From: Dawidia soli
GTDB taxonomy: Bacteria > Bacteroidota > Bacteroidia > Cytophagales > Cyclobacteriaceae
Assembly: GCF_018598185.1 (NCBI RefSeq)
Contig: NZ_JAHESC010000016.1
Coordinates: 1-64,000, forward strand
Length of the DNA: 64,000 nt
Direction: 5' to 3'
The notes beneath the pieces are model-generated. The model ran no database searches, had not been told where the DNA came from, and worked only from the letters and a program-made list of their open reading frames with translations. Of this stretch, positions 1 to 64,000 are shown one piece after another; position 1 is the stretch's first letter, and each line of letters begins with the position of its first letter. The position numbers and the translations under genes are program-made.

Positions 1-1107
1 TTACGTGACAGCATCTACATATTCAAACAAACCGACTATGCCCTGGCCGGCACCACCCAAACCCCGATCAACAACCACCTCACTGCCCACAACAACTACG
101 GCCAGCCGATGTACGTAAGCGTAAACCAGTTTTACTCGGAACTGTTCCACGAGCTCCACCACGTATACCAACGCACCGCTATCAAGGGGCTAAAATTCGA
201 CAACCCCGCCGAGCTGCTGACATATCCCGAAGACCCGCACAACGACGCTTTGAGACAATACGAAAACGAAGCCCTCTTGGAAATGCTCCTCGGCCCCGCC
301 GACAACTTCAACGACAACCTGAACAGGTTCCATACCTGCCGTACGCTGCGCAAGGCGATCATCGGTGAGAAATATAGCAACTACGAAAAGAGCGTCGAGT
401 CTGCCGAAGGGCCTGCTACCTACTGCGAGTATGCTTACATGAAAAAGTATGGCACAACAGCAGCTGAGCAGGAATTTATTCACAAGCGCTTCTATTACTC
501 GCTGGTGGAACCTACCTACGGACGGGACGGCCTGCGCAACAAGCACCTGCTCAGCGGCATGGCGCAATGCATCATCCTGACCCGGTGTTTTAAGGGCTGG
601 CAGAAAGAGTACTATAATTCCGGCATGCAGCTGAACGACTTCTTTTTCTCAAAGCTCCCGGGCAGACAGGTAAAGCTGCCTTCCCTTGCCTCGTACGAAG
701 CGAAAGCGGAATACTTCACTGCTCAGGAGAGAGAGAAGCACAGTAAGAATCTGGAAGCCTTCAATAATCAGGCTGGGCGTAAAATCACGTTGATCTTCAA
801 CACGCAGCCCGAGTTCCGCGGGTTTGACCCGATGCATGCCGAGGCGGTGAATGACAGTCTGATCATTCACTCGACGTTGTTCAAACTCGGCAAAGGCGCG
901 AATAGCTTTACCGCAATTAACCAGCCCATACTTGCGCGGATTAACAAGCAGGTATGGTTTGTGAAGCAGGTAACATTCTTTGTTCCGGAAAATACCGTGA
1001 AGTTTGAAAATGGCTTATTTACTTGCGCAAACGAGGCGGTATCTGTGCACTGGAAGTATTTTAAGAGAGACGAGCGCGAAAACGAATATATCATCACGAC
1101 TGAATAG
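1..1107 (+). CDS. HExxH-motif protein, 5' end outside the window
   Basis: The reading frame is open from base 1, so the true start lies to the left; the first ATG at 109 is internal. An HELHH motif (bases 148-162) is the zinc-binding HExxH signature of metallopeptidases, in a helix-like context (FHELHHVYQ). The remaining 310 residues are soluble, with no membrane segment, and the C-terminal third (Gln-Pro-Glu-Phe onward) looks beta-rich. No third zinc ligand can be assigned with certainty. The family is not recognised, so metallopeptidase activity is inferred from one short motif only. Confidence 0.55.
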   Translation, partial: LRDSIYIFKQTDYALAGTTQTPINNHLTAHNNYGQPMYVSVNQFYSELFHELHHVYQRTAIKGLKFDNPAELLTYPEDPHNDALRQYENEALLEMLLGPADNFNDNLNRFHTCRTLRKAIIGEKYSNYEKSVESAEGPATYCEYAYMKKYGTTAAEQEFIHKRFYYSLVEPTYGRDGLRNKHLLSGMAQCIILTRCFKGWQKEYYNSGMQLNDFFFSKLPGRQVKLPSLASYEAKAEYFTAQEREKHSKNLEAFNNQAGRKITLIFNTQPEFRGFDPMHAEAVNDSLIIHSTLFKLGKGANSFTAINQPILARINKQVWFVKQVTFFVPENTVKFENGLFTCANEAVSVHWKYFKRDERENEYIITTE

Positions 1108-1238
1108 TCAGTCCCCGCGCCACGTAAAAAGAAACCAGTTTGTAAGGAACATGATCGCAGCCCTTGATTGATTCTTTCGAGCTATTTGACTGCCCGCGTA
1201 CCGGAGCGACCTTGCAGCAAAATCTAAAACATAACACT

Positions 1239-1688
1239 ATGTCTGCATCGAAATCCGGTCATTTGAATTTTCATATTTTTTGCGCGCTGTCGTTCTTTAG
1301 TTTCGGCACAGCGATGATGGATTACTTTTTAGTGTATCCGTCACGTGCCCTTGTGGGCAACGAAGAATTTGTCGCGTATCACGCATTACTGGAAGCTGCC
1401 ATTCTCCCCGTCAGCGTAGTACCATTCTTCATCATCACGATACAAAATGTGTTTTTGTTCTGGTCGAGACCGGAAAATATTGAAAAAGGACTCGTTGTGG
1501 TCTCGCTGGTTTTTCTCCTGCTGGATTGGGCCTCGTCGATCTTTTTTCAGATTCCCATGAACCTGCAACTGAACGAAGGGAAGAACATGGCGCTGATTCA
1601 AGAAGTGATTGACTCGAATTGGGGAAGAGTGTTCTTTGAGTCCACGCAGGCTTTTTTTGTTTTGATCATGATGGTAAAGGCCGAGTAG
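1239..1688 (+). CDS. DUF1772-like four-helix membrane protein
   Basis: A 149-residue protein with four hydrophobic segments (roughly residues 10-30, 45-75, 90-110 and 130-147). The motif QIPMNLQLNEG after the third helix resembles the PxNxxL signature of DUF1772/anthrone-oxygenase-like small membrane proteins, and the gene at 2693 has the matching NLPLNETM. I chose ATG 1239; an in-frame TTG at 1164 would add 25 residues with no membrane or signal character. Function is unknown. It converges on the PAS-LuxR regulator at 1701, with only 12 bases between the stops. Confidence 0.6.
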   Translation: MSASKSGHLNFHIFCALSFFSFGTAMMDYFLVYPSRALVGNEEFVAYHALLEAAILPVSVVPFFIITIQNVFLFWSRPENIEKGLVVVSLVFLLLDWASSIFFQIPMNLQLNEGKNMALIQEVIDSNWGRVFFESTQAFFVLIMMVKAE

Positions 1689-1700
1689 CGATAATGTTCG

Positions 1701-2447
1701 TCATACGATGTTCTTCGGTCTTGCAAATCGCAGAAGTTCCATCGTGTTCTTGACGTGTGTTTTCCTGAACAAACGTTGTTTGTGGTTCTTTACCGTGAAG
1801 ATGCTTAGCGAGAGTTGGTCGGAGATCTCGGCATTGCTAAAACCTTTGTCGATAAGTTTTATGATGTCCATTTCGCGTGCTGAAAAGTCTTCTTGACGAT
1901 CTCGAAGGATATAGCGTTTGATTCTGACCTTCTTGCTGTTGAATAGCTGGTATACGTCCAGTGTCGCCGTCACTTTTTCAGCCGTTTTCGTATAGGTACA
2001 AAAGTGGGCGTAATTTCCGCTACTGGTTTTTATGACAACTTTTTCGTCTTCGATCGCGTGATATTGTCCATCGGGGCCTTTCATTCTATAGATCAGCGTA
2101 AACCGGAGCTGACTGGGATCGTACCCTGCGCTGTGCTCATCCATCAATCGTTGTACACCAGACATGCTCGCTATATCTTCCGGGTGGATGAGATCGAGGT
2201 ATTCGCTCATGGTAAGAAATTTCATTCGCTTCGCAGCAATGCCCCAGAATTCCTTACAGTTCTTGCTCACATAAAATGCTGCTTCGTGATGCTGCCGGCA
2301 GATCTGTATCACTTTGTCCGGATAGAACTGCTCGAGCATATGAGTGTATCCCATGATCGTCTGGAGGTCTGTTTCTGTTTGAAAAAATTCCTTTGCCGGG
2401 GTCCGGGAAGGGGATGCCTTCTCATCAGAAGCCTGTCTTTTTTCCAT
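1701..2447 (-). CDS. PAS-domain LuxR-type transcription regulator
   Basis: A 248-residue cytoplasmic regulator. The middle part (about residues 60-150) resembles a PAS sensor fold, with the LIHPEDIASM segment typical of PAS loops. The C-terminal 60 residues are a LuxR/GerE helix-turn-helix: FSAREMDIIKLIDKGFSNAE, then IFTVKNHKQRLF as the recognition helix. There is no receiver domain, so it is not a classical response regulator. It is clearly paralogous to the protein at 7679-8458, with the same PAS-HTH layout and a near-identical TVKNHKQ helix. ATG 2447 is preferred over ATG 2465 but the choice is not decisive. The ligand and targets are unknown. Confidence 0.8.
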   Translation of the reverse strand: MEKRQASDEKASPSRTPAKEFFQTETDLQTIMGYTHMLEQFYPDKVIQICRQHHEAAFYVSKNCKEFWGIAAKRMKFLTMSEYLDLIHPEDIASMSGVQRLMDEHSAGYDPSQLRFTLIYRMKGPDGQYHAIEDEKVVIKTSSGNYAHFCTYTKTAEKVTATLDVYQLFNSKKVRIKRYILRDRQEDFSAREMDIIKLIDKGFSNAEISDQLSLSIFTVKNHKQRLFRKTHVKNTMELLRFARPKNIV

Positions 2448-2692
2448 GCTTGTTCGTGTAATCAACTAAAGATACGATTTCCGTTCCAAATTGTTTAGGA
2501 GCTATTTTCGGGCCTGGATCACCTCTTCGGCACCCATCCGGTTCGGAGCGCGCTTCCGGCTGGTAGTATCGTTCCGGCACGTACCGACGCCGGGAATTCA
2601 GTTGATGTTCACACGCGCGATTCTGACTTATAAATTAGCACTAAAGAACTATTGAGCGAGGACAACGCCGGTGCGTGTTTTGTGACAAAAAC

Positions 2693-3208
2693 ATGATGCG
2701 TCTATCATTGATAAGTTTGTTCCTGGTGATTCTGCTGACAGGATTTAACGCAGGAATCGGGTTTGGAAATGCCGTTGGTTACATGCCGGGGTTTGAAGAT
2801 ACACCTGCCGCCCATGCGCTTTCGTACTGGCAAAATGCAGATCATTATTTCCGTACGCGTATGCCCGCTTTCGGAAATATCATGTTGCTTTCCCTGGTGC
2901 TGGCGATTATCTTTCAGAGCAGGAACTTTAGAGAAGTGGGCTACTGGCTATTGGTATGTGCGTTGTGTTTCTCCATCGGAGACCTGATTGTAATTCTCAC
3001 CTTAAATCTTCCATTGAATGAGACGATGCAGAAGCTCGATCCCGCACATGTAAATGTGGGCCAGTTCGAATCTCTTCGAAGAAACGCCCTCAAAGCATAT
3101 CATCTCCGATCGTTTCTAACCATCGGAGCCTTTGTGCTGGCCAATCTCGGAGCATTGTCTTTAACAAGAAAAGTGGCTGTCGAAAACTTTCCTCAAAGAA
3201 AAACGTGA
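2693..3208 (+). CDS. DUF1772-like membrane protein
   Basis: A 171-residue protein with four predicted membrane helices; the first may also act as an uncleaved signal. The segment NLPLNETMQKLD followed by RRNALKAYHLRSF matches the pattern of DUF1772/anthrone-oxygenase-like proteins, whose biochemical role in bacteria is unclear. I chose the ATG at 2693 (another ATG follows at 2696); a GTG at 2675 is the only upstream alternative. It ends four bases before the ABC permease at 3213, so the two are probably co-transcribed. It shares family features with the gene at 1239. Confidence 0.65.
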   Translation: MMRLSLISLFLVILLTGFNAGIGFGNAVGYMPGFEDTPAAHALSYWQNADHYFRTRMPAFGNIMLLSLVLAIIFQSRNFREVGYWLLVCALCFSIGDLIVILTLNLPLNETMQKLDPAHVNVGQFESLRRNALKAYHLRSFLTIGAFVLANLGALSLTRKVAVENFPQRKT

Positions 3209-3212
3209 CCCT

Positions 3213-5546
3213 ATGATACGGTATAGCATAATCTTTGCTAAACGCTTGTTTTTTCGGAATCTCTCTTATTCACTCCTTGCACTGGGCAGCCTGTGCGTAG
3301 GCATCACGTGCGCGCTGATCATCTTCCTGTGGGTCCAATACGAACTGCGCTACGACCGCCAGGACCCCGCGGCAGACCACGTGTTTGCCGTGCTGAACAA
3401 TGAGAATATCGACGGAGATATCGAAACTCAGGAAGAGACTGTTGTTCCATTGCTGGATCTGCTGCCGGACATGCCGGAAGTGAAGGCGATGACACGACTG
3501 GACAACACCCGGGAGCAACTTACAAATGATACGATTACCGTTACACGACGCGGAGTCTTTGCCGACAGCACCTTCTTTGACATCTTTCCGAGCCCGTTCC
3601 GCGAAGGATCGCCGGTGGGCACACTTAAGGACAGTAGGTCGATCGCGCTCTCACGTGAGCTGGCCCGGTTACTTTTTCCACAGCAGCAGGCCGTAAATCG
3701 TTTTGTCGTTCTCGGTGCACGCGGTGAGTATAAGGTAACAGCTGTGTTCGAAAATTATGCACCCAATAACAGCCTGCATTACGTTAGCTTTGTTGCATCC
3801 TGTCACGCACAACCACATGAAGCAGAAGCGCGGCAGAATTATTATGTACGGCTGCATCGGCCCGAATTTGCCCCTACGGTAGAGCAACGCATCGATCGAA
3901 CGTTCAAAGCGTATTTCAAGAACGATCACGTAAAAGCAAAACTCTTCTGCCTGACTGACTGGAGACTGCACTGGAATTTTGAGAACGGCGAGGTCTCCGG
4001 TGGACGCATTGTCTATGTAGTCTTGTTCGCGACAATTGGCGTGTTCATTCTGGTGATGGCCTGCGTGAATTACATAAACCTCGCCACCGCCCGGGCATCC
4101 AGGAGGGGGAAGGAGATCAGTATCCGCAAGGTGAGCGGCGCCCAACAGAAAACACTGATCCTGCAGTTTCTGATGGAGAGCGGCGGCCTTTCGTTTGCCG
4201 CCACCGCGGTATCCGTGCCATTGGTATCCCTGGTTTTGCCTTTTTTCAATTACATTTCTCAACTGCCACTCACCCTGGATCTGCATCAACCAGCGTTGTT
4301 AGCGGCGCTGGTTATTATCCCCATCTTGACCGGCATTTTAGCCGGCGCCTTTCCGGCTTTCGTAATGTCGTCACTCAGACCTGCGGCAGTGATAAAAGGT
4401 AACTACGCGATGCTCCTGACTGGCGCAAGCTTACGACAGGGGCTGGTAGTTTTTCAATTTGTGTTATCCGTCATGATGATCTTTGGATCATTGGTGCTGT
4501 GGCAGCAAACTGACTTTCTGGTAAAGAGAGAAGTAGGGTATGATCGGCATAACGTGATCAATGTCTGGCTGCCCGGCAGGCCATTTCCGATGGAAGCCCT
4601 GAAGGATCAGATCACACAGCATGCCTCCATCGTGGGTGCGGCCTATGGTGGAGCAAGCCCCATGGAGATCAATGGTTATGCGGATGTAACATGGGCCGGC
4701 ATGCCAACCGGAAAGAAAATATACTTTTATGGTGCCTCAGCAGACTTTGATATGATCGAGGTTTTAAAGATAAAGACGATCGATGGTCGGAATTTTTCAC
4801 GCGCCTTCCAATCTGATTCGGCTAACTATGTGGTGACGAAGCAGGCCGCCGAGCTGCTGGGCTTTTCAAATCCTATAGGCCAGAAGATCACCTATACGAT
4901 GTTTGGCGAAAGAGAAGGCGAGATTGTGGGCGTTATCGAAGACTTTCACAATGACGACATCCATCTGCCGATGGCTCCGGTCATCTTCAGCATCGGCAAG
5001 CGACATGAGCTTACCAATCTTTTTGTACGCTATCGGGAAGGAAAAGCTGAGGAAGCCGTAGCGCATGTAAGAAAGGTTTTCCATCAGGTTGTGCCCGATG
5101 AATTGCTCGACTATTCCTTTCTTGATCGCGATTTTCAGGATCAACTATACCAGGAGTACTTCGTAGGAAGATTGTCACGCACGTTTACAGTAGTTTCCCT
5201 GGTCATCGGATGCCTCGGATTGGCCGGTCTTTCACTCTTTCAGAATGAGCGGCGCGCCAAGGAAGTCGGAATCCGCAAAGTGCTCGGGGCCTCCACACGC
5301 CAGGTGATCTCTGTATTGTTGCGGGATTTTGTAAAACCGGTGGGCCTGTCATTGGCCATCGCATTACCGCTGGGAGGCTATGTGATGCAACGATACCTTG
5401 AACGTTATCCTTACCGCGTTCCGCTGACTATTTTTACGTTCCTCATCGTAGCAGGCATGTTAGTTCTTTTGGTGCTGTCGGTCGCCATGTCCGGTGCGTA
5501 CATTGTTGCCACGAAGAATCCGGTTGAGAATCTGAAAGCGGAGTAA
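3213..5546 (+). CDS. FtsX/MacB-type ABC transporter permease
   Basis: A 777-residue inner-membrane permease of the double-length type common in Cytophagales. It has an N-terminal membrane helix (about 15-38), a periplasmic MacB_PCD-like domain, an FtsX block of three helices (about 265-400), a second helix near 410, a second periplasmic domain, and a second FtsX block (about 665-770). The repeated motif KE(I/V)(S/G)IRKV(S/L)GA occurs at the start of both FtsX blocks, as expected. No ATP-binding subunit is encoded nearby; family members are often orphan permeases. The start ATG 3213 lies four bases after the DUF1772-like gene. Substrate unknown; the family usually exports lipids, peptides or drugs or transmits stress signals. 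Confidence 0.9.
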   Translation: MIRYSIIFAKRLFFRNLSYSLLALGSLCVGITCALIIFLWVQYELRYDRQDPAADHVFAVLNNENIDGDIETQEETVVPLLDLLPDMPEVKAMTRLDNTREQLTNDTITVTRRGVFADSTFFDIFPSPFREGSPVGTLKDSRSIALSRELARLLFPQQQAVNRFVVLGARGEYKVTAVFENYAPNNSLHYVSFVASCHAQPHEAEARQNYYVRLHRPEFAPTVEQRIDRTFKAYFKNDHVKAKLFCLTDWRLHWNFENGEVSGGRIVYVVLFATIGVFILVMACVNYINLATARASRRGKEISIRKVSGAQQKTLILQFLMESGGLSFAATAVSVPLVSLVLPFFNYISQLPLTLDLHQPALLAALVIIPILTGILAGAFPAFVMSSLRPAAVIKGNYAMLLTGASLRQGLVVFQFVLSVMMIFGSLVLWQQTDFLVKREVGYDRHNVINVWLPGRPFPMEALKDQITQHASIVGAAYGGASPMEINGYADVTWAGMPTGKKIYFYGASADFDMIEVLKIKTIDGRNFSRAFQSDSANYVVTKQAAELLGFSNPIGQKITYTMFGEREGEIVGVIEDFHNDDIHLPMAPVIFSIGKRHELTNLFVRYREGKAEEAVAHVRKVFHQVVPDELLDYSFLDRDFQDQLYQEYFVGRLSRTFTVVSLVIGCLGLAGLSLFQNERRAKEVGIRKVLGASTRQVISVLLRDFVKPVGLSLAIALPLGGYVMQRYLERYPYRVPLTIFTFLIVAGMLVLLVLSVAMSGAYIVATKNPVENLKAE

Positions 5547-5573
5547 GGACCTGCCGTCCTTACTCCCATGGAA

Positions 5574-7364
5574 CTACTGCGCCGGATGTGCGCCGGGAAA
5601 ATAGATCCTGGACCCACGCGAGCCGCCACTATGAACTTTCAATTTTCCTTTCCGGGAATCACGCAAGGTTTCCATAAACTTGTGTTTTCGACTGCTATAA
5701 TTCTTTTGTGTCGCTGCCTCATTGATAGGCCGAAGCACTGCCCGTATTTTAGATCCCCTGGCAATGCGCTTTGCCATAAAAAATGAATTATCGAGCATGA
5801 AGCGCATGACCCGCCCTTCTTTCAAAAGCTCTATCCGATCACCTGCCACACTTAACCGCTGCCCGACAAACGACAGGGGATAACTCTTTCCTTCCGCCGT
5901 TACCTCGTAGTAACGGAGCTCGACGTCGGCGTCATAGATGCCTTCGACACTTAAGTAAAGGTCCGCTACCGGCGATCCGATCAGATCGAATGCTTTGTCA
6001 AACCTGGGAGAATCGAAGACAAGTTGAGGTGTCTGATTCAAATAATTTTCGTTACCGCCCGCAGCGATCGGAAATTCGTCACTAAACGGCATCACGCCGC
6101 GGTGTGTATAGTCATTTTGTATGGTGTCGACCAGCTGGGTCGGATCGATGTCAAGACTCAATGCCGATACGTCCTTCGAGGCCCCCGACAACGCATGCCC
6201 GGACATGTAAAAGGCAAGCGTATCGTGGGCCATCGCCGCCAACGACGGACTGTGACGCCAGCCGTCACCGATCACATAAACATTCACTTTGTCTTTTAAC
6301 AGCTTGGGCAATGGGCTTCCTTTCAGAACGTGGTTGTACCAGTCTACATTGAGCATAGTTTTGTTGACATAGGCGGTACTATCGAACGTGTAATAGTGAT
6401 AACGACTAAAATGCCGGCCAGTCTGCGCAGTAAAATGATCATATGGACCGATCAGCAGGTAGTGCCTGTTATCGGGGCGATTTTTTACGTGCATATTATA
6501 ATAATAGAAAGCACCGCGCTGATCAGAATCGAAGTAACCGGTTATCGTCAGAATAGGAACAGTAATGTTACTGAATTCCCGATCGGTCGATGGGTATTGG
6601 GATGACCAGTACGAGTCGAACGTAGGATGTCTCAACCATTCCTGATAGTTTGCATTTTGCTTACCGGCCACCGAATCTAATTTTGTCGCTGCAAGCCCGC
6701 TTCGGTAATGGGTATTGTAAACACTCCGCCACATTGCGGAATTATCAAAAGAACTGTCGTCACAATATGCGCCATCGATAAATGACAGCCATCGCAAAGC
6801 ATAGTTCATGGGGATCCCATTCAATATCGGAAAGTCCTTTCCGGGCGCCGCCGCCACCATCGGGATAATGGTTTTTAGTGCAGGGTGTGGTGTTTTCATC
6901 GCAGCCCATTGTGTAAAGCCCAGATACGAGCCGCCACCCATGGCCACCTCGCCGTTACACCAGGGTTGTTTACTTAACCAGTCGATCACCTCGTATGCGT
7001 CCCGGCCATCGTGTACAAAAGGCTTTTTGGCGCCCTCTGATTTGCCCGCCCCCCGGGTATAGATCATCGCAAAAGCATATCCCTGATTTGCCGCCAGCTG
7101 AAAAATAGACGTGTTGGTCTTCACGTCCTCCGGACGTGCATAACAATTGAACATCAGCACCACCGGCACGCGTTCACTTGTAGGAATGGACACATGTCCG
7201 GCTAATTGTGTACCGTCTCCGAGCTTTATCCGTACATTTTCGATCACCTGGTAAGGCCGCTGTTGCCCGGAGGCAACACCGGTAAAACTCAATAAGAAAA
7301 AAAGAAATGAATATCTTCTCAGCGCCTCCGTCGGGCGCTCCTTACGATTGTAGTCCCTGTTCAT
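5574..7364 (-). CDS. CocE/NonD family alpha/beta hydrolase (X-Pro dipeptidyl-peptidase-like), secreted
   Basis: A 596-residue protein. An N-terminal hydrophobic stretch (about 18-33) ending in ASGQ suggests export. The alpha/beta-hydrolase core carries GGGSYLGF with the nucleophile Ser at about residue 146, and GPYDHF supplies the likely catalytic His. An Asp in GYFDSDQRG fits the third triad member. The C-terminal 230 residues form the beta-sandwich (X-Pro_C) domain typical of CocE and alpha-amino acid ester hydrolases. Such enzymes cleave acyl or dipeptide ester/amide bonds; the substrate cannot be told from sequence. It is convergent with the permease at 3213 (27-base gap). Confidence 0.85.
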   Translation of the reverse strand: MNRDYNRKERPTEALRRYSFLFFLLSFTGVASGQQRPYQVIENVRIKLGDGTQLAGHVSIPTSERVPVVLMFNCYARPEDVKTNTSIFQLAANQGYAFAMIYTRGAGKSEGAKKPFVHDGRDAYEVIDWLSKQPWCNGEVAMGGGSYLGFTQWAAMKTPHPALKTIIPMVAAAPGKDFPILNGIPMNYALRWLSFIDGAYCDDSSFDNSAMWRSVYNTHYRSGLAATKLDSVAGKQNANYQEWLRHPTFDSYWSSQYPSTDREFSNITVPILTITGYFDSDQRGAFYYYNMHVKNRPDNRHYLLIGPYDHFTAQTGRHFSRYHYYTFDSTAYVNKTMLNVDWYNHVLKGSPLPKLLKDKVNVYVIGDGWRHSPSLAAMAHDTLAFYMSGHALSGASKDVSALSLDIDPTQLVDTIQNDYTHRGVMPFSDEFPIAAGGNENYLNQTPQLVFDSPRFDKAFDLIGSPVADLYLSVEGIYDADVELRYYEVTAEGKSYPLSFVGQRLSVAGDRIELLKEGRVMRFMLDNSFFMAKRIARGSKIRAVLRPINEAATQKNYSSRKHKFMETLRDSRKGKLKVHSGGSRGSRIYFPGAHPAQ

Positions 7365-7678
7365 TTTGTTTCTTGGTAATTTGTTTTAGTGCTGTTTATT
7401 TAATTTGGTTCTCTAAAAAAACGAGGCAAAGATGCAGATCGGATTTTTCTATGTCATTAGTACTTTAGTGTCATTTTAACCAAAGCACAGCACGTCACGT
7501 AGATACAGAAGGAATTGGTCCAAAGGCGCTACTGGGCCTGAGGAATAGAAAAAGTATTCTTGCGGAAAGGACTGGATGAAGCGTCGGCCACACGGAAGGA
7601 ACTTCCGGTCACATGGCAAACGGTGGCACTGCTCACGGAAGCCACTTCGTTTATCAGTGTACTATTACTGGCGAAATC
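7365..7678. other. Intergenic region without a recognised gene
   Basis: 314 bases between the start of the CocE-like hydrolase and the stop of the PAS-LuxR regulator, both on the minus strand. It must hold the hydrolase promoter. I see no ORF with protein-like composition, no strong hairpin and no repeat. Confidence 0.5.
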
Positions 7679-8458
7679 TTATGATATCGCTGACCTTTGC
7701 ACATAGTTGGCCAGCTCGACGCTGTTCCTGACGTTTACCTTTTTAAACAACATTTGTTTGTGATTCTTGACGGTATAAATGCTGATGCCCAACTGCTCTG
7801 CAATTTCTCGGTTCGAGAATCCTTTGATCACAAGCGTTGCAATATCGTTTTGTCTGGGGGTGATATCCTTATCTTCCTGCTGCGGATTGTAGGTATGGAT
7901 CTTCCGGTAATTGCCATTGATCCTTTTGTATACCTCCATCTTTACGTGATAGAACTTTTCTTCCTTCGACATATCCTGGTACACCATCATGAAGATGTAA
8001 TTTTTCTCCCTGATCCTGACCGCAACCTGCTCGTTTCTGATATGAACATACGTACCACTGCCGTTCCTGATCCTGTAATGAATGGCAAAACGATGAAGCT
8101 CAGGGTCGCCCGGCTTTTGGGCTTTGATAAAGCCGAAACATTGCTGCACCGCGGGGAGGTCGTGCGGATGGATCAGTCCGAAAAAATCCGGCAATGACAT
8201 CTTCACAAGCTTCGCCCATGCGTGTCCCAGGATCTGCTCACAGCTCTGGCTGAAGTATTGAATTCTGGCATGCGATACCGGGCACAAGCCCAGGCCGCTT
8301 CCCGGAAAGAGCTTTTCAGCAAATTGTAAATGGCTGAGAATGATCTGCTCATCCTCTTCTATGGCAAATGCCGGAACGGGGTGCGAAGATATCTCTTGTC
8401 CCGCAAACAGATCTACGAAAGCCTTCGATGCAGTTTCACTATTTATTCTCATAACCAT
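7679..8458 (-). CDS. PAS-domain LuxR-type transcription regulator (paralogue)
   Basis: A 259-residue regulator with a PAS-like region (about residues 40-150 of this start; LIHPHDLPAV loop) and a C-terminal LuxR helix-turn-helix (TPRQNDIATLVIKGFSNRE, then YTVKNHKQMLFKK). It is a paralogue of the regulator at 1701-2447. The open frame reaches 8683, but that would overlap the divergent cytochrome gene and its leader is not protein-like; ATG 8458 (or 8452) leaves a normal 163-base divergent promoter region. The position back to back with the cytochrome/YceI pair suggests it may control them; this is inference. Confidence 0.8.
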   Translation of the reverse strand: MVMRINSETASKAFVDLFAGQEISSHPVPAFAIEEDEQIILSHLQFAEKLFPGSGLGLCPVSHARIQYFSQSCEQILGHAWAKLVKMSLPDFFGLIHPHDLPAVQQCFGFIKAQKPGDPELHRFAIHYRIRNGSGTYVHIRNEQVAVRIREKNYIFMMVYQDMSKEEKFYHVKMEVYKRINGNYRKIHTYNPQQEDKDITPRQNDIATLVIKGFSNREIAEQLGISIYTVKNHKQMLFKKVNVRNSVELANYVQRSAIS

Positions 8459-8621
8459 CCATTGAAAGATCTTACCTGAACGCGTTCTCAGTAGCCTGTA
8501 AACGCTGGCAATCCCGGCTGGGTTGTGTACCCGCCCCATACATGAAAATTGATTCTTTGGTACTATACCACGGGCACCCCCACAAAACGACATTTGTGCC
8601 AAAAAAACAAAGTTGTTGCTG

Positions 8622-10139
8622 ATGAAAAAGATCTGGATTACCGCTATGGCCTTCCTGGGTGTCACCTTATTGGTTTCGTTCACCCATCATTTTGAGATCG
8701 ATATTCCCAGAACCTGGGATCTGAAAGCCATCAAGGATTTTCACTTACCACCTCCTGATACTTCTGTTGAAGTAAACTATGCGCCCGAAGCCTATTATTA
8801 TGCGTTACCTGAGCACACCATCACAAAGGTTTATCCGATGTACATCCGGGAAGCCGAACGACCCGGTTATCTGGATTCTTTACGACAACTGGACCCCGAG
8901 CTTGTCTTTGACCCTTCGAGGCTAAAGACCCAGGAAGACTGGATAAAAGCCGGCGAGCTGGTTTTCCACTGGCCGGTCGCCTATACGCCTGTCAGCGGCA
9001 AGGTTTCAGGAATCGACTCCAGTCTCTTCAGAGGCTCAAAGGGAAGGATCACGAAAGAGGGCATCTACCCGTTCAGCAGCTACGTGATAAACGAAAAAGG
9101 CAGCCTCCTCGTAGGCTCACTATCGTGTGCATCGTGCCATACCCGCGTAACGAAGTCGGGAGAGGTGATCCCCGGGGCGCAGGGCAATGTCTATAACAAT
9201 GTCAGGTTTGTAAAAATGATCTTGTCCGGAAACGTTCCTTTTCCGTTTTTTCAGGAGGCTACATTCAAGCTCACCCACGCTCCGTGGGCGCCAAAAAGTC
9301 TCGCCAGCAAACCTTCTACCGTGGAGGAGCTTGCTGATTTTTTTAACGCGGGCAGGCCCGGGGTCTCCGACCGCCAGGGCACGGCATACCAGTATCCCGC
9401 CATTATACCAAGCCTCATCGGTATCAAAGACATCCGGTACCTCGACCGCACCGGTCTCATGAAACATGACGGCCCGGCTGACATGATGCGTTATGCCGCA
9501 TTCAATCAGGGCATGGACATGCTTACCGCTTATAACGGATATATTCCGGGAGGGAAAAATGCCAATGCACAATTGCCGGCACCCGCGGAATGGAGTCATC
9601 CCTTCGGCTACACCGGAAAGCGCTATAGCGACGAGCAACTTTACGCACTCACCCAATACATCTACTCCCTCCAGCCACCGAAGAATCCGGAGACATACTC
9701 CCGGAAATTAATCGCCCGTGGCAAAGCGATATTCAATCAGTCCGGCTGTGTCACCTGTCACACGCCGCCGCTCTATACCAGCAACAAGCTTACACCCGTC
9801 AATGGATTTGAACCACCGCAAGACCACTTTGACAAATACGATATCTTTAACGTTTCCGTGGGAACAGATTCTGTTACGGCATTGTACTCGCGCAGAGGAA
9901 CGGGCTACTACAAAATACCTTCCCTGAGAGGGGTCTGGATGCAGGATGCATTTTTTCACAACGGCAACCTGACTACGCTGGAAGAAGTTTTCGACCGCAA
10001 GCGCCTTATGCCCGGCTATGTGCCATCGGGATACAAGCCACCCCATCGGAAAACGATGGCCGTGAAAGGACATCCATTCGGGCTCGACCTGAGCGAAGCC
10101 GATAAAAAAGCGCTGATCACCTTTTTGAAAACCTTATGA
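8622..10139 (+). CDS. Di-heme c-type cytochrome, cytochrome c peroxidase-like
   Basis: A 505-residue exported protein; a signal peptide is visible at residues 1-24 (KK, hydrophobic core). Two CxxCH heme-attachment motifs are seen: CASCH in the middle (near base 9125) and CVTCH near base 9750. The C-terminal part ends in FHNGNLTTLEEVFD, the HNG/TLEEV signature of MauG/cytochrome-c-peroxidase-type domains. This points to periplasmic electron transfer or peroxide reduction. The ATG at 8622 is chosen over an upstream TTG at 8613. The stop overlaps the start of the YceI gene (ATGA), so the two are translationally coupled. Confidence 0.85.
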   Translation: MKKIWITAMAFLGVTLLVSFTHHFEIDIPRTWDLKAIKDFHLPPPDTSVEVNYAPEAYYYALPEHTITKVYPMYIREAERPGYLDSLRQLDPELVFDPSRLKTQEDWIKAGELVFHWPVAYTPVSGKVSGIDSSLFRGSKGRITKEGIYPFSSYVINEKGSLLVGSLSCASCHTRVTKSGEVIPGAQGNVYNNVRFVKMILSGNVPFPFFQEATFKLTHAPWAPKSLASKPSTVEELADFFNAGRPGVSDRQGTAYQYPAIIPSLIGIKDIRYLDRTGLMKHDGPADMMRYAAFNQGMDMLTAYNGYIPGGKNANAQLPAPAEWSHPFGYTGKRYSDEQLYALTQYIYSLQPPKNPETYSRKLIARGKAIFNQSGCVTCHTPPLYTSNKLTPVNGFEPPQDHFDKYDIFNVSVGTDSVTALYSRRGTGYYKIPSLRGVWMQDAFFHNGNLTTLEEVFDRKRLMPGYVPSGYKPPHRKTMAVKGHPFGLDLSEADKKALITFLKTL

Positions 10140-10687
10140 TGCCAATGTCCGTGACGCTGCATTTTTTTGCAGCACTGTACCTGGTAAGTCATACCATACA
10201 TGCACAAAATAAACCGGCCGCCACCACAGAGTCCCTTGTGCGCTTCAGTATCTTGAATGCTGGGATCGAAGTAGAAGGCACGATGGAAATATCAAACGCC
10301 GATATTCTTTTCAACCCAAAAGACCCCGCGCAGAGCACCATTTCAGCCAGCGCAGATCCCGCCACGATCAATACGGGAATCCCGATACGTGATGCTCATC
10401 TAAAAAAAAGCGACTATTTCAATATTGAAAAATATCCGGACGTCCGGCTGCAGTCCACAGGATTCCGAAAAGCGGGGCGCAGATTCATCGGATATTTTGA
10501 TCTCACCATCAACGGTATAACTAAACCGGTGATCCTTTATTTCACCTGTAGCGCCAACAACAATGTCCTTTTATTCAATGGAACCCTGGATATCAACAGG
10601 CTGGACTACAACCTGGGGGAAAAAAGTATAATACTGCACGAACACGTAAAAATTCGGATTACATTCTCGGACAGGACAGCATTCTAA
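10136..10687 (+). CDS. YceI-family protein
   Basis: A 183-residue exported protein with an N-terminal signal sequence ending near HTIHAQ. The YceI lipocalin-like beta-barrel signature is present: RDAHLKKSDYFNIEKYPDV followed by GYFDLTINGITKPV and a C-terminal NRLDYNLGE segment. YceI proteins bind isoprenoid lipids or quinone-like molecules in the periplasm, and some pair with cytochromes. The start overlaps the stop of the cytochrome gene by four bases (ATGA), supporting a shared function. The two adjacent ATGs (10136, 10139) are equally possible starts. Confidence 0.9.
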   Translation: MMPMSVTLHFFAALYLVSHTIHAQNKPAATTESLVRFSILNAGIEVEGTMEISNADILFNPKDPAQSTISASADPATINTGIPIRDAHLKKSDYFNIEKYPDVRLQSTGFRKAGRRFIGYFDLTINGITKPVILYFTCSANNNVLLFNGTLDINRLDYNLGEKSIILHEHVKIRITFSDRTAF

Positions 10688-10767
10688 CTGCGACTGAATC
10701 AGACACCGCGTTCGATTTCCGCGAGACCATTTCAACAGTAATTCTTCCAGATCCGAGCGCCATGCAA

Positions 10768-10802
10768 ATAGCCGGTTAGCACGTAAATCACTAACCGGCT
10801 AT
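10768..10802. terminator. Inverted repeat between convergent genes
   Basis: Perfect 12-base arms ATAGCCGGTTAG and CTAACCGGCTAT flank an 11-base loop. The hairpin lies between the ends of the YceI gene (+) and the hydrolase gene (-), so it probably stops transcription from both sides. A long T-run is missing. Confidence 0.65.
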
Positions 10803-10821
10803 GTCCCAGCGTTTAATGCGA

Positions 10822-11583
10822 TTATTGTATCGCGTTTAAGATCTCCACAAGTTTTTCAGGCATGGAGAAAAAAGGAGAATGGCTGCTTGCCAGCGTATAC
10901 ACTTTCTTACATGGCACATGCGTCGACAGGAATGTCTTGTCCATATCCCTGCCTTCGGTGCAAAGAATATAGTATTTTGGTATCTTCCCGTAAACGTCGT
11001 CTGTCAAACGAACTGGAGTTGCCAAAGGAGCAATCGGTTCTTTTGAAATCCGGGGTAGTGCAAACTCTCTATCCTCTTCGGAACAATCGTGATAAAAGAT
11101 CTCTGCCGCCATCCCGGGATTTACAAAATTTGTTTTGTGATCCTCCGAAATGATAAGATTCTCGACAAGGCCGGGCTTACGTGAACGAGGGGTCAAACTT
11201 TTCAACGTCGCCTCCACCAACGCGAACAGCGATTCCCCGTCCCTGGGAAGGAATGCATCGAGATAGACCAACGCCGCGATCTTTTTCCCGCCAAGCTTTT
11301 CCGCTGCTTGTGAAATTACGATGCCCGACATGGAATGTCCAACCAATATTACCGGCCCGTTTTGATCCTCGACAGCCTTCACTACTTCGTTTACGTAGTC
11401 GTCCAAACCGATATCCGATGTACGCCCGAGATCCCGTCCGTGCCCCGGAAGATCGATCGCTATGGCTTTATGCCCCCGGGCTTGTACCAGCGGAATCACT
11501 TTATCCCAACACCAGGCGCCATGCCATGCTCCGTGGATTAGAAGATAAGTTTTACCAGATGGAGAAAATGCTTCATTCGTCAT
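10822..11583 (-). CDS. Alpha/beta hydrolase, methylesterase/hydroxynitrile-lyase-like
   Basis: A 253-residue soluble protein. It opens with the HGAWHGAWCWDKVIP oxyanion region and IDLPGHGRD, both diagnostic for the plant-type methylesterase/HNL branch of alpha/beta hydrolases. The nucleophile Ser is in GHSMSG and the catalytic His is probably in SSHSPFF near the C-terminus; an Asp lies between. No signal peptide. Natural substrate is unknown. It shares its strand with the AraC regulator upstream (107-base gap) and may be controlled by it. Confidence 0.85.
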   Translation of the reverse strand: MTNEAFSPSGKTYLLIHGAWHGAWCWDKVIPLVQARGHKAIAIDLPGHGRDLGRTSDIGLDDYVNEVVKAVEDQNGPVILVGHSMSGIVISQAAEKLGGKKIAALVYLDAFLPRDGESLFALVEATLKSLTPRSRKPGLVENLIISEDHKTNFVNPGMAAEIFYHDCSEEDREFALPRISKEPIAPLATPVRLTDDVYGKIPKYYILCTEGRDMDKTFLSTHVPCKKVYTLASSHSPFFSMPEKLVEILNAIQ

Positions 11584-11690
11584 TGTTACTAAAAGTAATG
11601 GTAGAAAAATAGATTGACTTCACACTGAAATAAATGTGAAGCAAAATTGAACGTTCTCTACCAATAACAGGTGGTAAAAAAAAGACATTC

Positions 11691-12563
11691 TTAACCCGGG
11701 AAGACAGGTGACTCAGCACGACTTTTATAAATTTCAGATGCCAGGCCAAGCCGTCGCTCAGGCGAGTTGCTTTCCAGGCGGTGGAAGTCGTTAGGTGTAT
11801 GCTTTGTGAATTCTTTATAATCTTTGATCAGGTGCTGATAATCGAAATATCCGCAATCAAACGCTATCTGCAACCAATCCCTATCCGGGTAAGCATTTTT
11901 TATATTGAATGCTTTCGTGAAGCGAACGATCCGCAGGTATGTTTTAGGATTAACGCCGGTCCGCTCATAAAACTTCCTCGTGAATTGTTTGGAAGATAAG
12001 CATGACTCCGCCGCGAGCCAGTCGAGAGAGGCCTTGCCACCGGAATTTATCATCAACCTGCTTACGGCATCCAGCCGGTGAGCATCTTTCCGCGCATGGC
12101 GTGCTACGGCATTCATAAACCGGTCGGCTATCAATATCATCTGGTCGTAGCTCACGGCACTTTGCAACTGCTCAAGCACTAAGCGGATAGTTGCTGAAAA
12201 GATCTGCTCAGCATCAAGATATTTGTCGGTTAACTCAAAGGAAGAAATGCCGGTGAGTCGAAACAATGCCGTTGGCTGAAAAACGATGTTGAATGTTATA
12301 AAATTCTTGCCCTGCAGATATCGATTAATAACCGAGGTTTGTTGACCCGCAAGGACTACCGGAAATTTATAGTCCATTTTGGGGCCATTACCCAATTGAA
12401 CAAGCTCCCGCTCGCGAAGAAAAAAGTGCAGGCATACTTCCGGCCTTGGCGCGTAGGCTTTAAAGACAGGCTCCGGCATCTTCACAAAGTCAAAGTGAAC
12501 GATCCGGTAACACCGCACAAATTCTCTCAGCGATGGATGAGGTGCAAAATCTTTCAAAATCAT
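11691..12563 (-). CDS. AraC-family transcription regulator
   Basis: A 290-residue protein. The C-terminal 100 residues hold the double helix-turn-helix of AraC proteins: ASLDWLAAESCLSSKQFTRK as first HTH and the YFDYQHLIKDYKEFTKHTP signature of the second. The N-terminal half is the DUF6597-type domain often fused to such HTHs (GQQTSVINRYLQGKNFITFN region). The effector is unknown. The adjacent alpha/beta hydrolase on the same strand is a candidate target. Confidence 0.88.
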   Translation of the reverse strand: MILKDFAPHPSLREFVRCYRIVHFDFVKMPEPVFKAYAPRPEVCLHFFLRERELVQLGNGPKMDYKFPVVLAGQQTSVINRYLQGKNFITFNIVFQPTALFRLTGISSFELTDKYLDAEQIFSATIRLVLEQLQSAVSYDQMILIADRFMNAVARHARKDAHRLDAVSRLMINSGGKASLDWLAAESCLSSKQFTRKFYERTGVNPKTYLRIVRFTKAFNIKNAYPDRDWLQIAFDCGYFDYQHLIKDYKEFTKHTPNDFHRLESNSPERRLGLASEIYKSRAESPVFPG

Positions 12564-12714
12564 CCCAATGAAATTAAGGCATAACTTGAAACGTAAATCC
12601 CTAAAATCAGTTTTCGAATGTGTGCTGAAACGCGAAATAGGTTACACAACTTTCTCTAAGAAGAACGATAAGCCGAGTCAAATTCAAGAACTAGCGAAAG
12701 TTACCAAACCCGCA

Positions 12715-13074
12715 TCATCCTACATCAAAACCGTACAGCCACGTATTTAAAATGCCACCGGAACTTTCCACCCCGACGGCATCCATCATTTGTTGAAAAT
12801 AAAGGCCAACGCGCTCACGATCTTCTGTATCTATATAAAGACCTGACTCATCAAAATAAGACAGCCCTTTACGTATGGCTTCCCGATAGGCCTCATCGCC
12901 GCCGCTATGTACTACGTTTGTAAATTCATCGATCCCCTTATTAACCAAGCCTGTCAAGGTTTCTTTATCAGCCTCATCGGCAATGCCCGGATAAAAAATG
13001 TTCATATCCTCCAGGAACTTCTCGTCCATCCGGAGCTGACGCAAATTTGCAAGTGACTCTTCTTTCGATTTCAT
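12715..13074 (-). CDS. Small soluble protein, DUF4844-like
   Basis: A 119-residue acidic protein. The segments FYPGIADEADKE, LDTEDRERV-like YIDTEDRERVGLYFQQMMD and the C-terminal ESSGGILNTWLYGFD match what I recall of DUF4844, a small Bacteroidota family of unknown function. It has no signal peptide or membrane segment. The family name is from memory and should be treated as tentative; that the ORF is a real gene is well supported by its composition. Confidence 0.7.
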   Translation of the reverse strand: MKSKEESLANLRQLRMDEKFLEDMNIFYPGIADEADKETLTGLVNKGIDEFTNVVHSGGDEAYREAIRKGLSYFDESGLYIDTEDRERVGLYFQQMMDAVGVESSGGILNTWLYGFDVG

Positions 13075-13350
13075 AGAATATTGATTCTTTACTAATTATT
13101 TTCCTTTATCACAAATATTCTTGAACACTTTAACAATTTATTTTTACCGATGCTATTTGCGGCCATTGGAAATAAAACCATCCCCGCCAGGGTTTCGACT
13201 CTCGAACCGTTCGATCGACCAATTCCCGGATTTCGTTGTCAATTCCATCGACAGGCCCCGAAAAGATCGGAGCCATGTCCGTCAAATTCCAGGATATTCA
13301 ATAGATATCCAATAGTTTATAAAGTTATTATTAATATATACTCAACCATT

Positions 13351-13385
13351 ATATAGCTATTCAACATCCTTTGCATATAGCTATT
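13351..13385. promoter_or_regulatory. Two ATAGCTAT direct repeats in an AT-rich leader
   Basis: The 11-mer atatagctatt occurs at 13351 and 13375, 24 bases apart, each centred on the palindrome ATAGCTAT. They lie 28-62 bases upstream of the promoter proposed for the gene at 13509. They could be operator half-sites for an unknown regulator. The rest of the 434-base gap (13075-13508) is AT-rich and holds no gene that I can see. Confidence 0.3.
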
Positions 13386-13412
13386 TCCTTAAAATTTAAT
13401 TTATACAATTGA

Positions 13413-13442
13413 TTGACCGAAAACATCCATCGCCTATCTTCG
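13413..13442 (+). promoter_or_regulatory. Bacteroidota-type promoter
   Basis: TTG at 13413 and TATCTTCG at 13435, spaced by 19 bases, match the Bacteroidota -33 TTG / -7 TAnnTTTG pattern with one mismatch. Located 67 bases upstream of the ATG at 13509. Confidence 0.5.
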
Positions 13443-13508
13443 GTCCAGACACCGCTCGTTAACCGCGGCTGTTGGCTAAAATCCTCTCGTTACCTTAACT
13501 AATCGACT

Positions 13509-14960
13509 ATGCCATTTCTCGAAGGACCTTTCGCTTTTACCGGAAAACTGGACATGCTCAGCGCGTATCGCATGCGCGGCGTGGACGGGATCGTTATTCG
13601 CCGCAAGGGCGGCCCGAGCCGGGAAAAAATTAAGACCAGTCCCAGCTTTAAAAATACGCGGCACACCATGTCCGAGTTCGGCGGCTGCTCGCGCCTGGGC
13701 AGCTATGTGCGCCTGGCAATGCACTCTATCCGGCAGCTCTCAGACTATAATTTCGGCAGCGACATCAACAGCATCATGCGCCAGGTACAGCTGCGCGACG
13801 ATACCGGCGCGTGGGGACGTCGTAAAATTACACTCTCCGAGCATGCCCGGATCCTCGAAGGTTTCCAGACTACGAAGAAAGCTCCCAGCTTCGACTCCAT
13901 CATACGCACACCGGTATACTATACCATGGACCGGGCCAATCGCGCGGCGCGCGTGGAAATCCCGGAGCTGCTGCGCGATATTAATTACTTTCCGCAAAAC
14001 AACCATGCTATGTTCCGCCTGACGATTACGTTGGGGATTGTGCCCGACTTACGCTACGATGTACCGGAAAAAGAATACCTGCCGGCGAAGTGGTATGATC
14101 AGGCGTGTTATGCCAAGTCTGTGTCGACAGCTTGGAACCCTTCGCTGGAAGGGATGGGAAGCACAGCGTTGGATTTAGCGATGGATATGCTGCCCCCTGA
14201 AGGTGGGTGGACGCTGATGCTGGCGATTGGAATACAATACGGGTCGTTTCGCGAAAATGGGAAGATTGATGAAGTGAAGCGGTTTGGGGCGGCGAAGATA
14301 TTGGCGCTACGTGGGAAGGACGGTGCATCTGCAGGTGGTGCCGACGACGGTGGGCATCAGGAGGCTGAAGTGGACTTTGTCGATGAGGTTGTGACAGAGG
14401 ATGCTGTGACGGAGGATGTCGCCGCGGACGGAAATGAGGTGGAGCAGCGCGGGTATCGGGAACCGGAAGTGCGGTATGTATATACGATGAAAGATGTTGC
14501 GGGCGAAAAGAGAGAAAGTATTGTTTATTGCTACACGATTTCGACTTCTGATACGCGTGTAGCGACCACAACGGACGCGGACGCCGGAGAATTGAACGAT
14601 ACGAAAGATCAATCTTTACAGCTTGTGGAGTCTGAAGGCAGTCGGAAGACCGCGGCCGTCCGCCGGTGGTCAGACGAGTTACCCGTAAGTCTGTCGCGTC
14701 GCCACTTCATGCACGTCGATTCCGTCAAAGAAGATCTCGCTAATGACGGTGTCGTCGTATTTGGCTCCTTCGTAAACCTCCAGGATTTCAAACTTCAGGC
14801 TCCACGGTGGGAATGCTGCGAGCTTTTTGCCATCGACGCGATCGGCGTTGCCGACGTCTACGGTACCATGCGTTTTAACGGTCCGGCTACCTTACATTCG
14901 TCGATGGTGATGGGCAGGCTGGCTTTGCCGGCGGGGTCGCTCCAGTGGCCGGAGAGGTAA
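13509..14960 (+). CDS. Conserved Bacteroidota hypothetical protein with an unusual C-terminal extension
   Basis: A 483-residue ORF. Residues 1-265 look like a family found repeatedly in Bacteroidota: MPFLEGPFAFTGKLD, then GVDGIVIRRKGGPSREKIK, and a closing VKRFGAAKILAL where I would expect the domain to end. The function is unknown; no signal peptide or membrane helix. The following 218 residues differ: an acidic Val/Glu/Asp-rich stretch (about 275-320), then a segment whose last 94 codons lie antisense to the 3' end of the minus-strand gene. That tail may come from loss of the original stop codon. Only the first 265 residues are well supported. Confidence 0.65.
   Translation: MPFLEGPFAFTGKLDMLSAYRMRGVDGIVIRRKGGPSREKIKTSPSFKNTRHTMSEFGGCSRLGSYVRLAMHSIRQLSDYNFGSDINSIMRQVQLRDDTGAWGRRKITLSEHARILEGFQTTKKAPSFDSIIRTPVYYTMDRANRAARVEIPELLRDINYFPQNNHAMFRLTITLGIVPDLRYDVPEKEYLPAKWYDQACYAKSVSTAWNPSLEGMGSTALDLAMDMLPPEGGWTLMLAIGIQYGSFRENGKIDEVKRFGAAKILALRGKDGASAGGADDGGHQEAEVDFVDEVVTEDAVTEDVAADGNEVEQRGYREPEVRYVYTMKDVAGEKRESIVYCYTISTSDTRVATTTDADAGELNDTKDQSLQLVESEGSRKTAAVRRWSDELPVSLSRRHFMHVDSVKEDLANDGVVVFGSFVNLQDFKLQAPRWECCELFAIDAIGVADVYGTMRFNGPATLHSSMVMGRLALPAGSLQWPER
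14679..14872 (-). pseudogene. Out-of-frame C-terminal piece of the preceding secreted protein
   Basis: Read on the minus strand from about 14872 in the frame one base back from the main ORF, this gives a strongly protein-like stretch: TVDVGNADRVDGKK, then WSLKFEILEVYEGAKYDDTV and ISEIFFDGIDVHE, ending at a TAA at 14679-14681. The LEVYxGxKYDDTxISEI pattern is typical of the end of discoidin-like/NADase-type glycan-binding domains. The upstream gene stops at 14858 with KRMVP. A one-base slip at the AAAA run (TTTT at 14873-14876 on the plus strand) joins the two frames. Sequencing error, real mutation or programmed -1 shift cannot be told apart here. Confidence 0.5.
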
Positions 14961-15988
14961 AGAATGCCGGAAGGGTTGTGGTGCAAATTATAGGCGCCTT
15001 CTTTGTATTCGCGGTCGATCTTTATATTGAATTTGCCGGTGGGGCGTTTGTTGACCGTTTCGATCAGCGTGATGGTTTGGGGAGTGTGCTTGCCCGTGAG
15101 GATCAGGGGCTGGAGCTTGTCGTCGTAGTAGTAATAACCGGTGACTTTGTCGGATCTGGTATCCAGGTTGATGGCCATGGTGAAGGCCTGCCGGGCGTCG
15201 ATCTTTCCGAAAAGATACAGGTTGGTAGGGATCTGCCCTTTCATCTTTTGATTATACAGACACTTGTCGACACCGTACCGGGTGGTGTAAGCATCGTCCA
15301 GCAGCACCTTCTGCCCCATCGGACTGAGGTGTTGTCTGAGCGAATCCACGGGCATGGATCGCATGATGTCGGGAGCACAGGCTCTTACCGCGTGGGGGAA
15401 ACAGTCGTTGGTGAGCGAGAAGTAAAACCAGCCGTTCTTGATCTGATACCAGTCGATATCGTAATAGCTGCAGTAGGGGTCCATGTCGCCGGCACAGTCC
15501 ACGGCCTTCTGAAAGGCGCCTTTAACAGACGTCAGCCAGTAGCGGTTCAGGAAGTCGGTGTACCCTTTCAGGGTGAACAAGGCTTCGAAGGGTATGTCTT
15601 CATTCTGGATGTAGTCGCCGGTGCGCAGGTCGAAGAACATCTCTTCTTCTACGTTGGTCGGGTAGGCTCCGTAGTATTCCCCGGCAAATGCAATGAAGAG
15701 CAGGTCGTCTTTTACTTCCGACCGAAAGCTGACGTCGTACCACCGGAACTCGGTGAGCTCCTTTTGGTCGAAGCTGTTGATCATGAACCGGTCCAGCAGA
15801 AAGGAGTCGATCTTTGCGACCACCTTGGTGTAGCGCCCGGACGTGTCGCGTACGCGGGGGAGTCGCGAAACGACGCTGTTGTCGATGGTTTCGGTTAGCG
15901 TAACCGTGTCGACCACAATAGCGTGCTGGGCCTGTGTGCCGATGGTTGCGAGTATGAAGGTCAGAAAAAGCAGGTTGCGCATGGACAT
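14858..15988 (-). CDS. Secreted hypothetical protein, apparently frameshifted at its 3' end
   Basis: A 376-residue exported protein: MSMRNLLFLTFILATIGTQA is a clear signal peptide, which fixes the start at 15988 or 15982 rather than 16015. The mature part has many Tyr and Asp residues and six or more Cys (for example CAGDMDPYCSYYD), and a repeat-like YYYYDDKLQPLILTGK beta segment. No enzymatic motif is seen. The ORF ends at 14858, but the next frame continues convincingly to 14679 with a glycan-binding-like domain, so the full protein is probably about 435 residues. It converges with and overlaps the ORF at 13509. Confidence 0.7.
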   Translation of the reverse strand: MSMRNLLFLTFILATIGTQAQHAIVVDTVTLTETIDNSVVSRLPRVRDTSGRYTKVVAKIDSFLLDRFMINSFDQKELTEFRWYDVSFRSEVKDDLLFIAFAGEYYGAYPTNVEEEMFFDLRTGDYIQNEDIPFEALFTLKGYTDFLNRYWLTSVKGAFQKAVDCAGDMDPYCSYYDIDWYQIKNGWFYFSLTNDCFPHAVRACAPDIMRSMPVDSLRQHLSPMGQKVLLDDAYTTRYGVDKCLYNQKMKGQIPTNLYLFGKIDARQAFTMAINLDTRSDKVTGYYYYDDKLQPLILTGKHTPQTITLIETVNKRPTGKFNIKIDREYKEGAYNLHHNPSGILYLSGHWSDPAGKASLPITIDECKVAGPLKRMVP

Positions 15989-16080
15989 TTGGGGCTGCGG
16001 TTGGTAAAGATACAAAAACGGGTGAGATGCAGCGAAGGATAAAAAATGGTCCGGGTTTCCCCGGGCCAGGCCGGGGTAAC

Positions 16081-16145
16081 AGTGTGAGTGTGAGCGCGAA
16101 GAAGAGACGGACGCCCTTCTTCGCGCTCGCGCTCACACTCACGCT
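16081..16145. repeat. Long GTGTGAG-type palindrome at the 3' end of the amylase gene
   Basis: The arm agtgtgagtgtgagcgcgaa followed by gaag (16081-16104) is complementary to 16116-16145, with a six-base CGCTCG insertion in the second arm and an 11-base loop. The TGA stop of the amylase gene lies inside the second arm. A closely related palindrome sits at 26648-26716, also directly at a gene end. It may be a terminator or a dispersed REP-like element. Confidence 0.7.
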
Positions 16146-17527
16146 GCTTTCAGTACCAGGTACTGGTAGGGCGCCAGGGCGACGGTCGTCGTAAGGGTAA
16201 CGGGGGTGCTGGTGAGGGCGTTGGTCCAGGTGGTGTTTTGAACGGTGGCGTCGAGGGGGTACGTGATGGTGGTGTTACGGGTGTTGACCAAGACCAGGTA
16301 CTCGTCGCTGCCGCTCGTGCGTTTGAAGGCGGCGATGTCGTTGTGCGTAAACGATGTTAGCGTGCCGGTCGTGAAGGCCGGGGAGGCATGGTATACCGCG
16401 AACAGTTTTTCGTACTGTTGCTGCATGGACGGATTGGCGGTCCAATCGATGGGATTACGGGTGAAGAAGGGCAGGTTGGTCTCCTGGCCAACTTCCTGAC
16501 TGCTGTACAATAACGGCACGGCACTGGTAAAGATCGTGATGACCGATGCGGACAGGGCGCCGTCGTTGCCGTGGAAGAGGGCGACGGGCGTTTCCTCGTA
16601 GGCGGATACGTCGTGGTTCGTGGTGTAGCGCAGTTTGTGCGCGCCGGCGGGAATGCTGTTGTATTCGGCCTGGTGGGTGGTAAAGATGGACGTGGCGGCT
16701 TTGCCGTCGCGGTAGACTTGCTTGAGGTTGGTGTAGAAGTCCCACGCGTAGTTCATCTGGAAGCCGGCGGTGAAGTTGTCGGCTTTGCCGCCTTCGGCCA
16801 GGTAGATGAGCTTGCGGCCTTTGATGGCTTTGAGCTCGTCGAGGGCTTGTTTCCAGAAGTCGGTCGGCACGAAGTCCACGGCGTCGCAGCGGAAGCCGTC
16901 GACGTTGGCTTCGAGTACCCAATACTTCATGGCGGCGATCATGGCCTTGCGCATGTCGGCGTTGTCGTAGTTCAGCTCGGCCACGTCGTTCCAGTTGGTG
17001 CCGGGCGGGATGATGATCTCGCCGGCGGCATTCTGCGTATACCACGATTTGTTTTGCATCCACGGGTTGTCCCACGCGGTGTGGTTGGCCACCCAGTCGA
17101 GGATCACGGCGATGTTACGGTCGTGCGCCTTTTGTACCAGCTCGCGCAGCTTGTCGAGGTTGCCGAACTCGGCATTCACCTCGAGGTAATTTTTCACCGA
17201 ATACGGTGAGCCCAGGCCCCCGGCGGAGCGCACCTGTCCCACGGGGAAGATCGGCATCAGCCAGAGGGTATTGATGCCCAGGGCCTTGATCTTATCAAGC
17301 CGGTCGATCACCCCCTGAAAGTTACCGGCCTGGCTGAACGCCCGCAGGTTGACTTCGTAGAGCACGATGTTCTGCGGGTCGGGCACGCCGGCAAAGGGTA
17401 CGCCGTATTGTTTGGGGCCATCGTCAACTGGTTCGGGTTGCGGGGCATTGTCTTCGCTGCCGCAGGCCAGCAACATGCAGGCCATGAAGCAGATCTTTTT
17501 CATCATCATCAAAGTCATGGTTATCAA
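16139..17527 (-). CDS. GH13 alpha-amylase lipoprotein
   Basis: A 462-residue surface or periplasmic lipoprotein; lipobox LLAC with Cys at residue 22. The shorter starts at residues 7-9 (MKKICFMACMLLAC) are as likely. The GH13 regions are all visible: region I DWVANH (about 144), region II GFRCDAVDF with nucleophile Asp215, region III YLAEGG with acid/base Glu245, region IV TTNHD with Asp306. A small C-terminal beta domain ends in PYQYLVLKA. It should hydrolyse alpha-1,4-glucans. It is the last gene of the SusC-SusD-SusE operon (11 bases after SusE) and would feed oligosaccharides to that transporter. Confidence 0.93.
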   Translation of the reverse strand: MITMTLMMMKKICFMACMLLACGSEDNAPQPEPVDDGPKQYGVPFAGVPDPQNIVLYEVNLRAFSQAGNFQGVIDRLDKIKALGINTLWLMPIFPVGQVRSAGGLGSPYSVKNYLEVNAEFGNLDKLRELVQKAHDRNIAVILDWVANHTAWDNPWMQNKSWYTQNAAGEIIIPPGTNWNDVAELNYDNADMRKAMIAAMKYWVLEANVDGFRCDAVDFVPTDFWKQALDELKAIKGRKLIYLAEGGKADNFTAGFQMNYAWDFYTNLKQVYRDGKAATSIFTTHQAEYNSIPAGAHKLRYTTNHDVSAYEETPVALFHGNDGALSASVITIFTSAVPLLYSSQEVGQETNLPFFTRNPIDWTANPSMQQQYEKLFAVYHASPAFTTGTLTSFTHNDIAAFKRTSGSDEYLVLVNTRNTTITYPLDATVQNTTWTNALTSTPVTLTTTVALAPYQYLVLKAA

Positions 17528-17537
17528 TACAAAGAGC

Positions 17538-19193
17538 TTATGGATTTTTCAGTACGGTATAGGTATAGAGATAGGGCGCCGCGGACCGCGTGAAGTCGAC
17601 GCGGACGGTATAGCTACCCGGCTCGGAAATGGTGATCGCGGCATCGGTCGTGGTGAGCGTGCCTTGCAGCTGGTCGCTGGCGGGGCCATAGTTCACCTCC
17701 CATCCATTGTTGGCGCGGAACTTCAAGGCGCCGTTCACCAGGTTGACGGTCTTGCTCCACGTTTTGCTGGCGGCATCGTAGGTCATCGGCGTAGAGCTAT
17801 CCCATCCCCCCGGCGTGGCGGTGCCGATCAGCCCCCACGTATCGATCTTCTTCAGGTCGTACGTCAGCGCTTCGATATTCACCAGCACGCGGTAATACCC
17901 TGTCTGCGACACATCGATGCCGGCCGCGGCGCCATCTGTGCTCAGTACATTCGCGCCGGCGCTGCCATAGTTGACGTGGCCCCAATCGGGAGCGGAGGTA
18001 AACTTGATCCAGGTCGGAGCCGGTATGTTTACATACCCTTCAAAGATCTTGTCGTTGGTGCCGGGCAGGGCATAGAGCGTGAGCGCATCGGGTTGTGACG
18101 GATCGCCGCCGGAGGCCTGGTAGCCACCGGGGACCCACAACGTAGTGGGTGTGCCTACGTCGGAATTGCGGATGACCTGGTACGTATACTGATACGGTGC
18201 CGCGCCCCGGTTGAAGTCGAGCACGACGGTGTAGTTGCCGGGTGAGTGTATGTTGATGGCCGCGTCGGTCTGAGCCAGGGTGCCGGCGAGCGCATCGCTG
18301 TCGGCGGGGCCGTAGTTAATGTCCCACCCGTCGTTGGCGCGGAACTTCAGGGCGCCGCTGCCCAGGTCGGTCGTGACACGCCAGGTGTGCGTAACCTTGT
18401 CGTACTCCATGGCCGTGGAGCTGTTCCATCCGCCGGCGGTGGCGGTTCCGATCAGACCCCAGTTCGTTTTTGTTAGCTGATAGGTAAGGCCGGTGAGTTC
18501 GGCGTTGACTTTGTAATATCCCTCTTCCGCCACGGAAATAGCCTGGGCACTTCCGGCCGCGGCCAGTGTACCGGCCGATGCCCCCTGGCTATACGTTGTG
18601 CCGGGGCACGTCGGGCTTTCGGCAAAGCGGAAAGACTGGTCATTCTCCAGGTATACATATCCTTCGTATAGCGCGGGCGTCGTGGTGGCATAGATCGCCG
18701 GCGCGCTTTCGCCTCCGGCCAGCCACAGGGCGACGGGCTGCTCGCTCCACGGTGTGATGGTAAACGTACGCACGTCGGAGGTCTGCTGAAATTTGCCGTT
18801 GAGCGCCGACGTGATGCGGAGCTGTACCGTGGCCTCGCGGTGCGGGGCCAGCTTCAGGTCGCCGACCAGCTTGGCGTTGAGCTCGGACAGCGTCACGGTA
18901 AAGGTGTTGCGCGAGGTTGATCCCAGCGCGACGGGCTGCGCAAAGTCGTGGCAGGCGGCATCGACCTCCAGGGTATAGGTCACTTCGGTGGTTACACCGT
19001 ACGCGGCCTTGTCCCACCGGATCTCGAGCGGTTCGTTCAGGCTTTCTGTGGTGATCGGCCGCCCCAGCTCGGTGGGGGAAGTGGTAATGACGGCGGGCGT
19101 GGCGTCGGCTGTCAGTTGCACGCGGGTCTCGTCTTTTTCACACGCTGTGAAGAAGAACAAAGCGCTACAGATCAGTATCGATATTCGTTTCAT
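17538..19193 (-). CDS. susE: SusE/SusF-type outer-membrane starch-binding lipoprotein
   Basis: A 551-residue lipoprotein; lipobox FFTAC with Cys near residue 18. The N-terminal Ig-like domain (about 20-150) resembles SusE_N. Three related carbohydrate-binding modules follow. Two of them are near-duplicates: WGLIGTATAGGWNSSTAMEY with ALKFRANDGW (about 250-300) and WGLIGTATPGGWDSSTPMTY with ALKFRANNGW (about 455-505). The conserved Trp, Asn and Tyr residues fit starch-binding SusE/SusF modules. It follows SusD by nine bases in the same operon. Gene symbol is by family role, not by close identity with the Bacteroides protein. Confidence 0.88.
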   Translation of the reverse strand: MKRISILICSALFFFTACEKDETRVQLTADATPAVITTSPTELGRPITTESLNEPLEIRWDKAAYGVTTEVTYTLEVDAACHDFAQPVALGSTSRNTFTVTLSELNAKLVGDLKLAPHREATVQLRITSALNGKFQQTSDVRTFTITPWSEQPVALWLAGGESAPAIYATTTPALYEGYVYLENDQSFRFAESPTCPGTTYSQGASAGTLAAAGSAQAISVAEEGYYKVNAELTGLTYQLTKTNWGLIGTATAGGWNSSTAMEYDKVTHTWRVTTDLGSGALKFRANDGWDINYGPADSDALAGTLAQTDAAINIHSPGNYTVVLDFNRGAAPYQYTYQVIRNSDVGTPTTLWVPGGYQASGGDPSQPDALTLYALPGTNDKIFEGYVNIPAPTWIKFTSAPDWGHVNYGSAGANVLSTDGAAAGIDVSQTGYYRVLVNIEALTYDLKKIDTWGLIGTATPGGWDSSTPMTYDAASKTWSKTVNLVNGALKFRANNGWEVNYGPASDQLQGTLTTTDAAITISEPGSYTVRVDFTRSAAPYLYTYTVLKNP

Positions 19194-19202
19194 GGCGTCG
19201 GC

Positions 19203-20807
19203 TTAATATTCGGGATTTTGGTCCAGGTTGGTATTGATGGCACGGTCCACCAGCGGGATGGGGAAGAGATCGAAATGCGCCGGGGTGGCAGCGCCGGCTT
19301 TGACGTTGCCTTTCCAGTCCCACAGGTAGTCGTCGCCGGTGAAGACGCCGAAGCGGATCAGGTCGGTGCGGCGTTGTGCTTCCCAGTGAAGCTCGCGGCC
19401 ACGCTCGTCGAGTATGAACGGCAGCGTCAGGTCGCCGTCGGCCATGTTACCGCTGTTGTCGCCGTAGGCACGCTGGCGCAGCAGGTTGATATAGTGCACA
19501 GCGGTAGCACGATCGCCACCGGTGCCCCCGCGGAGCACGGCTTCCGCATACAGGAGGTATACATCGGCCAGGCGGAACAGCGGGAAGTCGGTATCGACAA
19601 AGGTGTCGTTCTTGCCACGTGCGCCCGTGGACGTGACGTTGCGGAACTTACGGCTGAGGTAGCCTTCGCGAAAGTTGGTGACGTTGGTGATGTCGAGCGT
19701 CTGGCCGTCGGTGAAGAACAGGGCGCGCCGGTCGGTTTCGCCGGAAGGATCGGCAAACTTGTTTACGAAGGCGTTGGTAAAGCGGCTGCCTGCCCAGCCA
19801 CCCGACGCAGCGATGCCGATGTCGTTCACCAGGTCCAGGTCGCCGCCGGCGGCGGCGTGTATGATGAACGTCATGCCGCCGTAGCTACGGCCGTTGTCGC
19901 CGTCTTCGGCAATGGGAAAGATGATCTCCTGGCGCAGGCGGTCGTTGTCGGCGAGGAACAGGCTGCTGTAGTCGTTCGCCAGGGAGAACGCGCCGGCGTT
20001 GACGATCTCGTTGCAATAGGCAATGACTTGTGTATAGTGGTCGGTGCCGGCGTTGTCCAGGTATACACCGGCGTTGACGTGCAGTTTGGCCAGCAGCATC
20101 CAGGCGGCGGCGCGGTCGGCACGGGCATATTCGTTCGTACCCGGCGCGGCCAGCGCCGGCAGGATGGCGGTCAGCTCCTGATCGATGTACGCAAACAGGT
20201 CGGCCCGTTTGATCTGCGGCGGCAGGTAGGCGCCCGGCGCGTCCGCTTCGGTAACAAAAGGCACGTTGCCCCACAGGTCGAGCGCGAAGTAATAATACAG
20301 CGCGCGCAGGAACCTGGCCTCGGCAATATACTGCTCCACCTCTTCGCGCAGCCGGGCTTCCAGGCCGTCTACGCGCGCGGATGCGGCCCGGATATATTCA
20401 TTGCAATACGCGATATTGATAAAGACGCGCTGGTAGAGCAGCTGTACATAGAAGTTCTGCTCCGACCAGTTGTGCGAATGGTATTCGATCAGCGAGGCAT
20501 CGCCCCAGGCGGAGATGCATTCATCGGTCGTGATCTCCTGCGCGCTCCAGTACATGCGCATGAACGACGTGGTGCCTTCGTCGGGTGCCGACAGCTCGGG
20601 CTGCCCATACTCCCCACGTTGGCCGGTCAGGGTCATGGCGCCGTAGAGCTTGGCCAGGAATTCTTTGTAGGACGCGGGATCTTTGAAGACCAGCGTGGCG
20701 GTCGACACCCGGGTGTTCAGGGGCTCGGTGTCCAGGTCGCCGACGCAGGAGGCCAGCAGGGCGATGGAGAGCAGGGCGGCATAGGCCCGGAATATAGTGC
20801 GTTTCAT
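19203..20807 (-). CDS. susD: SusD/RagB-family nutrient-binding lipoprotein
   Basis: A 534-residue lipoprotein with lipobox LLASC (Cys about 21). The SusD TPR-like helices are present: EEVEQYIAEARFLRALYYYF, then DLWGNVPFVTEAD. The C-terminal half carries PLFRLADVYLLYAEA and the WEAQRRTDLIRFGVF signature of RagB/SusD. It caps the SusC barrel and binds the sugar at the cell surface. It lies 18 bases after SusC and nine before SusE. Confidence 0.95.
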   Translation of the reverse strand: MKRTIFRAYAALLSIALLASCVGDLDTEPLNTRVSTATLVFKDPASYKEFLAKLYGAMTLTGQRGEYGQPELSAPDEGTTSFMRMYWSAQEITTDECISAWGDASLIEYHSHNWSEQNFYVQLLYQRVFINIAYCNEYIRAASARVDGLEARLREEVEQYIAEARFLRALYYYFALDLWGNVPFVTEADAPGAYLPPQIKRADLFAYIDQELTAILPALAAPGTNEYARADRAAAWMLLAKLHVNAGVYLDNAGTDHYTQVIAYCNEIVNAGAFSLANDYSSLFLADNDRLRQEIIFPIAEDGDNGRSYGGMTFIIHAAAGGDLDLVNDIGIAASGGWAGSRFTNAFVNKFADPSGETDRRALFFTDGQTLDITNVTNFREGYLSRKFRNVTSTGARGKNDTFVDTDFPLFRLADVYLLYAEAVLRGGTGGDRATAVHYINLLRQRAYGDNSGNMADGDLTLPFILDERGRELHWEAQRRTDLIRFGVFTGDDYLWDWKGNVKAGAATPAHFDLFPIPLVDRAINTNLDQNPEY

Positions 20808-20825
20808 AAGCGTGTGGTCTTGGGG

Positions 20826-23783
20826 TTAGAACTGACAATTCAGGTTCAGGAAGTAGGACCGGGTGCGGGGAAAGAAGTTGTTGTCCAGACCGCCCGACAC
20901 TTCGGGATCGAGGCCTGAATAGCGGGTGATCACAAAGGCATTCTGCACCCCCACCCCTACGCGCACCTTGAGGCGCTCGCGATACAGGTTCTCCCAGGTG
21001 TAGCCCAGGTTGATGTTGTCCATGCGGAAGAAGGAGGCATTCTCGATATAGAAATCGGAGAAGCGGGTGTTGAGGCCGGTGGCGAATTTTGTCTTGTCGG
21101 CTTGTGTGCTGACGTTGGCCAGGAACTCCTGCGAGTTGTACAGCGACTGGTACGTGCTGTTGGCGGCCACGTTGTTATACACATAGTTGCCGAGGTTGGC
21201 GCGGCCCATGAAGGAGAAGTCCCAGTGCCTGTAGTTAAGCCGCGAGTTGATGCCCATGTACACGATCGGGTCGGGCTGTTTGTAGCTGTACAGGTCGCCG
21301 GTGTTGACGGAGCCGTCGCCGTTGCGATCGACATATACATCTTCCACGGGCTTTCCCTGCGCATCGTACACCTGCTGATACACATAGTAGGCCGAACGGG
21401 GATACTCCACGCGGTGCGCCTGGATGGTGCCCGCCGTGGTACCGCCCACGCCGCCCGTCGGCACGAAGAAGTTCAGGTCGTTGTTGAGCGTCAGCCGGGT
21501 CACTTCGTTCTTGTTATAGGTGATGTTATAGCCTGCGGTCCACTGCACGTCGTCGGTGGCGATCACGTCGGCCTGGATGTTGAGCTCGATGCCGCGGTTT
21601 ACAATGCTGCCGATGTTGCTGATCACGCTGCCCGTAAAATTAGTACCGGCCGCCGGGGCGATGTAGGAGATCAGGTCGGTGGATTCCTTGCGGTATACGT
21701 CCAGCGAACCGGTGATCCTGTTCTGCCAGAAGCCGTAGTCGATGCCGGCGTTCCACGTCTTAGCCGTCTCCCATTTGATCCGCTGGTTATAGCCGTCGGG
21801 GCGCAGGGTGTTATAGTAGACGTCACCGAACGGATAGCGCGCGGCGTTGTCGCTGCGGGTATAGGTGGCGATGTAGGGATAATCGTTGCCGACGATGTCC
21901 TGCTGGCCGGTGACACCGTACCCCAGGCGTAGCTTCAGATCCGACACGGTGCGGCTGTTCTTCAGGAAGCTCTCCTGGTTGATCTTCCAGCCCAGCGCTA
22001 CCGATGGGAACAACCCCCAGCGCACGTCTTTGTCAAAGCGCGACGTGGCGTCGTTGCGCAGGGTGGCGGTAAGCATATACTTGTCGCGGAAGGTATAGTT
22101 GGCGCGGCCGAAGAAGGACAGCAGGTAATATTCTGTTTCGTAGACGTTGACGCGGGTGGCGGCTTCGCCGGCGCGGGTCATGGTCGAGTCGGCCCCTTCG
22201 CTATAGAAGTGTGCCCACGAATACCCGCCCATGACATCGAGCTTGCCGGCCCGCGACGGCAGCTCTTTACTGTAGTCTACATAGAAGTCGAGCAGCTGGT
22301 TTTTGGCGGTGGCCTCGTAGGGGTTCAGGCGGCCCTGGGCTACGGCGGGCAGGTATATCCACTGCGTACTGTCGGCCACGTTGTTGTGGCCGGTCGTTTG
22401 CTGATAGTCATAGCCCAGGTTGAGCGTGGCGCGCAGGCCTTTTACAAAGGGTGCGCTGTATTCAAACCGGGCGTTGCCGATGCTGCGCTTGACGATGGAG
22501 GTGTTGTCGGTCAGGTCGAGACGCGCCACGGGGTTGCCCGGCGCCAGGTCGATGCTGGCACCGTTGCGGGTCCACGTGGTATACCCGCGCCAGCCGGGGC
22601 TGTAGACGGGCTTGGTGGGATCGTAGGCGATGGCATCGCCGATGGCGCCCTGATCTGCAAAATTGTTGGTGTTGTACATGCCTTTGACGTTGACCGCGAT
22701 CTTGAGCGCGCCGTCGAACAGGCTGGGGTCGAGGGCGATGGAGGCGGTGGTGCGCTCGAAGTTATAGGTCTTTAAGATCCCGTCGGTGTTGTTATAGCCC
22801 ACCGACACCCGGTACGGTACTTGATAGGCCGTGCCCGACACGGTCAGGTTGTGATCCTGGCCGACGGCGGCGTCTTTATAGATCTTGTCCTGCCAGTCGG
22901 TGTTGGCGGTGCCCAGCAGCGCGAGCGCCTGCGGGTTGGCGGCATACCGCTCGCGCACCAGCGCGCGGAACTCGTCGGCGCTGTAGACGTCTACTTTGCG
23001 CGGCGCGGTGGCGACTGTAGCGGTAGCGTTATACGTCACGGAGAATGCGCGGCTGCCGCGCTTGGTGGTGATGAGGATGACGCCGTTGGATGCGCGCAAG
23101 CCGTAGATGGCAGTGGCGGAGGCATCTTTCAGCACGGTGAAGGTCTCAATATCGTTGGGGTTGATGGTCGACAGGATGTTGGGTGAGCCGCCCAGGTTGG
23201 TGTTGGAGATCGGCACGCCGTCGATGACGATGAGCGGGTCGTTGCTCGCGCTGAGGGACGAGCCGCCGCGGATGCGGATGGTCGATGTATTGCCAGGCGC
23301 ACCGCTGGTGGACGTGATGGCCACGCCGGCCACTTTGCCCATGAGCAGCTCCTGCGGCGAGTTGACCACGCCTTTGTTGAAGGCGCGAGCGTCTACTACT
23401 GCCAGCGACCCCGTGGCGTCGGCTTTTTTAACGGTGCCGTAGCCCACGACCACCACTTCGTTGAGGGTGGCGACGTCGGGCTCGAGCGCGATGGTGAGAC
23501 TTGTCTGGCCGGCGACGGGTACCTCGGTCGTGGCGTACCCCACGAACGTGATGACGAGCGTCGCGTCGTCATGCACGGTGATGCTGAACTTTCCCTGGGC
23601 ATCGGTGACGGTGCCGTTGAGGGTACCTTTTTCCAATACGTTTGCGCCGGGAATGGTGGCGCCGTCGTCGGTGGCCGACACGGTGCCCGTGACGGCGACG
23701 GTGCGGGTCTGTGCCCAGGCATGGGAGCCCAGCAGGCAGAGCAGCAGCAGTACCTTGCCTGTGAGCCGAGAGATTCTGTTCAT
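20826..23783 (-). CDS. susC: SusC/RagA-family TonB-linked outer-membrane transporter
   Basis: A 985-residue outer-membrane protein. MNRISRLTGKVLLLLCLL is a signal peptide, which decides for ATG 23783 over 23894. A carboxypeptidase-like regulatory domain (about 35-100) comes next, then the plug with LNEVVVVGYGTVKKADATGS, the RIRGGSSLSASNDPLIVIDG SusC signature and IYGLRASNGVILITTKRG. The barrel ends in NLNCQF with a terminal aromatic residue. With SusD it forms the TonB-driven maltooligosaccharide importer. First structural gene of the operon. Upstream (23843-23852) is the palindrome CAAACGTTTG, a possible regulator site. Confidence 0.95.
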   Translation of the reverse strand: MNRISRLTGKVLLLLCLLGSHAWAQTRTVAVTGTVSATDDGATIPGANVLEKGTLNGTVTDAQGKFSITVHDDATLVITFVGYATTEVPVAGQTSLTIALEPDVATLNEVVVVGYGTVKKADATGSLAVVDARAFNKGVVNSPQELLMGKVAGVAITSTSGAPGNTSTIRIRGGSSLSASNDPLIVIDGVPISNTNLGGSPNILSTINPNDIETFTVLKDASATAIYGLRASNGVILITTKRGSRAFSVTYNATATVATAPRKVDVYSADEFRALVRERYAANPQALALLGTANTDWQDKIYKDAAVGQDHNLTVSGTAYQVPYRVSVGYNNTDGILKTYNFERTTASIALDPSLFDGALKIAVNVKGMYNTNNFADQGAIGDAIAYDPTKPVYSPGWRGYTTWTRNGASIDLAPGNPVARLDLTDNTSIVKRSIGNARFEYSAPFVKGLRATLNLGYDYQQTTGHNNVADSTQWIYLPAVAQGRLNPYEATAKNQLLDFYVDYSKELPSRAGKLDVMGGYSWAHFYSEGADSTMTRAGEAATRVNVYETEYYLLSFFGRANYTFRDKYMLTATLRNDATSRFDKDVRWGLFPSVALGWKINQESFLKNSRTVSDLKLRLGYGVTGQQDIVGNDYPYIATYTRSDNAARYPFGDVYYNTLRPDGYNQRIKWETAKTWNAGIDYGFWQNRITGSLDVYRKESTDLISYIAPAAGTNFTGSVISNIGSIVNRGIELNIQADVIATDDVQWTAGYNITYNKNEVTRLTLNNDLNFFVPTGGVGGTTAGTIQAHRVEYPRSAYYVYQQVYDAQGKPVEDVYVDRNGDGSVNTGDLYSYKQPDPIVYMGINSRLNYRHWDFSFMGRANLGNYVYNNVAANSTYQSLYNSQEFLANVSTQADKTKFATGLNTRFSDFYIENASFFRMDNINLGYTWENLYRERLKVRVGVGVQNAFVITRYSGLDPEVSGGLDNNFFPRTRSYFLNLNCQF

Positions 23784-24265
23784 ACGGTTTGGGTTAGATG
23801 GTTGTTTAGCGTTGCGCAATCGCTGGAGCGAGGGGTACGTTTCAAACGTTTGCACGAGAGAACAAAGAACGCGGCCCGGGGCGGGTCGCTTCAACTCGTC
23901 GGAGTAAAATCTAGAAAAAAGATGGCGTGTATAATGGTTAATTTGCTGTTGTACAACCGTTTGTGGAGCGGGTGGGGCGGGGAAAATCTTGGGGTTTTAA
24001 AGGCGTTTTTTGCGTGCTGTCGGAGACAGTACCGACGGGCGGGATTTTCGCGCATGACAATTTCGAGGCACGCGCGCAAATTTGTTACGCTCCTTCAGGG
24101 CTTGAATCATCGTATTATCGGTTAACCCAGCCTCCGCTGTCGCTTCAGCCTGGCTGATGTGTGACGCCCTTTCAGGGCTAGTTGAAGTGAGAAACGCATT
24201 TAAATACTCTGCATAAACCATCACCAGTCGTACCATCGACGGTCGTTACGATCGCTGGTCGTTAT
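23784..24265. other. Intergenic region upstream of susC
   Basis: 482 bases between the regulator stop and the susC start. No protein-like ORF is seen. It holds the susC promoter region, the palindrome CAAACGTTTG at 23843-23852 and the REP-like repeat at 24087-24179. Confidence 0.5.
24087..24179. repeat. CCTTCAGGGC-flanked REP-like element
   Basis: Two similar decamers, tccttcaggg(c) at 24091 and ctttcaggg(c) at 24169, point the same way and flank an imperfect CCAG...CTGG hairpin (24126-24153). This layout matches a dispersed repeat type I remember from many Bacteroidota genomes, here degenerate. The identification is from memory. Confidence 0.4.
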
Positions 24266-25864
24266 TTATAGCGCGCGGATGGCCATGATTTGTTTGTCAA
24301 ACTCGTCGTTGGGCAGGATCGATTTGTTGCGGAGGCGGGTCTTGTAGGTGTAGATGGTCGTGACGGAGTAGTCCAGGATGCGGGCGATCTTTTCGTGATC
24401 GTGGATGCCCATGCGGATGAGGGCGAAGATCCGCAGCTCGGTGTTCAGCAGCTGGCCCTCCTTTAACACCAGGCGGTCGTCTTCTTTAAAGAATGTGTTG
24501 AAGGCGTGGACGAAGTCGGGGAAGAGCTTCAAAAAGACCTTGTCGAAATTGTGGTAGAGGTCTTCACGCTCCTTTTTAATGTTGATGCTTTCGATCGTGA
24601 AGCGCATGTCCTCCAGCTTTTTGGTCATGAGCTTGAGCTCCAGCGCTTTTTTGAGCGCATCCAGGCGTGTGATGTATTCGGCCGTGGTGGTAAAATAATA
24701 CCACACGTACTCTTCTTTGATCTTGTTGGCGTCGCGCAGCTGGTGATTGGTTTCCGTCAGCACGTGGTTGGCGTCGGAGATGGTCTTTTCGGCCGCCCGC
24801 AGTTTTTGGAATTGCTTGTAGATGATGATGGCAAAGCCGATGGTAACGACCGACAGCAGGGTGATGATGGTGGAATAAAACATCAGGATGCGCCGCCGCG
24901 ACTCGACCAGACTGAGCTGTTTGCCTTCGATGATCGGAAATACGGCCGCCACTTGCACCTTGCGGTGGCGTGCACCGTAGTAGTTGGCGTCTTCCATCGC
25001 GATCTTGACATATTTATAGGCTGCGTGCACGTCGCCTTCCTTATACAGCATATCCGCCAGGTTGAGGGTGGCGAGTGTTTCTTTGGTCGACGCGCGGATG
25101 TCGGCGATGGCCGCGCGGATCAGCATCTCTTTGGCCCTGGCCGGCTCGTTGCTGTAAACGTAAATAAAGCTGAGCGTGCTGGCGGCCACGGCAAACGCTG
25201 CGTCGCCGAGGTCGTGTTGCGCGATGAGCTCTTCGAATGCCCGGCGGGCCGCGGGTATTTCGCCGAGGTGCAGGTGTTTGAGCCCTTTCATCAGCCGGTA
25301 CAACGGTTGGTCCGTGCGTACCAGGGCCATGGCCGAGTCGATGTAGGCATTTCCCTGGCGGGTGTATTGCGCGCTGTAAAAGTTGTCGCGGTTGAAGTCC
25401 GACAGATCGTAGCTGGTGCGGGCGCGGAGAAAATAGTACGCCGCACGCAGGCTGTCCGTGAGACCGGGCGTGTGCAACGTGCGCAGGGTGTCGAGCGCTT
25501 CGTTGAACAACCCCGACGAGACCAATATAAAGCCGAGGTTGATGCGCGCGGCGGCGATCTTGCCGGGGTCGTGCAGGTAGCGTGCCAGGTGTTGCAGCTT
25601 GCGGGCGTAGATGAACGCGGAGTCGTAGATGAACGACTTATACTCTTCGTAAATGGCGTTGTACAACGCGTACTGCCGCACGGAGTCGTTCTTGCCGAGC
25701 TGTCGTCTATAGCCTTCGATGCGGGCGAGTTTTTCTTTTAAAAATACATCACGCTTTTCGATGGTGGTGTTGAGCTGCTGCAACAGGCTGTCGATATCGG
25801 GGGCTGCGTGGGCATTGCTCAGGGACACGACGATACAAAAACCTATTGTCAGGAAAAACCGCAT
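24266..25864 (-). CDS. SusR-like TPR sensor-regulator (DUF6377 type)
   Basis: A 532-residue protein. MRFFLTIGFCIVVSLSNAHA is a signal peptide, which favours ATG 25864. The periplasmic part (about 25-310) is a series of TPR-like helices; a membrane helix lies at about 330-350 (TIITLLSVVTIGFAIIIYKQ), followed by a coiled coil. The C-terminal 150 residues end in a LuxR-like helix-turn-helix: RMGIHDHEKIARILDYSVTT and IYTYKTRLRNKS. This layout fits SusR/DUF6377 regulators that sense oligosaccharides in the periplasm and activate Sus operons. It lies directly upstream of susC on the same strand. Confidence 0.82.
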   Translation of the reverse strand: MRFFLTIGFCIVVSLSNAHAAPDIDSLLQQLNTTIEKRDVFLKEKLARIEGYRRQLGKNDSVRQYALYNAIYEEYKSFIYDSAFIYARKLQHLARYLHDPGKIAAARINLGFILVSSGLFNEALDTLRTLHTPGLTDSLRAAYYFLRARTSYDLSDFNRDNFYSAQYTRQGNAYIDSAMALVRTDQPLYRLMKGLKHLHLGEIPAARRAFEELIAQHDLGDAAFAVAASTLSFIYVYSNEPARAKEMLIRAAIADIRASTKETLATLNLADMLYKEGDVHAAYKYVKIAMEDANYYGARHRKVQVAAVFPIIEGKQLSLVESRRRILMFYSTIITLLSVVTIGFAIIIYKQFQKLRAAEKTISDANHVLTETNHQLRDANKIKEEYVWYYFTTTAEYITRLDALKKALELKLMTKKLEDMRFTIESINIKKEREDLYHNFDKVFLKLFPDFVHAFNTFFKEDDRLVLKEGQLLNTELRIFALIRMGIHDHEKIARILDYSVTTIYTYKTRLRNKSILPNDEFDKQIMAIRAL

Positions 25865-25985
25865 AAAGATTGGATAGAGTCTGGATCCACTGCGGTCCAC
25901 CGGCGGGTAAAACGAAGCAGCTCAGACAAGGTAGCAAGCTTTGCGCAAAGGGACAAGTGGCAAGAACGGATGGCTACCCGTCTGC

Positions 25986-26363
25986 TCACTCCTTGGGCGG
26001 CGTGCCGACGATGAACACCGTGCCGGCGGGATCCTGGATCCAATGCATGTCTTTGGGAATTTCCTCGAACTCGTCACGGGTATCGACGCCCCTGGATGCC
26101 AGGTACTCGGTGGCCGCGGCGACGTCGGGCGTACGAAGCTCGAGCCATACTTCACTGTGCGTATAGTTGTCGACACAGTCGAGCCACACGATGTTGCCCC
26201 CGAACTTTACTTCGTGTGTGCGTGATACGGTGGGGTTGGTGATGGGCTTCTCGACGATGTCGAGCCTCAGGATGTCGCGGTAGAAGGCTACTGTCGCTTC
26301 GTACTTGTTCCTGGGAATCTTGAGGGCGATGTTGACGCCGCCCTGGAATGTCGGTCCTTGCAT
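25986..26363 (-). CDS. VOC (glyoxalase/bleomycin-resistance fold) protein
   Basis: A 125-residue single VOC domain: an N-terminal IALKIPRNKYEATVAFYRDI strand-helix, the GGNIVWLDCVDNYTHSEVWL beta hairpin, TEYLASRGVD helix and the terminal HWIQDPAGTVFIV strand. The metal-ligand positions are only partly occupied (Glu in HSEVWLEL). Substrate unknown; family members include lyases, dioxygenases and antibiotic-binding proteins. It lies 18 bases after the small ORF at 26382. Confidence 0.85.
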   Translation of the reverse strand: MQGPTFQGGVNIALKIPRNKYEATVAFYRDILRLDIVEKPITNPTVSRTHEVKFGGNIVWLDCVDNYTHSEVWLELRTPDVAAATEYLASRGVDTRDEFEEIPKDMHWIQDPAGTVFIVGTPPKE

Positions 26364-26381
26364 GGATATCGGGGGTTGTGT

Positions 26382-26618
26382 TTAGGGTGCTAACGGATTT
26401 TGTCCGGGAGTGTTGTGTATTGACGTACAAAGTGTGATTTCTGCCGGGGGTGATTTTTGGGGGTGATGCGTGATGTAGAAGAGGCCGTTAACGGTGGCGA
26501 TACAGGTCAGCACGCAGACGGGGCATTTGGGGATGAGTAGGGCCAGGGGGAATAATATTGCCAATGCTGTGCGACGCGTGCTTTGTTTTTTGAGAGTTGT
26601 GGGGTTGCAACAGTTCAT
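26382..26618 (-). CDS. Small membrane protein with a KCPVC motif
   Basis: A 78-residue ORF with one or two membrane segments (about 18-50). The motif LLIPKCPVCVLTCIATVNGL resembles a group of small Bacteroidota membrane proteins with PKCPxC in the first helix. Cys residues also occur at the N-terminus (NCC). It is close to and on the same strand as the VOC gene. Real-gene status is probable but not certain; function is unknown. Confidence 0.45.
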   Translation of the reverse strand: MNCCNPTTLKKQSTRRTALAILFPLALLIPKCPVCVLTCIATVNGLFYITHHPQKSPPAEITLCTSIHNTPGQNPLAP

Positions 26619-26647
26619 AGGTAATCCAGGTTACGACGTTACCATAT

Positions 26648-26716
26648 ACAGTGTGAGTGTGAGAGCGAGAGCGAAGAAAAACGGTGTGTTCGCTCTCGCT
26701 CTCACGCTCACACTGT
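26648..26716. repeat. Near-perfect 28-base palindrome at a gene end
   Basis: The arms at 26648-26675 and 26689-26716 match in 27 of 28 positions and enclose a 13-base loop. The core is GTGTGAGTGTGAGAGCGAGA. The palindrome begins one base downstream of the TAA of the DUF899 gene. It is related to the palindrome at 16081-16145, which holds the same position relative to the amylase gene. Confidence 0.8.
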
Positions 26717-26717
26717 T

Positions 26718-27470
26718 TTAATGGCAGCAGTTGCTTTTTGTCATGATGGTTTCGTATTTATCGTGGTGGCGGACCCAGTCGGTCAGATCTTTGTTGGGGC
26801 CGTTTTCGTCGCGGCCTTTGGGGGTCATGTCGAGGTATGCGTATGCACCCACGAGGGATTCGTCGCCGCGGCCGTAGGATGAGTAGGTGTGGTAGACTAC
26901 GCCGCTGTCGTCTTTGTAGAAGACGCTGGTGCCGGGCAGCTCTTCGCTTTCGAACGGGATCATGTTGTAGTTATAGTATACTTTTCCGCTGGCGTCCGAC
27001 TTGGGGAACGACACGTGGAAGTCGAAGTTGAAGTCGCTTTCGTACGACGATACCCACTTGAATTTCCAGCCCATGCGTTTTTTGAAGGCTTCGATCTCGG
27101 GCAGCGTGGCGCGTGATACCGACACGAAGCTGACGTCGTGGTGCATGAGGTGCTGGTTGGCGCTGTCGGCGTGGTCTGCTTTGAACGAGCAGCCCACACA
27201 GCCTTCTTCCCAACCCGGACCGAACATAAAGTGCTGAATGATGAGTTGGCTGCGGCCGTCGAACAACTGGCTGAGCGTTTCCTTGCCGTGGGGGCCGTCA
27301 AAAATGTATTCCTTATCAACTTTTACCCAGGGCAGAGCGCGGCGTTGACGCGCGAGCTCGTCCTGGAGGCGCATAAGCTCTTTTTCCTTTTCGAGGTATT
27401 TGCGGCGGGCGGCGAGCCACTGCTCCTGGGATACCACCCGGGGCCCGGGCTCTGATCGGTGTATGTGCAT
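26718..27470 (-). CDS. DUF899 thioredoxin-fold protein
   Basis: A 250-residue soluble protein. The N-terminal charged helix (WLAARRKYLEKEKELMRLQD), then LPWVKVDKEYIF, and the central HFMFGPGWEEGCVGCSFKAD segment with paired Cys are the DUF899 signatures. WVSSYESDFNFDFHVSF and YLDMTPKGRDE near the C-terminus also match. The fold is thioredoxin-like; the CVGC pair could be redox active. Physiological role is unknown. Confidence 0.88.
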   Translation of the reverse strand: MHIHRSEPGPRVVSQEQWLAARRKYLEKEKELMRLQDELARQRRALPWVKVDKEYIFDGPHGKETLSQLFDGRSQLIIQHFMFGPGWEEGCVGCSFKADHADSANQHLMHHDVSFVSVSRATLPEIEAFKKRMGWKFKWVSSYESDFNFDFHVSFPKSDASGKVYYNYNMIPFESEELPGTSVFYKDDSGVVYHTYSSYGRGDESLVGAYAYLDMTPKGRDENGPNKDLTDWVRHHDKYETIMTKSNCCH

Positions 27471-27553
27471 GGCTTTTTTGTTTTTCGTTCCTTCAAATTT
27501 CGGCTTGAATCGAAGAAAATGGGATGCGTATAAACGCCGAATTAAAGGGGTTT

Positions 27554-27581
27554 TTGTGCCACGTGAAATCGTTTATCTTTG
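27554..27581 (+). promoter_or_regulatory. Bacteroidota-type promoter of the GlxA-like gene
   Basis: TTG at 27554 and TATCTTTG at 27574, separated by 17 bases. The -7 box matches TAnnTTTG exactly. The box ends 43 bases before the ATG at 27625. Confidence 0.6.
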
Positions 27582-27624
27582 TTAGTACCGAAATACCCGT
27601 ATAACCCCTACCACCCAAAACGCC

Positions 27625-28614
27625 ATGAAGAAGATATCCTTACTGGTTTACGAAGATGCCATTTTATCATGTGTCACCGGGACGCTGGACATGCTTGTGC
27701 GTACCAACCGCATGCTGGAGTCCATGGGCAAACCTCCTGCCTTTGAAGTGTCGCTGGTTTGCGAGAAGAAAGAAAACAATCCTCTGCTCATCACCGCCCC
27801 CGGAGTACGCTGCAAAACGTTGAAGGAGGTCACGCATACCGACCTCATCATTGCCCCTGCTTTTAACGGCATGCCGGAACCCATTCTGCAAAAGAACATG
27901 GCCCTGGTGCACTGGATCGAAGTCATGCACAACCGCGGCGTAGAAGTGGCCAGCCTCTGCTTTGGCAGCTACTTCCTGGCGGAAGCCGGCGTGCTTGCCG
28001 GTAAATCCTGCACCTCGCACTGGATGGCCCTGGACGATATGCGCGAACGGTACCCCGAGGTGAAGATGCTTTCCGACATGGTCATTACCGATCAGGAAGG
28101 GATCTATACCAGCGGCGGCGCCTTTTCGTCGCTCAACCTCGTGCTATATATCATCGAAAAATTCTGCGGCCGCGAAGTGGGCATCCTGGTGAGCAAGATG
28201 TTCTCCATTGACATGGACCGCACCAGCCAGTCGCACTTTGCCGTATTCCAGGGTCAGCGCAAACACGACGACGAAGATATACGCCGCGCGCAGATGTTCA
28301 TTGAAGAGAACTACCACCGCCAGATCTCGGTAGAAGAAATTGCCGAGCAGTCTAACATGAGCAAGCGCAACTTTATCCGCCGCTTCAAGAAGGCTACGCA
28401 GAATACACCGCTGGAATACCTGCAGCGTGTAAAGATCGAGTCGGCCAAGAAGGCGCTCGAGCGCAGCAGCCAGGATATCAGCTCGCTGATGTACGACGTG
28501 GGCTATAACGACGTGAAGACGTTCCGCATGATCTTCAAGCGCATTACCGGGCTGACACCCCAGGAATATCAACGCAAATACAACCGGGCCGCGGTACTGG
28601 CCAAGGCCGGATGA
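27625..28614 (+). CDS. GlxA-type regulator (DJ-1/PfpI domain plus AraC HTH)
   Basis: A 329-residue protein. Residues 1-185 form a DJ-1/PfpI (class I glutamine amidotransferase-like) domain with VEVASLCFGSYFLAEAGVL, where the Cys sits at the nucleophile elbow. The C-terminal 110 residues are an AraC double HTH: ISVEEIAEQSNMSKRNFIRR and DVGYNDVKTFRMIFKRITG with the TPQEYQRKY end. GlxA-type regulators respond to small metabolites through the first domain. A strong promoter lies upstream at 27554-27581. The gene is convergent with the PAS kinase (four-base gap). Confidence 0.9.
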   Translation: MKKISLLVYEDAILSCVTGTLDMLVRTNRMLESMGKPPAFEVSLVCEKKENNPLLITAPGVRCKTLKEVTHTDLIIAPAFNGMPEPILQKNMALVHWIEVMHNRGVEVASLCFGSYFLAEAGVLAGKSCTSHWMALDDMRERYPEVKMLSDMVITDQEGIYTSGGAFSSLNLVLYIIEKFCGREVGILVSKMFSIDMDRTSQSHFAVFQGQRKHDDEDIRRAQMFIEENYHRQISVEEIAEQSNMSKRNFIRRFKKATQNTPLEYLQRVKIESAKKALERSSQDISSLMYDVGYNDVKTFRMIFKRITGLTPQEYQRKYNRAAVLAKAG

Positions 28615-28618
28615 TCGG

Positions 28619-30727
28619 TCAGGAACTGTGATGCATCTGTGGATTGTTGTTGAAGTCGGGCAGCAGCAGGTGAAAGGTCGTGCCTGTGCCTACCTGTGAC
28701 TCGACGTAGATCGCGCCGCCGTGGTTGTTAACAATGCGGCGGCACAGTGCAAGGCCGATGCCCGAGCCGGGGTATATTTCGCGGCCGTGCAGCCGTTTAA
28801 AGACTTCGAAAATCTGTTCCGCATACTGGACTTCAAAGCCGATGCCGTTGTCGGTTACGGTGACGTGGTAATACTTGGCAAACATCAGCGGGTTGGTGAT
28901 GTGCGGTTGCAGCGCTTTGTAGTGGGCGCGCTTGCAACGAATATCGATCACAGGGGCGGTGCCGCTGGTGGTGAACTTCAGGGCGTTGCTGATGAGATTA
29001 TAAAACAGCTGGTTCATCTGCAGGGGCACTGCCTCGATGACCGGTAGCGCGTCTACCCGTATCGTGGCTTGTTTTTCGTCTATGGTCAGCTCGAAGTCGG
29101 TAATAATGTCGGCCACCACCTTGTTGAGGTCTACCGGCATCATGAGCGACTCGGATTTGAGCAGGCGCGAGAAATCCAGCAGGCCCTGAATGAGCAACGT
29201 CATCCGCTCGGACGACTGCTCGATCTTCGCCACCACGCGATGGCTTTCGGGTGGAAGGCCATCGTGGGTGTTCAGCATACTGCTAAACATCCGGATCTTG
29301 CGCAGCGGCTCTTGCAGGTCGTGGCTGGCGACGTAGGCATATTGTTCCAGCTCGGTGTTGGAGTGTACCAGGCTGCGGTTGGCATCGGCCAGCTCCTCGT
29401 TCGTCGCGGCCAGCTCTTCGTTGGTTGCCTGCAGCTCTTCGTTGCTGGCGGCAAGCTCTTCCGTGCGGTGCTGGATCTGTTCCTGGAGGTCGGCCTGGAG
29501 CGCGCGCAGCTCGGCTTCGGTTTGTTCCAGCCGTTGCTTGGCGCGCGTCTGTTCGGTTACATCGGTGGCCACGTCGAGTATAGCATATACCTGGCCGGCA
29601 GTATCGAACAGGGGCTGATAGGTGAAGTTGAAATAGAACGTGCGCAACTCGCCGTCGACAACCAGGTCGGCCTTGGCCTCTTTGGAGTGATACGCGACGC
29701 CGCTGGTATATACCTGGTCCAGCAGTTGCAGGAAGGGCTGGCCCTCCAGTTCGGGCAGCGCATCGCGCAGGCGTTTGCCGGCGATGGAGTTGCCCTTGCC
29801 CCACAGGCGGATCATGGCCTCGTTGGAAAGATCGATGACCAGCTCAGGGCCCAGCAGGATGGCCATGGCGACGGGGGCGCCTTCGATCAATCCGCGAAAG
29901 CGGGCTTCGCTGATGCGCAGCTCGTCGGATGCTGTGGCCAGCTGATGTATGTCCATGCAATAGCCGGCGTGGCCGGCGTAGTCGGTTTCGTGATAGTACG
30001 GATCGCCTACTGCACGGCACCACACCACGTCGCCCTTGGCTTTGCGCAGCCGGAAGAGGACGTCGTACTGTGTGCGGGTTTGAATGGCGTTTTGAAAAGC
30101 TTTTATACTCGGGTCGCGGTCGTCGGGATGCAGGGCGGCGAGCCACCCGGTGCCGAGCAGCTCATTGTAGGAGATGCCGGTCCACTCGATCAGGATCTTG
30201 TTTACATAGATCAGGTTTCCCGCGGCATCGGAAAGCCAGAGGCCGGTGGGCGAACTGTTGGTCACATTGCGAAAGAGCTCTTCGTACTGCTGCGTGATGT
30301 GGGCCGTGACCTCGTGCTCTTGTATAAAGTGGGTAATATCTTGCACGGTTCCCTGCAGACGCTGTGGCGCGCCGGCGGTGTCGAAGTATACTTTTACTTT
30401 TGATTCTACCCAGCGGACCTGCCCGTCAGGCAAGAGCACGCGGTAGCGGATCTCGTAATGGCCCCGGGGGATGGGCTGCAGCATACGCTGGAGGGTTTCG
30501 TCGACAGCCTCGGCATCGTCTACATGCAGCAGGGATAAAAACCGTTCGTAGGGAAGAGTGTCGCCGTCATAGTCGAACAATGTCTGACAGCCGGCATCCC
30601 ACGACACCACGCCACGAGCCGGATCGAGCTCCCAGGTGCCGATGCCGGCCAGGGTAAGGGCTGTCTGCAAACGTTCCTGCGCGGCATAATCCAACGATGT
30701 ATTACCGGCACTTATATCCTTCTCCAT
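28619..30727 (-). CDS. Multi-PAS sensor histidine kinase
   Basis: A 702-residue cytoplasmic kinase with no membrane segment. Three PAS/PAC modules are seen in order (about 15-130, 145-255, 275-385; for example EIRYRVLLPDGQVRWVESKV). A coiled coil of repeated (A/T)NEEL units (about 410-455) follows. The phosphoacceptor His is in ASHDLQEPLRKIRMF. The HATPase domain has the N-box NQLFYNLISNALKF, G1 DNGIGF, and G2 GSGIGLALC. The start at ATG 30727 is chosen because the upstream part to 30793 is not protein-like. The receiver protein at 30827 lies directly upstream and is the likely partner. Confidence 0.92.
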   Translation of the reverse strand: MEKDISAGNTSLDYAAQERLQTALTLAGIGTWELDPARGVVSWDAGCQTLFDYDGDTLPYERFLSLLHVDDAEAVDETLQRMLQPIPRGHYEIRYRVLLPDGQVRWVESKVKVYFDTAGAPQRLQGTVQDITHFIQEHEVTAHITQQYEELFRNVTNSSPTGLWLSDAAGNLIYVNKILIEWTGISYNELLGTGWLAALHPDDRDPSIKAFQNAIQTRTQYDVLFRLRKAKGDVVWCRAVGDPYYHETDYAGHAGYCMDIHQLATASDELRISEARFRGLIEGAPVAMAILLGPELVIDLSNEAMIRLWGKGNSIAGKRLRDALPELEGQPFLQLLDQVYTSGVAYHSKEAKADLVVDGELRTFYFNFTYQPLFDTAGQVYAILDVATDVTEQTRAKQRLEQTEAELRALQADLQEQIQHRTEELAASNEELQATNEELAATNEELADANRSLVHSNTELEQYAYVASHDLQEPLRKIRMFSSMLNTHDGLPPESHRVVAKIEQSSERMTLLIQGLLDFSRLLKSESLMMPVDLNKVVADIITDFELTIDEKQATIRVDALPVIEAVPLQMNQLFYNLISNALKFTTSGTAPVIDIRCKRAHYKALQPHITNPLMFAKYYHVTVTDNGIGFEVQYAEQIFEVFKRLHGREIYPGSGIGLALCRRIVNNHGGAIYVESQVGTGTTFHLLLPDFNNNPQMHHSS

Positions 30728-30826
30728 AACAGGGAAGGCGGTAATTAAAAGTATGCCATGGGGTTGTTTCCGGCCCATCGGGCCGATAAACATAGAAGAT
30801 TGGCGGCCGGATGGCCGGTGTACGGG

Positions 30827-31216
30827 CTAGCCGTGCGTGTTGAAAAAATCGCGGAGCACGCCGATGAGGGCGGGTATGTTGGGTTGTTTCCTGATAAAGG
30901 CAGACACATGCGCGCCGCCCGCCCGGGCCTGGTGGTCGGCAGGAATGGATGTGGAGTATATGGCGATGGGGATGTGGGCGAGGTGCGGAATCCTGCGGAT
31001 CTCCTGCAGGCATTCCCAGCCGTTGAGCTGGGGCATGTTGATGTCTATAAAGATATAGTCGGGCACAAAATTCTCGCGCTTGAGCTTTTTCACGGCAGTA
31101 CGGCTGTCGTTGCCATAGATAAGTTGCACCCCATTGTTGAGCTCGGTCAACGCCATTTCGAAAAAGTCCTGCTCATCGATGTCGTCGTCGATGAGGTAGC
31201 ATATTTTGTCCTCCAT
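30827..31216 (-). CDS. Stand-alone response-regulator receiver protein
   Basis: A 129-residue receiver domain: acidic pocket CYLIDDDIDEQD, phosphoacceptor Asp in DYIFIDINMPQLNGWE, and the switch residues in PIAIYSTS. The usual conserved Lys is present at FIRKQPN. No output domain. It precedes the PAS kinase by 99 bases on the same strand, the common Bacteroidota arrangement of kinase plus Rcp1-like receiver. Start taken at ATG 31216. Confidence 0.92.
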   Translation of the reverse strand: MEDKICYLIDDDIDEQDFFEMALTELNNGVQLIYGNDSRTAVKKLKRENFVPDYIFIDINMPQLNGWECLQEIRRIPHLAHIPIAIYSTSIPADHQARAGGAHVSAFIRKQPNIPALIGVLRDFFNTHG

Positions 31217-31350
31217 TACGCCCTGGGATCCATTCCACAATAAAGTCGAAAGGTAGGGAATCGTCCACAGTCATTCAAGTGTTGCCTCAACCCTTGCGGG
31301 CGGCGGGCAGACTGGAGGTTGGTGCGCTTTTTTAGTGTTGGCTTTGCACT

Positions 31351-31818
31351 ATGGGCTACGATCTGATGGTATTCAACAAGGAGTCCGCGCCAAGGAGCCG
31401 GGCACAGTTCATGCAATGGTATGAAGAGCAGACTACGTGGGTGGAGAACCACGGCAACGTAGGGCTGGCGCATGTATCGCGTTCCCTTCGGGGTTGGCTG
31501 TCTGACATGGTAAAGGTTTTTCCGGCGGCCCGCGGCCCGTTCGCACACACCATGTATAACAACCTGGCGGACTACAGTATCGGTAAGGATATTATCTACG
31601 TTTCATTTTCCGACGCGGCGGCTAAAGCGGCCTATACCACGTCCCTGGCACTGGCCGGCAAATATGAGGTCGGCTTTTTTGATGTCAGCACAGAGAACGC
31701 CGCCATTCTCTTTCCGGAAAACGGCCGCCTGCTGGCGCTGCCTGCCCGCAAGAAGGAACCGGCGCCACGCAAGGGCTGGCTGGGCGTTAACTGGCTAAGC
31801 CCGGCGCGCATTCGCTGA
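31351..31818 (+). CDS. Conserved hypothetical protein
   Basis: A 155-residue soluble protein beginning MGYDLMVFNKESAPRSRAQF, with ADYSIGKDIIYVSFSD in the middle. The pattern resembles a family of small bacterial proteins of unknown function that start with YDLMVF and have a WY(E/D)xQT segment. The last 30 residues are basic and proline-rich. No catalytic motif seen. It stands alone between divergent and convergent minus-strand genes. Confidence 0.7.
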   Translation: MGYDLMVFNKESAPRSRAQFMQWYEEQTTWVENHGNVGLAHVSRSLRGWLSDMVKVFPAARGPFAHTMYNNLADYSIGKDIIYVSFSDAAAKAAYTTSLALAGKYEVGFFDVSTENAAILFPENGRLLALPARKKEPAPRKGWLGVNWLSPARIR

Positions 31819-31828
31819 ATTTCCCTTT

Positions 31829-33289
31829 TTATTCTTTTATAAATTTCAGATTGGTGGCGCGCGGCGCGGTGAGTATAAAACCGTCGACGCGCCCCAGGCT
31901 GTTACGTTGAAAGTCTATTGTAACATTTTCCTGGCCCTGATACGGGAAGGAAATGCGTTCATACTTTTTCCACAATACCACTTTCATTTTCGGATTGGTA
32001 CCCACGACAAACCACAACGCCCCGTCTTCCATAAAGAAGGAGTACGTCGCCAATTGTTCGCGACTGTAGTAGGTGCCTGTAAACTCGCGCAGCGCCTCGC
32101 CGGACACCACGGCCGACGAATGGGTCACGCCCCCGCTCGCTTCATCCACCGACGGTACCGCCGGTACGGTGCGCGGACGCTCGCCAAACACATACACGTC
32201 TGCTATATCCTGCGTAAGCTTTTCCGGATCGATGGCATCGGTGTTTGTCAGACAGATGATCGTGATCTGTTTGGTGGGGAACCGGAGCATGTCGCCGCCA
32301 TAGCCGAGGAACGTGCCGGGATGTGTCTGCACGGGCAGCCCGCGGTAGTGGCTGCGGATGATGCCTTTGCCGTAGGGCACCGCGGTACCATCGGCCAGCG
32401 CGCCGGGCTGCAGCAGGGCGCTGCCGAGGCTTTGCGTAGCGGTGTCGTAGAAGATCTGATCCCACACGACCAGGTCCGTCAGCATGGTATACAGGCCACG
32501 ATCGCCGACGGACTGTCTCCGGCTTTTGTAGGGCAGGTAGCGGGTGCCGGGCTTTTTATAGCTTAGTGCCAGGGGCTTGTTGCGCCAGCGGCGGGGATCG
32601 TCGTCGAAGCCCGTGCCAGGCATGCCCATTGGGCCGAAGAGATGGCGCGCGGCGTATACGGGCAGCGTGGTGCCAGTCACGCGCTCGAGTATTTCGGCGA
32701 GTAGTATATAATTCGAATGGCTGTATACGCACCGTTGACCAGGCTCGAAGTCGAGTGCTTCCTGGCGCACGATGGTCTTTAGTACCTCCTTGTTGGTGAA
32801 GGTCTCTTCCAGGTTCTTTCCGCTAATCCACATGAGCACGAGGTAATCGCGGATGCCAGAGGTATGGTAGAGCAGGTGATCGATCGTGACGTTTTTGCCG
32901 TAGGCGGGAAACTCGGGAATATACCGCTGCAAGTGATCGTCGAGGGAGATCCTTTTTTGTTGCGCCAGCTGCACGATGGCGGCGGCCGTGAATTGTTTGC
33001 TCAGCGCAGGGGACTTGTATACCCGGGTGGGACCGTTGGGAATGTGTCTTTCCAGGTCCGCCATGCCATAGCCTTTTTGAAACACCAGCTTGCCGTTGTG
33101 AACAATGCCGACAACGGCACCGGGCCGGTTGCTGCCCGTATGGTCTTTCAGGAGCAGGTCGATGCGGGCTTCGAGGGAATCCTGTGTTTGCACACACGTG
33201 GCCGCCCGGCTGCGGGCCGCATACGAAAGGGCCACCGCGGCGGCGATCAACAGGCGCAGTTTCGATATGGCGAGGCGGGAACGAGGCAT
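31829..33289 (-). CDS. Secreted beta-lactamase/PBP-fold protein lacking the catalytic serine
   Basis: A 486-residue exported protein. MPRSRLAISKLRLLIAAAVA is a signal peptide, so ATG 33289 is chosen; the longer frame from 33367 would start inside a terminator hairpin. The class C/serine-hydrolase fold is clear (LVFQKGYGMADLERHIP, HTSGIRDY, YILLAEILERVTG, HPG near 32325). However, where family members have SxxK the sequence is ALSK: codon 33005-33007 is GCG (Ala), one base from TCG (Ser). The second motif is YSH instead of YxN. It is therefore likely a non-catalytic binding protein or a dying gene. Confidence 0.85.
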   Translation of the reverse strand: MPRSRLAISKLRLLIAAAVALSYAARSRAATCVQTQDSLEARIDLLLKDHTGSNRPGAVVGIVHNGKLVFQKGYGMADLERHIPNGPTRVYKSPALSKQFTAAAIVQLAQQKRISLDDHLQRYIPEFPAYGKNVTIDHLLYHTSGIRDYLVLMWISGKNLEETFTNKEVLKTIVRQEALDFEPGQRCVYSHSNYILLAEILERVTGTTLPVYAARHLFGPMGMPGTGFDDDPRRWRNKPLALSYKKPGTRYLPYKSRRQSVGDRGLYTMLTDLVVWDQIFYDTATQSLGSALLQPGALADGTAVPYGKGIIRSHYRGLPVQTHPGTFLGYGGDMLRFPTKQITIICLTNTDAIDPEKLTQDIADVYVFGERPRTVPAVPSVDEASGGVTHSSAVVSGEALREFTGTYYSREQLATYSFFMEDGALWFVVGTNPKMKVVLWKKYERISFPYQGQENVTIDFQRNSLGRVDGFILTAPRATNLKFIKE

Positions 33290-33332
33290 GACGCTGGGGA
33301 AAAAGCTTTCATAATATACCAAAAAGCTTTTA

Positions 33333-33370
33333 AAAAGTATGCCCATCACGCGGAGCATAATGGGCATACT
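33333..33370 (-). terminator. Rho-independent terminator after the WG-repeat gene
   Basis: Arms TATGCCCAT (33338-33346) and ATGGGCATA (33360-33368) form a 9-bp stem with a 13-base loop; on the minus strand it is followed by CTTTTT. It lies 20 bases after the stop of the WG-repeat gene. Confidence 0.75.
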
Positions 33371-33389
33371 GCAGCGAATGGCTTGCGAT

Positions 33390-36152
33390 CTATTTTTTTA
33401 CCGGGCTTACGACCTTGCCCGTGAGGTCTACATACCCTACTTCATCCAGATCTTCGCTTGAGCGGGCCGTGGCCAACCCTTCTGCGAACGGCTCGAGGCC
33501 GGCGAATTTCAGGGGTATGCGTACGGTGCCTTTTTTATCGATAAAGCCCCACAGGCCACCGTAGGCCATGGGCTCGCCGGTCATTTCGTCGTAATATATT
33601 TCGCCGCCCGTGTTGCAGCGAATCAGGTCCTGGCCGGTATACGGCTCGATCCAGCTATACTCGAAGCCAGTGAGCATCATGCCTTCTCCATTTACGATCG
33701 CCCACTTGTTGTTCTGGATGGCATAGAACAGCCCACCTTTTTGAACCTGGACTTCGTTCAGGAGTGTGCTCGAAAACAGGATCTTACCACTGCTATTGAT
33801 CACGGTCGACGGACTTGCCGCGTCGCCGCTGGTGATGGCGCACAGGCCGTCGATAAAGCCCTCGTAATTGTACGTAATGGTCGGGTCGGCCTCTACCCGC
33901 GTCGCGCCTTTGCGGTCGATCACAAGCTCCGGAGTGTTCGGTTCACGCTGCACGATCGCGACGTCGCCCTGAAAGTCCCGCACGGCGGCGTATGCCGGCG
34001 CGATCACGTTGTTGTTTGTCTTATCGACAAAGCCCCAACGGCCGTTGCTCATCACCGCGGCAAGGCCCCCGGCGAAGTTGCGCAGGCCTTCGTAGTCCGC
34101 CGGAACAACCAACGTACCGGCTTCGTCTACCGCGCCCCATTTGTCGCCCGACTGTACCACTACCAGGCCTTCGGTGAAGGGTGTTTCGGCTGCCTGATCT
34201 TTATATACTACACCGTCGTATTCCGGATTCACCAACCACTTGCCCGCGGTGCTCAACACGCCCACCTTGTCGTTTTGCGAGGCTGTGGTAAAATGGATGT
34301 CATACCAGGCTGGGATAAAACCGGCCTCCATTTCGTCGAGGCTGATCGAGAACGGGCCTTCGTATACGACTTCACCGGCGGCACTGAGCAGGCTGTACTG
34401 TCCTTCTTGTCCGGCCAGGAAGTTATCGCCAAAGGGAATGAGCCGATCGTATTTCGCTTCAATGACCGGTTTGCCCGCTTCGTTTACCAGGCCCCACTTG
34501 CCGCCGTCGCACGTATAGTATACCATTTCTTCACATTCACCCTCGCAGAGCGAATAGGTGGCGGTGCCGCCTACGTTCACCAGCGCCGTGCCTTTGCGGT
34601 ACGGCATGATCAGCTCGTAGGTAGCCGGCACGAGGCTCGTTCCTTTTTTATCGATCAGACCCCACTTGCCACCGGTATAGATATACTCTTCCTCGCGGAA
34701 GGATGCCCCCTGATTTACGCGGGCGATGCCGCCTTCAAAGTCGGTCGCAAAGTCGTACTCGTTGGGCACTGCCTTGGCGCCATCCTGGTTGATGAAGCTA
34801 AACTTATTCCCTTCCGTGGATACATAGGTGTACTGACCACCGTAATAGTACGGGCTTTCGTTGGCCGGTACCGCGCCCAGCTTACGGCCGGTCTTGTCTA
34901 TATAGATCAATTCGTTCTTTACTTCTACAATGGCTTTGCCTTTGGCAAAAGGCCAGGTCGTGGTGAATTGCGGCGGCACCACAAATTCTCCGCGCGTGTC
35001 GATATAACCGGCAGTGGCCCCGACGTTGCGCAGCCGGAGCAACGAGCCGACAAGATCGATGTGGGTATATTCGGCCGGTACGATGTCTTTCTGGGTGGCC
35101 AGGTCGCGGACGCCCATGCCTTTGCTCGATTGATAGATCACCACTCCCTTTTCGACACGTTGAACGTCGAGATTCGGCTTGAGCACCCAATTGCCGGTCT
35201 TGTCGATCACGCCGGTGCCCGCCGCGGTCGAAACGATGGCATATCCTTCTGCCGTGAAGTTACCGGCAGTCTTGAAGCGGCCTTTGAACGCCGGCTTGCC
35301 TGTTTTGTCAATATACTGATAGGAGTTCTCGGCTACGGCTACCGCTGCCAGTCCGTTGCTGAACGGCCGGCGGTCGGGAAAAAAGTTCTGGTCTACCGGC
35401 ACTACCTGCGAGTATACCCAGTCTCCTTGTTTGTTTATATAGCCGTACTGATTGTTCTTTCTGGCAGCCGCTATTCCCTCGAAGTACGGTGCCAGCTCGT
35501 CAAACGACGGTTGCACGACCCACTGCTCTTGCAGGTCGATCATACCCAGCTTGCCTGTTTCGGAGTCGGAGGCAGGTGCAAAGGTGCCGCCGTTAAAGTC
35601 GAAGACCGCCGTGGTGACGCGATCTTGTACAATAAGCTGGCCGTTGTCGATGGTGGCGTACCGCGCGGCGCTGTTATAATCAGGCTGGTCTCGTACCACG
35701 GCCACGCCATCTTTAAATGCCACTACGCTCGCGAACGTCTGATTAAAGACCACGCCGGCAGGATCTACAAACGTCCAGCCGCGGCCCAGGCTGTAGCCGT
35801 CAAAGGTGACATCGGCCACGGTGGTGTCGGTCACATTCACGCGCGCATAGCCCCCCTGGAAATCGTCGGCGTAGGCGAAGGATGGTTTGATGATCACTTC
35901 GCCGTCGAGATTGACATAGCCGTAACGGCCTTTGTCTTTGATCCGGCCGCGGCCTTCGGCAAAGTCCCACGCATAGTCAAAGGCGGGTGCCACAACGACC
36001 TTGCCGCTGGCGTCCATATAGCCCCAGCGGGAATTTTCTTTGACGGGGAAAAGCCTGTTTTCGGCTTCGGTAGATGATTTGTTGGAGTTACAGGCACTGA
36101 GTACCACTGCCAGGCAGCAAATTGCCAGGAATGCGTAGAGGTTCTTTTGCAT
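33390..36152 (-). CDS. WG-repeat lipoprotein
   Basis: A 920-residue lipoprotein; signal peptide with lipobox VLSAC (Cys about 22). The mature part is built from many WG repeats, each with W/Y-G-Y/F/L-(V/I/M)-D/N followed by xxGK and a phi-P-A/x-(Y/F) beta segment; examples are WGYMDASGKVVV, YGYVNLDGEVII, WGLIDKKGTSLV, WGLVNEAGKPVI and WGFIDKKGTVRI. WG repeats form beta-propeller-like or beta-rich rods of unknown binding function. A short Glu/Cys insert (CEGECEEM, CDGG) breaks the repeats near residue 540. Probably surface exposed. Confidence 0.92.
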   Translation of the reverse strand: MQKNLYAFLAICCLAVVLSACNSNKSSTEAENRLFPVKENSRWGYMDASGKVVVAPAFDYAWDFAEGRGRIKDKGRYGYVNLDGEVIIKPSFAYADDFQGGYARVNVTDTTVADVTFDGYSLGRGWTFVDPAGVVFNQTFASVVAFKDGVAVVRDQPDYNSAARYATIDNGQLIVQDRVTTAVFDFNGGTFAPASDSETGKLGMIDLQEQWVVQPSFDELAPYFEGIAAARKNNQYGYINKQGDWVYSQVVPVDQNFFPDRRPFSNGLAAVAVAENSYQYIDKTGKPAFKGRFKTAGNFTAEGYAIVSTAAGTGVIDKTGNWVLKPNLDVQRVEKGVVIYQSSKGMGVRDLATQKDIVPAEYTHIDLVGSLLRLRNVGATAGYIDTRGEFVVPPQFTTTWPFAKGKAIVEVKNELIYIDKTGRKLGAVPANESPYYYGGQYTYVSTEGNKFSFINQDGAKAVPNEYDFATDFEGGIARVNQGASFREEEYIYTGGKWGLIDKKGTSLVPATYELIMPYRKGTALVNVGGTATYSLCEGECEEMVYYTCDGGKWGLVNEAGKPVIEAKYDRLIPFGDNFLAGQEGQYSLLSAAGEVVYEGPFSISLDEMEAGFIPAWYDIHFTTASQNDKVGVLSTAGKWLVNPEYDGVVYKDQAAETPFTEGLVVVQSGDKWGAVDEAGTLVVPADYEGLRNFAGGLAAVMSNGRWGFVDKTNNNVIAPAYAAVRDFQGDVAIVQREPNTPELVIDRKGATRVEADPTITYNYEGFIDGLCAITSGDAASPSTVINSSGKILFSSTLLNEVQVQKGGLFYAIQNNKWAIVNGEGMMLTGFEYSWIEPYTGQDLIRCNTGGEIYYDEMTGEPMAYGGLWGFIDKKGTVRIPLKFAGLEPFAEGLATARSSEDLDEVGYVDLTGKVVSPVKK

Positions 36153-36241
36153 AGAGGATATAAGGAAAGTGACACTGAATACAGGCTGAAGGAAATGGGT
36201 GACTAGGCTTCGTAAAATTATATTTTTGTTACTTTGCCATA

Positions 36242-37405
36242 CTACAGGAGCTCTTCCATTATGTCTGTTAATGGAATCGCCGTAATACCTGCTGCAACGG
36301 GAAAACGTTCACGACCTGGGTAGACGACATACCGATGGGTTGCGCCGATATCTTCACACCCCAGATAAAATCCCTTAGAGACCGATGGCGATGTAGAACG
36401 CTTGATTTCAATCGCGATCTTCCGCCTGACGTTCTGCTCTATTACCAAATCAATTTCAGCACCCGCCGACGTTCGATAAAACCAGGCCGTGGCGCCCGTG
36501 GGCAACGCCGATAATATATTTTCAATGACGAATCCCTCCCAACTTGATCCGACGACCGGGTGCCCAAGCAGATCATCCTGCGATTTGATATTCAGTAGCG
36601 CGTGCATCAGCCCGCTGTCACGGATATAGACCTTAGGTGATTTGACCAGTCGCTTTCCAATATTACCTGTCCATGGACGAAGGGTGCCGATCAAGAGCAA
36701 ATCTTCTAACAACTCCACATAGCGTTTTGCCGTCGGGGCCGCTACTTCGAGTCCCGCCCCGAGCTTAGCAACATGGAGCTGTTCGCCCTGATTATGTGCC
36801 AGCATGGTCCAGAGGCGACGCAGGGTTACAGCGGGTATGCGCGGCCCAAATTGCGGCACTTCCCGTTCGAGATAGGTGGCGATAAAATTTTGCCGCCACC
36901 GCAGGCTTGCATCATCTGTTTTAGCCAGAAAGCTGTCTGGAAATCCGCCGCGCAACCATAAACGATCTTGTTCCGTCGTCGGAACTTCCAGGGCTAAAAG
37001 CCCCGAAAGCTCACAATAGGCAATACGACCGGCCAATGTTTCAGAAGATTGCCGGAGAAGCTCCAGCGAAGCTGATCCTAGAATTAAAAATTGCCCGACC
37101 CGATCACCTTCCCGCCTTCTGCGATCTATTACACCGCGCAAGACGCTGAATACCTCCGGTACACGGTGAATCTCATCAAGAATGATAAGCTTGCCTTTAT
37201 GCAGCTCAAAATAGGCTTCCGGATCGCTCAACTTTGCCTTATCGGACGGGCTTTCAAGATCGAGATAAATAGGGCGTGGACTCAAGCGTTTTGAAATTTC
37301 TTCCGCCAATGTGGTCTTTCCAACCTGACGTGGCCCCAGAATGCCGACGGCCGGAAACTCGTCTAGCATTTGCATAATCTGATCCTGAAGCTGTCGATAA
37401 ATCAT
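36242..37405 (-). CDS. AAA_14/DUF4143 ATPase
   Basis: A 387-residue protein. Walker A GPRQVGKTT (about residues 17-25) and Walker B LIILDEIHRVPE, then the sensor GSASLELL, define the AAA_14 domain. The C-terminal DUF4143 part has KSPKVYIRDSGLMHALLNI and the nuclease-like EIDLVIE...AIEIKRS, similar to a PD-(D/E)xK core (E-x-D...E-x-K). These proteins are common in mobile or conflict contexts and their function is unclear. ATG 37405 matches the usual family start (MIYRQL); the longer frame to 37516 is not supported. Confidence 0.9.
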   Translation of the reverse strand: MIYRQLQDQIMQMLDEFPAVGILGPRQVGKTTLAEEISKRLSPRPIYLDLESPSDKAKLSDPEAYFELHKGKLIILDEIHRVPEVFSVLRGVIDRRRREGDRVGQFLILGSASLELLRQSSETLAGRIAYCELSGLLALEVPTTEQDRLWLRGGFPDSFLAKTDDASLRWRQNFIATYLEREVPQFGPRIPAVTLRRLWTMLAHNQGEQLHVAKLGAGLEVAAPTAKRYVELLEDLLLIGTLRPWTGNIGKRLVKSPKVYIRDSGLMHALLNIKSQDDLLGHPVVGSSWEGFVIENILSALPTGATAWFYRTSAGAEIDLVIEQNVRRKIAIEIKRSTSPSVSKGFYLGCEDIGATHRYVVYPGRERFPVAAGITAIPLTDIMEELL

Positions 37406-37516
37406 CCTTGCAATTATAACACTTAGTGTTCGATTTGCAAGGATCGAAAATATGAAATTATTGATTTTTAAGAAAAAAACCGGCTTTTTATCTTGTTGGG
37501 GGAATAGTGCCTGCAT

Positions 37517-37552
37517 AAAAAAAAGACGACCATTTTTGATCGTCTTTTTTTA
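37517..37552 (-). terminator. Hairpin terminator downstream of tRNA-Lys
   Basis: The stem AAAAGACGA/TCGTCTTTT flanked by A and T runs on both sides lies directly after the tRNA on the minus strand; it could act in both directions. Confidence 0.75.
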
Positions 37553-37558
37553 TTTCAG

Positions 37559-37631
<73 letters not shown>

Positions 37632-37833
37632 ATTTTTTGGAGGCGTAATGTTACGTGTTTTTTCTGAAAATCCACGGATAGGACAATACGTACTCTCTGT
37701 ATTTGAGGTTTCATTTTTCCGGTATTTGAAGTGTCCGCCTGTCCGAACGCTATGGCATCACTGGGCAAAACACGGAACCAAGGTGCGCTGGGCCATGTTC
37801 TGTTAGCAGTATTAGCACTCTATAAATATAATC

Positions 37834-38124
37834 ATGTTCCGAGGTTTTGATATCCGTCCGGAAGAGCGGGTTATACTGACGGCCCGCATCCGCCAACGTT
37901 TGAAAGAGATGCTGCCTGCGGGGTGGCAGATCAGGCAGGTCGTGGAAGTGCCTTGTTCGGACGCCGGTTGCCCGTTGCGGATCACCCGCATGAACGTAAT
38001 AGACCCGGCGGGGATTGAACAATCCTGGAGCCTGCACGCGCCCCTTAGCCTGGTGACAGCCAAAGAAGTGGCCCAGTTGCTTGAAAAACACGTTTCCGGT
38101 TCCTCCGCCCCTCCCCAGGGCTAA
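37834..38124 (+). CDS. Small hypothetical protein upstream of the TonB receptor
   Basis: A 96-residue soluble protein with no signal peptide. A Cys pair in VEVPCSDAGCPLRITR could bind a metal or cluster. The rest is a helix-strand mixture ending in a Ser/Pro tail. The antisense ORF at 37750-38091 has less protein-like composition. It precedes the TonB receptor by 85 bases on the same strand but the operator at 38163 lies between them, so they may be separate units. Function unknown. Confidence 0.55.
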   Translation: MFRGFDIRPEERVILTARIRQRLKEMLPAGWQIRQVVEVPCSDAGCPLRITRMNVIDPAGIEQSWSLHAPLSLVTAKEVAQLLEKHVSGSSAPPQG

Positions 38125-38162
38125 AAAAACACCGTCTCTGTTGATGTATTGAGAATTATTGA

Positions 38163-38199
38163 TTAGCCTTACTAAATTGAAAATTTAGACAAGCCTAAA
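38163..38199 (+). promoter_or_regulatory. Double DtxR/MntR-like operator
   Basis: Two TTAG-N5-6-CTAA boxes lie in the last 48 bases before the TonB receptor ATG: TTAGCCTTACTAA (38163-38175) and TTTAGACAAGCCTAAA (38184-38199). Together they also form one larger inverted repeat. The pattern resembles operators of DtxR/IdeR/MntR metalloregulators. This suggests repression by iron or manganese. Confidence 0.5.
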
Positions 38200-38209
38200 A
38201 AATAATCTT

Positions 38210-40465
38210 ATGAAATTTAAATATACCCTGATGGTATGGCTTATTTCTTCGATCGGTGGCCGCCTGATGGGACAATCGTTTGGCGAGATCCGGGGTACTG
38301 TTACGGCGGGCACGCAAGCCGCGCCGGGCATCCATGTAACACTGGCGGGTAAAGGGCTCGGCACGGTTACGGACGAGCAAGGCCAGTATACGCTGCCCCA
38401 CGTGCCGTATGGCAACCATACCCTCATCGTTTCGGCGGTGGGTTTTAAGACGGTACGGCAGCCGGTGACGGTGAACAGCGCTACCGCCACGCGGGATGTA
38501 TTCCTGGAGGAAGATATGAGTACGCTGGATGAAGTGGTGATCACCGGCACGATGAAAGAAGTATCGAAGCTGGAGTCGTCCATTCCGGTAGAGGTTTATA
38601 CGCCGACGCTCTTTAAGAAAAACCCCACGCCCAACATCTTTGAGTCGCTCAATATCATTAACGGTGTACAGCCGCAGCTGAACTGCAATGTTTGCAATAC
38701 GGGCGACATTCACATCAACGGACTGGAGGGCCCCTATACCATGGTGCTGATCGACGGCATGCCGATCGTCAGCAGCCTTTCTACGGTCTACGGGTTGGCG
38801 GGGATCCCTAACAGCATGGTGCGGCGCATCGAGGTTGTAAAAGGTCCGGCCTCTACGTTGTATGGCTCGGAAGCCGTGGGCGGCTTGATCAACATCATTA
38901 CCAAGGACCCGGCGTCGGCGTCGCGGATGCAGCTGGATGTATTCGGCACCAGCGTGGGCGAGCTTAATGCGGACGCTTCTTTTTCTTTTAAGGCGGGCAA
39001 GGCTACGTCGCTGGTGGGTATCAACCACTTCCGGTACGACGAGCGACGCGACATTAACGACGACAACTTTACGGACGTGACCCTGCAGCAGCGCATTTCG
39101 GTCTTTAATAAATGGGCATTTTCCACGCCCACCGGAAAGAACTCGTCGCTGGCGTGGCGTTTCTTTTATGAAGACCGGTGGGGCGGCGAGCTTCAGTATG
39201 AACGCCAACACCGCGGTACCGATATATATTACGGCGAATCGATCTATACCACCCGCTGGGAGCTGATCGGCAGCCATGCCTTGCCCGGCCGCGAAGCGTT
39301 TACAGTAGACTACTCCTACAATTACCATCACCAGGATTCGTATTACGGCACAGTGAAGTTCCTGGCGGACCAACAGGTGGCTTTCGTCCAGCTGCGCTGG
39401 AATAAGGTGACGGGCATTCACGATCTGCTGGCAGGTATCCCGTTGCGCTATATGTACTACGACGACAGCACCCCCGGCACCGCCCGCACCGATGGCGGCA
39501 ACCGCCCCATCGACACCGTGCTGCCAGGCATCTTCGTACAAGATGAAATAAAGCTCAGCCGACAGTTCACGATCCTGGCAGGGTTGCGGTACGATCACCA
39601 CAACGTGCACGGCTCTATTTTTACACCACGCCTCAGCTTTAAGCTGTCGCCCGACGATGTCAGCGTTATTCGCCTGACGGGAGGCAGTGGCTACCGCGTG
39701 GTGAATTTGTTCACCGAAGATCACGCCGCCCTGACGGGCTCACGACAGGTGATCATTCGCCATGCCTTGCAACCTGAGCAGTCGTGGAACGGCAACCTGA
39801 ACTATACACGCAACGTCACCTTCGCCCGCGGCTTCCTGACGCTCGATGCCTCGCTGTTTTATACATACTTTTCCAATAAGATCGTCGGGGACTTCCTGAC
39901 GAATGCCGACGCAATCATTTACGACAACCTGGACGGGCATGCGATATCGAAGGGCATTACGCTTAACGCCGACGCCAGTTTTACCAACAGCTTGAAGATC
40001 ATGCTCGGCGCCACATTTATGGATGTCTATCAACAGAGCCGCGTGAGCGGACGCGAAGAGCGCCAGCCACAGCTGCATGCGCCGCGCGTCTCCGGCACGG
40101 GCACGATCAGCTATACCTTGCCGAACGGGCTTTGGAGCGTCGACCTGACGGGACGTGCGAACGGCCCGATGCACCTGCCCGTGCAGCCCAATGACTATCG
40201 ACCGGAGATGTCACCGTTCTATGCCTTGCTAAACCTGCAGGTGACGCGCACCATTGAAACCAAGGGTGCGGCGCGTTGGGAAGTGTATGGGGGCGTGAAG
40301 AACTTGTTGAACTACAAACCGGGTGATCCACTGATGCGGCCTTTTGACCCGTTCGATAAGAATATCACGGTCGACAACCCGAACGGATACACGTTTGATA
40401 CGGCGTACAATTATGCACCGATGCAGGGAGCGAAGGGTTTCCTGGGGGTACGGTGGATGTTGTAA
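38210..40465 (+). CDS. TonB-dependent outer-membrane receptor, probably metal-related
   Basis: A 751-residue receptor: signal peptide (about 1-21), carboxypeptidase-like beta-sandwich (about 24-105), TonB box/plug (LDEVVITGTMKEVSK), the plug signature HINGLEGPYTMVLIDGMPIV and IEVVKGPASTLYGSEAVGG, then the barrel. It is of the CirA/FepA-like class, not SusC. A CxxC pair in NCNVCNTG in the plug and the DtxR-like operator just upstream both point to uptake of iron, manganese or copper complexes; this is inference. No SusD partner is present. The gene ends near the start of the accessory island. Confidence 0.88.
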   Translation: MKFKYTLMVWLISSIGGRLMGQSFGEIRGTVTAGTQAAPGIHVTLAGKGLGTVTDEQGQYTLPHVPYGNHTLIVSAVGFKTVRQPVTVNSATATRDVFLEEDMSTLDEVVITGTMKEVSKLESSIPVEVYTPTLFKKNPTPNIFESLNIINGVQPQLNCNVCNTGDIHINGLEGPYTMVLIDGMPIVSSLSTVYGLAGIPNSMVRRIEVVKGPASTLYGSEAVGGLINIITKDPASASRMQLDVFGTSVGELNADASFSFKAGKATSLVGINHFRYDERRDINDDNFTDVTLQQRISVFNKWAFSTPTGKNSSLAWRFFYEDRWGGELQYERQHRGTDIYYGESIYTTRWELIGSHALPGREAFTVDYSYNYHHQDSYYGTVKFLADQQVAFVQLRWNKVTGIHDLLAGIPLRYMYYDDSTPGTARTDGGNRPIDTVLPGIFVQDEIKLSRQFTILAGLRYDHHNVHGSIFTPRLSFKLSPDDVSVIRLTGGSGYRVVNLFTEDHAALTGSRQVIIRHALQPEQSWNGNLNYTRNVTFARGFLTLDASLFYTYFSNKIVGDFLTNADAIIYDNLDGHAISKGITLNADASFTNSLKIMLGATFMDVYQQSRVSGREERQPQLHAPRVSGTGTISYTLPNGLWSVDLTGRANGPMHLPVQPNDYRPEMSPFYALLNLQVTRTIETKGAARWEVYGGVKNLLNYKPGDPLMRPFDPFDKNITVDNPNGYTFDTAYNYAPMQGAKGFLGVRWML

Positions 40466-40466
40466 G

Positions 40467-40624
40467 TCGCTTCGCGCTCAGGCGGGCTTTTTTATTTCCG
40501 GGTGCTGTTAAGCGGGGCGCTTGGACGTGTATATCATTTGTTACCTGCGGTGATCCAGGGGCGGGGGGACTTCAAAGCAATCAAGCCTTCCTGATCGCTT
40601 CGCGCTCAGGCGGCCTTTTTTATT
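40467..40624. repeat. Pair of 28-base direct repeats
   Basis: tcgcttcgcgctcaggcggg followed by cttttttat at 40467 recurs at 40595 with one mismatch (gggc/ggcc). The first copy directly follows the TonB receptor stop and ends in a T-run, so it may act as a terminator. The second copy could be a duplicated end left by an insertion. Between them I see nothing. Confidence 0.55.
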
Positions 40625-40676
40625 GTTTTGGTGGCCCCTTCTGTACAATTCTCGAACCACTTCTTAGTTGATTTGA

Positions 40677-40724
40677 GGCGGCTCGCAGGGCTAATGATCT
40701 AACGATCAAGGACCTGCGGGCCGC
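40677..40724. repeat. Strong inverted repeat upstream of the truncated primase
   Basis: GGCGGCTCGCAGG (40677-40689) pairs with CCTGCGGGCCGC (40713-40724) apart from one unpaired base; the loop is 23 bases. It lies 37 bases before the primase remnant and may be a regulatory or mobilisation structure of the former mobile element. Confidence 0.5.
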
Positions 40725-40761
40725 GTGTCTTTCATAGACCGATCAAACAAGAAAGTGAAAT

Positions 40762-41136
40762 ATGGGAACGTTAACCTGTGCAACAGCACGGCAGATTGAT
40801 CTTGTATACTATCTGGCGTCTCTTGGCTACACGCCCGCCAAGATTAGAAATAATGACTATTGGTATCTCTCCCCCTTCCGGGACGAGAAAACCCCGTCAT
40901 TCAAAATCGACCGTAAACTAAACGTCTGGTACGACCACGGCGAAGGGACCGGCGGCAACCTGATCGACTTCGGCACCCGGTATCTGAATGCTCGGTGTCC
41001 GATCTGCTCCACAAGCTATCTAACCAACGGCCGCAATCAAAAACACGGCGACCTGCACCTCCTGGTCATCCGGGATTCCGTAGAGGTCCAAATTGAGGTG
41101 TTGAAGATTCATGAAAGTTTTTTATCCCTGAAATGA
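40762..41136 (+). pseudogene. Truncated CHC2-type (toprim) primase of a mobile element
   Basis: A 124-residue ORF. Residues 10-75 match the N-terminus of the zinc-finger/toprim primases carried by Bacteroidota integrative elements: [20 protein letters not shown], then [20 protein letters not shown] and [16 protein letters not shown]. Full-length proteins have about 300 residues with a toprim domain, which is missing here. The protein loses similarity after about residue 80, and the last 20 residues look unrelated. It marks a decayed mobile element at the left edge of the island. Confidence 0.75.
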
Positions 41137-41285
41137 TATGTAAATCGTATTGAAAGATACGTATTAGATATATTATAATGTATAAAACGTATTAAATAAA
41201 ATTTTAAGATATTGGCGATCAGATCGTTGCGATTTGAAAAAAGACAGGGATAATCCTAAATTAGGATCATTTGATATGTAAATCG
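41134..41285. repeat. 14-base direct repeat flanking an AT-rich spacer
   Basis: tgatatgtaaatcg occurs at 41134-41147 (covering the stop codon of the primase remnant) and at 41272-41285, just before the XRE gene. The spacer is very AT-rich and also repeats ACGTATTA. It may mark an insertion or deletion junction. Confidence 0.5.
41253..41267. promoter_or_regulatory. Palindromic operator candidate ATCCTAAATTAGGAT
   Basis: A perfect 15-base palindrome 28 bases upstream of the ATG of the XRE regulator at 41295. Such a site is what an autoregulating XRE dimer would bind. Confidence 0.5.
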
Positions 41286-41294
41286 GATCAATAA

Positions 41295-41504
41295 ATGCCC
41301 GGAAAAGTGAAAATCAACCGTCTGAAAGTTGTCTTAGCCGAGAGGGAGATATCGCATAAGGATTTTGCCAAGAAAATGAAAAAGGCACCCAATACCATAA
41401 CGCGGATATGCAATAATGAACAGCAACCGTCATTGGAAACTTTGCGGAAGATGGCAATTGCGCTCGATGTTGATATCCGGGAACTCTTGCACCCAACAAA
41501 ATAA
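41295..41504 (+). CDS. XRE-family helix-turn-helix regulator
   Basis: A 69-residue protein that is one HTH_3/HTH_26 domain: LKVVLAEREISHKDFAKKM, then KAPNTITRICNNEQQPSLET and LRKMAIALDVDIRELL. It should bind DNA as a dimer, perhaps at the palindrome 41253-41267. It lies 31 bases upstream of the ATPase gene and on the same strand, so it is probably the regulator of the ATPase-PRTase operon. Confidence 0.85.
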   Translation: MPGKVKINRLKVVLAEREISHKDFAKKMKKAPNTITRICNNEQQPSLETLRKMAIALDVDIRELLHPTK

Positions 41505-41535
41505 TCCCATAACATTAGGTAACTCCAAAATACCA

Positions 41536-42726
41536 ATGCATAACGTAATAGATATCAAGCCGACTTCAAAGCTCGAAGACGTCGACCTGTACTACGTTGA
41601 GCTGTACCGATATATTAAGCAGAACGCAACAGTACACGTGAGGTTGCCCCGGGCAATAAAAAAGCACTACTTCGGACTTGTTCCTGCATTGATACAATTT
41701 GCATTTACTTGGGTGCGATACGGTATGTCCGGGAAATTGATTTTACCGATATCAGCAGATGCCAACAGATCAGAGATTGATGAATTGTATGAAAATGAAC
41801 TCATATATCCTCTCTTAGCACTTGTTTGGAACAAAAATGAGCCATATGATAAAAGTGGAACTGTCAATCTGCGGTCAACTTTAAGAAAAAAGAACCTTTC
41901 GGTATTTGAGAACATGAAGAAAGTCAAAGCATTCAAAGGATATAAAATCCCACTGATAAGTTCGGATCACTTACCTGGCGGTGTTCTCCCAATTTTCGAG
42001 AGTAACAGTGAATTTAAAAACGAGGACGAAATCACTGAAAGCTTAAAGCCGGCAATAAACGAAATGCTCAAATACTCACTAAGCTTAAAAATCGAATACA
42101 ACGACGTCCTAAAAGACCTAAAAGAAATTACATATGAGTTGATGAAAAACACATTTGAATGGGGACGGACTGATGAAAGCAACATCGCGTTAGACCCCAA
42201 TCTAAGGGGGGTAATATTCAAATTCTATAAGAATCGTCGAAGGACACTGATTTCGGATTTTAAATCTAATCCAGGAGTATTGACCTATTTAACTAGCAAA
42301 TCGCTTAAAGAAAATACACAAGAAGAGCTGTCTTTTATCGAACTGTCTGTATTTGATAGTGGGGTAGGATTTATCGATAAATACAAAGCACTAAACTATG
42401 ACAACCTAAAAACGGAGGTAGACATTATCAAAACATGCATGATAAAACACAACACTTCCGCAGCCGGCATTGAAAAAGAAGATAAGGGCATAGGATTAGA
42501 TAGAGTACTAAAAACACTTAATAGAAAAGGATTTCTAAGAATAAGAACTGGTACGCTATGCTTGTACCGAGACCTAATTACTCATGAGTACACGGAAATA
42601 GAAAAGGGCAACGTTGCCAAAATGGAGTTATTCGATTGGAAAAACAATAGTAACGACAAATTCGCCAAACTCCCAAAAACAATTGGTTCAGTGATCACGA
42701 TACTTTATCCCCTGTTCACGCAATAA
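41536..42726 (+). CDS. GHKL (HSP90/histidine-kinase-like) ATPase of a putative conflict operon
   Basis: A 396-residue protein; ATG 41536 is used because the upstream frame overlaps the XRE gene. The N-terminal 190 residues are not recognised. The C-terminal half has GHKL motifs in order: N-box EITYELMKNTFEWG (about 196-208), G1 LSVFDSGVGF (about 270) and G2 DKGIGLDRVL (about 317). There is no His phosphoacceptor or membrane segment, so it is not a normal sensor kinase. AT-rich codon use contrasts with the flanking chromosome. It is followed after eight bases by the PRTase-like gene; the two should act together. Confidence 0.75.
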   Translation: MHNVIDIKPTSKLEDVDLYYVELYRYIKQNATVHVRLPRAIKKHYFGLVPALIQFAFTWVRYGMSGKLILPISADANRSEIDELYENELIYPLLALVWNKNEPYDKSGTVNLRSTLRKKNLSVFENMKKVKAFKGYKIPLISSDHLPGGVLPIFESNSEFKNEDEITESLKPAINEMLKYSLSLKIEYNDVLKDLKEITYELMKNTFEWGRTDESNIALDPNLRGVIFKFYKNRRRTLISDFKSNPGVLTYLTSKSLKENTQEELSFIELSVFDSGVGFIDKYKALNYDNLKTEVDIIKTCMIKHNTSAAGIEKEDKGIGLDRVLKTLNRKGFLRIRTGTLCLYRDLITHEYTEIEKGNVAKMELFDWKNNSNDKFAKLPKTIGSVITILYPLFTQ

Positions 42727-42734
42727 GAATAAAC

Positions 42735-45101
42735 ATGAACAATCATTATATCTACAAGTTTAACTATACAGAAAAGGAGAGCGGGGTAGATACAGTTGTT
42801 TCGGCTACAGTGATCTTCTGTGATAGAGATCAAATTAATCAAATAACGTTGGCAGCAGCGATAAAGAAATTTTATGAACACAATGCGCAAAGTGATAAGA
42901 TCTTTGTCATTGCTAGGATCGGAATGGAAGCAGTTATTACTAAGACGTTCGTTGAGGAACTAGATACCACCTTTAAAGGCATTCCAAAACGTCAAGAAAC
43001 CCACCTGATTGACAACCTCTTCTTAGCGACATTCAAACAATCAGGAGATCTAAATTTAATCTACCCGGTTTCAAGAAAAATTCCTACAGGCTTTTTAAAG
43101 AATTACATAAACGAAGGCTTACAGTCCATCTTTATAAGCCGCGGGGGACTAATATCGTCATCGGGAAGTTCTCATCACTATGTATTTCCTTCAGGGAAGC
43201 ACTGTGACAAATTTCTAAGAACGGGAAACATATTACTATTCAGTTCAGAAATATACTTCATCGCTTTTTCGCTCCTTAAACATTTCGATTTTAATCAGCA
43301 CACTCAAATATACTGCGACACATCAACAATAAACAGTATTGCTTTTGCACTAACCGACCTAGTCAACAGATTTCAAAAAGAAGAGAATAGAAAACAGATA
43401 CCTATCGAAAGCTTTAGTTCATATGATGGATTATATAAAAATGATCTAGGATACAAGAAAAACGCATTTCTCTTGATTTCGGCCTCCACTTCAGCAAACA
43501 TAATAAACTATATATTAGAGAACCATAGCGAAATCGAACGAAAGAACATCGTTGTTCTATATTATCTTGGCAAAGATAGATCTCTCAATATCGCCGATAA
43601 GATTGCCTGTAATCTGACTTTCTCAAAAACCAATCCCAATGGAATAATATCCTACCCGACTTTCAAATCGGAAGATTGCGAGTTCTGCCAAAGAGGCTCT
43701 GTACCTGTAGAGGTAAAGGGATATTCATTCTTACTCGAACAACCTAAAATAAATAGGATCCTATTTAATATCAAGGATCCCGATCGAGGGCTTTCTAAAT
43801 TTGTCGAGCAGTTTAAATCACAAAAGAAGAGCAATACTATTTTAAAGGTCCATTACAAGGAAAACAGCAATGATAAATATGAAATATACATTGACTATTC
43901 AGAGATACTAAATGGCGTACAAAATAACCGCTACGAATCATATCGAGCAAAATTAAACGCCTATATTAACCAATACATCCCCAGCAACACAAAATACATA
44001 GTTCATCTTGAAGATACCGCATCCAAAGACCTGGCGAATTATATCTTGAGTATTGTAGAAAAAAACTATTTACAAAAAAACAGGCCTAAAAAAATTGCCC
44101 AAGACCAATTGAACCAAATTGACAAAGGGAGTGAAGGTGCTGTCGTCGTCGTTGGATCGTGCATCACAAACGGAAAAAATTTGTTATACATAAGTAGAGC
44201 GTTAAGAAACTATCATTCGCTTAGAATTATCTACTTTGTGGGTATAACAAGAACAAAGAATAAGGAATTCCTTGACAATCTCAAAAAGAATCTTAAACAA
44301 GGAACCTACGGCTCTGAATCTAGCACTTTTATCGAAGTCGAATCCATATTCTGCGAAAACACATCGAAAAAATCCTCATGGAGTATAGAAATTGAATTTT
44401 TGAAGGACTTTATTTCCTACCTTAAAAATAACTTCGCCAATAACTCGAAAACGAGCCAACAATATCTATTCGAGCGTAAGAATAAGATTGAAACGGGTGG
44501 GGGTAATAAAAGCAGAGGTCTCTCCGAAGATATATTCTATGCGCGAGTGGTTTCTGGAAAGTACCAGCCCTTAAGAATAAGAAAAAACTTTGCGTTTTTT
44601 GACTTCTCGAATTATGTCGACGACGTCACCCAATCCGAAATCTATTACACGATATCCAGCATTATAAATAGTCTTAGAACTAGTGATAAAACCGATAGAA
44701 ATCTTCGACAAACTGCGTATGTTAGAAACATCATTGAACCAGGGAACTTCAATCGATTCAACGACGGAATAATTCAAGCCTCAATCCTTAGAGCTGCTAA
44801 ATCTGATGAATTGATCTATTCAATAGATGCGGATTTATCCTCGGAAATGCGTGGGATTTTGCAAACAGTTATAAAATATCATAAAGAAGAACAGGGGGAA
44901 GCATTACTAGAGTTTTTGTATGCGATCGCGAGTAAAAAAATGTCGTTAAAAAGAGACGATCTTATAACCGTAATCAATACTCTTGAGAATGAATGCACTG
45001 ATAAAATATTCATCCATTTTGGCGCATTCATTAGAGCAAGAATCATTGAGTCCGAAAACACAAAAAACAAAAGAACAAAAAGAGCTAAAAACACATTTTA
45101 G
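42735..45101 (+). CDS. Large phosphoribosyltransferase-like protein of a putative conflict operon
   Basis: A 788-residue cytoplasmic protein. Residues about 134-185 resemble the substrate-side start of orotate phosphoribosyltransferases: HHYVFPSGKHCDKFLRTGNI, then FLLISASTSANIINYIL (about 245-265). A second region has a PRPP-loop-like VVVVGSCITNGKNLLYIS (about 470-487), where the usual acidic pair of the loop is replaced by Gly-Ser. A Cys pair in EDCEFCQRGS lies near residue 315. The C-terminus is lysine-rich. The remainder is unrecognised. AT-rich, operon with the GHKL ATPase. Activity as a classic PRTase is doubtful because of the missing acidic residues; a related nucleotide-dependent effector role is inference. 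Confidence 0.65.
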   Translation: MNNHYIYKFNYTEKESGVDTVVSATVIFCDRDQINQITLAAAIKKFYEHNAQSDKIFVIARIGMEAVITKTFVEELDTTFKGIPKRQETHLIDNLFLATFKQSGDLNLIYPVSRKIPTGFLKNYINEGLQSIFISRGGLISSSGSSHHYVFPSGKHCDKFLRTGNILLFSSEIYFIAFSLLKHFDFNQHTQIYCDTSTINSIAFALTDLVNRFQKEENRKQIPIESFSSYDGLYKNDLGYKKNAFLLISASTSANIINYILENHSEIERKNIVVLYYLGKDRSLNIADKIACNLTFSKTNPNGIISYPTFKSEDCEFCQRGSVPVEVKGYSFLLEQPKINRILFNIKDPDRGLSKFVEQFKSQKKSNTILKVHYKENSNDKYEIYIDYSEILNGVQNNRYESYRAKLNAYINQYIPSNTKYIVHLEDTASKDLANYILSIVEKNYLQKNRPKKIAQDQLNQIDKGSEGAVVVVGSCITNGKNLLYISRALRNYHSLRIIYFVGITRTKNKEFLDNLKKNLKQGTYGSESSTFIEVESIFCENTSKKSSWSIEIEFLKDFISYLKNNFANNSKTSQQYLFERKNKIETGGGNKSRGLSEDIFYARVVSGKYQPLRIRKNFAFFDFSNYVDDVTQSEIYYTISSIINSLRTSDKTDRNLRQTAYVRNIIEPGNFNRFNDGIIQASILRAAKSDELIYSIDADLSSEMRGILQTVIKYHKEEQGEALLEFLYAIASKKMSLKRDDLITVINTLENECTDKIFIHFGAFIRARIIESENTKNKRTKRAKNTF

Positions 45102-45137
45102 AATGTGTAAAGCTATTATTTCGAGACAATTGATCGG

Positions 45138-45353
45138 TCAACGTTTTTTTCTTCTTTTTTTCGGAATACGTGTAATTGTAATGGACTCAATAGAGTCAAG
45201 CCAGAGATAAACTCCATATCCAACTAATAACGCAAAAGCGTATGGAGAAGGGTGATTAAGTATTGACTCGATGTATTCTTGCATATCCATGATCATCAAA
45301 AATTTACAATTCTCAATGTTCCGAACTGGCCATTGAGTTTGATAAATTTCCAA
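45138..45353 (-). CDS. Possible small single-span membrane protein
   Basis: A 71-residue ORF; residues from about 20 on read MDMQEYIESILNHPSPYAFA, then a membrane helix (LLVGYGVYLWLDSI) and a strongly basic end (PKKRRKKR). This looks protein-like, but it lies in AT-rich DNA where chance ORFs are common. It would share the 385-base gap 45102-45486 with nothing else that I can identify. Confidence 0.3.
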   Translation of the reverse strand: MEIYQTQWPVRNIENCKFLMIMDMQEYIESILNHPSPYAFALLVGYGVYLWLDSIESITITRIPKKRRKKR

Positions 45354-45486
45354 TGATTCAACAAGAATCTTAAGGGGCTAGAGAGTTCGGATTCTCCTGC
45401 CAGCTTTTGCTTTGATCAGCTTCAATGCACGAATTTAGAAAAATAAAGTATTTTCCAAGTTGACATAGATCTACCTCCAGAGTGTT

Positions 45487-47181
45487 ATGGAATCAGGAAT
45501 AATTCTCGATGCATCAGCTATCATGCAGCTGATGACAAGCGAGCATATTGAGAATTTTGAAAACGTGGCTATTTCAGAATCACTAATTCTGGACAATCCG
45601 CCTTCAATACCGGCACTTATGTTCATCAACTGTGTATTCCACAATTGGTTTGTGCTTGCCAATTACAAACATCCGATTAGTCTCAATTTTATAAACTGTG
45701 AATTCAGAAAAGGCGTATTCATTTCAGGTTTAGAAGGACGAAATTCATCCCAGCGATTTCACTTCAAATCCTGTATTGCAGATACGATACGTTTTGATAA
45801 GAATTTTATTAGTTCAGGAATTGAATTCATCAATTGTCTATTCCAGACTCTGGAAATTTATGAATCCGAAATACGCGGCGAATTTTCGTGCACTGATAGC
45901 GAAGTCAACGAAGTAACATTTAACTTAAGCAAAATCGCAAATGCAACATTTCATGGCATGAAAAAAGTTGAAGAATTCCAAGCATTCACTTGCGAGTTCT
46001 TCGATTTGTCCATTCGTTTCAGTAATCTAAAGAAGGTTAGCTTAGTTGATGTATTTTGCTGGAGAATAGGCATATACGGTGCAACCATCGAAAGTCTTTG
46101 GTTCTATAATGTTATTGGACTGCAACATCTGATTAGCAGCTCTTTCTCTAAAGGTTGTTTCATTGAAGGTTCTTTAAAAACCGATCGACCTAAACCGGGA
46201 GGAGAATTAAGAATAGAGCAATGTGATCTAAGTGGAGGCCTAACTATTAAAGGAGATGCGTTAACATTTTTGAAAGCAACACTTGATTGCGCAAACTTTC
46301 TAAACGGTGTGGTTTTATTTGATGGTTGTTCGGTTGACTCCCTAATTTTTAAAGGCACAAATACCAAGGGCGACATCACCTTAACCAATGTCGACCTGAA
46401 AGCCCTGGAGTTTTCGGGCTTTATTAACAAAAGTGAATTGACATTTATAAACTGCTCTGTCAGTTATTCACCGCATGGTGAGTTGCAAATATTAGATTCG
46501 GATCTAGGTAATGCAAAATTTTTTAATCACGACTTCTCGAGATATAATTTCGTTAAAATCAAGCATTCCCTACTCGAAGAAATTAAATTCGCTTCATGTA
46601 CTTGGTTTTCATTTGACCAATTACGATCCCATATGAGCAGTGAAAATGTTTTACTAAATACAAATGAACAAGGCAGAGCTAGGAGGGAAGCATTCCGTCA
46701 ATTAAAACAAGCTTCAGAAAAACAGGGAAATCGAATTCAATCACTAGAATTTCAAGCTCATGAACTGAAAGCTCTTGAGCAGGAGCTTTCATTCACTAGA
46801 AAATTCTTATTCGAGGATAGACTAATTCTATTGCTTAGTAAAACGAACCGTTATGGGTTATCTTGGACTGTAGCGTTTTCGTGGGTATTTGGTCTGACGA
46901 TCGCATTCTACATCCCAATGGCCCTTCTTGCATCAAAAGGAATCTCTTGGCTACCTCCATACAGTATTACGGCGGCATTTAAGAGCCTATGCAGCGTACT
47001 TTGGGATCATATTGGCATCTTTCTTCAAATGTTTAATCCAGCGCATAGTCCAACCTCACTGCTGGATAACAAAACAAATCTTTCGCCTTGGTATTTTCTA
47101 CTTGACGGAATACATAGGATCGTTGCCGCCTTTCTGATCGTTCAACTAGTCTCTGCGTTTAGAAAATACGTAAAGTCATAG
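45487..47181 (+). CDS. Beta-helix (pentapeptide-like) protein with C-terminal membrane domain
   Basis: A 564-residue protein. Residues about 20-380 are an irregular ladder of INC/FINCxF-type repeats (FINCVFHNWF, FINCEFRKGVF, FINCLFQTLEI, LTNVDLKALEFSG) that suggests a right-handed beta-helix like pentapeptide-repeat proteins. A coiled coil follows (about 400-440, KQASEKQGNRIQSLE). The end has two or three membrane helices (about 460-485 and 535-560) with HRIVAAFLIVQLVSAFRKY. Membrane-anchored repeat proteins of this shape occur near ion-channel-like effectors. AT-rich; its role in the island is inferred from position only. Confidence 0.7.
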   Translation: MESGIILDASAIMQLMTSEHIENFENVAISESLILDNPPSIPALMFINCVFHNWFVLANYKHPISLNFINCEFRKGVFISGLEGRNSSQRFHFKSCIADTIRFDKNFISSGIEFINCLFQTLEIYESEIRGEFSCTDSEVNEVTFNLSKIANATFHGMKKVEEFQAFTCEFFDLSIRFSNLKKVSLVDVFCWRIGIYGATIESLWFYNVIGLQHLISSSFSKGCFIEGSLKTDRPKPGGELRIEQCDLSGGLTIKGDALTFLKATLDCANFLNGVVLFDGCSVDSLIFKGTNTKGDITLTNVDLKALEFSGFINKSELTFINCSVSYSPHGELQILDSDLGNAKFFNHDFSRYNFVKIKHSLLEEIKFASCTWFSFDQLRSHMSSENVLLNTNEQGRARREAFRQLKQASEKQGNRIQSLEFQAHELKALEQELSFTRKFLFEDRLILLLSKTNRYGLSWTVAFSWVFGLTIAFYIPMALLASKGISWLPPYSITAAFKSLCSVLWDHIGIFLQMFNPAHSPTSLLDNKTNLSPWYFLLDGIHRIVAAFLIVQLVSAFRKYVKS

Positions 47182-47295
47182 TGAACTTGGAGGTAAAAGC
47201 AAGGTTGTTTGTTGCTGGCTTCCTCCCTTAGTAGTATCAAATCGGGGACTTTCTCCATTAAGTTTAGACAAAGCCCTGCTATCAAATTTATACAT

Positions 47296-48195
47296 CTATT
47301 CTTCCTTTTTTTTTGAATTTTTCCTTTCCGTACATGCCTTAATAAATAATTCACCAAGTTCCGTCAGAATATGCTGTTCATACCCGGTTGTGATTTCAAC
47401 TTCCGCGTCCTCGAGACGAATATATTCGCTATAAGGCGCGATACGAATTTCATGCGGCTTAACATAACCATAAGTTTTCTCAATATATCGGATTAAACCT
47501 AGGCGAACAAGATTTGCTAGCTCATATTCTTTCATATCTCCGTTAAGTGGCTCCGGAACTTGCATAGCTAGAAGTATATTCACTTTTTTGTCTTTTAAAG
47601 CTTTCAGCTCCTTATTGAGGCGCCATCTATTCTGGTGTACCGAAGACTCATAAATTTCATTTTGAATATCAGCTTTTTCTTTACCCTCTCCATCAGTAAT
47701 GCGTTTAAGGATATCTTCCTTCCGAAGGAACTCAGTTCTATTAAATTCCTCAAGTTCTTCGGCATAAATCGCCTTTCTTTTATCTATTGAGTCCATTGTA
47801 GATTCTAAAACTAAAAATTCATTGGTGGAAATTTGACTTAGAATGTATGGGAAAACGTGATTCTCTATATTCTGCGCGGAATCAACCATATTAGTAAGTA
47901 GTATCGCCCATTTGTCCTGCAATAATTCCTCTTCCTCGAGGCCTGCATATTCGAGTAGTGGCGTTACCACTTTCAATGAGATTTTTTTTGGATTGATTGA
48001 GTTCTTTTCGCAATAAGCATTTGCCTTGTTGAGCATTTGAATTTGATTCTTAAATCTCCACATCCGCACTTTATCTTGCCACAACAAACCTACTTCTTCT
48101 ACGGACGGACTGATTAATTTACCCAGAAAACTCTTAGCGAGATCCAGGCTTTTTTCGCCGATTGACGACGTCAGATCAAATTTAATTTCACTCAT
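47296..48195 (-). CDS. Abi-alpha family (DUF4393) protein
   Basis: A 299-residue protein. The N-terminal WQDKVRMWRFKNQIQMLNKA, then ISLKVVTPLLEYAGLEEEEL and LQDKWAILLTNMVDS are the core of DUF4393/Abi-alpha, a family linked to abortive infection. The domain covers about residues 30-245; the C-terminus is basic (ERKNSKKKEE). No membrane helix is evident. It is AT-rich and stands alone on the minus strand in the island. A phage-defence role is known only loosely for the family, and is inferred here. Confidence 0.82.
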   Translation of the reverse strand: MSEIKFDLTSSIGEKSLDLAKSFLGKLISPSVEEVGLLWQDKVRMWRFKNQIQMLNKANAYCEKNSINPKKISLKVVTPLLEYAGLEEEELLQDKWAILLTNMVDSAQNIENHVFPYILSQISTNEFLVLESTMDSIDKRKAIYAEELEEFNRTEFLRKEDILKRITDGEGKEKADIQNEIYESSVHQNRWRLNKELKALKDKKVNILLAMQVPEPLNGDMKEYELANLVRLGLIRYIEKTYGYVKPHEIRIAPYSEYIRLEDAEVEITTGYEQHILTELGELFIKACTERKNSKKKEE

Positions 48196-48331
48196 AGAAT
48201 AGGTATTTATAGGTCAATTTTTCTTTTCGAAGAATGTAATGAATATATAAAAATATCACCGGATCCTATTGTCCGAGGCAGAGACATCGGCATCCGCCGG
48301 CCAAACACCTGTTTCAATCAAATGCATGCGA

Positions 48332-48646
48332 TCATTGTGGGAAAATTCTTTGATGCATAATCCATTTGTTAACCTTTTCCGAAATTCTATTTGAATCTTG
48401 ATCCGGGTAGTATGCATTTATATATTCTAAAAATTTTTCTTTCGTATCCGTTGCGCTCCACTCCATTATGGTCATATTAAGCAATGGCCATCTCTTGATT
48501 TTCTGCATAAAGCCATATAGCGGCAGATACGGTGGAGCATAATAGAAAGAATTTTCAATGAGTTCAGTATAGAACGCCTTATCAAATGCCCTTTTCATAT
48601 CGCGAACAACATCAAAAGTAACTCGAAGTCTAGCCCCTTCGCACAA
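48332..48646 (-). pseudogene. Truncated AT-rich hypothetical gene
   Basis: A 104-residue ORF whose middle and end are protein-like (DMKRAFDKAFYTELIENSFY, then WPLLNMTIMEWSATDTKEKF and INAYYPDQDSNR). The first ten residues (MCEGARLRVT) run into different, more GC-rich DNA, where another remnant begins on the other strand. I think the true N-terminus has been lost at about 48625-48646. The family is not recognised. Confidence 0.45.
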
Positions 48647-49054
48647 GAGCAGCTAGCCGAAGTGCTGAACCTGATTCGAAGCGGTGACACCGCGGAGCAT
48701 GGCATGGGCTATATCAATCCGGCCGTTTATGAAAATTCTAAAAGTATTTTGTTGGCGGGATTGGATTCTGCGAGCAGTGAATACAATAAGATTCAAGGTG
48801 TAAATACATCTTCTATTTTCGACGACAGCATTGTGAAACGGATTCCAATGAAAGAAAGGACTTTTTAGGGCCTGCAAGTGTTTGCTGGCGAGGTTTTTGA
48901 AATGCCTGTATGTTCGAATGGCGCAAACGTGAATGAAGTGCACCTGGAAAAGAATCCTGAAACGGAAGATTTTCTCCCTTGCCAGACCCAGGGATATTGG
49001 CAATTCCTGATTTTTTTTCTAATTTTAATCAGAGCCCGTCTTCACCGATTGTAA
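48623..49054 (+). pseudogene. Gene remnant interrupted by an in-frame TAG
   Basis: The plus frame from about 48623 reads QLAEVLNLIRSGDTAEHGMG, then NSKSILLAGLDSASSEYNKI and ends at a TAG (48866-48868). The same frame continues with GLQVFAGEVFEMPVCSNGAN and HLEKNPETEDFLPCQTQGYW before stopping at 49052. Composition is chromosome-like. It has no start codon in a sensible place and is truncated at the left. I do not recognise the family; it is probably a decayed gene. Confidence 0.4.
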
Positions 49055-49121
49055 AAATGGGTGTGTGACGGGCTTTACTTATGTTATCGACTTTTGTCAG
49101 TATATATCGAACCTAAATTCA

Positions 49122-50246
49122 ATGCTCATTTTTGACCAGGTTGACCCCTCAAAAGCACAGCTCCACGTGCTGATCATTGGCGTTGGCGTGTATCCGTTTC
49201 TATCGGGTGGAACGTCGCAGAAGAATCAGATTGGTGCACTCAATCAGATTGGGCAACTTACATCCACGGTTCATTCGGCTGAAAAGTTTCGTGAAACGGT
49301 GTTAGCGCTCCAGGCAACCAATAGCTGGGCACGGCCGTTGGGGAGTGTTGAAATGCTCGTCTCTGCATTGCCGGGAACACCCCAGAAATATACTGCACCA
49401 ACCCGTGATAACGTGGAGGAGGCTTATAATGCCTGGAGTGATAGGTGCGGTAGTCAAAAAGAGAATATCGCTATCTTTTATTTTGCGGGGCATGGCTTTG
49501 CAAAAAGGCAGCACCATCTTCTCTTGGAAGATTTTGGAGAGAATACCAGGCTTCCCTGTAAAGGAAGCTTCGAGTTCAACGACACACGGCAGGCGTTTAG
49601 TGCGAATCCGGCACAAACGCAGCTTTTCTTCATCGACGCCTGTCGCAAGGTAGACAGAACGCTGATTGACTACGAGATGACGTCTTCCGCGCTCGACACG
49701 ATAAAGAACAATTCGGTTGGGTGTGCCTATGATCTGACAATCCGGGCGGCAACGCACAACGAAGCTACGTATGGAGAAAGAAATGGTCTGGCCCATTTTA
49801 CAAAAGCGCTGGTGCTGGCGTTAACCGGACAGGCTTCCGTTCCGATAAAAGGAAAGTGGACCGTAGACATGAATTCCATTGCGACCAATATCAATAAAAT
49901 TCTTGACCACATAGAAGTCTCCAAGCGTTCGGAGAAGGGCTGCCAGGTGTATATGAATAGGTCTACCCCCCTCATTACACTGGCGTCTGCTCCCGAAGCG
50001 CTGCTGCAGGTAGTATGTGATCCCGGTGCGGCGCATGAGATTGCCGAACTTCATTGTCTTACAGACGAGGGCGAACCGTTTACCTACCGGCAGCAACCGT
50101 CGCCAGATCCGTGGATGGTAAAGCTGCCTTGCGGGCATTATCGCCTCCGAGCCGATTTTAAAACACCGGGGTACAGCCATAAGGCACAACCCACGTTAGT
50201 CCTGCCGCCTGTAACGGAAGAAAACTTATCCTGTAGCCAACCATGA
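49122..50246 (+). CDS. Caspase-like (peptidase C14) protease
   Basis: A 374-residue protein. The caspase fold is clear: strand QLHVLIIGVGVYPF, the catalytic His in IAIFYFAGHGFAKR (about His124) and the catalytic Cys in QLFFIDACRK (about Cys174). The C-terminal 90 residues are a separate beta-rich domain (LLQVVCDPGAAHEIAELHCL onward). No signal peptide or membrane helix. ATG 49122 gives the usual start just before the first strand; the frame to 49065 is less likely. It overlaps the next gene by four bases (ATGA), so the two are made together. Bacterial caspases act as death effectors in several defence systems; the target here is unknown. Confidence 0.88.
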   Translation: MLIFDQVDPSKAQLHVLIIGVGVYPFLSGGTSQKNQIGALNQIGQLTSTVHSAEKFRETVLALQATNSWARPLGSVEMLVSALPGTPQKYTAPTRDNVEEAYNAWSDRCGSQKENIAIFYFAGHGFAKRQHHLLLEDFGENTRLPCKGSFEFNDTRQAFSANPAQTQLFFIDACRKVDRTLIDYEMTSSALDTIKNNSVGCAYDLTIRAATHNEATYGERNGLAHFTKALVLALTGQASVPIKGKWTVDMNSIATNINKILDHIEVSKRSEKGCQVYMNRSTPLITLASAPEALLQVVCDPGAAHEIAELHCLTDEGEPFTYRQQPSPDPWMVKLPCGHYRLRADFKTPGYSHKAQPTLVLPPVTEENLSCSQP

Positions 50247-51634
50247 TTCGCATTATAATTTCAATCACGTCGTCAAATTGGGATTCATCCAGAATCTATA
50301 AACATGTGTCGGTGATGGACTCCGAATTGAATACTGTTTATTCACGGTGGTTTGATGGAACCGATCATCAGATCGAGCTTGAGAATGGAGGGCTATATTC
50401 AATAGAGTTGACGTTGCCGTCGGGCAAAATTTTTAGGCGAACATCAATGTTTGACAATCACTCGACTCCGGTAGTTCAATTTAATATTGCATTGGAAAGC
50501 CCGGATAAAGCCTCGGAATGGGCGTACTTTTCCAGGAAGCTGGCAAAACCGGTTGATCAATATGTAGAAGCATTTTCAACGCGTTCCATACTACATGTCA
50601 GTCTTGTTCATGATTGGAGGGCGGCGGGTAGATCAGATCAAGGGCTATATTCGGAGCCAACCGGGAAATTGGACTGGGGATTAAACTGGGCGGGAACCGA
50701 TCCCGTCAACTCCAACGTTCTTTCCGTTGAGACCGTCATCCTGGAGCGAAGTTTTCAACAGAGTCCCTATAATTTTAATGTCAACACAGTTGACGGGAAT
50801 GCGATTTTGCAACTCAGTGGTCCTGCGGTTGATCTAAAGATTGTTCATCTGCCGCCCCGTAGTAGTGTAAAGTGCCTAATTAAAAGATCGGATAGGCCGG
50901 TAGCAGAAGACCACCCCTACGATGTTACGATTGCCACGGACAACCAGTCCGCCGATATCATACTACAACTAATGTCAAGGAATGATATCAATGAAGCCGA
51001 AGCGTTGATCGGTTATCCTCAGATAGCAGAGGATTTGTTATACAACAAAGTAGAAGATCCCACGAGTGCGGCTGTGGGGGGGTACTTTTTGTTAAGAATT
51101 GGTGATCTCGAAAAACTGCATAACTGGCCAACGAACCTGGCGAACTGGTTTCCCTGGTTTCCCGATGGCTGTATTATCGCGGCGTGGCAGATTCTGAAAG
51201 AGGCTGCAAAAAGAAATGTTGCGCCCGATTTGAATGCTGTCGCTGATCTGCTGTTTCGTTCAACGGATCGGGGACGACCGGTGTATTCCGAGGGGATTAA
51301 ACTATTGTATGAAGGATTTCGGCTACTTTCGTACAATACCGGCCAGTTGTCCGAAGTGAACAATTACTTACTATCAAACAAGGCAGGCCTGGTGAATCAA
51401 TTGTATGCTGATGTTGACGTTTCAAGCCCCTATCTGACAATCGTACGGTCGGTTGACCCGATAAACCTAGATTCTCCGTTCGCGTCGTTAGCATCCGGAA
51501 CTTCCTCGCTCACCACTGGCGCGCGCGTTGCACGACAGACAAATCTATGGACTCCGCACGACGGCTTGACGACAAACATGAGCGCAGCTAAAAAGATTAA
51601 CATAAAGCCGAAAGAGTTGGGCGCATCCGGATAA
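50243..51634 (+). CDS. Caspase-associated protein of unknown function
   Basis: A 463-residue protein. The N-terminal 100 residues look like a beta-sandwich (IELENGGLYSIELTLPSGKI). The middle is beta-rich. Residues about 255-370 are helical with a conserved-looking core DPTSAAVGGYFLLRIGDLEK, then NWFPWFPDGCIIAAWQILKE and GRPVYSEGIKLLYEGFRLL. The last 50 residues are low-complexity and basic. I do not recognise the family. The four-base overlap with the caspase gene and 22-base gap to the metallo-beta-lactamase gene show it belongs to the same module; it could be the substrate, inhibitor or adaptor of the caspase. Confidence 0.75.
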   Translation: MIRIIISITSSNWDSSRIYKHVSVMDSELNTVYSRWFDGTDHQIELENGGLYSIELTLPSGKIFRRTSMFDNHSTPVVQFNIALESPDKASEWAYFSRKLAKPVDQYVEAFSTRSILHVSLVHDWRAAGRSDQGLYSEPTGKLDWGLNWAGTDPVNSNVLSVETVILERSFQQSPYNFNVNTVDGNAILQLSGPAVDLKIVHLPPRSSVKCLIKRSDRPVAEDHPYDVTIATDNQSADIILQLMSRNDINEAEALIGYPQIAEDLLYNKVEDPTSAAVGGYFLLRIGDLEKLHNWPTNLANWFPWFPDGCIIAAWQILKEAAKRNVAPDLNAVADLLFRSTDRGRPVYSEGIKLLYEGFRLLSYNTGQLSEVNNYLLSNKAGLVNQLYADVDVSSPYLTIVRSVDPINLDSPFASLASGTSSLTTGARVARQTNLWTPHDGLTTNMSAAKKINIKPKELGASG

Positions 51635-51656
51635 CACATAGTGGGTATAACGATTG

Positions 51657-52727
51657 ATGAAAATGCTAACGATTACAGTTCTTCCCGCACGATACGGTGA
51701 TAGCATTCTGATCGAATATGAAAAATCCCCCGGTACAGCGGGGCGTATTCTTATCGACGGCGGGACGAGCGGCACACGAGCCGATATAGTGAAACAGGTT
51801 ACGCACAATGCTGTCAGGCATATCGAGCTGTGCATCGTCACGCACATCGATCGCGACCATATAGAAGGAATATTGAGTTTACTGGAGGCGCCGACACAAA
51901 GTTTTTCAATCGGCGAAATTTGGTTTAACGGATATAAGCACCTGATCGACGATCCGAATTTTGAAGTCTTAGGTGCAGTGCAGGGAGAGCGGCTTACCGC
52001 TGCCATTTTAGCAAATCGTATTGCCTGGAATCAGTCCTTCGACGGAGGACCAGCCGCGATCGCTGACCAGTTGCGTCTGCCAGTGATGCTATTGCCCGGC
52101 GATATGAAGATTACCTTGCTTTCTCCTACACAGGATCAACTGGTCGGATTGATCGGGAGTTGGGAGACCGAAGTTATCGAAGCCGGTCTGATACCCGGTT
52201 ACGGTTACCTGGCAGAGCCCGAGGAGGATGACGATACTGAAATGTTTGGGTCTGATACGATCGATATAGAGGCATTGGCGCTGGAAAAGTTTGAGGAAGA
52301 CGATTCCCTCTCCAACGGCAGTTCTATTGCTTTCCTGCTGGAATACCGGGGAAAAAAGATGTTATTTACGGGAGATGCGCACCCGTCGCAAATAATGAAG
52401 TCGCTCGATACACTGTACGGACAGAATGACGTGGTGATTGATTTTTGGAAGATTTCGCATCACGGCGGGAAAGGCAATACGGGCCCCGAGCTGGTAAAAC
52501 GAATCACATGCTCCCAGTACATTTTCTCTACAAGTGGAATAAAGTTTCCGCACCCTTCACGGGAGACGATCGCGTGGATACTAAAATACAAGCGCGGCCA
52601 TGCTACGTTATACTTTAATTATAGATCGGACTATAACAAAGTCTGGGACGATGCAGACTTAAAAAGTGAGTATGATTATGAAACTGTTTATCCGGCACAT
52701 ACTCCCGGTATCAAAATTGAAGTTTAA
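51657..52727 (+). CDS. ComEC-like metallo-beta-lactamase-fold hydrolase (first copy)
   Basis: A 356-residue cytoplasmic protein. The MBL motifs are present: strand DGGTSG, VTHIDRDHIEG (His63, Asp65, Asp67, His68, the HxDxDH variant typical of ComEC-type MBL domains), MLFTGDAH and WKISHHGGK. An acidic insert (about 183-220) separates the halves. It is likely a metal-dependent phosphodiesterase or nuclease. ATG 51657 follows a TTG at 51654. It sits between the caspase partner and the patatin gene. Confidence 0.85.
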   Translation: MKMLTITVLPARYGDSILIEYEKSPGTAGRILIDGGTSGTRADIVKQVTHNAVRHIELCIVTHIDRDHIEGILSLLEAPTQSFSIGEIWFNGYKHLIDDPNFEVLGAVQGERLTAAILANRIAWNQSFDGGPAAIADQLRLPVMLLPGDMKITLLSPTQDQLVGLIGSWETEVIEAGLIPGYGYLAEPEEDDDTEMFGSDTIDIEALALEKFEEDDSLSNGSSIAFLLEYRGKKMLFTGDAHPSQIMKSLDTLYGQNDVVIDFWKISHHGGKGNTGPELVKRITCSQYIFSTSGIKFPHPSRETIAWILKYKRGHATLYFNYRSDYNKVWDDADLKSEYDYETVYPAHTPGIKIEV

Positions 52728-52824
52728 TGATACATGGCTTGTGTATGATAACTCCTATCGTTCTATCCCATCCAGGGAGATATAACGCTGAGATTTTTTA
52801 TTTCTAACCTGTAACAACGTTACC

Positions 52825-54183
52825 ATGTTCCAAAACAAGAGAATAGGGCTTGCCCTCTCCGGTGGCGGCTATCGTGCCGCTGCATTTCACCTGGGCGTGC
52901 TCCAAAAACTGCATGAGCTGAAAGTACTCCCCAACGTGGATGTGCTGTCGACGATTTCCGGCGGCTCGATCACGGGGGCCTACTACTGCCTGGCGAAGAA
53001 AGACTATAAAACGTTCGAAACCGAGATGATTCAGCGGCTGTCGACGCAAAGCGTCATCAGGCGGGTCATTTTCTCGTGGGTTTTTATTCGTTCTGTCTTA
53101 CTGGTTCTTTTCTTTCTGGCGGCGGCCGGCTATCTGCTGTACACGCCGTATCCCTGGCTGTCTTTTGTGGCCCTTAGTATCTTTTTATGGGTCTCGATGA
53201 AATTTCAGTTTCAGATCTTTCCGGCCAGCAAGGCGGTAGAGGATGCATACAAAAAGATATTTTACGAGGGGAAAACGCTGAAAGACCTTGACGACAAAAT
53301 GCCGGTCATCGCCATGGGCTCTTCCAATATTCAAACCGGCCGGCCATTTACCTTTGCGAAGAAAAAAATGGGAGATACTTCCTATACGTACGCGAAAGGT
53401 CAACGGACGGAGGTATTTTTACCGGGCGATTTTCCCATAGCCCGCGCGGTAACCGCTTCCTCGTGTGTTCCGTTTGCCTTTAGCCCCGTTACGATCGCCC
53501 CCGAGTTTATCATCGGGGACCACAAAGTCGATCCGCAGCTTATCGATGGCGGTGTATACGACAATCAGGGCGCGCACAAGCTGACACACCCCGAAAGCGA
53601 ATATGCCTGCGACCTGATTATTGTAAGCGATGCCGGCAACAGGATGTTTCAGCATACGTATAAAAATACAATTGCCCTGTTGGTGCGCACCGTAGATGTT
53701 TTTATGGCCCGGATCAAGAATTTTCAGATGACGAAGAATTTATACAGCCAGGGTGCCCAGCGTCCTTTTCATATAGCCTACCTGGGGTTGAGCTGGGATC
53801 TTACGCGCTCGATTCAAGGATTTATCAATGCCATGGTGGAAAACAATGTGCCCACGGCAACCCTCGATGCGCACGCGCTTAAATCGGAGTGGCGTGCAAA
53901 TCCCGAAGACCACAGGAAGGATATCGACGCCCATCTTAGTAGTCGGGTTAAATTTAAGGAAATAATGGCCAGGAACCTTACCCAAGATAATATGAAAATT
54001 GCGCAATCTGTGTCGACCAATTTGACGGCGTTGTCGGACGAGCAGATCGAGTGCCTGATGACCCACGCAGCCAACATGGCTGAAATTCAGATCCGGTTGT
54101 ACCTGCCCGAGTTGATTGTCGGGGAGACCGGCGAAGCACCAGCAGGTGAAAATCTAAATTCAGATCATGGCACTGGAAATTGA
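52825..54183 (+). CDS. Patatin-like phospholipase with two membrane segments
   Basis: A 452-residue protein. The oxyanion GGGYRAAAF (about 13-21), nucleophile Ser45 in LSTISGGSITGA, and dyad Asp241 in QLIDGGVYDNQG define a patatin/cPLA2-like lipase. The Ser motif lacks the first Gly of GxSxG, as in cPLA2-like variants. Two hydrophobic stretches (about 84-106 and 110-125) follow the nucleophile and should hold it at the membrane. A helical C-terminus follows. The 97-base gap before it could hold a promoter. The next gene overlaps by 17 bases. Membrane lipid cleavage as a death effector is plausible but inferred. Confidence 0.88.
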   Translation: MFQNKRIGLALSGGGYRAAAFHLGVLQKLHELKVLPNVDVLSTISGGSITGAYYCLAKKDYKTFETEMIQRLSTQSVIRRVIFSWVFIRSVLLVLFFLAAAGYLLYTPYPWLSFVALSIFLWVSMKFQFQIFPASKAVEDAYKKIFYEGKTLKDLDDKMPVIAMGSSNIQTGRPFTFAKKKMGDTSYTYAKGQRTEVFLPGDFPIARAVTASSCVPFAFSPVTIAPEFIIGDHKVDPQLIDGGVYDNQGAHKLTHPESEYACDLIIVSDAGNRMFQHTYKNTIALLVRTVDVFMARIKNFQMTKNLYSQGAQRPFHIAYLGLSWDLTRSIQGFINAMVENNVPTATLDAHALKSEWRANPEDHRKDIDAHLSSRVKFKEIMARNLTQDNMKIAQSVSTNLTALSDEQIECLMTHAANMAEIQIRLYLPELIVGETGEAPAGENLNSDHGTGN

Positions 54184-55234
54184 AATCAAGGTGCTGAATG
54201 TAGGAGATGGCGATGCGATCATCGTCTATCTCCACGATGCACAGCGGCAATTCGTTATGCTCATTGACGGAGGCGAGCGGAAGTACCTTGCTGACCTCTT
54301 GGTGGAGCTGGAAGTGGTTTTAACACAGGCGGGAAAAAATGCGCCAGACCTGGTGATTTGTACCCATTTTGATTCGGACCATATCCGGGGTGTAGCGGCA
54401 GTGGTTGAACACTACCACACGATCGGCCGTGACGTAGGAGAGGTGTGGATCCATGCTCCAGGGCGATCGTTGGTCAAAGAAGCTGCGAGCCTTCTGGAAG
54501 CAAGAAACCGCCTGCGGGCGGTGGAGGAAAGCCGTGGTTCTGGCGCCGTTCGGCTTGCGAGGTTAGGTGACACCTTATTGACTGACGGATACGATGCCCG
54601 TCATGACCTGTTACTCGAGAGCCTTAACGAAATGTGCAACCTTGTTGAGTTTATGAATGAGAAATTGATTCACTGGTATCGGCCCTTTCCCGGAATCAAA
54701 ATTCCGGGATTTCCGGAGATCGAGGTGTTGGGACCGTCCCGGGATTATTTTGAAGAAAACTCGCCTTTCCCGAACGATGTGAAAGAAATGCTGAATCATG
54801 AGTATTCCGCCAAGAACTCAGAGCTTCAGATCATCAATGAGAACCACCAGTTGAACCGGGACGAAGAGAATCCGTGCGACCTCCTGGATGCTGCGTCAAA
54901 ACGGGGATTGTCAAAGGCAAATTTGACCAGTGTAATTTTGCTCATCGATATCGAGGGGGAGAAATATCTCTTCACGGCAGATGCGGGTGTCAAGTCTTTT
55001 GAATCGCTGGACGAGCCTGAGAAAATCGAGAACCTCCATTGGCTGAAGGTACCGCACCACGGGAGTATAAAAAATCTAACCAGCGAATTGATCGAACGGA
55101 TGTCGCCCCGGTACGCGTACATCAGCGGAGACGGATACATCAGTGATCACGTGGTGGGCTGTCTGGAAGCCCATGGCGCGGAGGTTAGGACCACCCGGGA
55201 TGAAGGGCTACTTCGCTGGCCGCTGGAAGACTGA
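54167..55234 (+). CDS. ComEC-like metallo-beta-lactamase-fold hydrolase (second copy)
   Basis: A 355-residue protein. It shows the same MBL motif set: IKVLNVGDGDAIIV, LIDGGERKY, CTHFDSDHIRG (His67, Asp69, Asp71, His72), YLFTADAG and KVPHHGSIKN. It is only distantly similar to the copy at 51657. A helical insert (about 110-235) separates the motif groups. Its start lies inside the patatin gene (17-base overlap), so the two are translationally coupled. Likely a metal-dependent phosphodiesterase or nuclease. Confidence 0.85.
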   Translation: MALEIEIKVLNVGDGDAIIVYLHDAQRQFVMLIDGGERKYLADLLVELEVVLTQAGKNAPDLVICTHFDSDHIRGVAAVVEHYHTIGRDVGEVWIHAPGRSLVKEAASLLEARNRLRAVEESRGSGAVRLARLGDTLLTDGYDARHDLLLESLNEMCNLVEFMNEKLIHWYRPFPGIKIPGFPEIEVLGPSRDYFEENSPFPNDVKEMLNHEYSAKNSELQIINENHQLNRDEENPCDLLDAASKRGLSKANLTSVILLIDIEGEKYLFTADAGVKSFESLDEPEKIENLHWLKVPHHGSIKNLTSELIERMSPRYAYISGDGYISDHVVGCLEAHGAEVRTTRDEGLLRWPLED

Positions 55235-55261
55235 CCAGAAGTACGACATCTGGTTTGGGGC

Positions 55262-55594
55262 TTAGCGCCGCCTCGGAGCGGAACTCGCGATAGTCCCGAT
55301 CCTATCGGGGGCCCCGGGACCGTTCGTGCAACAAGCAAGGAGTCTCTGACTCCGTTTGAAGGAAATGTGCACTTGTGGGATGCATTCAGGGCTTGCGAAG
55401 GTTGGCTTCGTTAATACATTTTGATAATTGAAAGTTTGAAGCTGAGACATCGAATGATATGTATAGTCCTTTCCGGATTGGCCGCCAATTTTACCATATG
55501 CATTATTATGATATAAGATGCCATCAAGAACGCTACTTTTGCCACAACCATTTGGACCGACTAAAGCAACGAGGGATGCATGCAGGGAATCTAA
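55262..55594 (-). pseudogene. Remnant of a P-loop (AAA/SMC-like) ATPase
   Basis: The minus-strand frame, open from 55594 to 55262, has no start codon (preceded by TAA) but begins LHASLVALVGPNGCGKSSVL, an unmistakable Walker A (GPNGCGKSS) as in AAA/SMC-type ATPases. It continues DGILYHNNAYGKIGGQSGKD and loses protein-like character near 55355, where a GC-rich hairpin sequence begins. Both ends are missing. It lies just downstream of the reverse transcriptase gene on the same strand and may have been its partner. Confidence 0.6.
55295..55309. repeat. CCCGAT-CCT-ATCGGG hairpin
   Basis: A perfect 6-bp stem with a three-base loop in GC-rich DNA just after the second MBL gene. It may be the terminator of that module or part of a dispersed repeat that truncated the ATPase. 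Confidence 0.4.
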
Positions 55595-55664
55595 TTAATT
55601 AACTACGAAATGTCACACAAGCCCCTAGTAACGCTGATCTTCTCTTTATAAAGAATGAAACGGA

Positions 55665-56531
55665 TTATTGCGGATTGGCTTTAATCCCGTGCTTCATGTT
55701 TTTGTTTGTATTTCGGACATTATTCATATATAAGTTGAAGCCGTTGTGCTCAACCGTCACCTTGGCTTTTTCCTTAATTTCCGCAGGAACATCAATATAG
55801 TTATTCTGAATAGATATACCGGTAACAGTCTGTTTATTCCCGTAATCAGTTTTCCGATAGCTAATTCTGTGACCGTTAGCCGATATAGTCCGAAGAAGTT
55901 CATTCAACTCCGTCCGAAAGTCATGGGGCGCGGAGAAGGTAAGATCATCTACAAATCTGGTATACGTAATCCCTTTTGCCTGGCAGATAGAAAGCAATTT
56001 CTGGTCAATTTCAAGAAAGCAAAAGTTTGCGAGAGCCGGGCTCGTAGGAGTTCCTTGAGGTAATTTTCCCTTATGCGTCGTAAGTCTGGTAAGCCAACTG
56101 GCGACATGATTCGTATATCCAAGGGACAAAAAAAAGGAATATACAGAGTCTGAATACACATTTGGGAAGAAGTCCATTAGGTCAGTAACAAATCTGTACT
56201 TTTTCCCCTGATGAATTTTAGCATTTGAAATATTGCTTTTTCCTTTGACAGCACCCTGCATGTGTCCTGGAACAGGCATGGTATCCAATACGTATTTTTT
56301 TATATTACGTTGGATTTTTTTCAAAACCTCTGTACTCGGTGTTATCACTCTTTTTTTGGGAGTGCCATCACTGTACTTTTTGACATTACCGAACTTGTCC
56401 CTTTTAAGCGACTCATATTGATAGTAATAGGCGTCGATGTTTTCGATGATGTCTTTCAAGGTCTCTCTATTGCATCGCAACAGAGAAGAAAGATACTTAA
56501 ACTGCCGGGCTCTAAACAGCAAAGAATCCAA
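55665..56531 (-). CDS. Retron-like reverse transcriptase
   Basis: A 288-residue RT. Conserved blocks are visible in order: KKYRFVTDLMDFFPNV with the first catalytic Asp (about 117), KLPQGTPTSPALANF, YTRFVDDLTFSA with the Asp pair 195-196, and the TVTGISIQNN block near 235. Length and motifs (QGTPTSPALAN, VDDLTFS) fit retron RTs rather than group II intron RTs; there is no maturase domain. The start is a TTG (56531) within the XRE gene (20-base overlap); a stop just upstream excludes a longer form. No msr-msd RNA could be assigned with certainty. Confidence 0.85.
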   Translation of the reverse strand: MDSLLFRARQFKYLSSLLRCNRETLKDIIENIDAYYYQYESLKRDKFGNVKKYSDGTPKKRVITPSTEVLKKIQRNIKKYVLDTMPVPGHMQGAVKGKSNISNAKIHQGKKYRFVTDLMDFFPNVYSDSVYSFFLSLGYTNHVASWLTRLTTHKGKLPQGTPTSPALANFCFLEIDQKLLSICQAKGITYTRFVDDLTFSAPHDFRTELNELLRTISANGHRISYRKTDYGNKQTVTGISIQNNYIDVPAEIKEKAKVTVEHNGFNLYMNNVRNTNKNMKHGIKANPQ

Positions 56532-56802
56532 GGATCAGTGATTTGATTGATGGTTCAAGTAAAGAAAAAGCTTCACGTTTTTCAGGTGCTACATCACCCT
56601 CTTCTATTGATAGATAAAAAAGAATTGGCAGAGGCACTTTCAACACACTACTAATCTTCTTCAATACTGAGATCGTCGGCTCTTTTTGATTATTCTCAAT
56701 TTGAGAGAGATATGTCTGAGTGATTTCACACTCTCTCGCAAAATCTTCTTGCGTAAGTGATTTACTTTTTCGCAAGCTTTGAATTTGTTTGCCAAGGTCC
56801 AT
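56512..56802 (-). CDS. XRE-family HTH regulator coupled to the reverse transcriptase
   Basis: A 96-residue protein: an HTH_3 domain (IQSLRKSKSLTQEDFARECE, then QTYLSQIENNQKEPTISVLK) plus a 35-residue tail. The end overlaps the RT start by 20 bases, so translation is coupled. It may regulate the RT operon by binding the palindrome at 57230-57244 or form part of the retron effector. Confidence 0.88.
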   Translation of the reverse strand: MDLGKQIQSLRKSKSLTQEDFARECEITQTYLSQIENNQKEPTISVLKKISSVLKVPLPILFYLSIEEGDVAPEKREAFSLLEPSIKSLILGFFAV

Positions 56803-56861
56803 AAGCTAGCTTCGTTTAATTAAAAAAAGAGAAAGTGTTCGAATGTCTGCGCTGTAATGTC

Positions 56862-57131
56862 TTACATCAACCCATCAAAAAAATTGCGAATGTCGTCGTG
56901 GAAGAATCTGGCGAGTTGTCCGATGGCTTTCGCAATCATTATTGTTTGCGTTTGCCTCGAATCTTCCAGCTTTACTTCTTCAAGTAGATCGACGACATCT
57001 CTCAAAAGTTTAATGTCATCATTCGAAAGAGAACACCGGTTCGTTGTGATAGACTTGATTCCTTGAATCAGTCGATCAATGTTTTGATCTTTATTGTACA
57101 TATTAGTTACAGGGATTATCCCTTGCTCCAA
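56862..57131 (-). CDS. Small helical protein upstream of the XRE/RT pair
   Basis: An 89-residue (or 79 from ATG 57101) soluble helical protein: IDRLIQGIKSITTNRCSLSN, then DVVDLLEEVKLEDSRQTQTI. No family recognised. It is followed after 59 bases by the XRE gene on the same strand and so is probably the first gene of the RT operon. Confidence 0.55.
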   Translation of the reverse strand: MEQGIIPVTNMYNKDQNIDRLIQGIKSITTNRCSLSNDDIKLLRDVVDLLEEVKLEDSRQTQTIMIAKAIGQLARFFHDDIRNFFDGLM

Positions 57132-57226
57132 TAGACTCCCTAACTAAAAGTGTAAGCGATGTTCTCGTGCACTTTCCTTTTACTTGCTCCATTAATATCC
57201 TTAATCATCACATTATGGTCCGCATA

Positions 57227-57246
57227 CTGGTACACCTAGTGTACAG
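57227..57246. promoter_or_regulatory. Palindrome upstream of the RT operon
   Basis: GTACAC-CTA-GTGTAC (57230-57244) is perfect, and the flanks CTG/CAG extend it. It lies 99-113 bases upstream of the first gene of the RT operon (start 57131) and is an operator candidate for the XRE protein. Confidence 0.4.
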
Positions 57247-57440
57247 GTGATATGTCAGAGTGTGAAGAATTGAGGTGACCTAGTCAAGCTTTTCGTGCCA
57301 TGACCAGGTCGAGAGACGCCACGCTCACGTTGTCACATTAGAGCGGGCAAAGAACCCATAAGGGTTGCCAATGCTTATAAGGGCAGAGGCTGTAAGGTCA
57401 ACTCCTATTAGCTTCGGGGATCAAAACAGCATTTCAATGA
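57245..57440 (-). ncRNA. Candidate structured RNA upstream of the RT operon
   Basis: On the minus strand several stems follow one another: GGCAA-CCC/GGG-TTGCC around AACCCTTATGGGTT (near 57345-57370), and CCTGGTC/GACTAGG (near 57277-57309, one G-T pair). GTGAC and GTCAC (near 57333 and 57280) could close the whole region. Retron msr-msd RNAs are usually upstream of the RT, so this is the best place to look. It is only a candidate. Confidence 0.2.
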
Positions 57441-58025
57441 ACTTCTGATGTAAATATACGGACAATATTACTATTGGTTAATATTTTAACAGATAAAAAA
57501 TACAATTAACTGATTATCAGATTATTAATTTTAACCAAATTTCTGACAGAACTATTTCCGGCTCGTATACTGAGATTACTAACACGAAAATGGATAGTAG
57601 GTGTCTGGTAGTCAAAAGTTCGCCATGATGTTTATGCAGTGGCCTCCGGGTGTGCCAGCGAGTCTTGTGTCTGATGTGTTTCGGTTGCACATCACAGTAC
57701 GGCTCTGAATCAACGTACGGATACATCCATTCGTAATTTCGACCTTGAAGGTTTATCAGAAACGAAGCAGCACCATATTGGAAGTTGAAAAGAAACGTAT
57801 CGTCGTCAACCTTTTAGAACGGAGGTGAATTTCTTTCCATCCAAGTTCATATTTATCGTGAAAAACCGATATAGACTTGAAGTCGGTTTGCAAGCGCTGC
57901 ATGCGACTCGATCTGTTATAGGCGAACTAAGGTTCGAACTAAAAATCAGGTCAACAACACAGGATTAGAACCATTGAAGGCGGTGAATGCCCGCAAAATC
58001 AAGTAAATGCCAATAGCTATAAACG

Positions 58026-58061
58026 AAAAAAGGCAGCAAATAATGGTATTTACTGCCTTTT
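58026..58061 (-). terminator. Hairpin terminator downstream of tRNA-Val
   Basis: AAAAGGCAG (58028-58036) pairs with CTGCCTTTT (58053-58061), with further pairing in the loop; on the minus strand it ends in a T-run. It lies ten bases after the tRNA. Confidence 0.75.
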
Positions 58062-58070
58062 ACCGCTCAG

Positions 58071-58145
58071 TGGGCAATACTGGATTCGAACCAGTGACCC
58101 CTACCTTGTCGAGGTAGTGCTCTAAACCAGCTGAGCTAATTGCCC
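58071..58145 (-). tRNA. tRNA-Val (anticodon GAC) with C at position 33
   Basis: Complete cloverleaf on the minus strand. The acceptor arms GGGCAAT and ATTGCCC pair perfectly, and the D-arm is GCTCAGCTGGTTTAGAGC. The anticodon stem CTACC/GGTAG holds the loop TCGACAA, and the T-arm is CACTGGTTCGAATCCAGT. The anticodon GAC reads Val codons GUC/GUU. The base before it (position 33) is C rather than the nearly invariant U. CCA is not encoded. The 3' end faces the accessory island. Confidence 0.9.
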
Positions 58146-58347
58146 GGATACGGGGGCGAATCTAAAAATAAATGAGAAGGATGCAAACACTATTGATTGC
58201 CAATCTATCCTATATTGTAGAAGAAAGTCCACGTTGCGATGTCATTTTTTGAATCGTGGCCCGATTCCTGTAGCAATAAGCGTGATCTGCAGTCGTTTAT
58301 GGTTTTTTGTATTGTCTACCGTACATTCTCTCTTACATAGTGTTTCC

Positions 58348-60129
58348 ATGCGCAGAACGGTATTATTTGTGGCAATGGTCCTGGTGTGGACGGGGCTTTC
58401 GGCGCAAATAGATTCTGTGAAGACGAAGATCCTGAACAGCCGTGTGTCGAAAGAGGTGAAGAACCGCATCTGGCGAAAGGCACCGAAAGATACGGTCGTC
58501 ACGGTGAAAAGTGAGGCGGCCTTCATGCCCTACCGGGACAAATTCATCCGCCGGATCTACATCCGCCAGATCGGTTTTGAGCGGTCGATCTACGACTCGT
58601 CCAAACGGATCCGCGACCGCATTACGCGCCTGGCGAACTCCCTCCACTACGATACCCGCGAGAGCGTAATCCGCAACCATTTGTTCATTCGCGAAAAGCG
58701 ACAGTTGAATCCGTACAAAGTAGCCGACAACGAGCGCTACCTGCGCGACCTCGACTTTATTCTCGACTCGAAGATCTACGTACATCGTGTTCCGGGTCAA
58801 CCCGATTCGGTCGACCTGGAAGTAGTCACCCGCGACGTCTTCAGCTTAGGCTTTACGGGCTCCATCAAGGGCCTGGACGAATATGTGGTGGGCGTATACG
58901 ACGCTAACGTCGGTGGGATGGGCCAACGCGTACAGGCCGATCTGGGCATTGAAACGCGGCGTGACCCTGTCGTGGCATGGGACGTGATTTATCGCAAGTC
59001 GAGTATCATGGGAACGCTCATTAACGCTTATGCCGGCTATACGCGACTTAACAACTCGCGCAGCCTGGGTGAAGAGTATGAGCATGCCTACTTCTTTCGC
59101 CTGGATCGACCGCTGGTATCGCCCTACTCGCGTTTTGCCGGCGGCTTTGAGGCCAGTCAGAACTGGTCCAGGAACGTGTACCACACGTCGGACTCACTCT
59201 TTCGAAAGTACCGGTATAATTTCGAAGATGGCTGGGTGGGATACAACCTGGGGGCCAACAGCTTTAACAGCCGTAATCGCCACTTTACAGCCGTACGCTA
59301 TTTTCGTCAGCACTACTCGCGACAGCCCACACAAGAATGGGACCGTGTGCGCGGCTTATACAACGATCAGCGTTTCCTGCTGGGTTCTTTCACCTTTTAC
59401 AATCAAAACTTCTATAAGACCAAATATGTCTACGGCTTCGGACGGACGGAAGACGTGCCATACGGACAGACCATCACGCTTACGTCAGGATGGATGGAAG
59501 AGCTCGGTGAAAAGCGACTGTATACCGGTGCGTCCGTGTTAAAAAGCTTTGTGCACAGGGGGGGTAACTTTTACCAGGTCGAGGGCGGCTTCGGTACCTT
59601 TTATCGCAACAAGAAAGCCGAGGACGCTTTTCTTTCCATCAGCGGACAATATTATAGCAAATTGTTCATTGCAAAAAAGTTTAAGCTGCGCCAGCTTATA
59701 GAAGCGGGGTATGCGCGGGCGTTCAACACCCGCATACGCGAGCTCTTGACATTGAACGAAGAGCTCAAGGGTTTCTCGCCCGACAGCCTGTACGGCGCCC
59801 AGCGCATCATTCTGCGTACGGAGACCACGTTATTCACCAACTGGGAGTTTGCCGGGTTTCGATGTGCACCCTTTGTCTCGCTCGAGAGCGCGCACCTGCG
59901 TGCGCAGTCGCCCGTAGTGTTGCCCAGGAACTTCTTCTGGGGGGCTACGGGCGGCTTTCGCATCCGGAACGAAAACCTGATCTTCGGTACCATCGAGCTT
60001 CGCGCCTTTTACTTCCCGGACGCCATCGACGGGGTCGACAATCTTAGTTTCAGGGTCACCACCAACCTGCGGTTGAAATATAGCGGCCGGTTTGTCACGC
60101 CGCCGTCGCTGGTGCGCTATAATAACTAA
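58348..60129 (+). CDS. Outer-membrane beta-barrel protein with POTRA-like N-terminus
   Basis: A 593-residue exported protein; MRRTVLFVAMVLVWTGLSAQ is a signal peptide, fixing ATG 58348 over the frame from 58234. Residues about 60-190 resemble a POTRA-like fold (FIRRIYIRQIGFERSIYDSS, then SVDLEVVTRDVFSLGFTGSI). The rest has the alternating aromatic pattern of a beta-barrel and ends with a beta-strand plus PSLVRYNN. It is similar in layout to BamA/Omp85-like proteins of Bacteroidota but lacks a clear Omp85 signature. Function unknown. Confidence 0.78.
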   Translation: MRRTVLFVAMVLVWTGLSAQIDSVKTKILNSRVSKEVKNRIWRKAPKDTVVTVKSEAAFMPYRDKFIRRIYIRQIGFERSIYDSSKRIRDRITRLANSLHYDTRESVIRNHLFIREKRQLNPYKVADNERYLRDLDFILDSKIYVHRVPGQPDSVDLEVVTRDVFSLGFTGSIKGLDEYVVGVYDANVGGMGQRVQADLGIETRRDPVVAWDVIYRKSSIMGTLINAYAGYTRLNNSRSLGEEYEHAYFFRLDRPLVSPYSRFAGGFEASQNWSRNVYHTSDSLFRKYRYNFEDGWVGYNLGANSFNSRNRHFTAVRYFRQHYSRQPTQEWDRVRGLYNDQRFLLGSFTFYNQNFYKTKYVYGFGRTEDVPYGQTITLTSGWMEELGEKRLYTGASVLKSFVHRGGNFYQVEGGFGTFYRNKKAEDAFLSISGQYYSKLFIAKKFKLRQLIEAGYARAFNTRIRELLTLNEELKGFSPDSLYGAQRIILRTETTLFTNWEFAGFRCAPFVSLESAHLRAQSPVVLPRNFFWGATGGFRIRNENLIFGTIELRAFYFPDAIDGVDNLSFRVTTNLRLKYSGRFVTPPSLVRYNN

Positions 60130-60145
60130 GCCTCCTAAAACCAAA

Positions 60146-60171
60146 GGCCGGTCTCTGTGAGGAAACCGGCC
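60146..60171. terminator. Hairpin between convergent genes
   Basis: GGCCGGT (60146-60152) and ACCGGCC (60165-60171) form a 7-bp stem between the ends of the barrel protein (+) and the permease (-). Confidence 0.55.
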
Positions 60172-60193
60172 CAGGCATTTACACTGTTTAGCT

Positions 60194-62596
60194 TTATTCC
60201 GAGCGCAGCGAGTTAACCGGGTTGGCCGTCGCTGCCCGGACCGATCGATATCCTACGGTGACCAATGCAATGAGCAACGTTATGCCGATCGATAGCATAA
60301 AGATGTCGGCACCAATATTAATCTTATAGGCATACTCACTCAGGAACTGGTTCATCACCACCCACGCCACCGGCGCCGCCAGCACAAAGCCGATGACGAT
60401 GAGCCGCACATATTCTTTTGAGAACATCAGCACGATGCTTTCCGCGGAAGCGCCCAGCACTTTGCGAATGCCGATCTCTTTCGTTTTCTGGTTGGCCATA
60501 AACGTAGCCAGACCGAAGAGGCCGAGGCAGCCGATGAAGATGGCCATGGACGTAAAGATGGAAAGCATGACCGACATCTTCTTTTCTTCTTCGTAGAACT
60601 CGCGGATGTCGTCGTCCAGGAACGTGTAGGAGAAGATCTGCTCGGGATAGGTGGCCTCCCACTTTGTTTTCATCGTTTCGATGATCTCCTGGCTGCGGGC
60701 CATGTCGATCTTTAATGCCAGGTCGTTGTATCCCCGCAAGCTGTTAAACAATACCGTGGCGCCCATGGGGTCGTGCAGGGACTGGGTATGAAAGTTCTGT
60801 ACTACGCCTACGACGGGAAAGGTTTTGCCCCAGATGCGAATGTCGGTACCGATCATGTCGGGCGGATTGCTGAAGCCGGCCAGCCTGGCCGTCTTTTCGT
60901 TGACGATATATCCCTGGGCGGTATCGAGGTCTTGTACATTCTGACCGGCCAGCAACGTGAGCTTATACAGGTCGATATAATTGTTATCGATCTGTTTGAT
61001 CTCCACTTCAAAGGGTTTGTCTGCGCCATCGATCTTCAGGTTAGTACCCTGTACGCTACCCGACGACGGCGGCGCACTTGCCAGGCTGACCAGGGTTACG
61101 CCTGGCACGCGGGCCATCTCGTCGCGCAAGGTGCGCATCTTGCTTATACGTTCGCCCTGCCGGGCGTCTTCCCGCTCGGGTATCGGCACGTTGATGATGG
61201 CATCTTGCACAAAGCCCAGGTCTTTCTTCTGGTAAAAGTCCATCTGGCGGATGATGATGATCGTGCCGATGATGAACAGCTGCGAGATGCAAAACTGTAC
61301 CACCACGAGCGTACGCCGCAGCGCATAGCTGGACGAGTTCTTGTTGCCTGCCAGGTTCTTGAGCGCAAAGGCGGGGTTATAGCCGGATACGACAAAGGCC
61401 GGATAAAGCCCAGAGCATAACGATACCACGACCGTCACTGTCAATAGGTATGCCCACAGTGAGCCCGCCATGAGATCCAGCGTGAGCGATACATCTAGGA
61501 AGATGTTGATATACCCCAGCGCAACCTGCGTGATGACGAGCGACAGGACGACCGCCACGATCGTTACCAGCGACGTCTCGCCCAGGAACTGACCGATCAG
61601 CTGCGAGCGAGTGCTGCCGAGTGATTTGCGTACACCTACTTCCTTCGAGCGTTTGATGGCTTCGGCGGTAGACAGGTTTATGAAGTTTATACAGGCTGTA
61701 ATGATCAGGATGATGCCGATCACGCCCAGGGTGGTGAGCGTGGCCCGCGAAACCGTAGACCGTGAGTATGTGCCAAAGCGTTTGTCGAAGTGCATGTCGG
61801 CCACGGGCTGTAAAAAGAACTGCGTCTTATCCGGGTCGTCTTTGCCCAGGTACTTCAGCGAGAAGTCGGGCAGACGCTTGTCGATGGCAGCGGCCTGCTG
61901 TTCGTCTTTCACCAGGATATAGCATTGTTGCTCGCTCCAGGTGTTGCCCCAGCCCGGCTCTTCGGTTTTTTTCTTAATGGTGCTATACGATAGAAATAAG
62001 TTGAAAGGGAAGTCCGTCGCGGTAGGGGCATCGGCTACCACCGCCGTGATCTTATAGGTTTCCTTGTTGAAGACGATCTCTTCGCCAATGACATCTTCAC
62101 GCCCGAAATATTTGCGCGCCCAGCCGGCGGTGATGACGGCTTCGTGGGGCTCGTCGAGGCCTTTGACCGGATCACCTTCCCGCACATGCCTGTCAAACGT
62201 GCGAAAGAAACCAGGCTCGGTAAACATGATGCCTTTTTCTTCCTGATATTTCTTAGGCTCGCCACTGGCCTGCGGGATGGTGACCATGTCATCCGCGCGA
62301 TTGGATATAAATACCACTTCCTGCACGTCGGGAAAATCGGTGCGGAAGGCGTCGGGCAATGCCGGCGGCACGCCCTGGCTATAGTCTTGTCCTTCGTTGC
62401 CCTGCGACTGGCTCACCACCCGGTAAATGCGATCGCGACGGGGCTGGTCGGCGTCGAAGCTGCTCATGTAGTTTACCATCAGGAACAGGATGAGGCCGCA
62501 GGTGATGCCCAGGGTCAACCCCGACAGGTTGATGACCGAGATGCCTGCCTGACGCAGCAGGTTCCGAAAGGCCGTTTTGAAATAATTTTTCAGCAT
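60194..62596 (-). CDS. FtsX/MacB-type ABC transporter permease (second copy)
   Basis: An 800-residue inner-membrane permease of the same double-length type as the one at 3213. It has an N-terminal helix (about 17-40) and a periplasmic MacB_PCD domain. Two FtsX blocks follow (about 285-400 and 675-795), each opened by KE(V/I)G(V/I)RK(S/V)LG. A helix near 425 precedes the second periplasmic domain. No ATPase subunit lies nearby. The last residues NPVNSLRSE are the typical end of the family. Substrate unknown. Confidence 0.92.
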   Translation of the reverse strand: MLKNYFKTAFRNLLRQAGISVINLSGLTLGITCGLILFLMVNYMSSFDADQPRRDRIYRVVSQSQGNEGQDYSQGVPPALPDAFRTDFPDVQEVVFISNRADDMVTIPQASGEPKKYQEEKGIMFTEPGFFRTFDRHVREGDPVKGLDEPHEAVITAGWARKYFGREDVIGEEIVFNKETYKITAVVADAPTATDFPFNLFLSYSTIKKKTEEPGWGNTWSEQQCYILVKDEQQAAAIDKRLPDFSLKYLGKDDPDKTQFFLQPVADMHFDKRFGTYSRSTVSRATLTTLGVIGIILIITACINFINLSTAEAIKRSKEVGVRKSLGSTRSQLIGQFLGETSLVTIVAVVLSLVITQVALGYINIFLDVSLTLDLMAGSLWAYLLTVTVVVSLCSGLYPAFVVSGYNPAFALKNLAGNKNSSSYALRRTLVVVQFCISQLFIIGTIIIIRQMDFYQKKDLGFVQDAIINVPIPEREDARQGERISKMRTLRDEMARVPGVTLVSLASAPPSSGSVQGTNLKIDGADKPFEVEIKQIDNNYIDLYKLTLLAGQNVQDLDTAQGYIVNEKTARLAGFSNPPDMIGTDIRIWGKTFPVVGVVQNFHTQSLHDPMGATVLFNSLRGYNDLALKIDMARSQEIIETMKTKWEATYPEQIFSYTFLDDDIREFYEEEKKMSVMLSIFTSMAIFIGCLGLFGLATFMANQKTKEIGIRKVLGASAESIVLMFSKEYVRLIVIGFVLAAPVAWVVMNQFLSEYAYKINIGADIFMLSIGITLLIALVTVGYRSVRAATANPVNSLRSE

Positions 62597-62815
62597 GGTA
62601 TGCGAAGTTATCCGACGGGGAGATTACCAAGATCGAGCCAGGCCGCGAAATCCGGAAAAAGTGCCTTAACGCGCGCTGGGTAGCCCTGGGCTTGTCCGAA
62701 CGTGCATCGGAACGTCCGGGAGCGGACGTGTGACTACCGCTTGCGAATCCGCCCTTCCACGGAACCGGCGGGCCGGCGGGCGTGTTTGAAAGACAGGATT
62801 TTGTACCTTTATGTT

Positions 62816-62995
62816 ATGATCCAAACGATTTTGATCCTGATTGTCTTTGCAGGCGCGGTAGCCTATCTGGGCCGCATGGTGTATCGTTCGTTTCGCACCA
62901 GGACATCGGGTGCCGGCTGTGCCTCGGGGTGTGGTAAATGCGGCGCGGTGGATTTTAACAAGATCGAACAGCAGCTGCGGCAAAAGGGCATCTGA
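62816..62995 (+). CDS. FeoB-associated Cys-rich membrane protein
   Basis: A 59-residue peptide: one membrane helix (ILILIVFAGAVAYLGRMVYR) followed by a Cys-rich tail GCASGCGKCGAVDF. This is the layout of the FeoB-associated Cys-rich family, which accompanies ferrous iron transport. No FeoB gene is in the window. ATG 62816 overlaps a short upstream ATG-TTA-TGA; the longer frame from 62702 is not protein-like. Confidence 0.8.
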   Translation: MIQTILILIVFAGAVAYLGRMVYRSFRTRTSGAGCASGCGKCGAVDFNKIEQQLRQKGI

Positions 62996-62997
62996 CA

Positions 62998-64000
62998 CTA
63001 CGCCCAGACCTTCGCTCCCTCCGTACAATTCTTACAGATCTCTATTTCGCTGCGCGACCGCATAAGCGCCGCGCGGAAGTCCTGGTAGGCCGGCCCTTGC
63101 CAGATCTCTTCAAAGCTTTGGTGGTTTAAATCGCCGAGCACGTGGTGCGCATCTTTGTCAAAGCAGCACGGCACGATCTTGCCGTCCCATGTAATGACAC
63201 AACTGTGCCACATCTTCCAGCAATGATTGTCGAGGTTGTTCTTGATGCCATAGGTGCCATCGGTCTTTTGGTAATAGCGCGCGTACTTGTCCTGCGTGGG
63301 TATGAGATCGGAGCCGTTTTCGTAGTCGTATATCTGCGCCGTCTTCAACAACACCTGGTCTACGCCTAATTCTTTGGCCAGCGCATAGACCTCGGGTATC
63401 TGATGTTCGTTGGGCTTTACCACCAGGAACTGAAAGATGACATGCGGTGCTTTTGCTTTCCGTTTTTTCTTCCACGCCAGTATATTACGCGTGCCTTCTA
63501 TCACCTTGTCGAGGTTACCGCCGACGCGATAGGATTGATAGGTGTCCTGCGTGGTGCCATCGATGGAGATGATCAGCCGGTCGAGGCCCGACTCGACGGT
63601 GAGCCTGGCGCGTTCTTCCGTCAGATAATGTGCGTTGGTGGACGTGGCGGTATAGATGCCTTTGCGCGATGCGTACTGCACCATGTCGAGAAAGTCGGGG
63701 TGCAGGTATGGCTCGCCTTGAAAATAAAACGTGAGGTAGCTCAGCGACGGGGCCAGCTGGTCGATGACGTTTTGAAACAAGGCTTTGCCGAGCATGCCGG
63801 TGGGTCGTGTAAAGGACCGAAGACCACTGGGACACTCGGGACAGCGCAGGTTGCACGACGTGGTGGGCTCGAACGAGATGCTGATGGGCAAGCCGGCCAT
63901 GACGGGCGTGCCGGTGCGGCGCGACCGTTGGTAGCTGGTGTATATCCGGGCAGCATTCCAGGCCCGCTTTGCGGTTGTTTTGGAAGCAAAATTCAGCCGG
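62998..64000 (-). CDS. Radical SAM/SPASM protein, 5' end outside the window
   Basis: The frame stays open to the right edge, so the true start is beyond 64000. The upstream part is protein-like (KRAWNAARIYTSYQRSRRTG) and the ATG at 63900 is internal. The radical SAM cluster motif CNLRCPEC (CxxxCxxC) lies in ISFEPTTSCNLRCPECPSG. It is followed by the TIM-barrel segments YLTFYFQGEPYLHP and RLIISIDGTTQDTYQSYR. The C-terminal SPASM region carries CWKMWHSC, VPCCFDKD and EICKNC. SPASM proteins modify peptides or act in cofactor or cell-envelope biosynthesis; the substrate is not evident. Confidence 0.92.
   Translation of the reverse strand, partial: RLNFASKTTAKRAWNAARIYTSYQRSRRTGTPVMAGLPISISFEPTTSCNLRCPECPSGLRSFTRPTGMLGKALFQNVIDQLAPSLSYLTFYFQGEPYLHPDFLDMVQYASRKGIYTATSTNAHYLTEERARLTVESGLDRLIISIDGTTQDTYQSYRVGGNLDKVIEGTRNILAWKKKRKAKAPHVIFQFLVVKPNEHQIPEVYALAKELGVDQVLLKTAQIYDYENGSDLIPTQDKYARYYQKTDGTYGIKNNLDNHCWKMWHSCVITWDGKIVPCCFDKDAHHVLGDLNHQSFEEIWQGPAYQDFRAALMRSRSEIEICKNCTEGAKVWA

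Follow-up and report, generated by a model that had tools for sequence, protein, structure and literature searches.

The two long palindromes at 26648–26716 and 16080–16146 (neither assigned to a strand) of the window, that is, the whole 64,000-nt stretch of Dawidia soli DNA that was analysed, are probably two copies of a lineage-specific, sequence-sharing family of intrinsic transcription terminators. An earlier note had described two related long palindromes at gene ends, and the match of their arms, the stem lengths relative to resampled sequence and a shared motif confirmed that they are real, related and beyond chance. In the first palindrome, the 28-nt arms (26648–26675 and 26689–26716) are complementary at 27 of 28 positions (96%), as that note had counted, and enclose a 13-nt centre. 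In the second, 24-nt arms (16081–16104 and 16116–16139) match at 92%, and a second register pairs 16080–16099 with 16127–16146 at 95%. When up to two mismatches were allowed, the stems extended to 30 and 24 bp, respectively, whereas the longest stem in 40 first-order Markov resamplings of the window was 19. In addition, the arm motif AGTGTGAGNGYGAG, with one mismatch, occurs eight times in the window, all eight inside the two palindromes, compared to a mean of 0.08 in shuffles. The RNA folds of both copies on both strands gave z scores of −6.3 to −10.8, and the R1 covariance model matched each palindrome on both strands.

Both copies adjoin the ends of minus-strand genes, which they would serve. 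The first lies one base from the stop codon (TAA, 26718–26720) of a DUF899 gene (26718–27470), and the second contains the stop codon (TGA, 16139–16141) of an alpha-amylase gene (16139–17527), the neighbour of a SusE/SusF-like gene (17538–19193). On the coding strand, the complete palindromes are followed by ATATGG and TTACCCC, so that the earlier statement that no T-run follows holds for the complete palindromes, but it overlooks an inner T5 in the 26648 copy. This T5 (the complement of 26677–26681) follows an inner hairpin within a core match on the minus, coding strand at 26675–26720 (R1 36.8 bits, E = 6.9e-5), the inner fold of which is weak (−11.8 kcal/mol, z −1.8). On the plus strand, the same copy reads CTG-TTTTAA, in which the first T is part of the arm. 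The 16080–16146 copy has no internal T-run longer than 2, and a separate, ordinary terminator-like hairpin with T6 (16041–16068, minus strand; −14.4 kcal/mol, z −2.1) lies just downstream; because it lacks a T-run, this copy probably acts together with that hairpin.

The hairpin is dispersed throughout the 7.48-Mb genome, where 40 family places rather than two were looked at: 26, by our own count, found by the covariance model (44 R1 matches at E ≤ 1) and 14 weaker or half copies. These places were picked by similarity, with spans set by hand, and leave out the weakest BLAST rows and most loci that match the arm pattern at two mismatches only; the stretch C26:152345 (L075) was retrieved and then discarded as non-family. 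In a close relative, putatively Parachryseolinea silvisoli, the model found 37 places. An Rfam search of 13 loci returned only four tRNA matches above the gathering score, together with sub-threshold matches to microRNA models that were taken as chance; the hairpins of these 13 loci fit no known family, and our literature search found no description of the hairpin family. A recurrent CCCGAT..ATCGGG hairpin was also seen by script in 40 loci (four matches, three of them near family copies).

Alignment and folding define the family core as a 52-nt hairpin followed by a T-tract. An A-tract and ACAG lead into a purine-rich 5′ arm built of GNGNGA hexamers; then come an apical part near GTGTGAGMGCGARAGCGAACAC, a 3′ arm ending in CTGT, and the T-tract. 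Of six copies folded as the core, five gave z scores of −4.9 to −7.6. In many cores, T5–T8 stands immediately 3′ of the hairpin. Among the 26 aligned cores, 90.1% of the cells were paired, compared to 28.7–64.6% when slid, while the outermost apical pair was unpaired in 18 of the 26. Changes on both sides of a pair were seen in 21 cells, as against 8.6 ± 2.0 in shuffles, with 14 of the 21 falling at a single pair. The covariation counts by pair did not stand out: four pairs had changed on both sides (2.8 ± 1.0 in shuffles), a number reached by 124 of 500 shuffles, and the count of further pair types was matched in 52 of 500. In the long form, the T-tract is followed by a reverse-complement copy of the 5′ arm, and therefore either strand can form a hairpin. 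The long palindromes look like two overlapping 52-nt cores in opposite orientations, which would make them two-way terminators.

In a strict test for a hairpin followed by TTTT, at least one strand was called at 23 of the 40 places and both strands at nine, compared to 32 and none of 300 random windows; as these could fall anywhere in the 64 kb, they make a weak control. This test superseded a lenient scan that had called 74 of 150 random windows. The arrangement of an intrinsic terminator, a GC-rich hairpin with a T-tract immediately after it, is thus present in the family core and at 23 places, and the earlier description of the stem as not a standard terminator does not hold for the core. 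Conversely, 17 places failed on both strands, including the 16081 copy, and the 26648 copy passed on the plus strand and failed on the coding strand. The nine places with a hairpin and T-tract on both strands look like two-way terminators, and others would also work in both directions.

The positions of the places relative to genes point the same way. Flanking open reading frames were convergent at 19 of the 40 places, compared to 10 of 46 adjacent pairs in the window, with a length cut-off of 80 amino acids at the places and 100 in the window. The 3′ end of a facing reading frame or tRNA, a gene end rather than a transcript end, lay within 30 nt at 25 of the 40, in agreement with the earlier proposal of a dispersed hairpin at gene ends. 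By the crude caller used, five places lie between divergent reading frames, six lack a facing 3′ end, and six fall inside a called frame. Judged from sequence, the family hairpins most likely act as transcription stop signals. The proposal that the hairpin is used as a terminator is thus supported, although not proven, at the level of the family by the T-tracts, the gene orientation and a hairpin swap at a tRNA locus (see below), and is weak if the two window copies are considered by themselves.

The family shares with intrinsic terminators, including bidirectional ones, as treated in the cited part of PMC1852404, a hairpin and T-tract at gene ends and between convergent genes, with adenines on one side of the hairpin and thymines on the other. 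It differs from them in having tens of copies that share one sequence and resemble one another in the apical part, in the 24–30-bp stems of some members, and in the overlapping two-way layout. A survey of stem-loop families in 40 bacterial genomes likewise describes repeated stem-loops, some of them suggested to be terminators; its text names neither Bacteroides nor Cytophaga, and it excluded sequences that lie inside tRNA and rRNA (PMC2267715).

Hairpins persist at orthologous gene ends although their sequence changes. Fifteen of the 40 places, those compared, were common to the sister species. In genome G002, a hairpin stands at the gene end that corresponds to each window copy, with double changes T-A/C-G and A-T/C-G; orthologues of the alpha-amylase gene were found, and the 26648 site was compared with G002 alone because the DUF899 orthologue occurs only there among six other genus members. 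Across 11 orthologous stems, 59 of 99 pairs were the same, 15 had changed on both sides, seven on one side, and 18 were broken, many of the last being judged register errors in three of the comparisons (C27, C28 and C62), so that only clear double changes were used. At the tRNA-Leu(UAA) locus, the family hairpin is present in two of seven genomes, and the other five have hairpins of unlike sequence, of which three were examined by folding; the family hairpin stands in the place of another hairpin rather than being inserted beside one.

The hairpins might also lack common descent and have converged, as terminators of the order that share a frame of A-tract, ACAG...CTGT and T-tract with purine-rich GAGCGA arms, which we consider unlikely. 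R2 matches were found in 11 of 389 other genomes at the order level, none of the 11 loci having a called tRNA, and nine of the 11 are terminator-like hairpins that share the ACAG/CTGT base or GAGCGA arms and otherwise have other sequence, as convergence would predict. Orthologous copies are, moreover, not more alike than other copies, so that the consensus would be kept either by drift within constraint or by homogenisation. However, the median similarity of 28 genome copies is 44, compared to 16 for copies shuffled by single bases, and tRNA genes of distant Bacteroidota are again followed by the 52-nt layout and the GTGAGNGCGARAGCGA part.

This recurrence suggests, without establishing it, that the family arose from tRNA terminators. 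In the family sample, a match lay directly beside a tRNA in eight of the nine matching genomes other than the one studied here, although several matches, with E = 1e-6 to 1e-3, were weak, and the model may there have picked up other tRNA terminators. Outside P. silvisoli, seven of the 20 stretches of the named scan stood behind a tRNA gene and 13 did not. The 16-nt arm pattern was found in four of 395 sampled genomes, the own genome included (two matches for the control), and the matches in the other three have no tRNA nearby and appear to be chance; the notion that the hairpin is a tRNA terminator throughout the phylum was therefore dropped. The distribution across the phylum is patchy. Spread by viruses was rejected, as the exact 21-nt arm pattern had no match in the viral collection.

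Somewhat less probable again is that the hairpins mainly protect the 3′ ends of mRNAs and tRNA precursors from exonucleases, with termination left to Rho or a neighbouring terminator. The stems are very stable, the 17 places without a strict call would fit such a role, the 16081 copy adjoins a separate terminator, and the copy at L037 comes after an earlier T-tailed hairpin. Against this, many cores carry their T5–T8 straight after the hairpin, and at the tRNA-Leu locus the family hairpin stands where other genomes have terminator-like hairpins.

The earlier suggestion of a mobile hairpin was not supported. In favour of REP-like hairpins moved by a RAYT (IS200/IS605-like) transposase, with the gene-end position as a tolerated insertion site, the family is dispersed, palindromic, mostly extragenic and present in tens of copies; REP/BIME elements, too, are dispersed extragenic palindromes (PMC2817692). 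The family nevertheless has longer stems, T-tracts and diverged copies, and no cognate transposase was found. The genome, whose assembly is 98.5% complete, has four Y1 transposase (PF01797) matches, all bordered by other repeats; the arm motif is absent from about 1.5 kb on either side of them, and a script search of their 3.2–3.3-kb loci gave no GNGYGAGNGYGA motif. RAYT mobility was accordingly rejected for these four. Other sequences in the same genome form likely RAYT–repeat pairs. The REP head next to the palindrome is GT(A/G)G (PMC2817692, cited part), whereas the family consensus, by eye, starts AAAAACAG. The nearest other genome copy, found by BLAST with the 69-nt copy, is just 85% identical to the 26648 copy, and the 15 places held in common with the relative and the replacement at the tRNA-Leu locus also speak against transposition. 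In 14 aligned orthologous pairs, no target-site duplications or empty sites were noticed by eye, and one locus shows replacement. We regard this explanation as very improbable. Least credible of all is a DNA uptake signal as in Neisseria and Pasteurellaceae, which shares with the family a repeated short motif in inverted pairs that form terminator hairpins enriched between convergent genes, but generally has 1,000 or more motif copies (PMC1852404, cited part): instead of hundreds to thousands of mostly single copies, the 7.5-Mb genome has just 77 matches to the arm pattern at up to two mismatches (24 for the reversed control), with few lone motifs and with all 37 matches at zero or one mismatch inside the 40 places, mostly in hairpins.

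In a family of intrinsic terminators, the hairpin would form in the RNA made by RNA polymerase, which would then pause within the T-tract before release; a second role of the hairpin would be to cap the 3′ end. More tentatively, and with a probability that we put well below even, the family might replace other terminators at gene ends and be homogenised throughout the genome, in concerted evolution driven by conversion or template switching. In that case it would have spread from tRNA terminators to the ends of protein genes in one lineage, and a host factor may recognise its conserved apical part.

Intrinsic terminators are generally regarded as sequences that are unrelated to one another and soon replaced. 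In this genome, tens of terminator-like hairpins share their sequence, related cores follow tRNA genes in other Bacteroidota, and close relatives use hairpins of other sequence at the same tRNA. Overall, this hairpin family makes the origin, spread and lasting likeness of terminators testable, and offers candidate two-way terminators as tools for Bacteroidota.

The two long palindromes described in the earlier note were confirmed at 26648-26716 and 16080-16146, with stems of 30 and 24 bp when at most two mismatches are allowed, compared to a maximum of 19 bp in 40 resamplings of the window. All eight matches of the arm motif in the window fall within the two palindromes, compared to a mean of 0.08 in shuffled sequences. 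Each palindrome is found at the 3' end of a gene on the minus strand: a DUF899 gene (26718-27470, minus strand) for the 26648 copy, and an alpha-amylase gene (16139-17527, minus strand), which adjoins a SusE/SusF-like gene, for the 16081 copy. The proposal that both begin at, or one base after, the stop codon holds for the 26648 palindrome, which is one base from the stop, whereas the 16081 palindrome includes the stop codon.

In the 26648 copy, TAAAACAGTGTGAGCGTGAGAGCGAGAGCGAACACACCGTTTTTCTTCGC on the coding strand makes up an inner hairpin carrying T5. This inner hairpin folds weakly (-11.8 kcal/mol, z -1.8); for the full palindrome, the folds come to -51 kcal/mol on one strand and -55 kcal/mol on the other. 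For the 16080-16146 copy, the longest T-run on the coding strand is 2, and a separate ordinary hairpin with T6 is located just after it, at 16041-16068.

The core, a 52-nt hairpin with a T-tract, has the consensus AAAAACAGnGTGAGTGTGAGAGCGAGAGCGAACACACTCACnCTGTTTTTT. Its stem is supported by pairing (90.1% of cells paired, versus at most 64.6% when slid) and by covariation counts (21 cells changed on both sides, versus 8.6 ± 2.0 in shuffles), with 14 of these 21 double changes falling at one pair; two further covariation measures on the core stem showed no excess standing out. In 18 of 26 cores, the outermost apical pair does not form. The apical part is similar throughout, and several copies from distant genomes carry GCGATNACA instead of GCGAACAC. 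In the long palindromes, the T-tract is followed by the 5' arm in reverse complement (TTCTTCGCTCTCACACTCAC...), and either strand is therefore able to form the hairpin. Some copies also have, within or beside them, a second short hairpin of the CCCGAT..ATCGGG type (loci L072, L046, and L206; by eye also L038, L064, and L188).

The family is not confined to the window. In the D. soli assembly (7,476,949 bp, 122 contigs), where the window belongs to contig C30, an 18-nt arm pattern with at most two mismatches gave 77 hits, versus 24 for the reversed control. A BLAST search that took the 69-nt copy as query produced 54 matches at E ≤ 10, the closest other place being 85% identical. A recurring unit was visible among the extracted copies, and a covariance model built from eight of them (R1) gave 44 matches at E ≤ 1, counted as 26 places. 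Together with 14 weaker or half copies from the pattern or BLAST searches, 40 places were examined, and the possibility that only these two copies exist in the genome was thereby discarded. No description of the family was found in the open-access literature searched, and at the 13 loci searched against Rfam the hairpins had no match above threshold.

Gene orientation at the 40 places, taken from a simple ORF caller and ARAGORN, was convergent at 19, tandem at 15, divergent at five, and unclear at one. For comparison, 10 of the window's 46 pairs of neighbouring ORFs are convergent. Six of the 40 places fall within an ORF call. A facing 3' end lies at most 30 nt away at 25 places. A strict hairpin-plus-TTTT test was passed on at least one strand at 23 of the 40 places (32 of 300 random windows) and on both strands at nine (none of 300), and was failed at 17. 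The hairpins are probably an ordinary class of element, putative intrinsic terminators that would often act in both directions, in the unusual form of a dispersed family with shared sequence.

Among 59 genomes, D. soli included, eight matched R1 at E ≤ 0.01; with more than 40 genomes, such a search applies tighter filters and scores just the top candidates, and zero matches in a genome are therefore not proof of absence. A close relative, taken to be Parachryseolinea silvisoli QH1ED-6-2, gave 46 matches, counted as 37 places, and among the other five genus members only one, taken to be Pseudochryseolinea flava SDU1-6, matched (three matches). Copies lie behind tRNA genes at two places in D. 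soli and at four of those fetched from P. silvisoli. Among the weaker matches, the core follows tRNA-Met and tRNA-Lys in one genome (G012) and tmRNA in another (G008), and no tRNA was called at either of the two G025 places or at the single G046 place.

Named genomes were scanned for a 21-nt arm pattern in which 19 bases are fixed; by arithmetic, about two chance matches are expected. Of the 38 stretches found, P. silvisoli accounts for 18 and other genomes for 20, 16 of the latter labelled Bacteroidota and four not (two Streptomyces, an Acidobacteriaceae MAG, and a Dojkabacteria MAG). The hairpin directly follows an ARAGORN-called tRNA in six of these 20 (L133, L135, L139, L148, L157, and L163; in L157 it is the palindrome's reverse strand that comes after the tRNA) and an apparent tRNA 3' end uncalled by ARAGORN in a seventh (L168); the remaining 13 have no tRNA alongside. 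A second model built from 26 cores (R2) matched 10 of 118 genomes in the family sample at E ≤ 0.001, D. soli included. In eight of the nine other matching genomes, a match directly adjoins a tRNA (Arg-CCG, Leu, Met, Ala), whereas the ninth has none so placed; three of the nine reach E < 1e-8, all tRNA-linked, and some of the six weaker ones may be other terminators. The order sample yielded weak matches in 11 of 389 other genomes (best E 5e-7), for the most part hairpins of a different sequence with no tRNA. By eye, nine of 11 loci (L249-L258, L115) hold hairpins that resemble terminators and have an A-tract/ACAG...CTGT/T-tract frame or GAGCGA repeats. Elsewhere, the hairpin follows a fragment resembling a tRNA 3' end with no tRNA called, as if at an old integration site (L228 and L231 in G507, L121 in P. 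flava, and L123 in G025).

For 15 of the 40 places, namely 14 plus the 16081 place, the orthologous P. silvisoli site also carries a member of the family, and the comparison covers these 15. The flanks align at 68-91% identity, mostly above 77%, and the hairpins themselves differ: ACAGTGTG/CACACTGT versus ACAGCGTG/CACGCTGT in P. silvisoli at the 26648 site, and GTGAGTG versus GTGCGTG, changed on both arms, at the 16081 site. In P. flava, a different hairpin with a T-run was seen by eye at the end of the amylase orthologue (69% identity). At the tRNA-Gly/tRNA-Leu(UAA) locus, this family is present in two of seven genus members, and hairpins of other sequence, three of which were folded, occupy the same spot in the other five; four of these five share GGACAG...CTGTCC with each other, and hence also the ACAG/CTGT base. 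This swap provides the best evidence that the family hairpin would act as a terminator.

A link to a RAYT-like transposase, raised in the earlier note, found no support: the four PF01797 matches in the genome adjoin other repeats, and their loci contain no arm motif. Another dispersed repeat, containing ACTGGCGCCGGTCTTAGCCCG and GACCGGTGCCCCGTATGGTGGCGGTCTCC, flanks two RAYT-like genes whose open frames span 203 and 183 aa (G000:C40:75883 and C87:5154, loci L079 and L081); genes and repeat likely form a RAYT-repeat pair. A third RAYT-like gene (G000:C32:11242, L080; 189 aa) is flanked by another repeat (CATCTGGCGCAAGT...ACTTGTGCC...GGTAGGCAGTTTGCAACTGCC), and an IS200-like transposase gene (G000:C26:32767, L078; 155 aa) by AGCCCTGTAAGGGCGTAACA-type repeats. 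At L029, L049, L057, and L061, half or whole hairpin arms directly adjoin REP-like repeats of the kinds that border these transposase genes, as if the arm had been replaced or entered by the repeat. Viral contigs gave zero exact arm matches.

For 13 orthologous pairs, the orthologous copy was ranked among 37 P. silvisoli copies, of which one was the orthologue of 16081 and the others were all but one of the 37 model places; the ranks were 19, 14, 21, 11, 18, 37, 25, 25, 2, 2, 31, 1, and 7. Their mean of 16.4 lies close to 19, the value to be expected if orthology left no signal. The median similarity score among 28 D. soli copies was 44, versus 16 for single-base shuffles. These results indicate that the family consensus is kept while individual copies turn over, which would reflect either fast change within constraint or homogenisation between copies.
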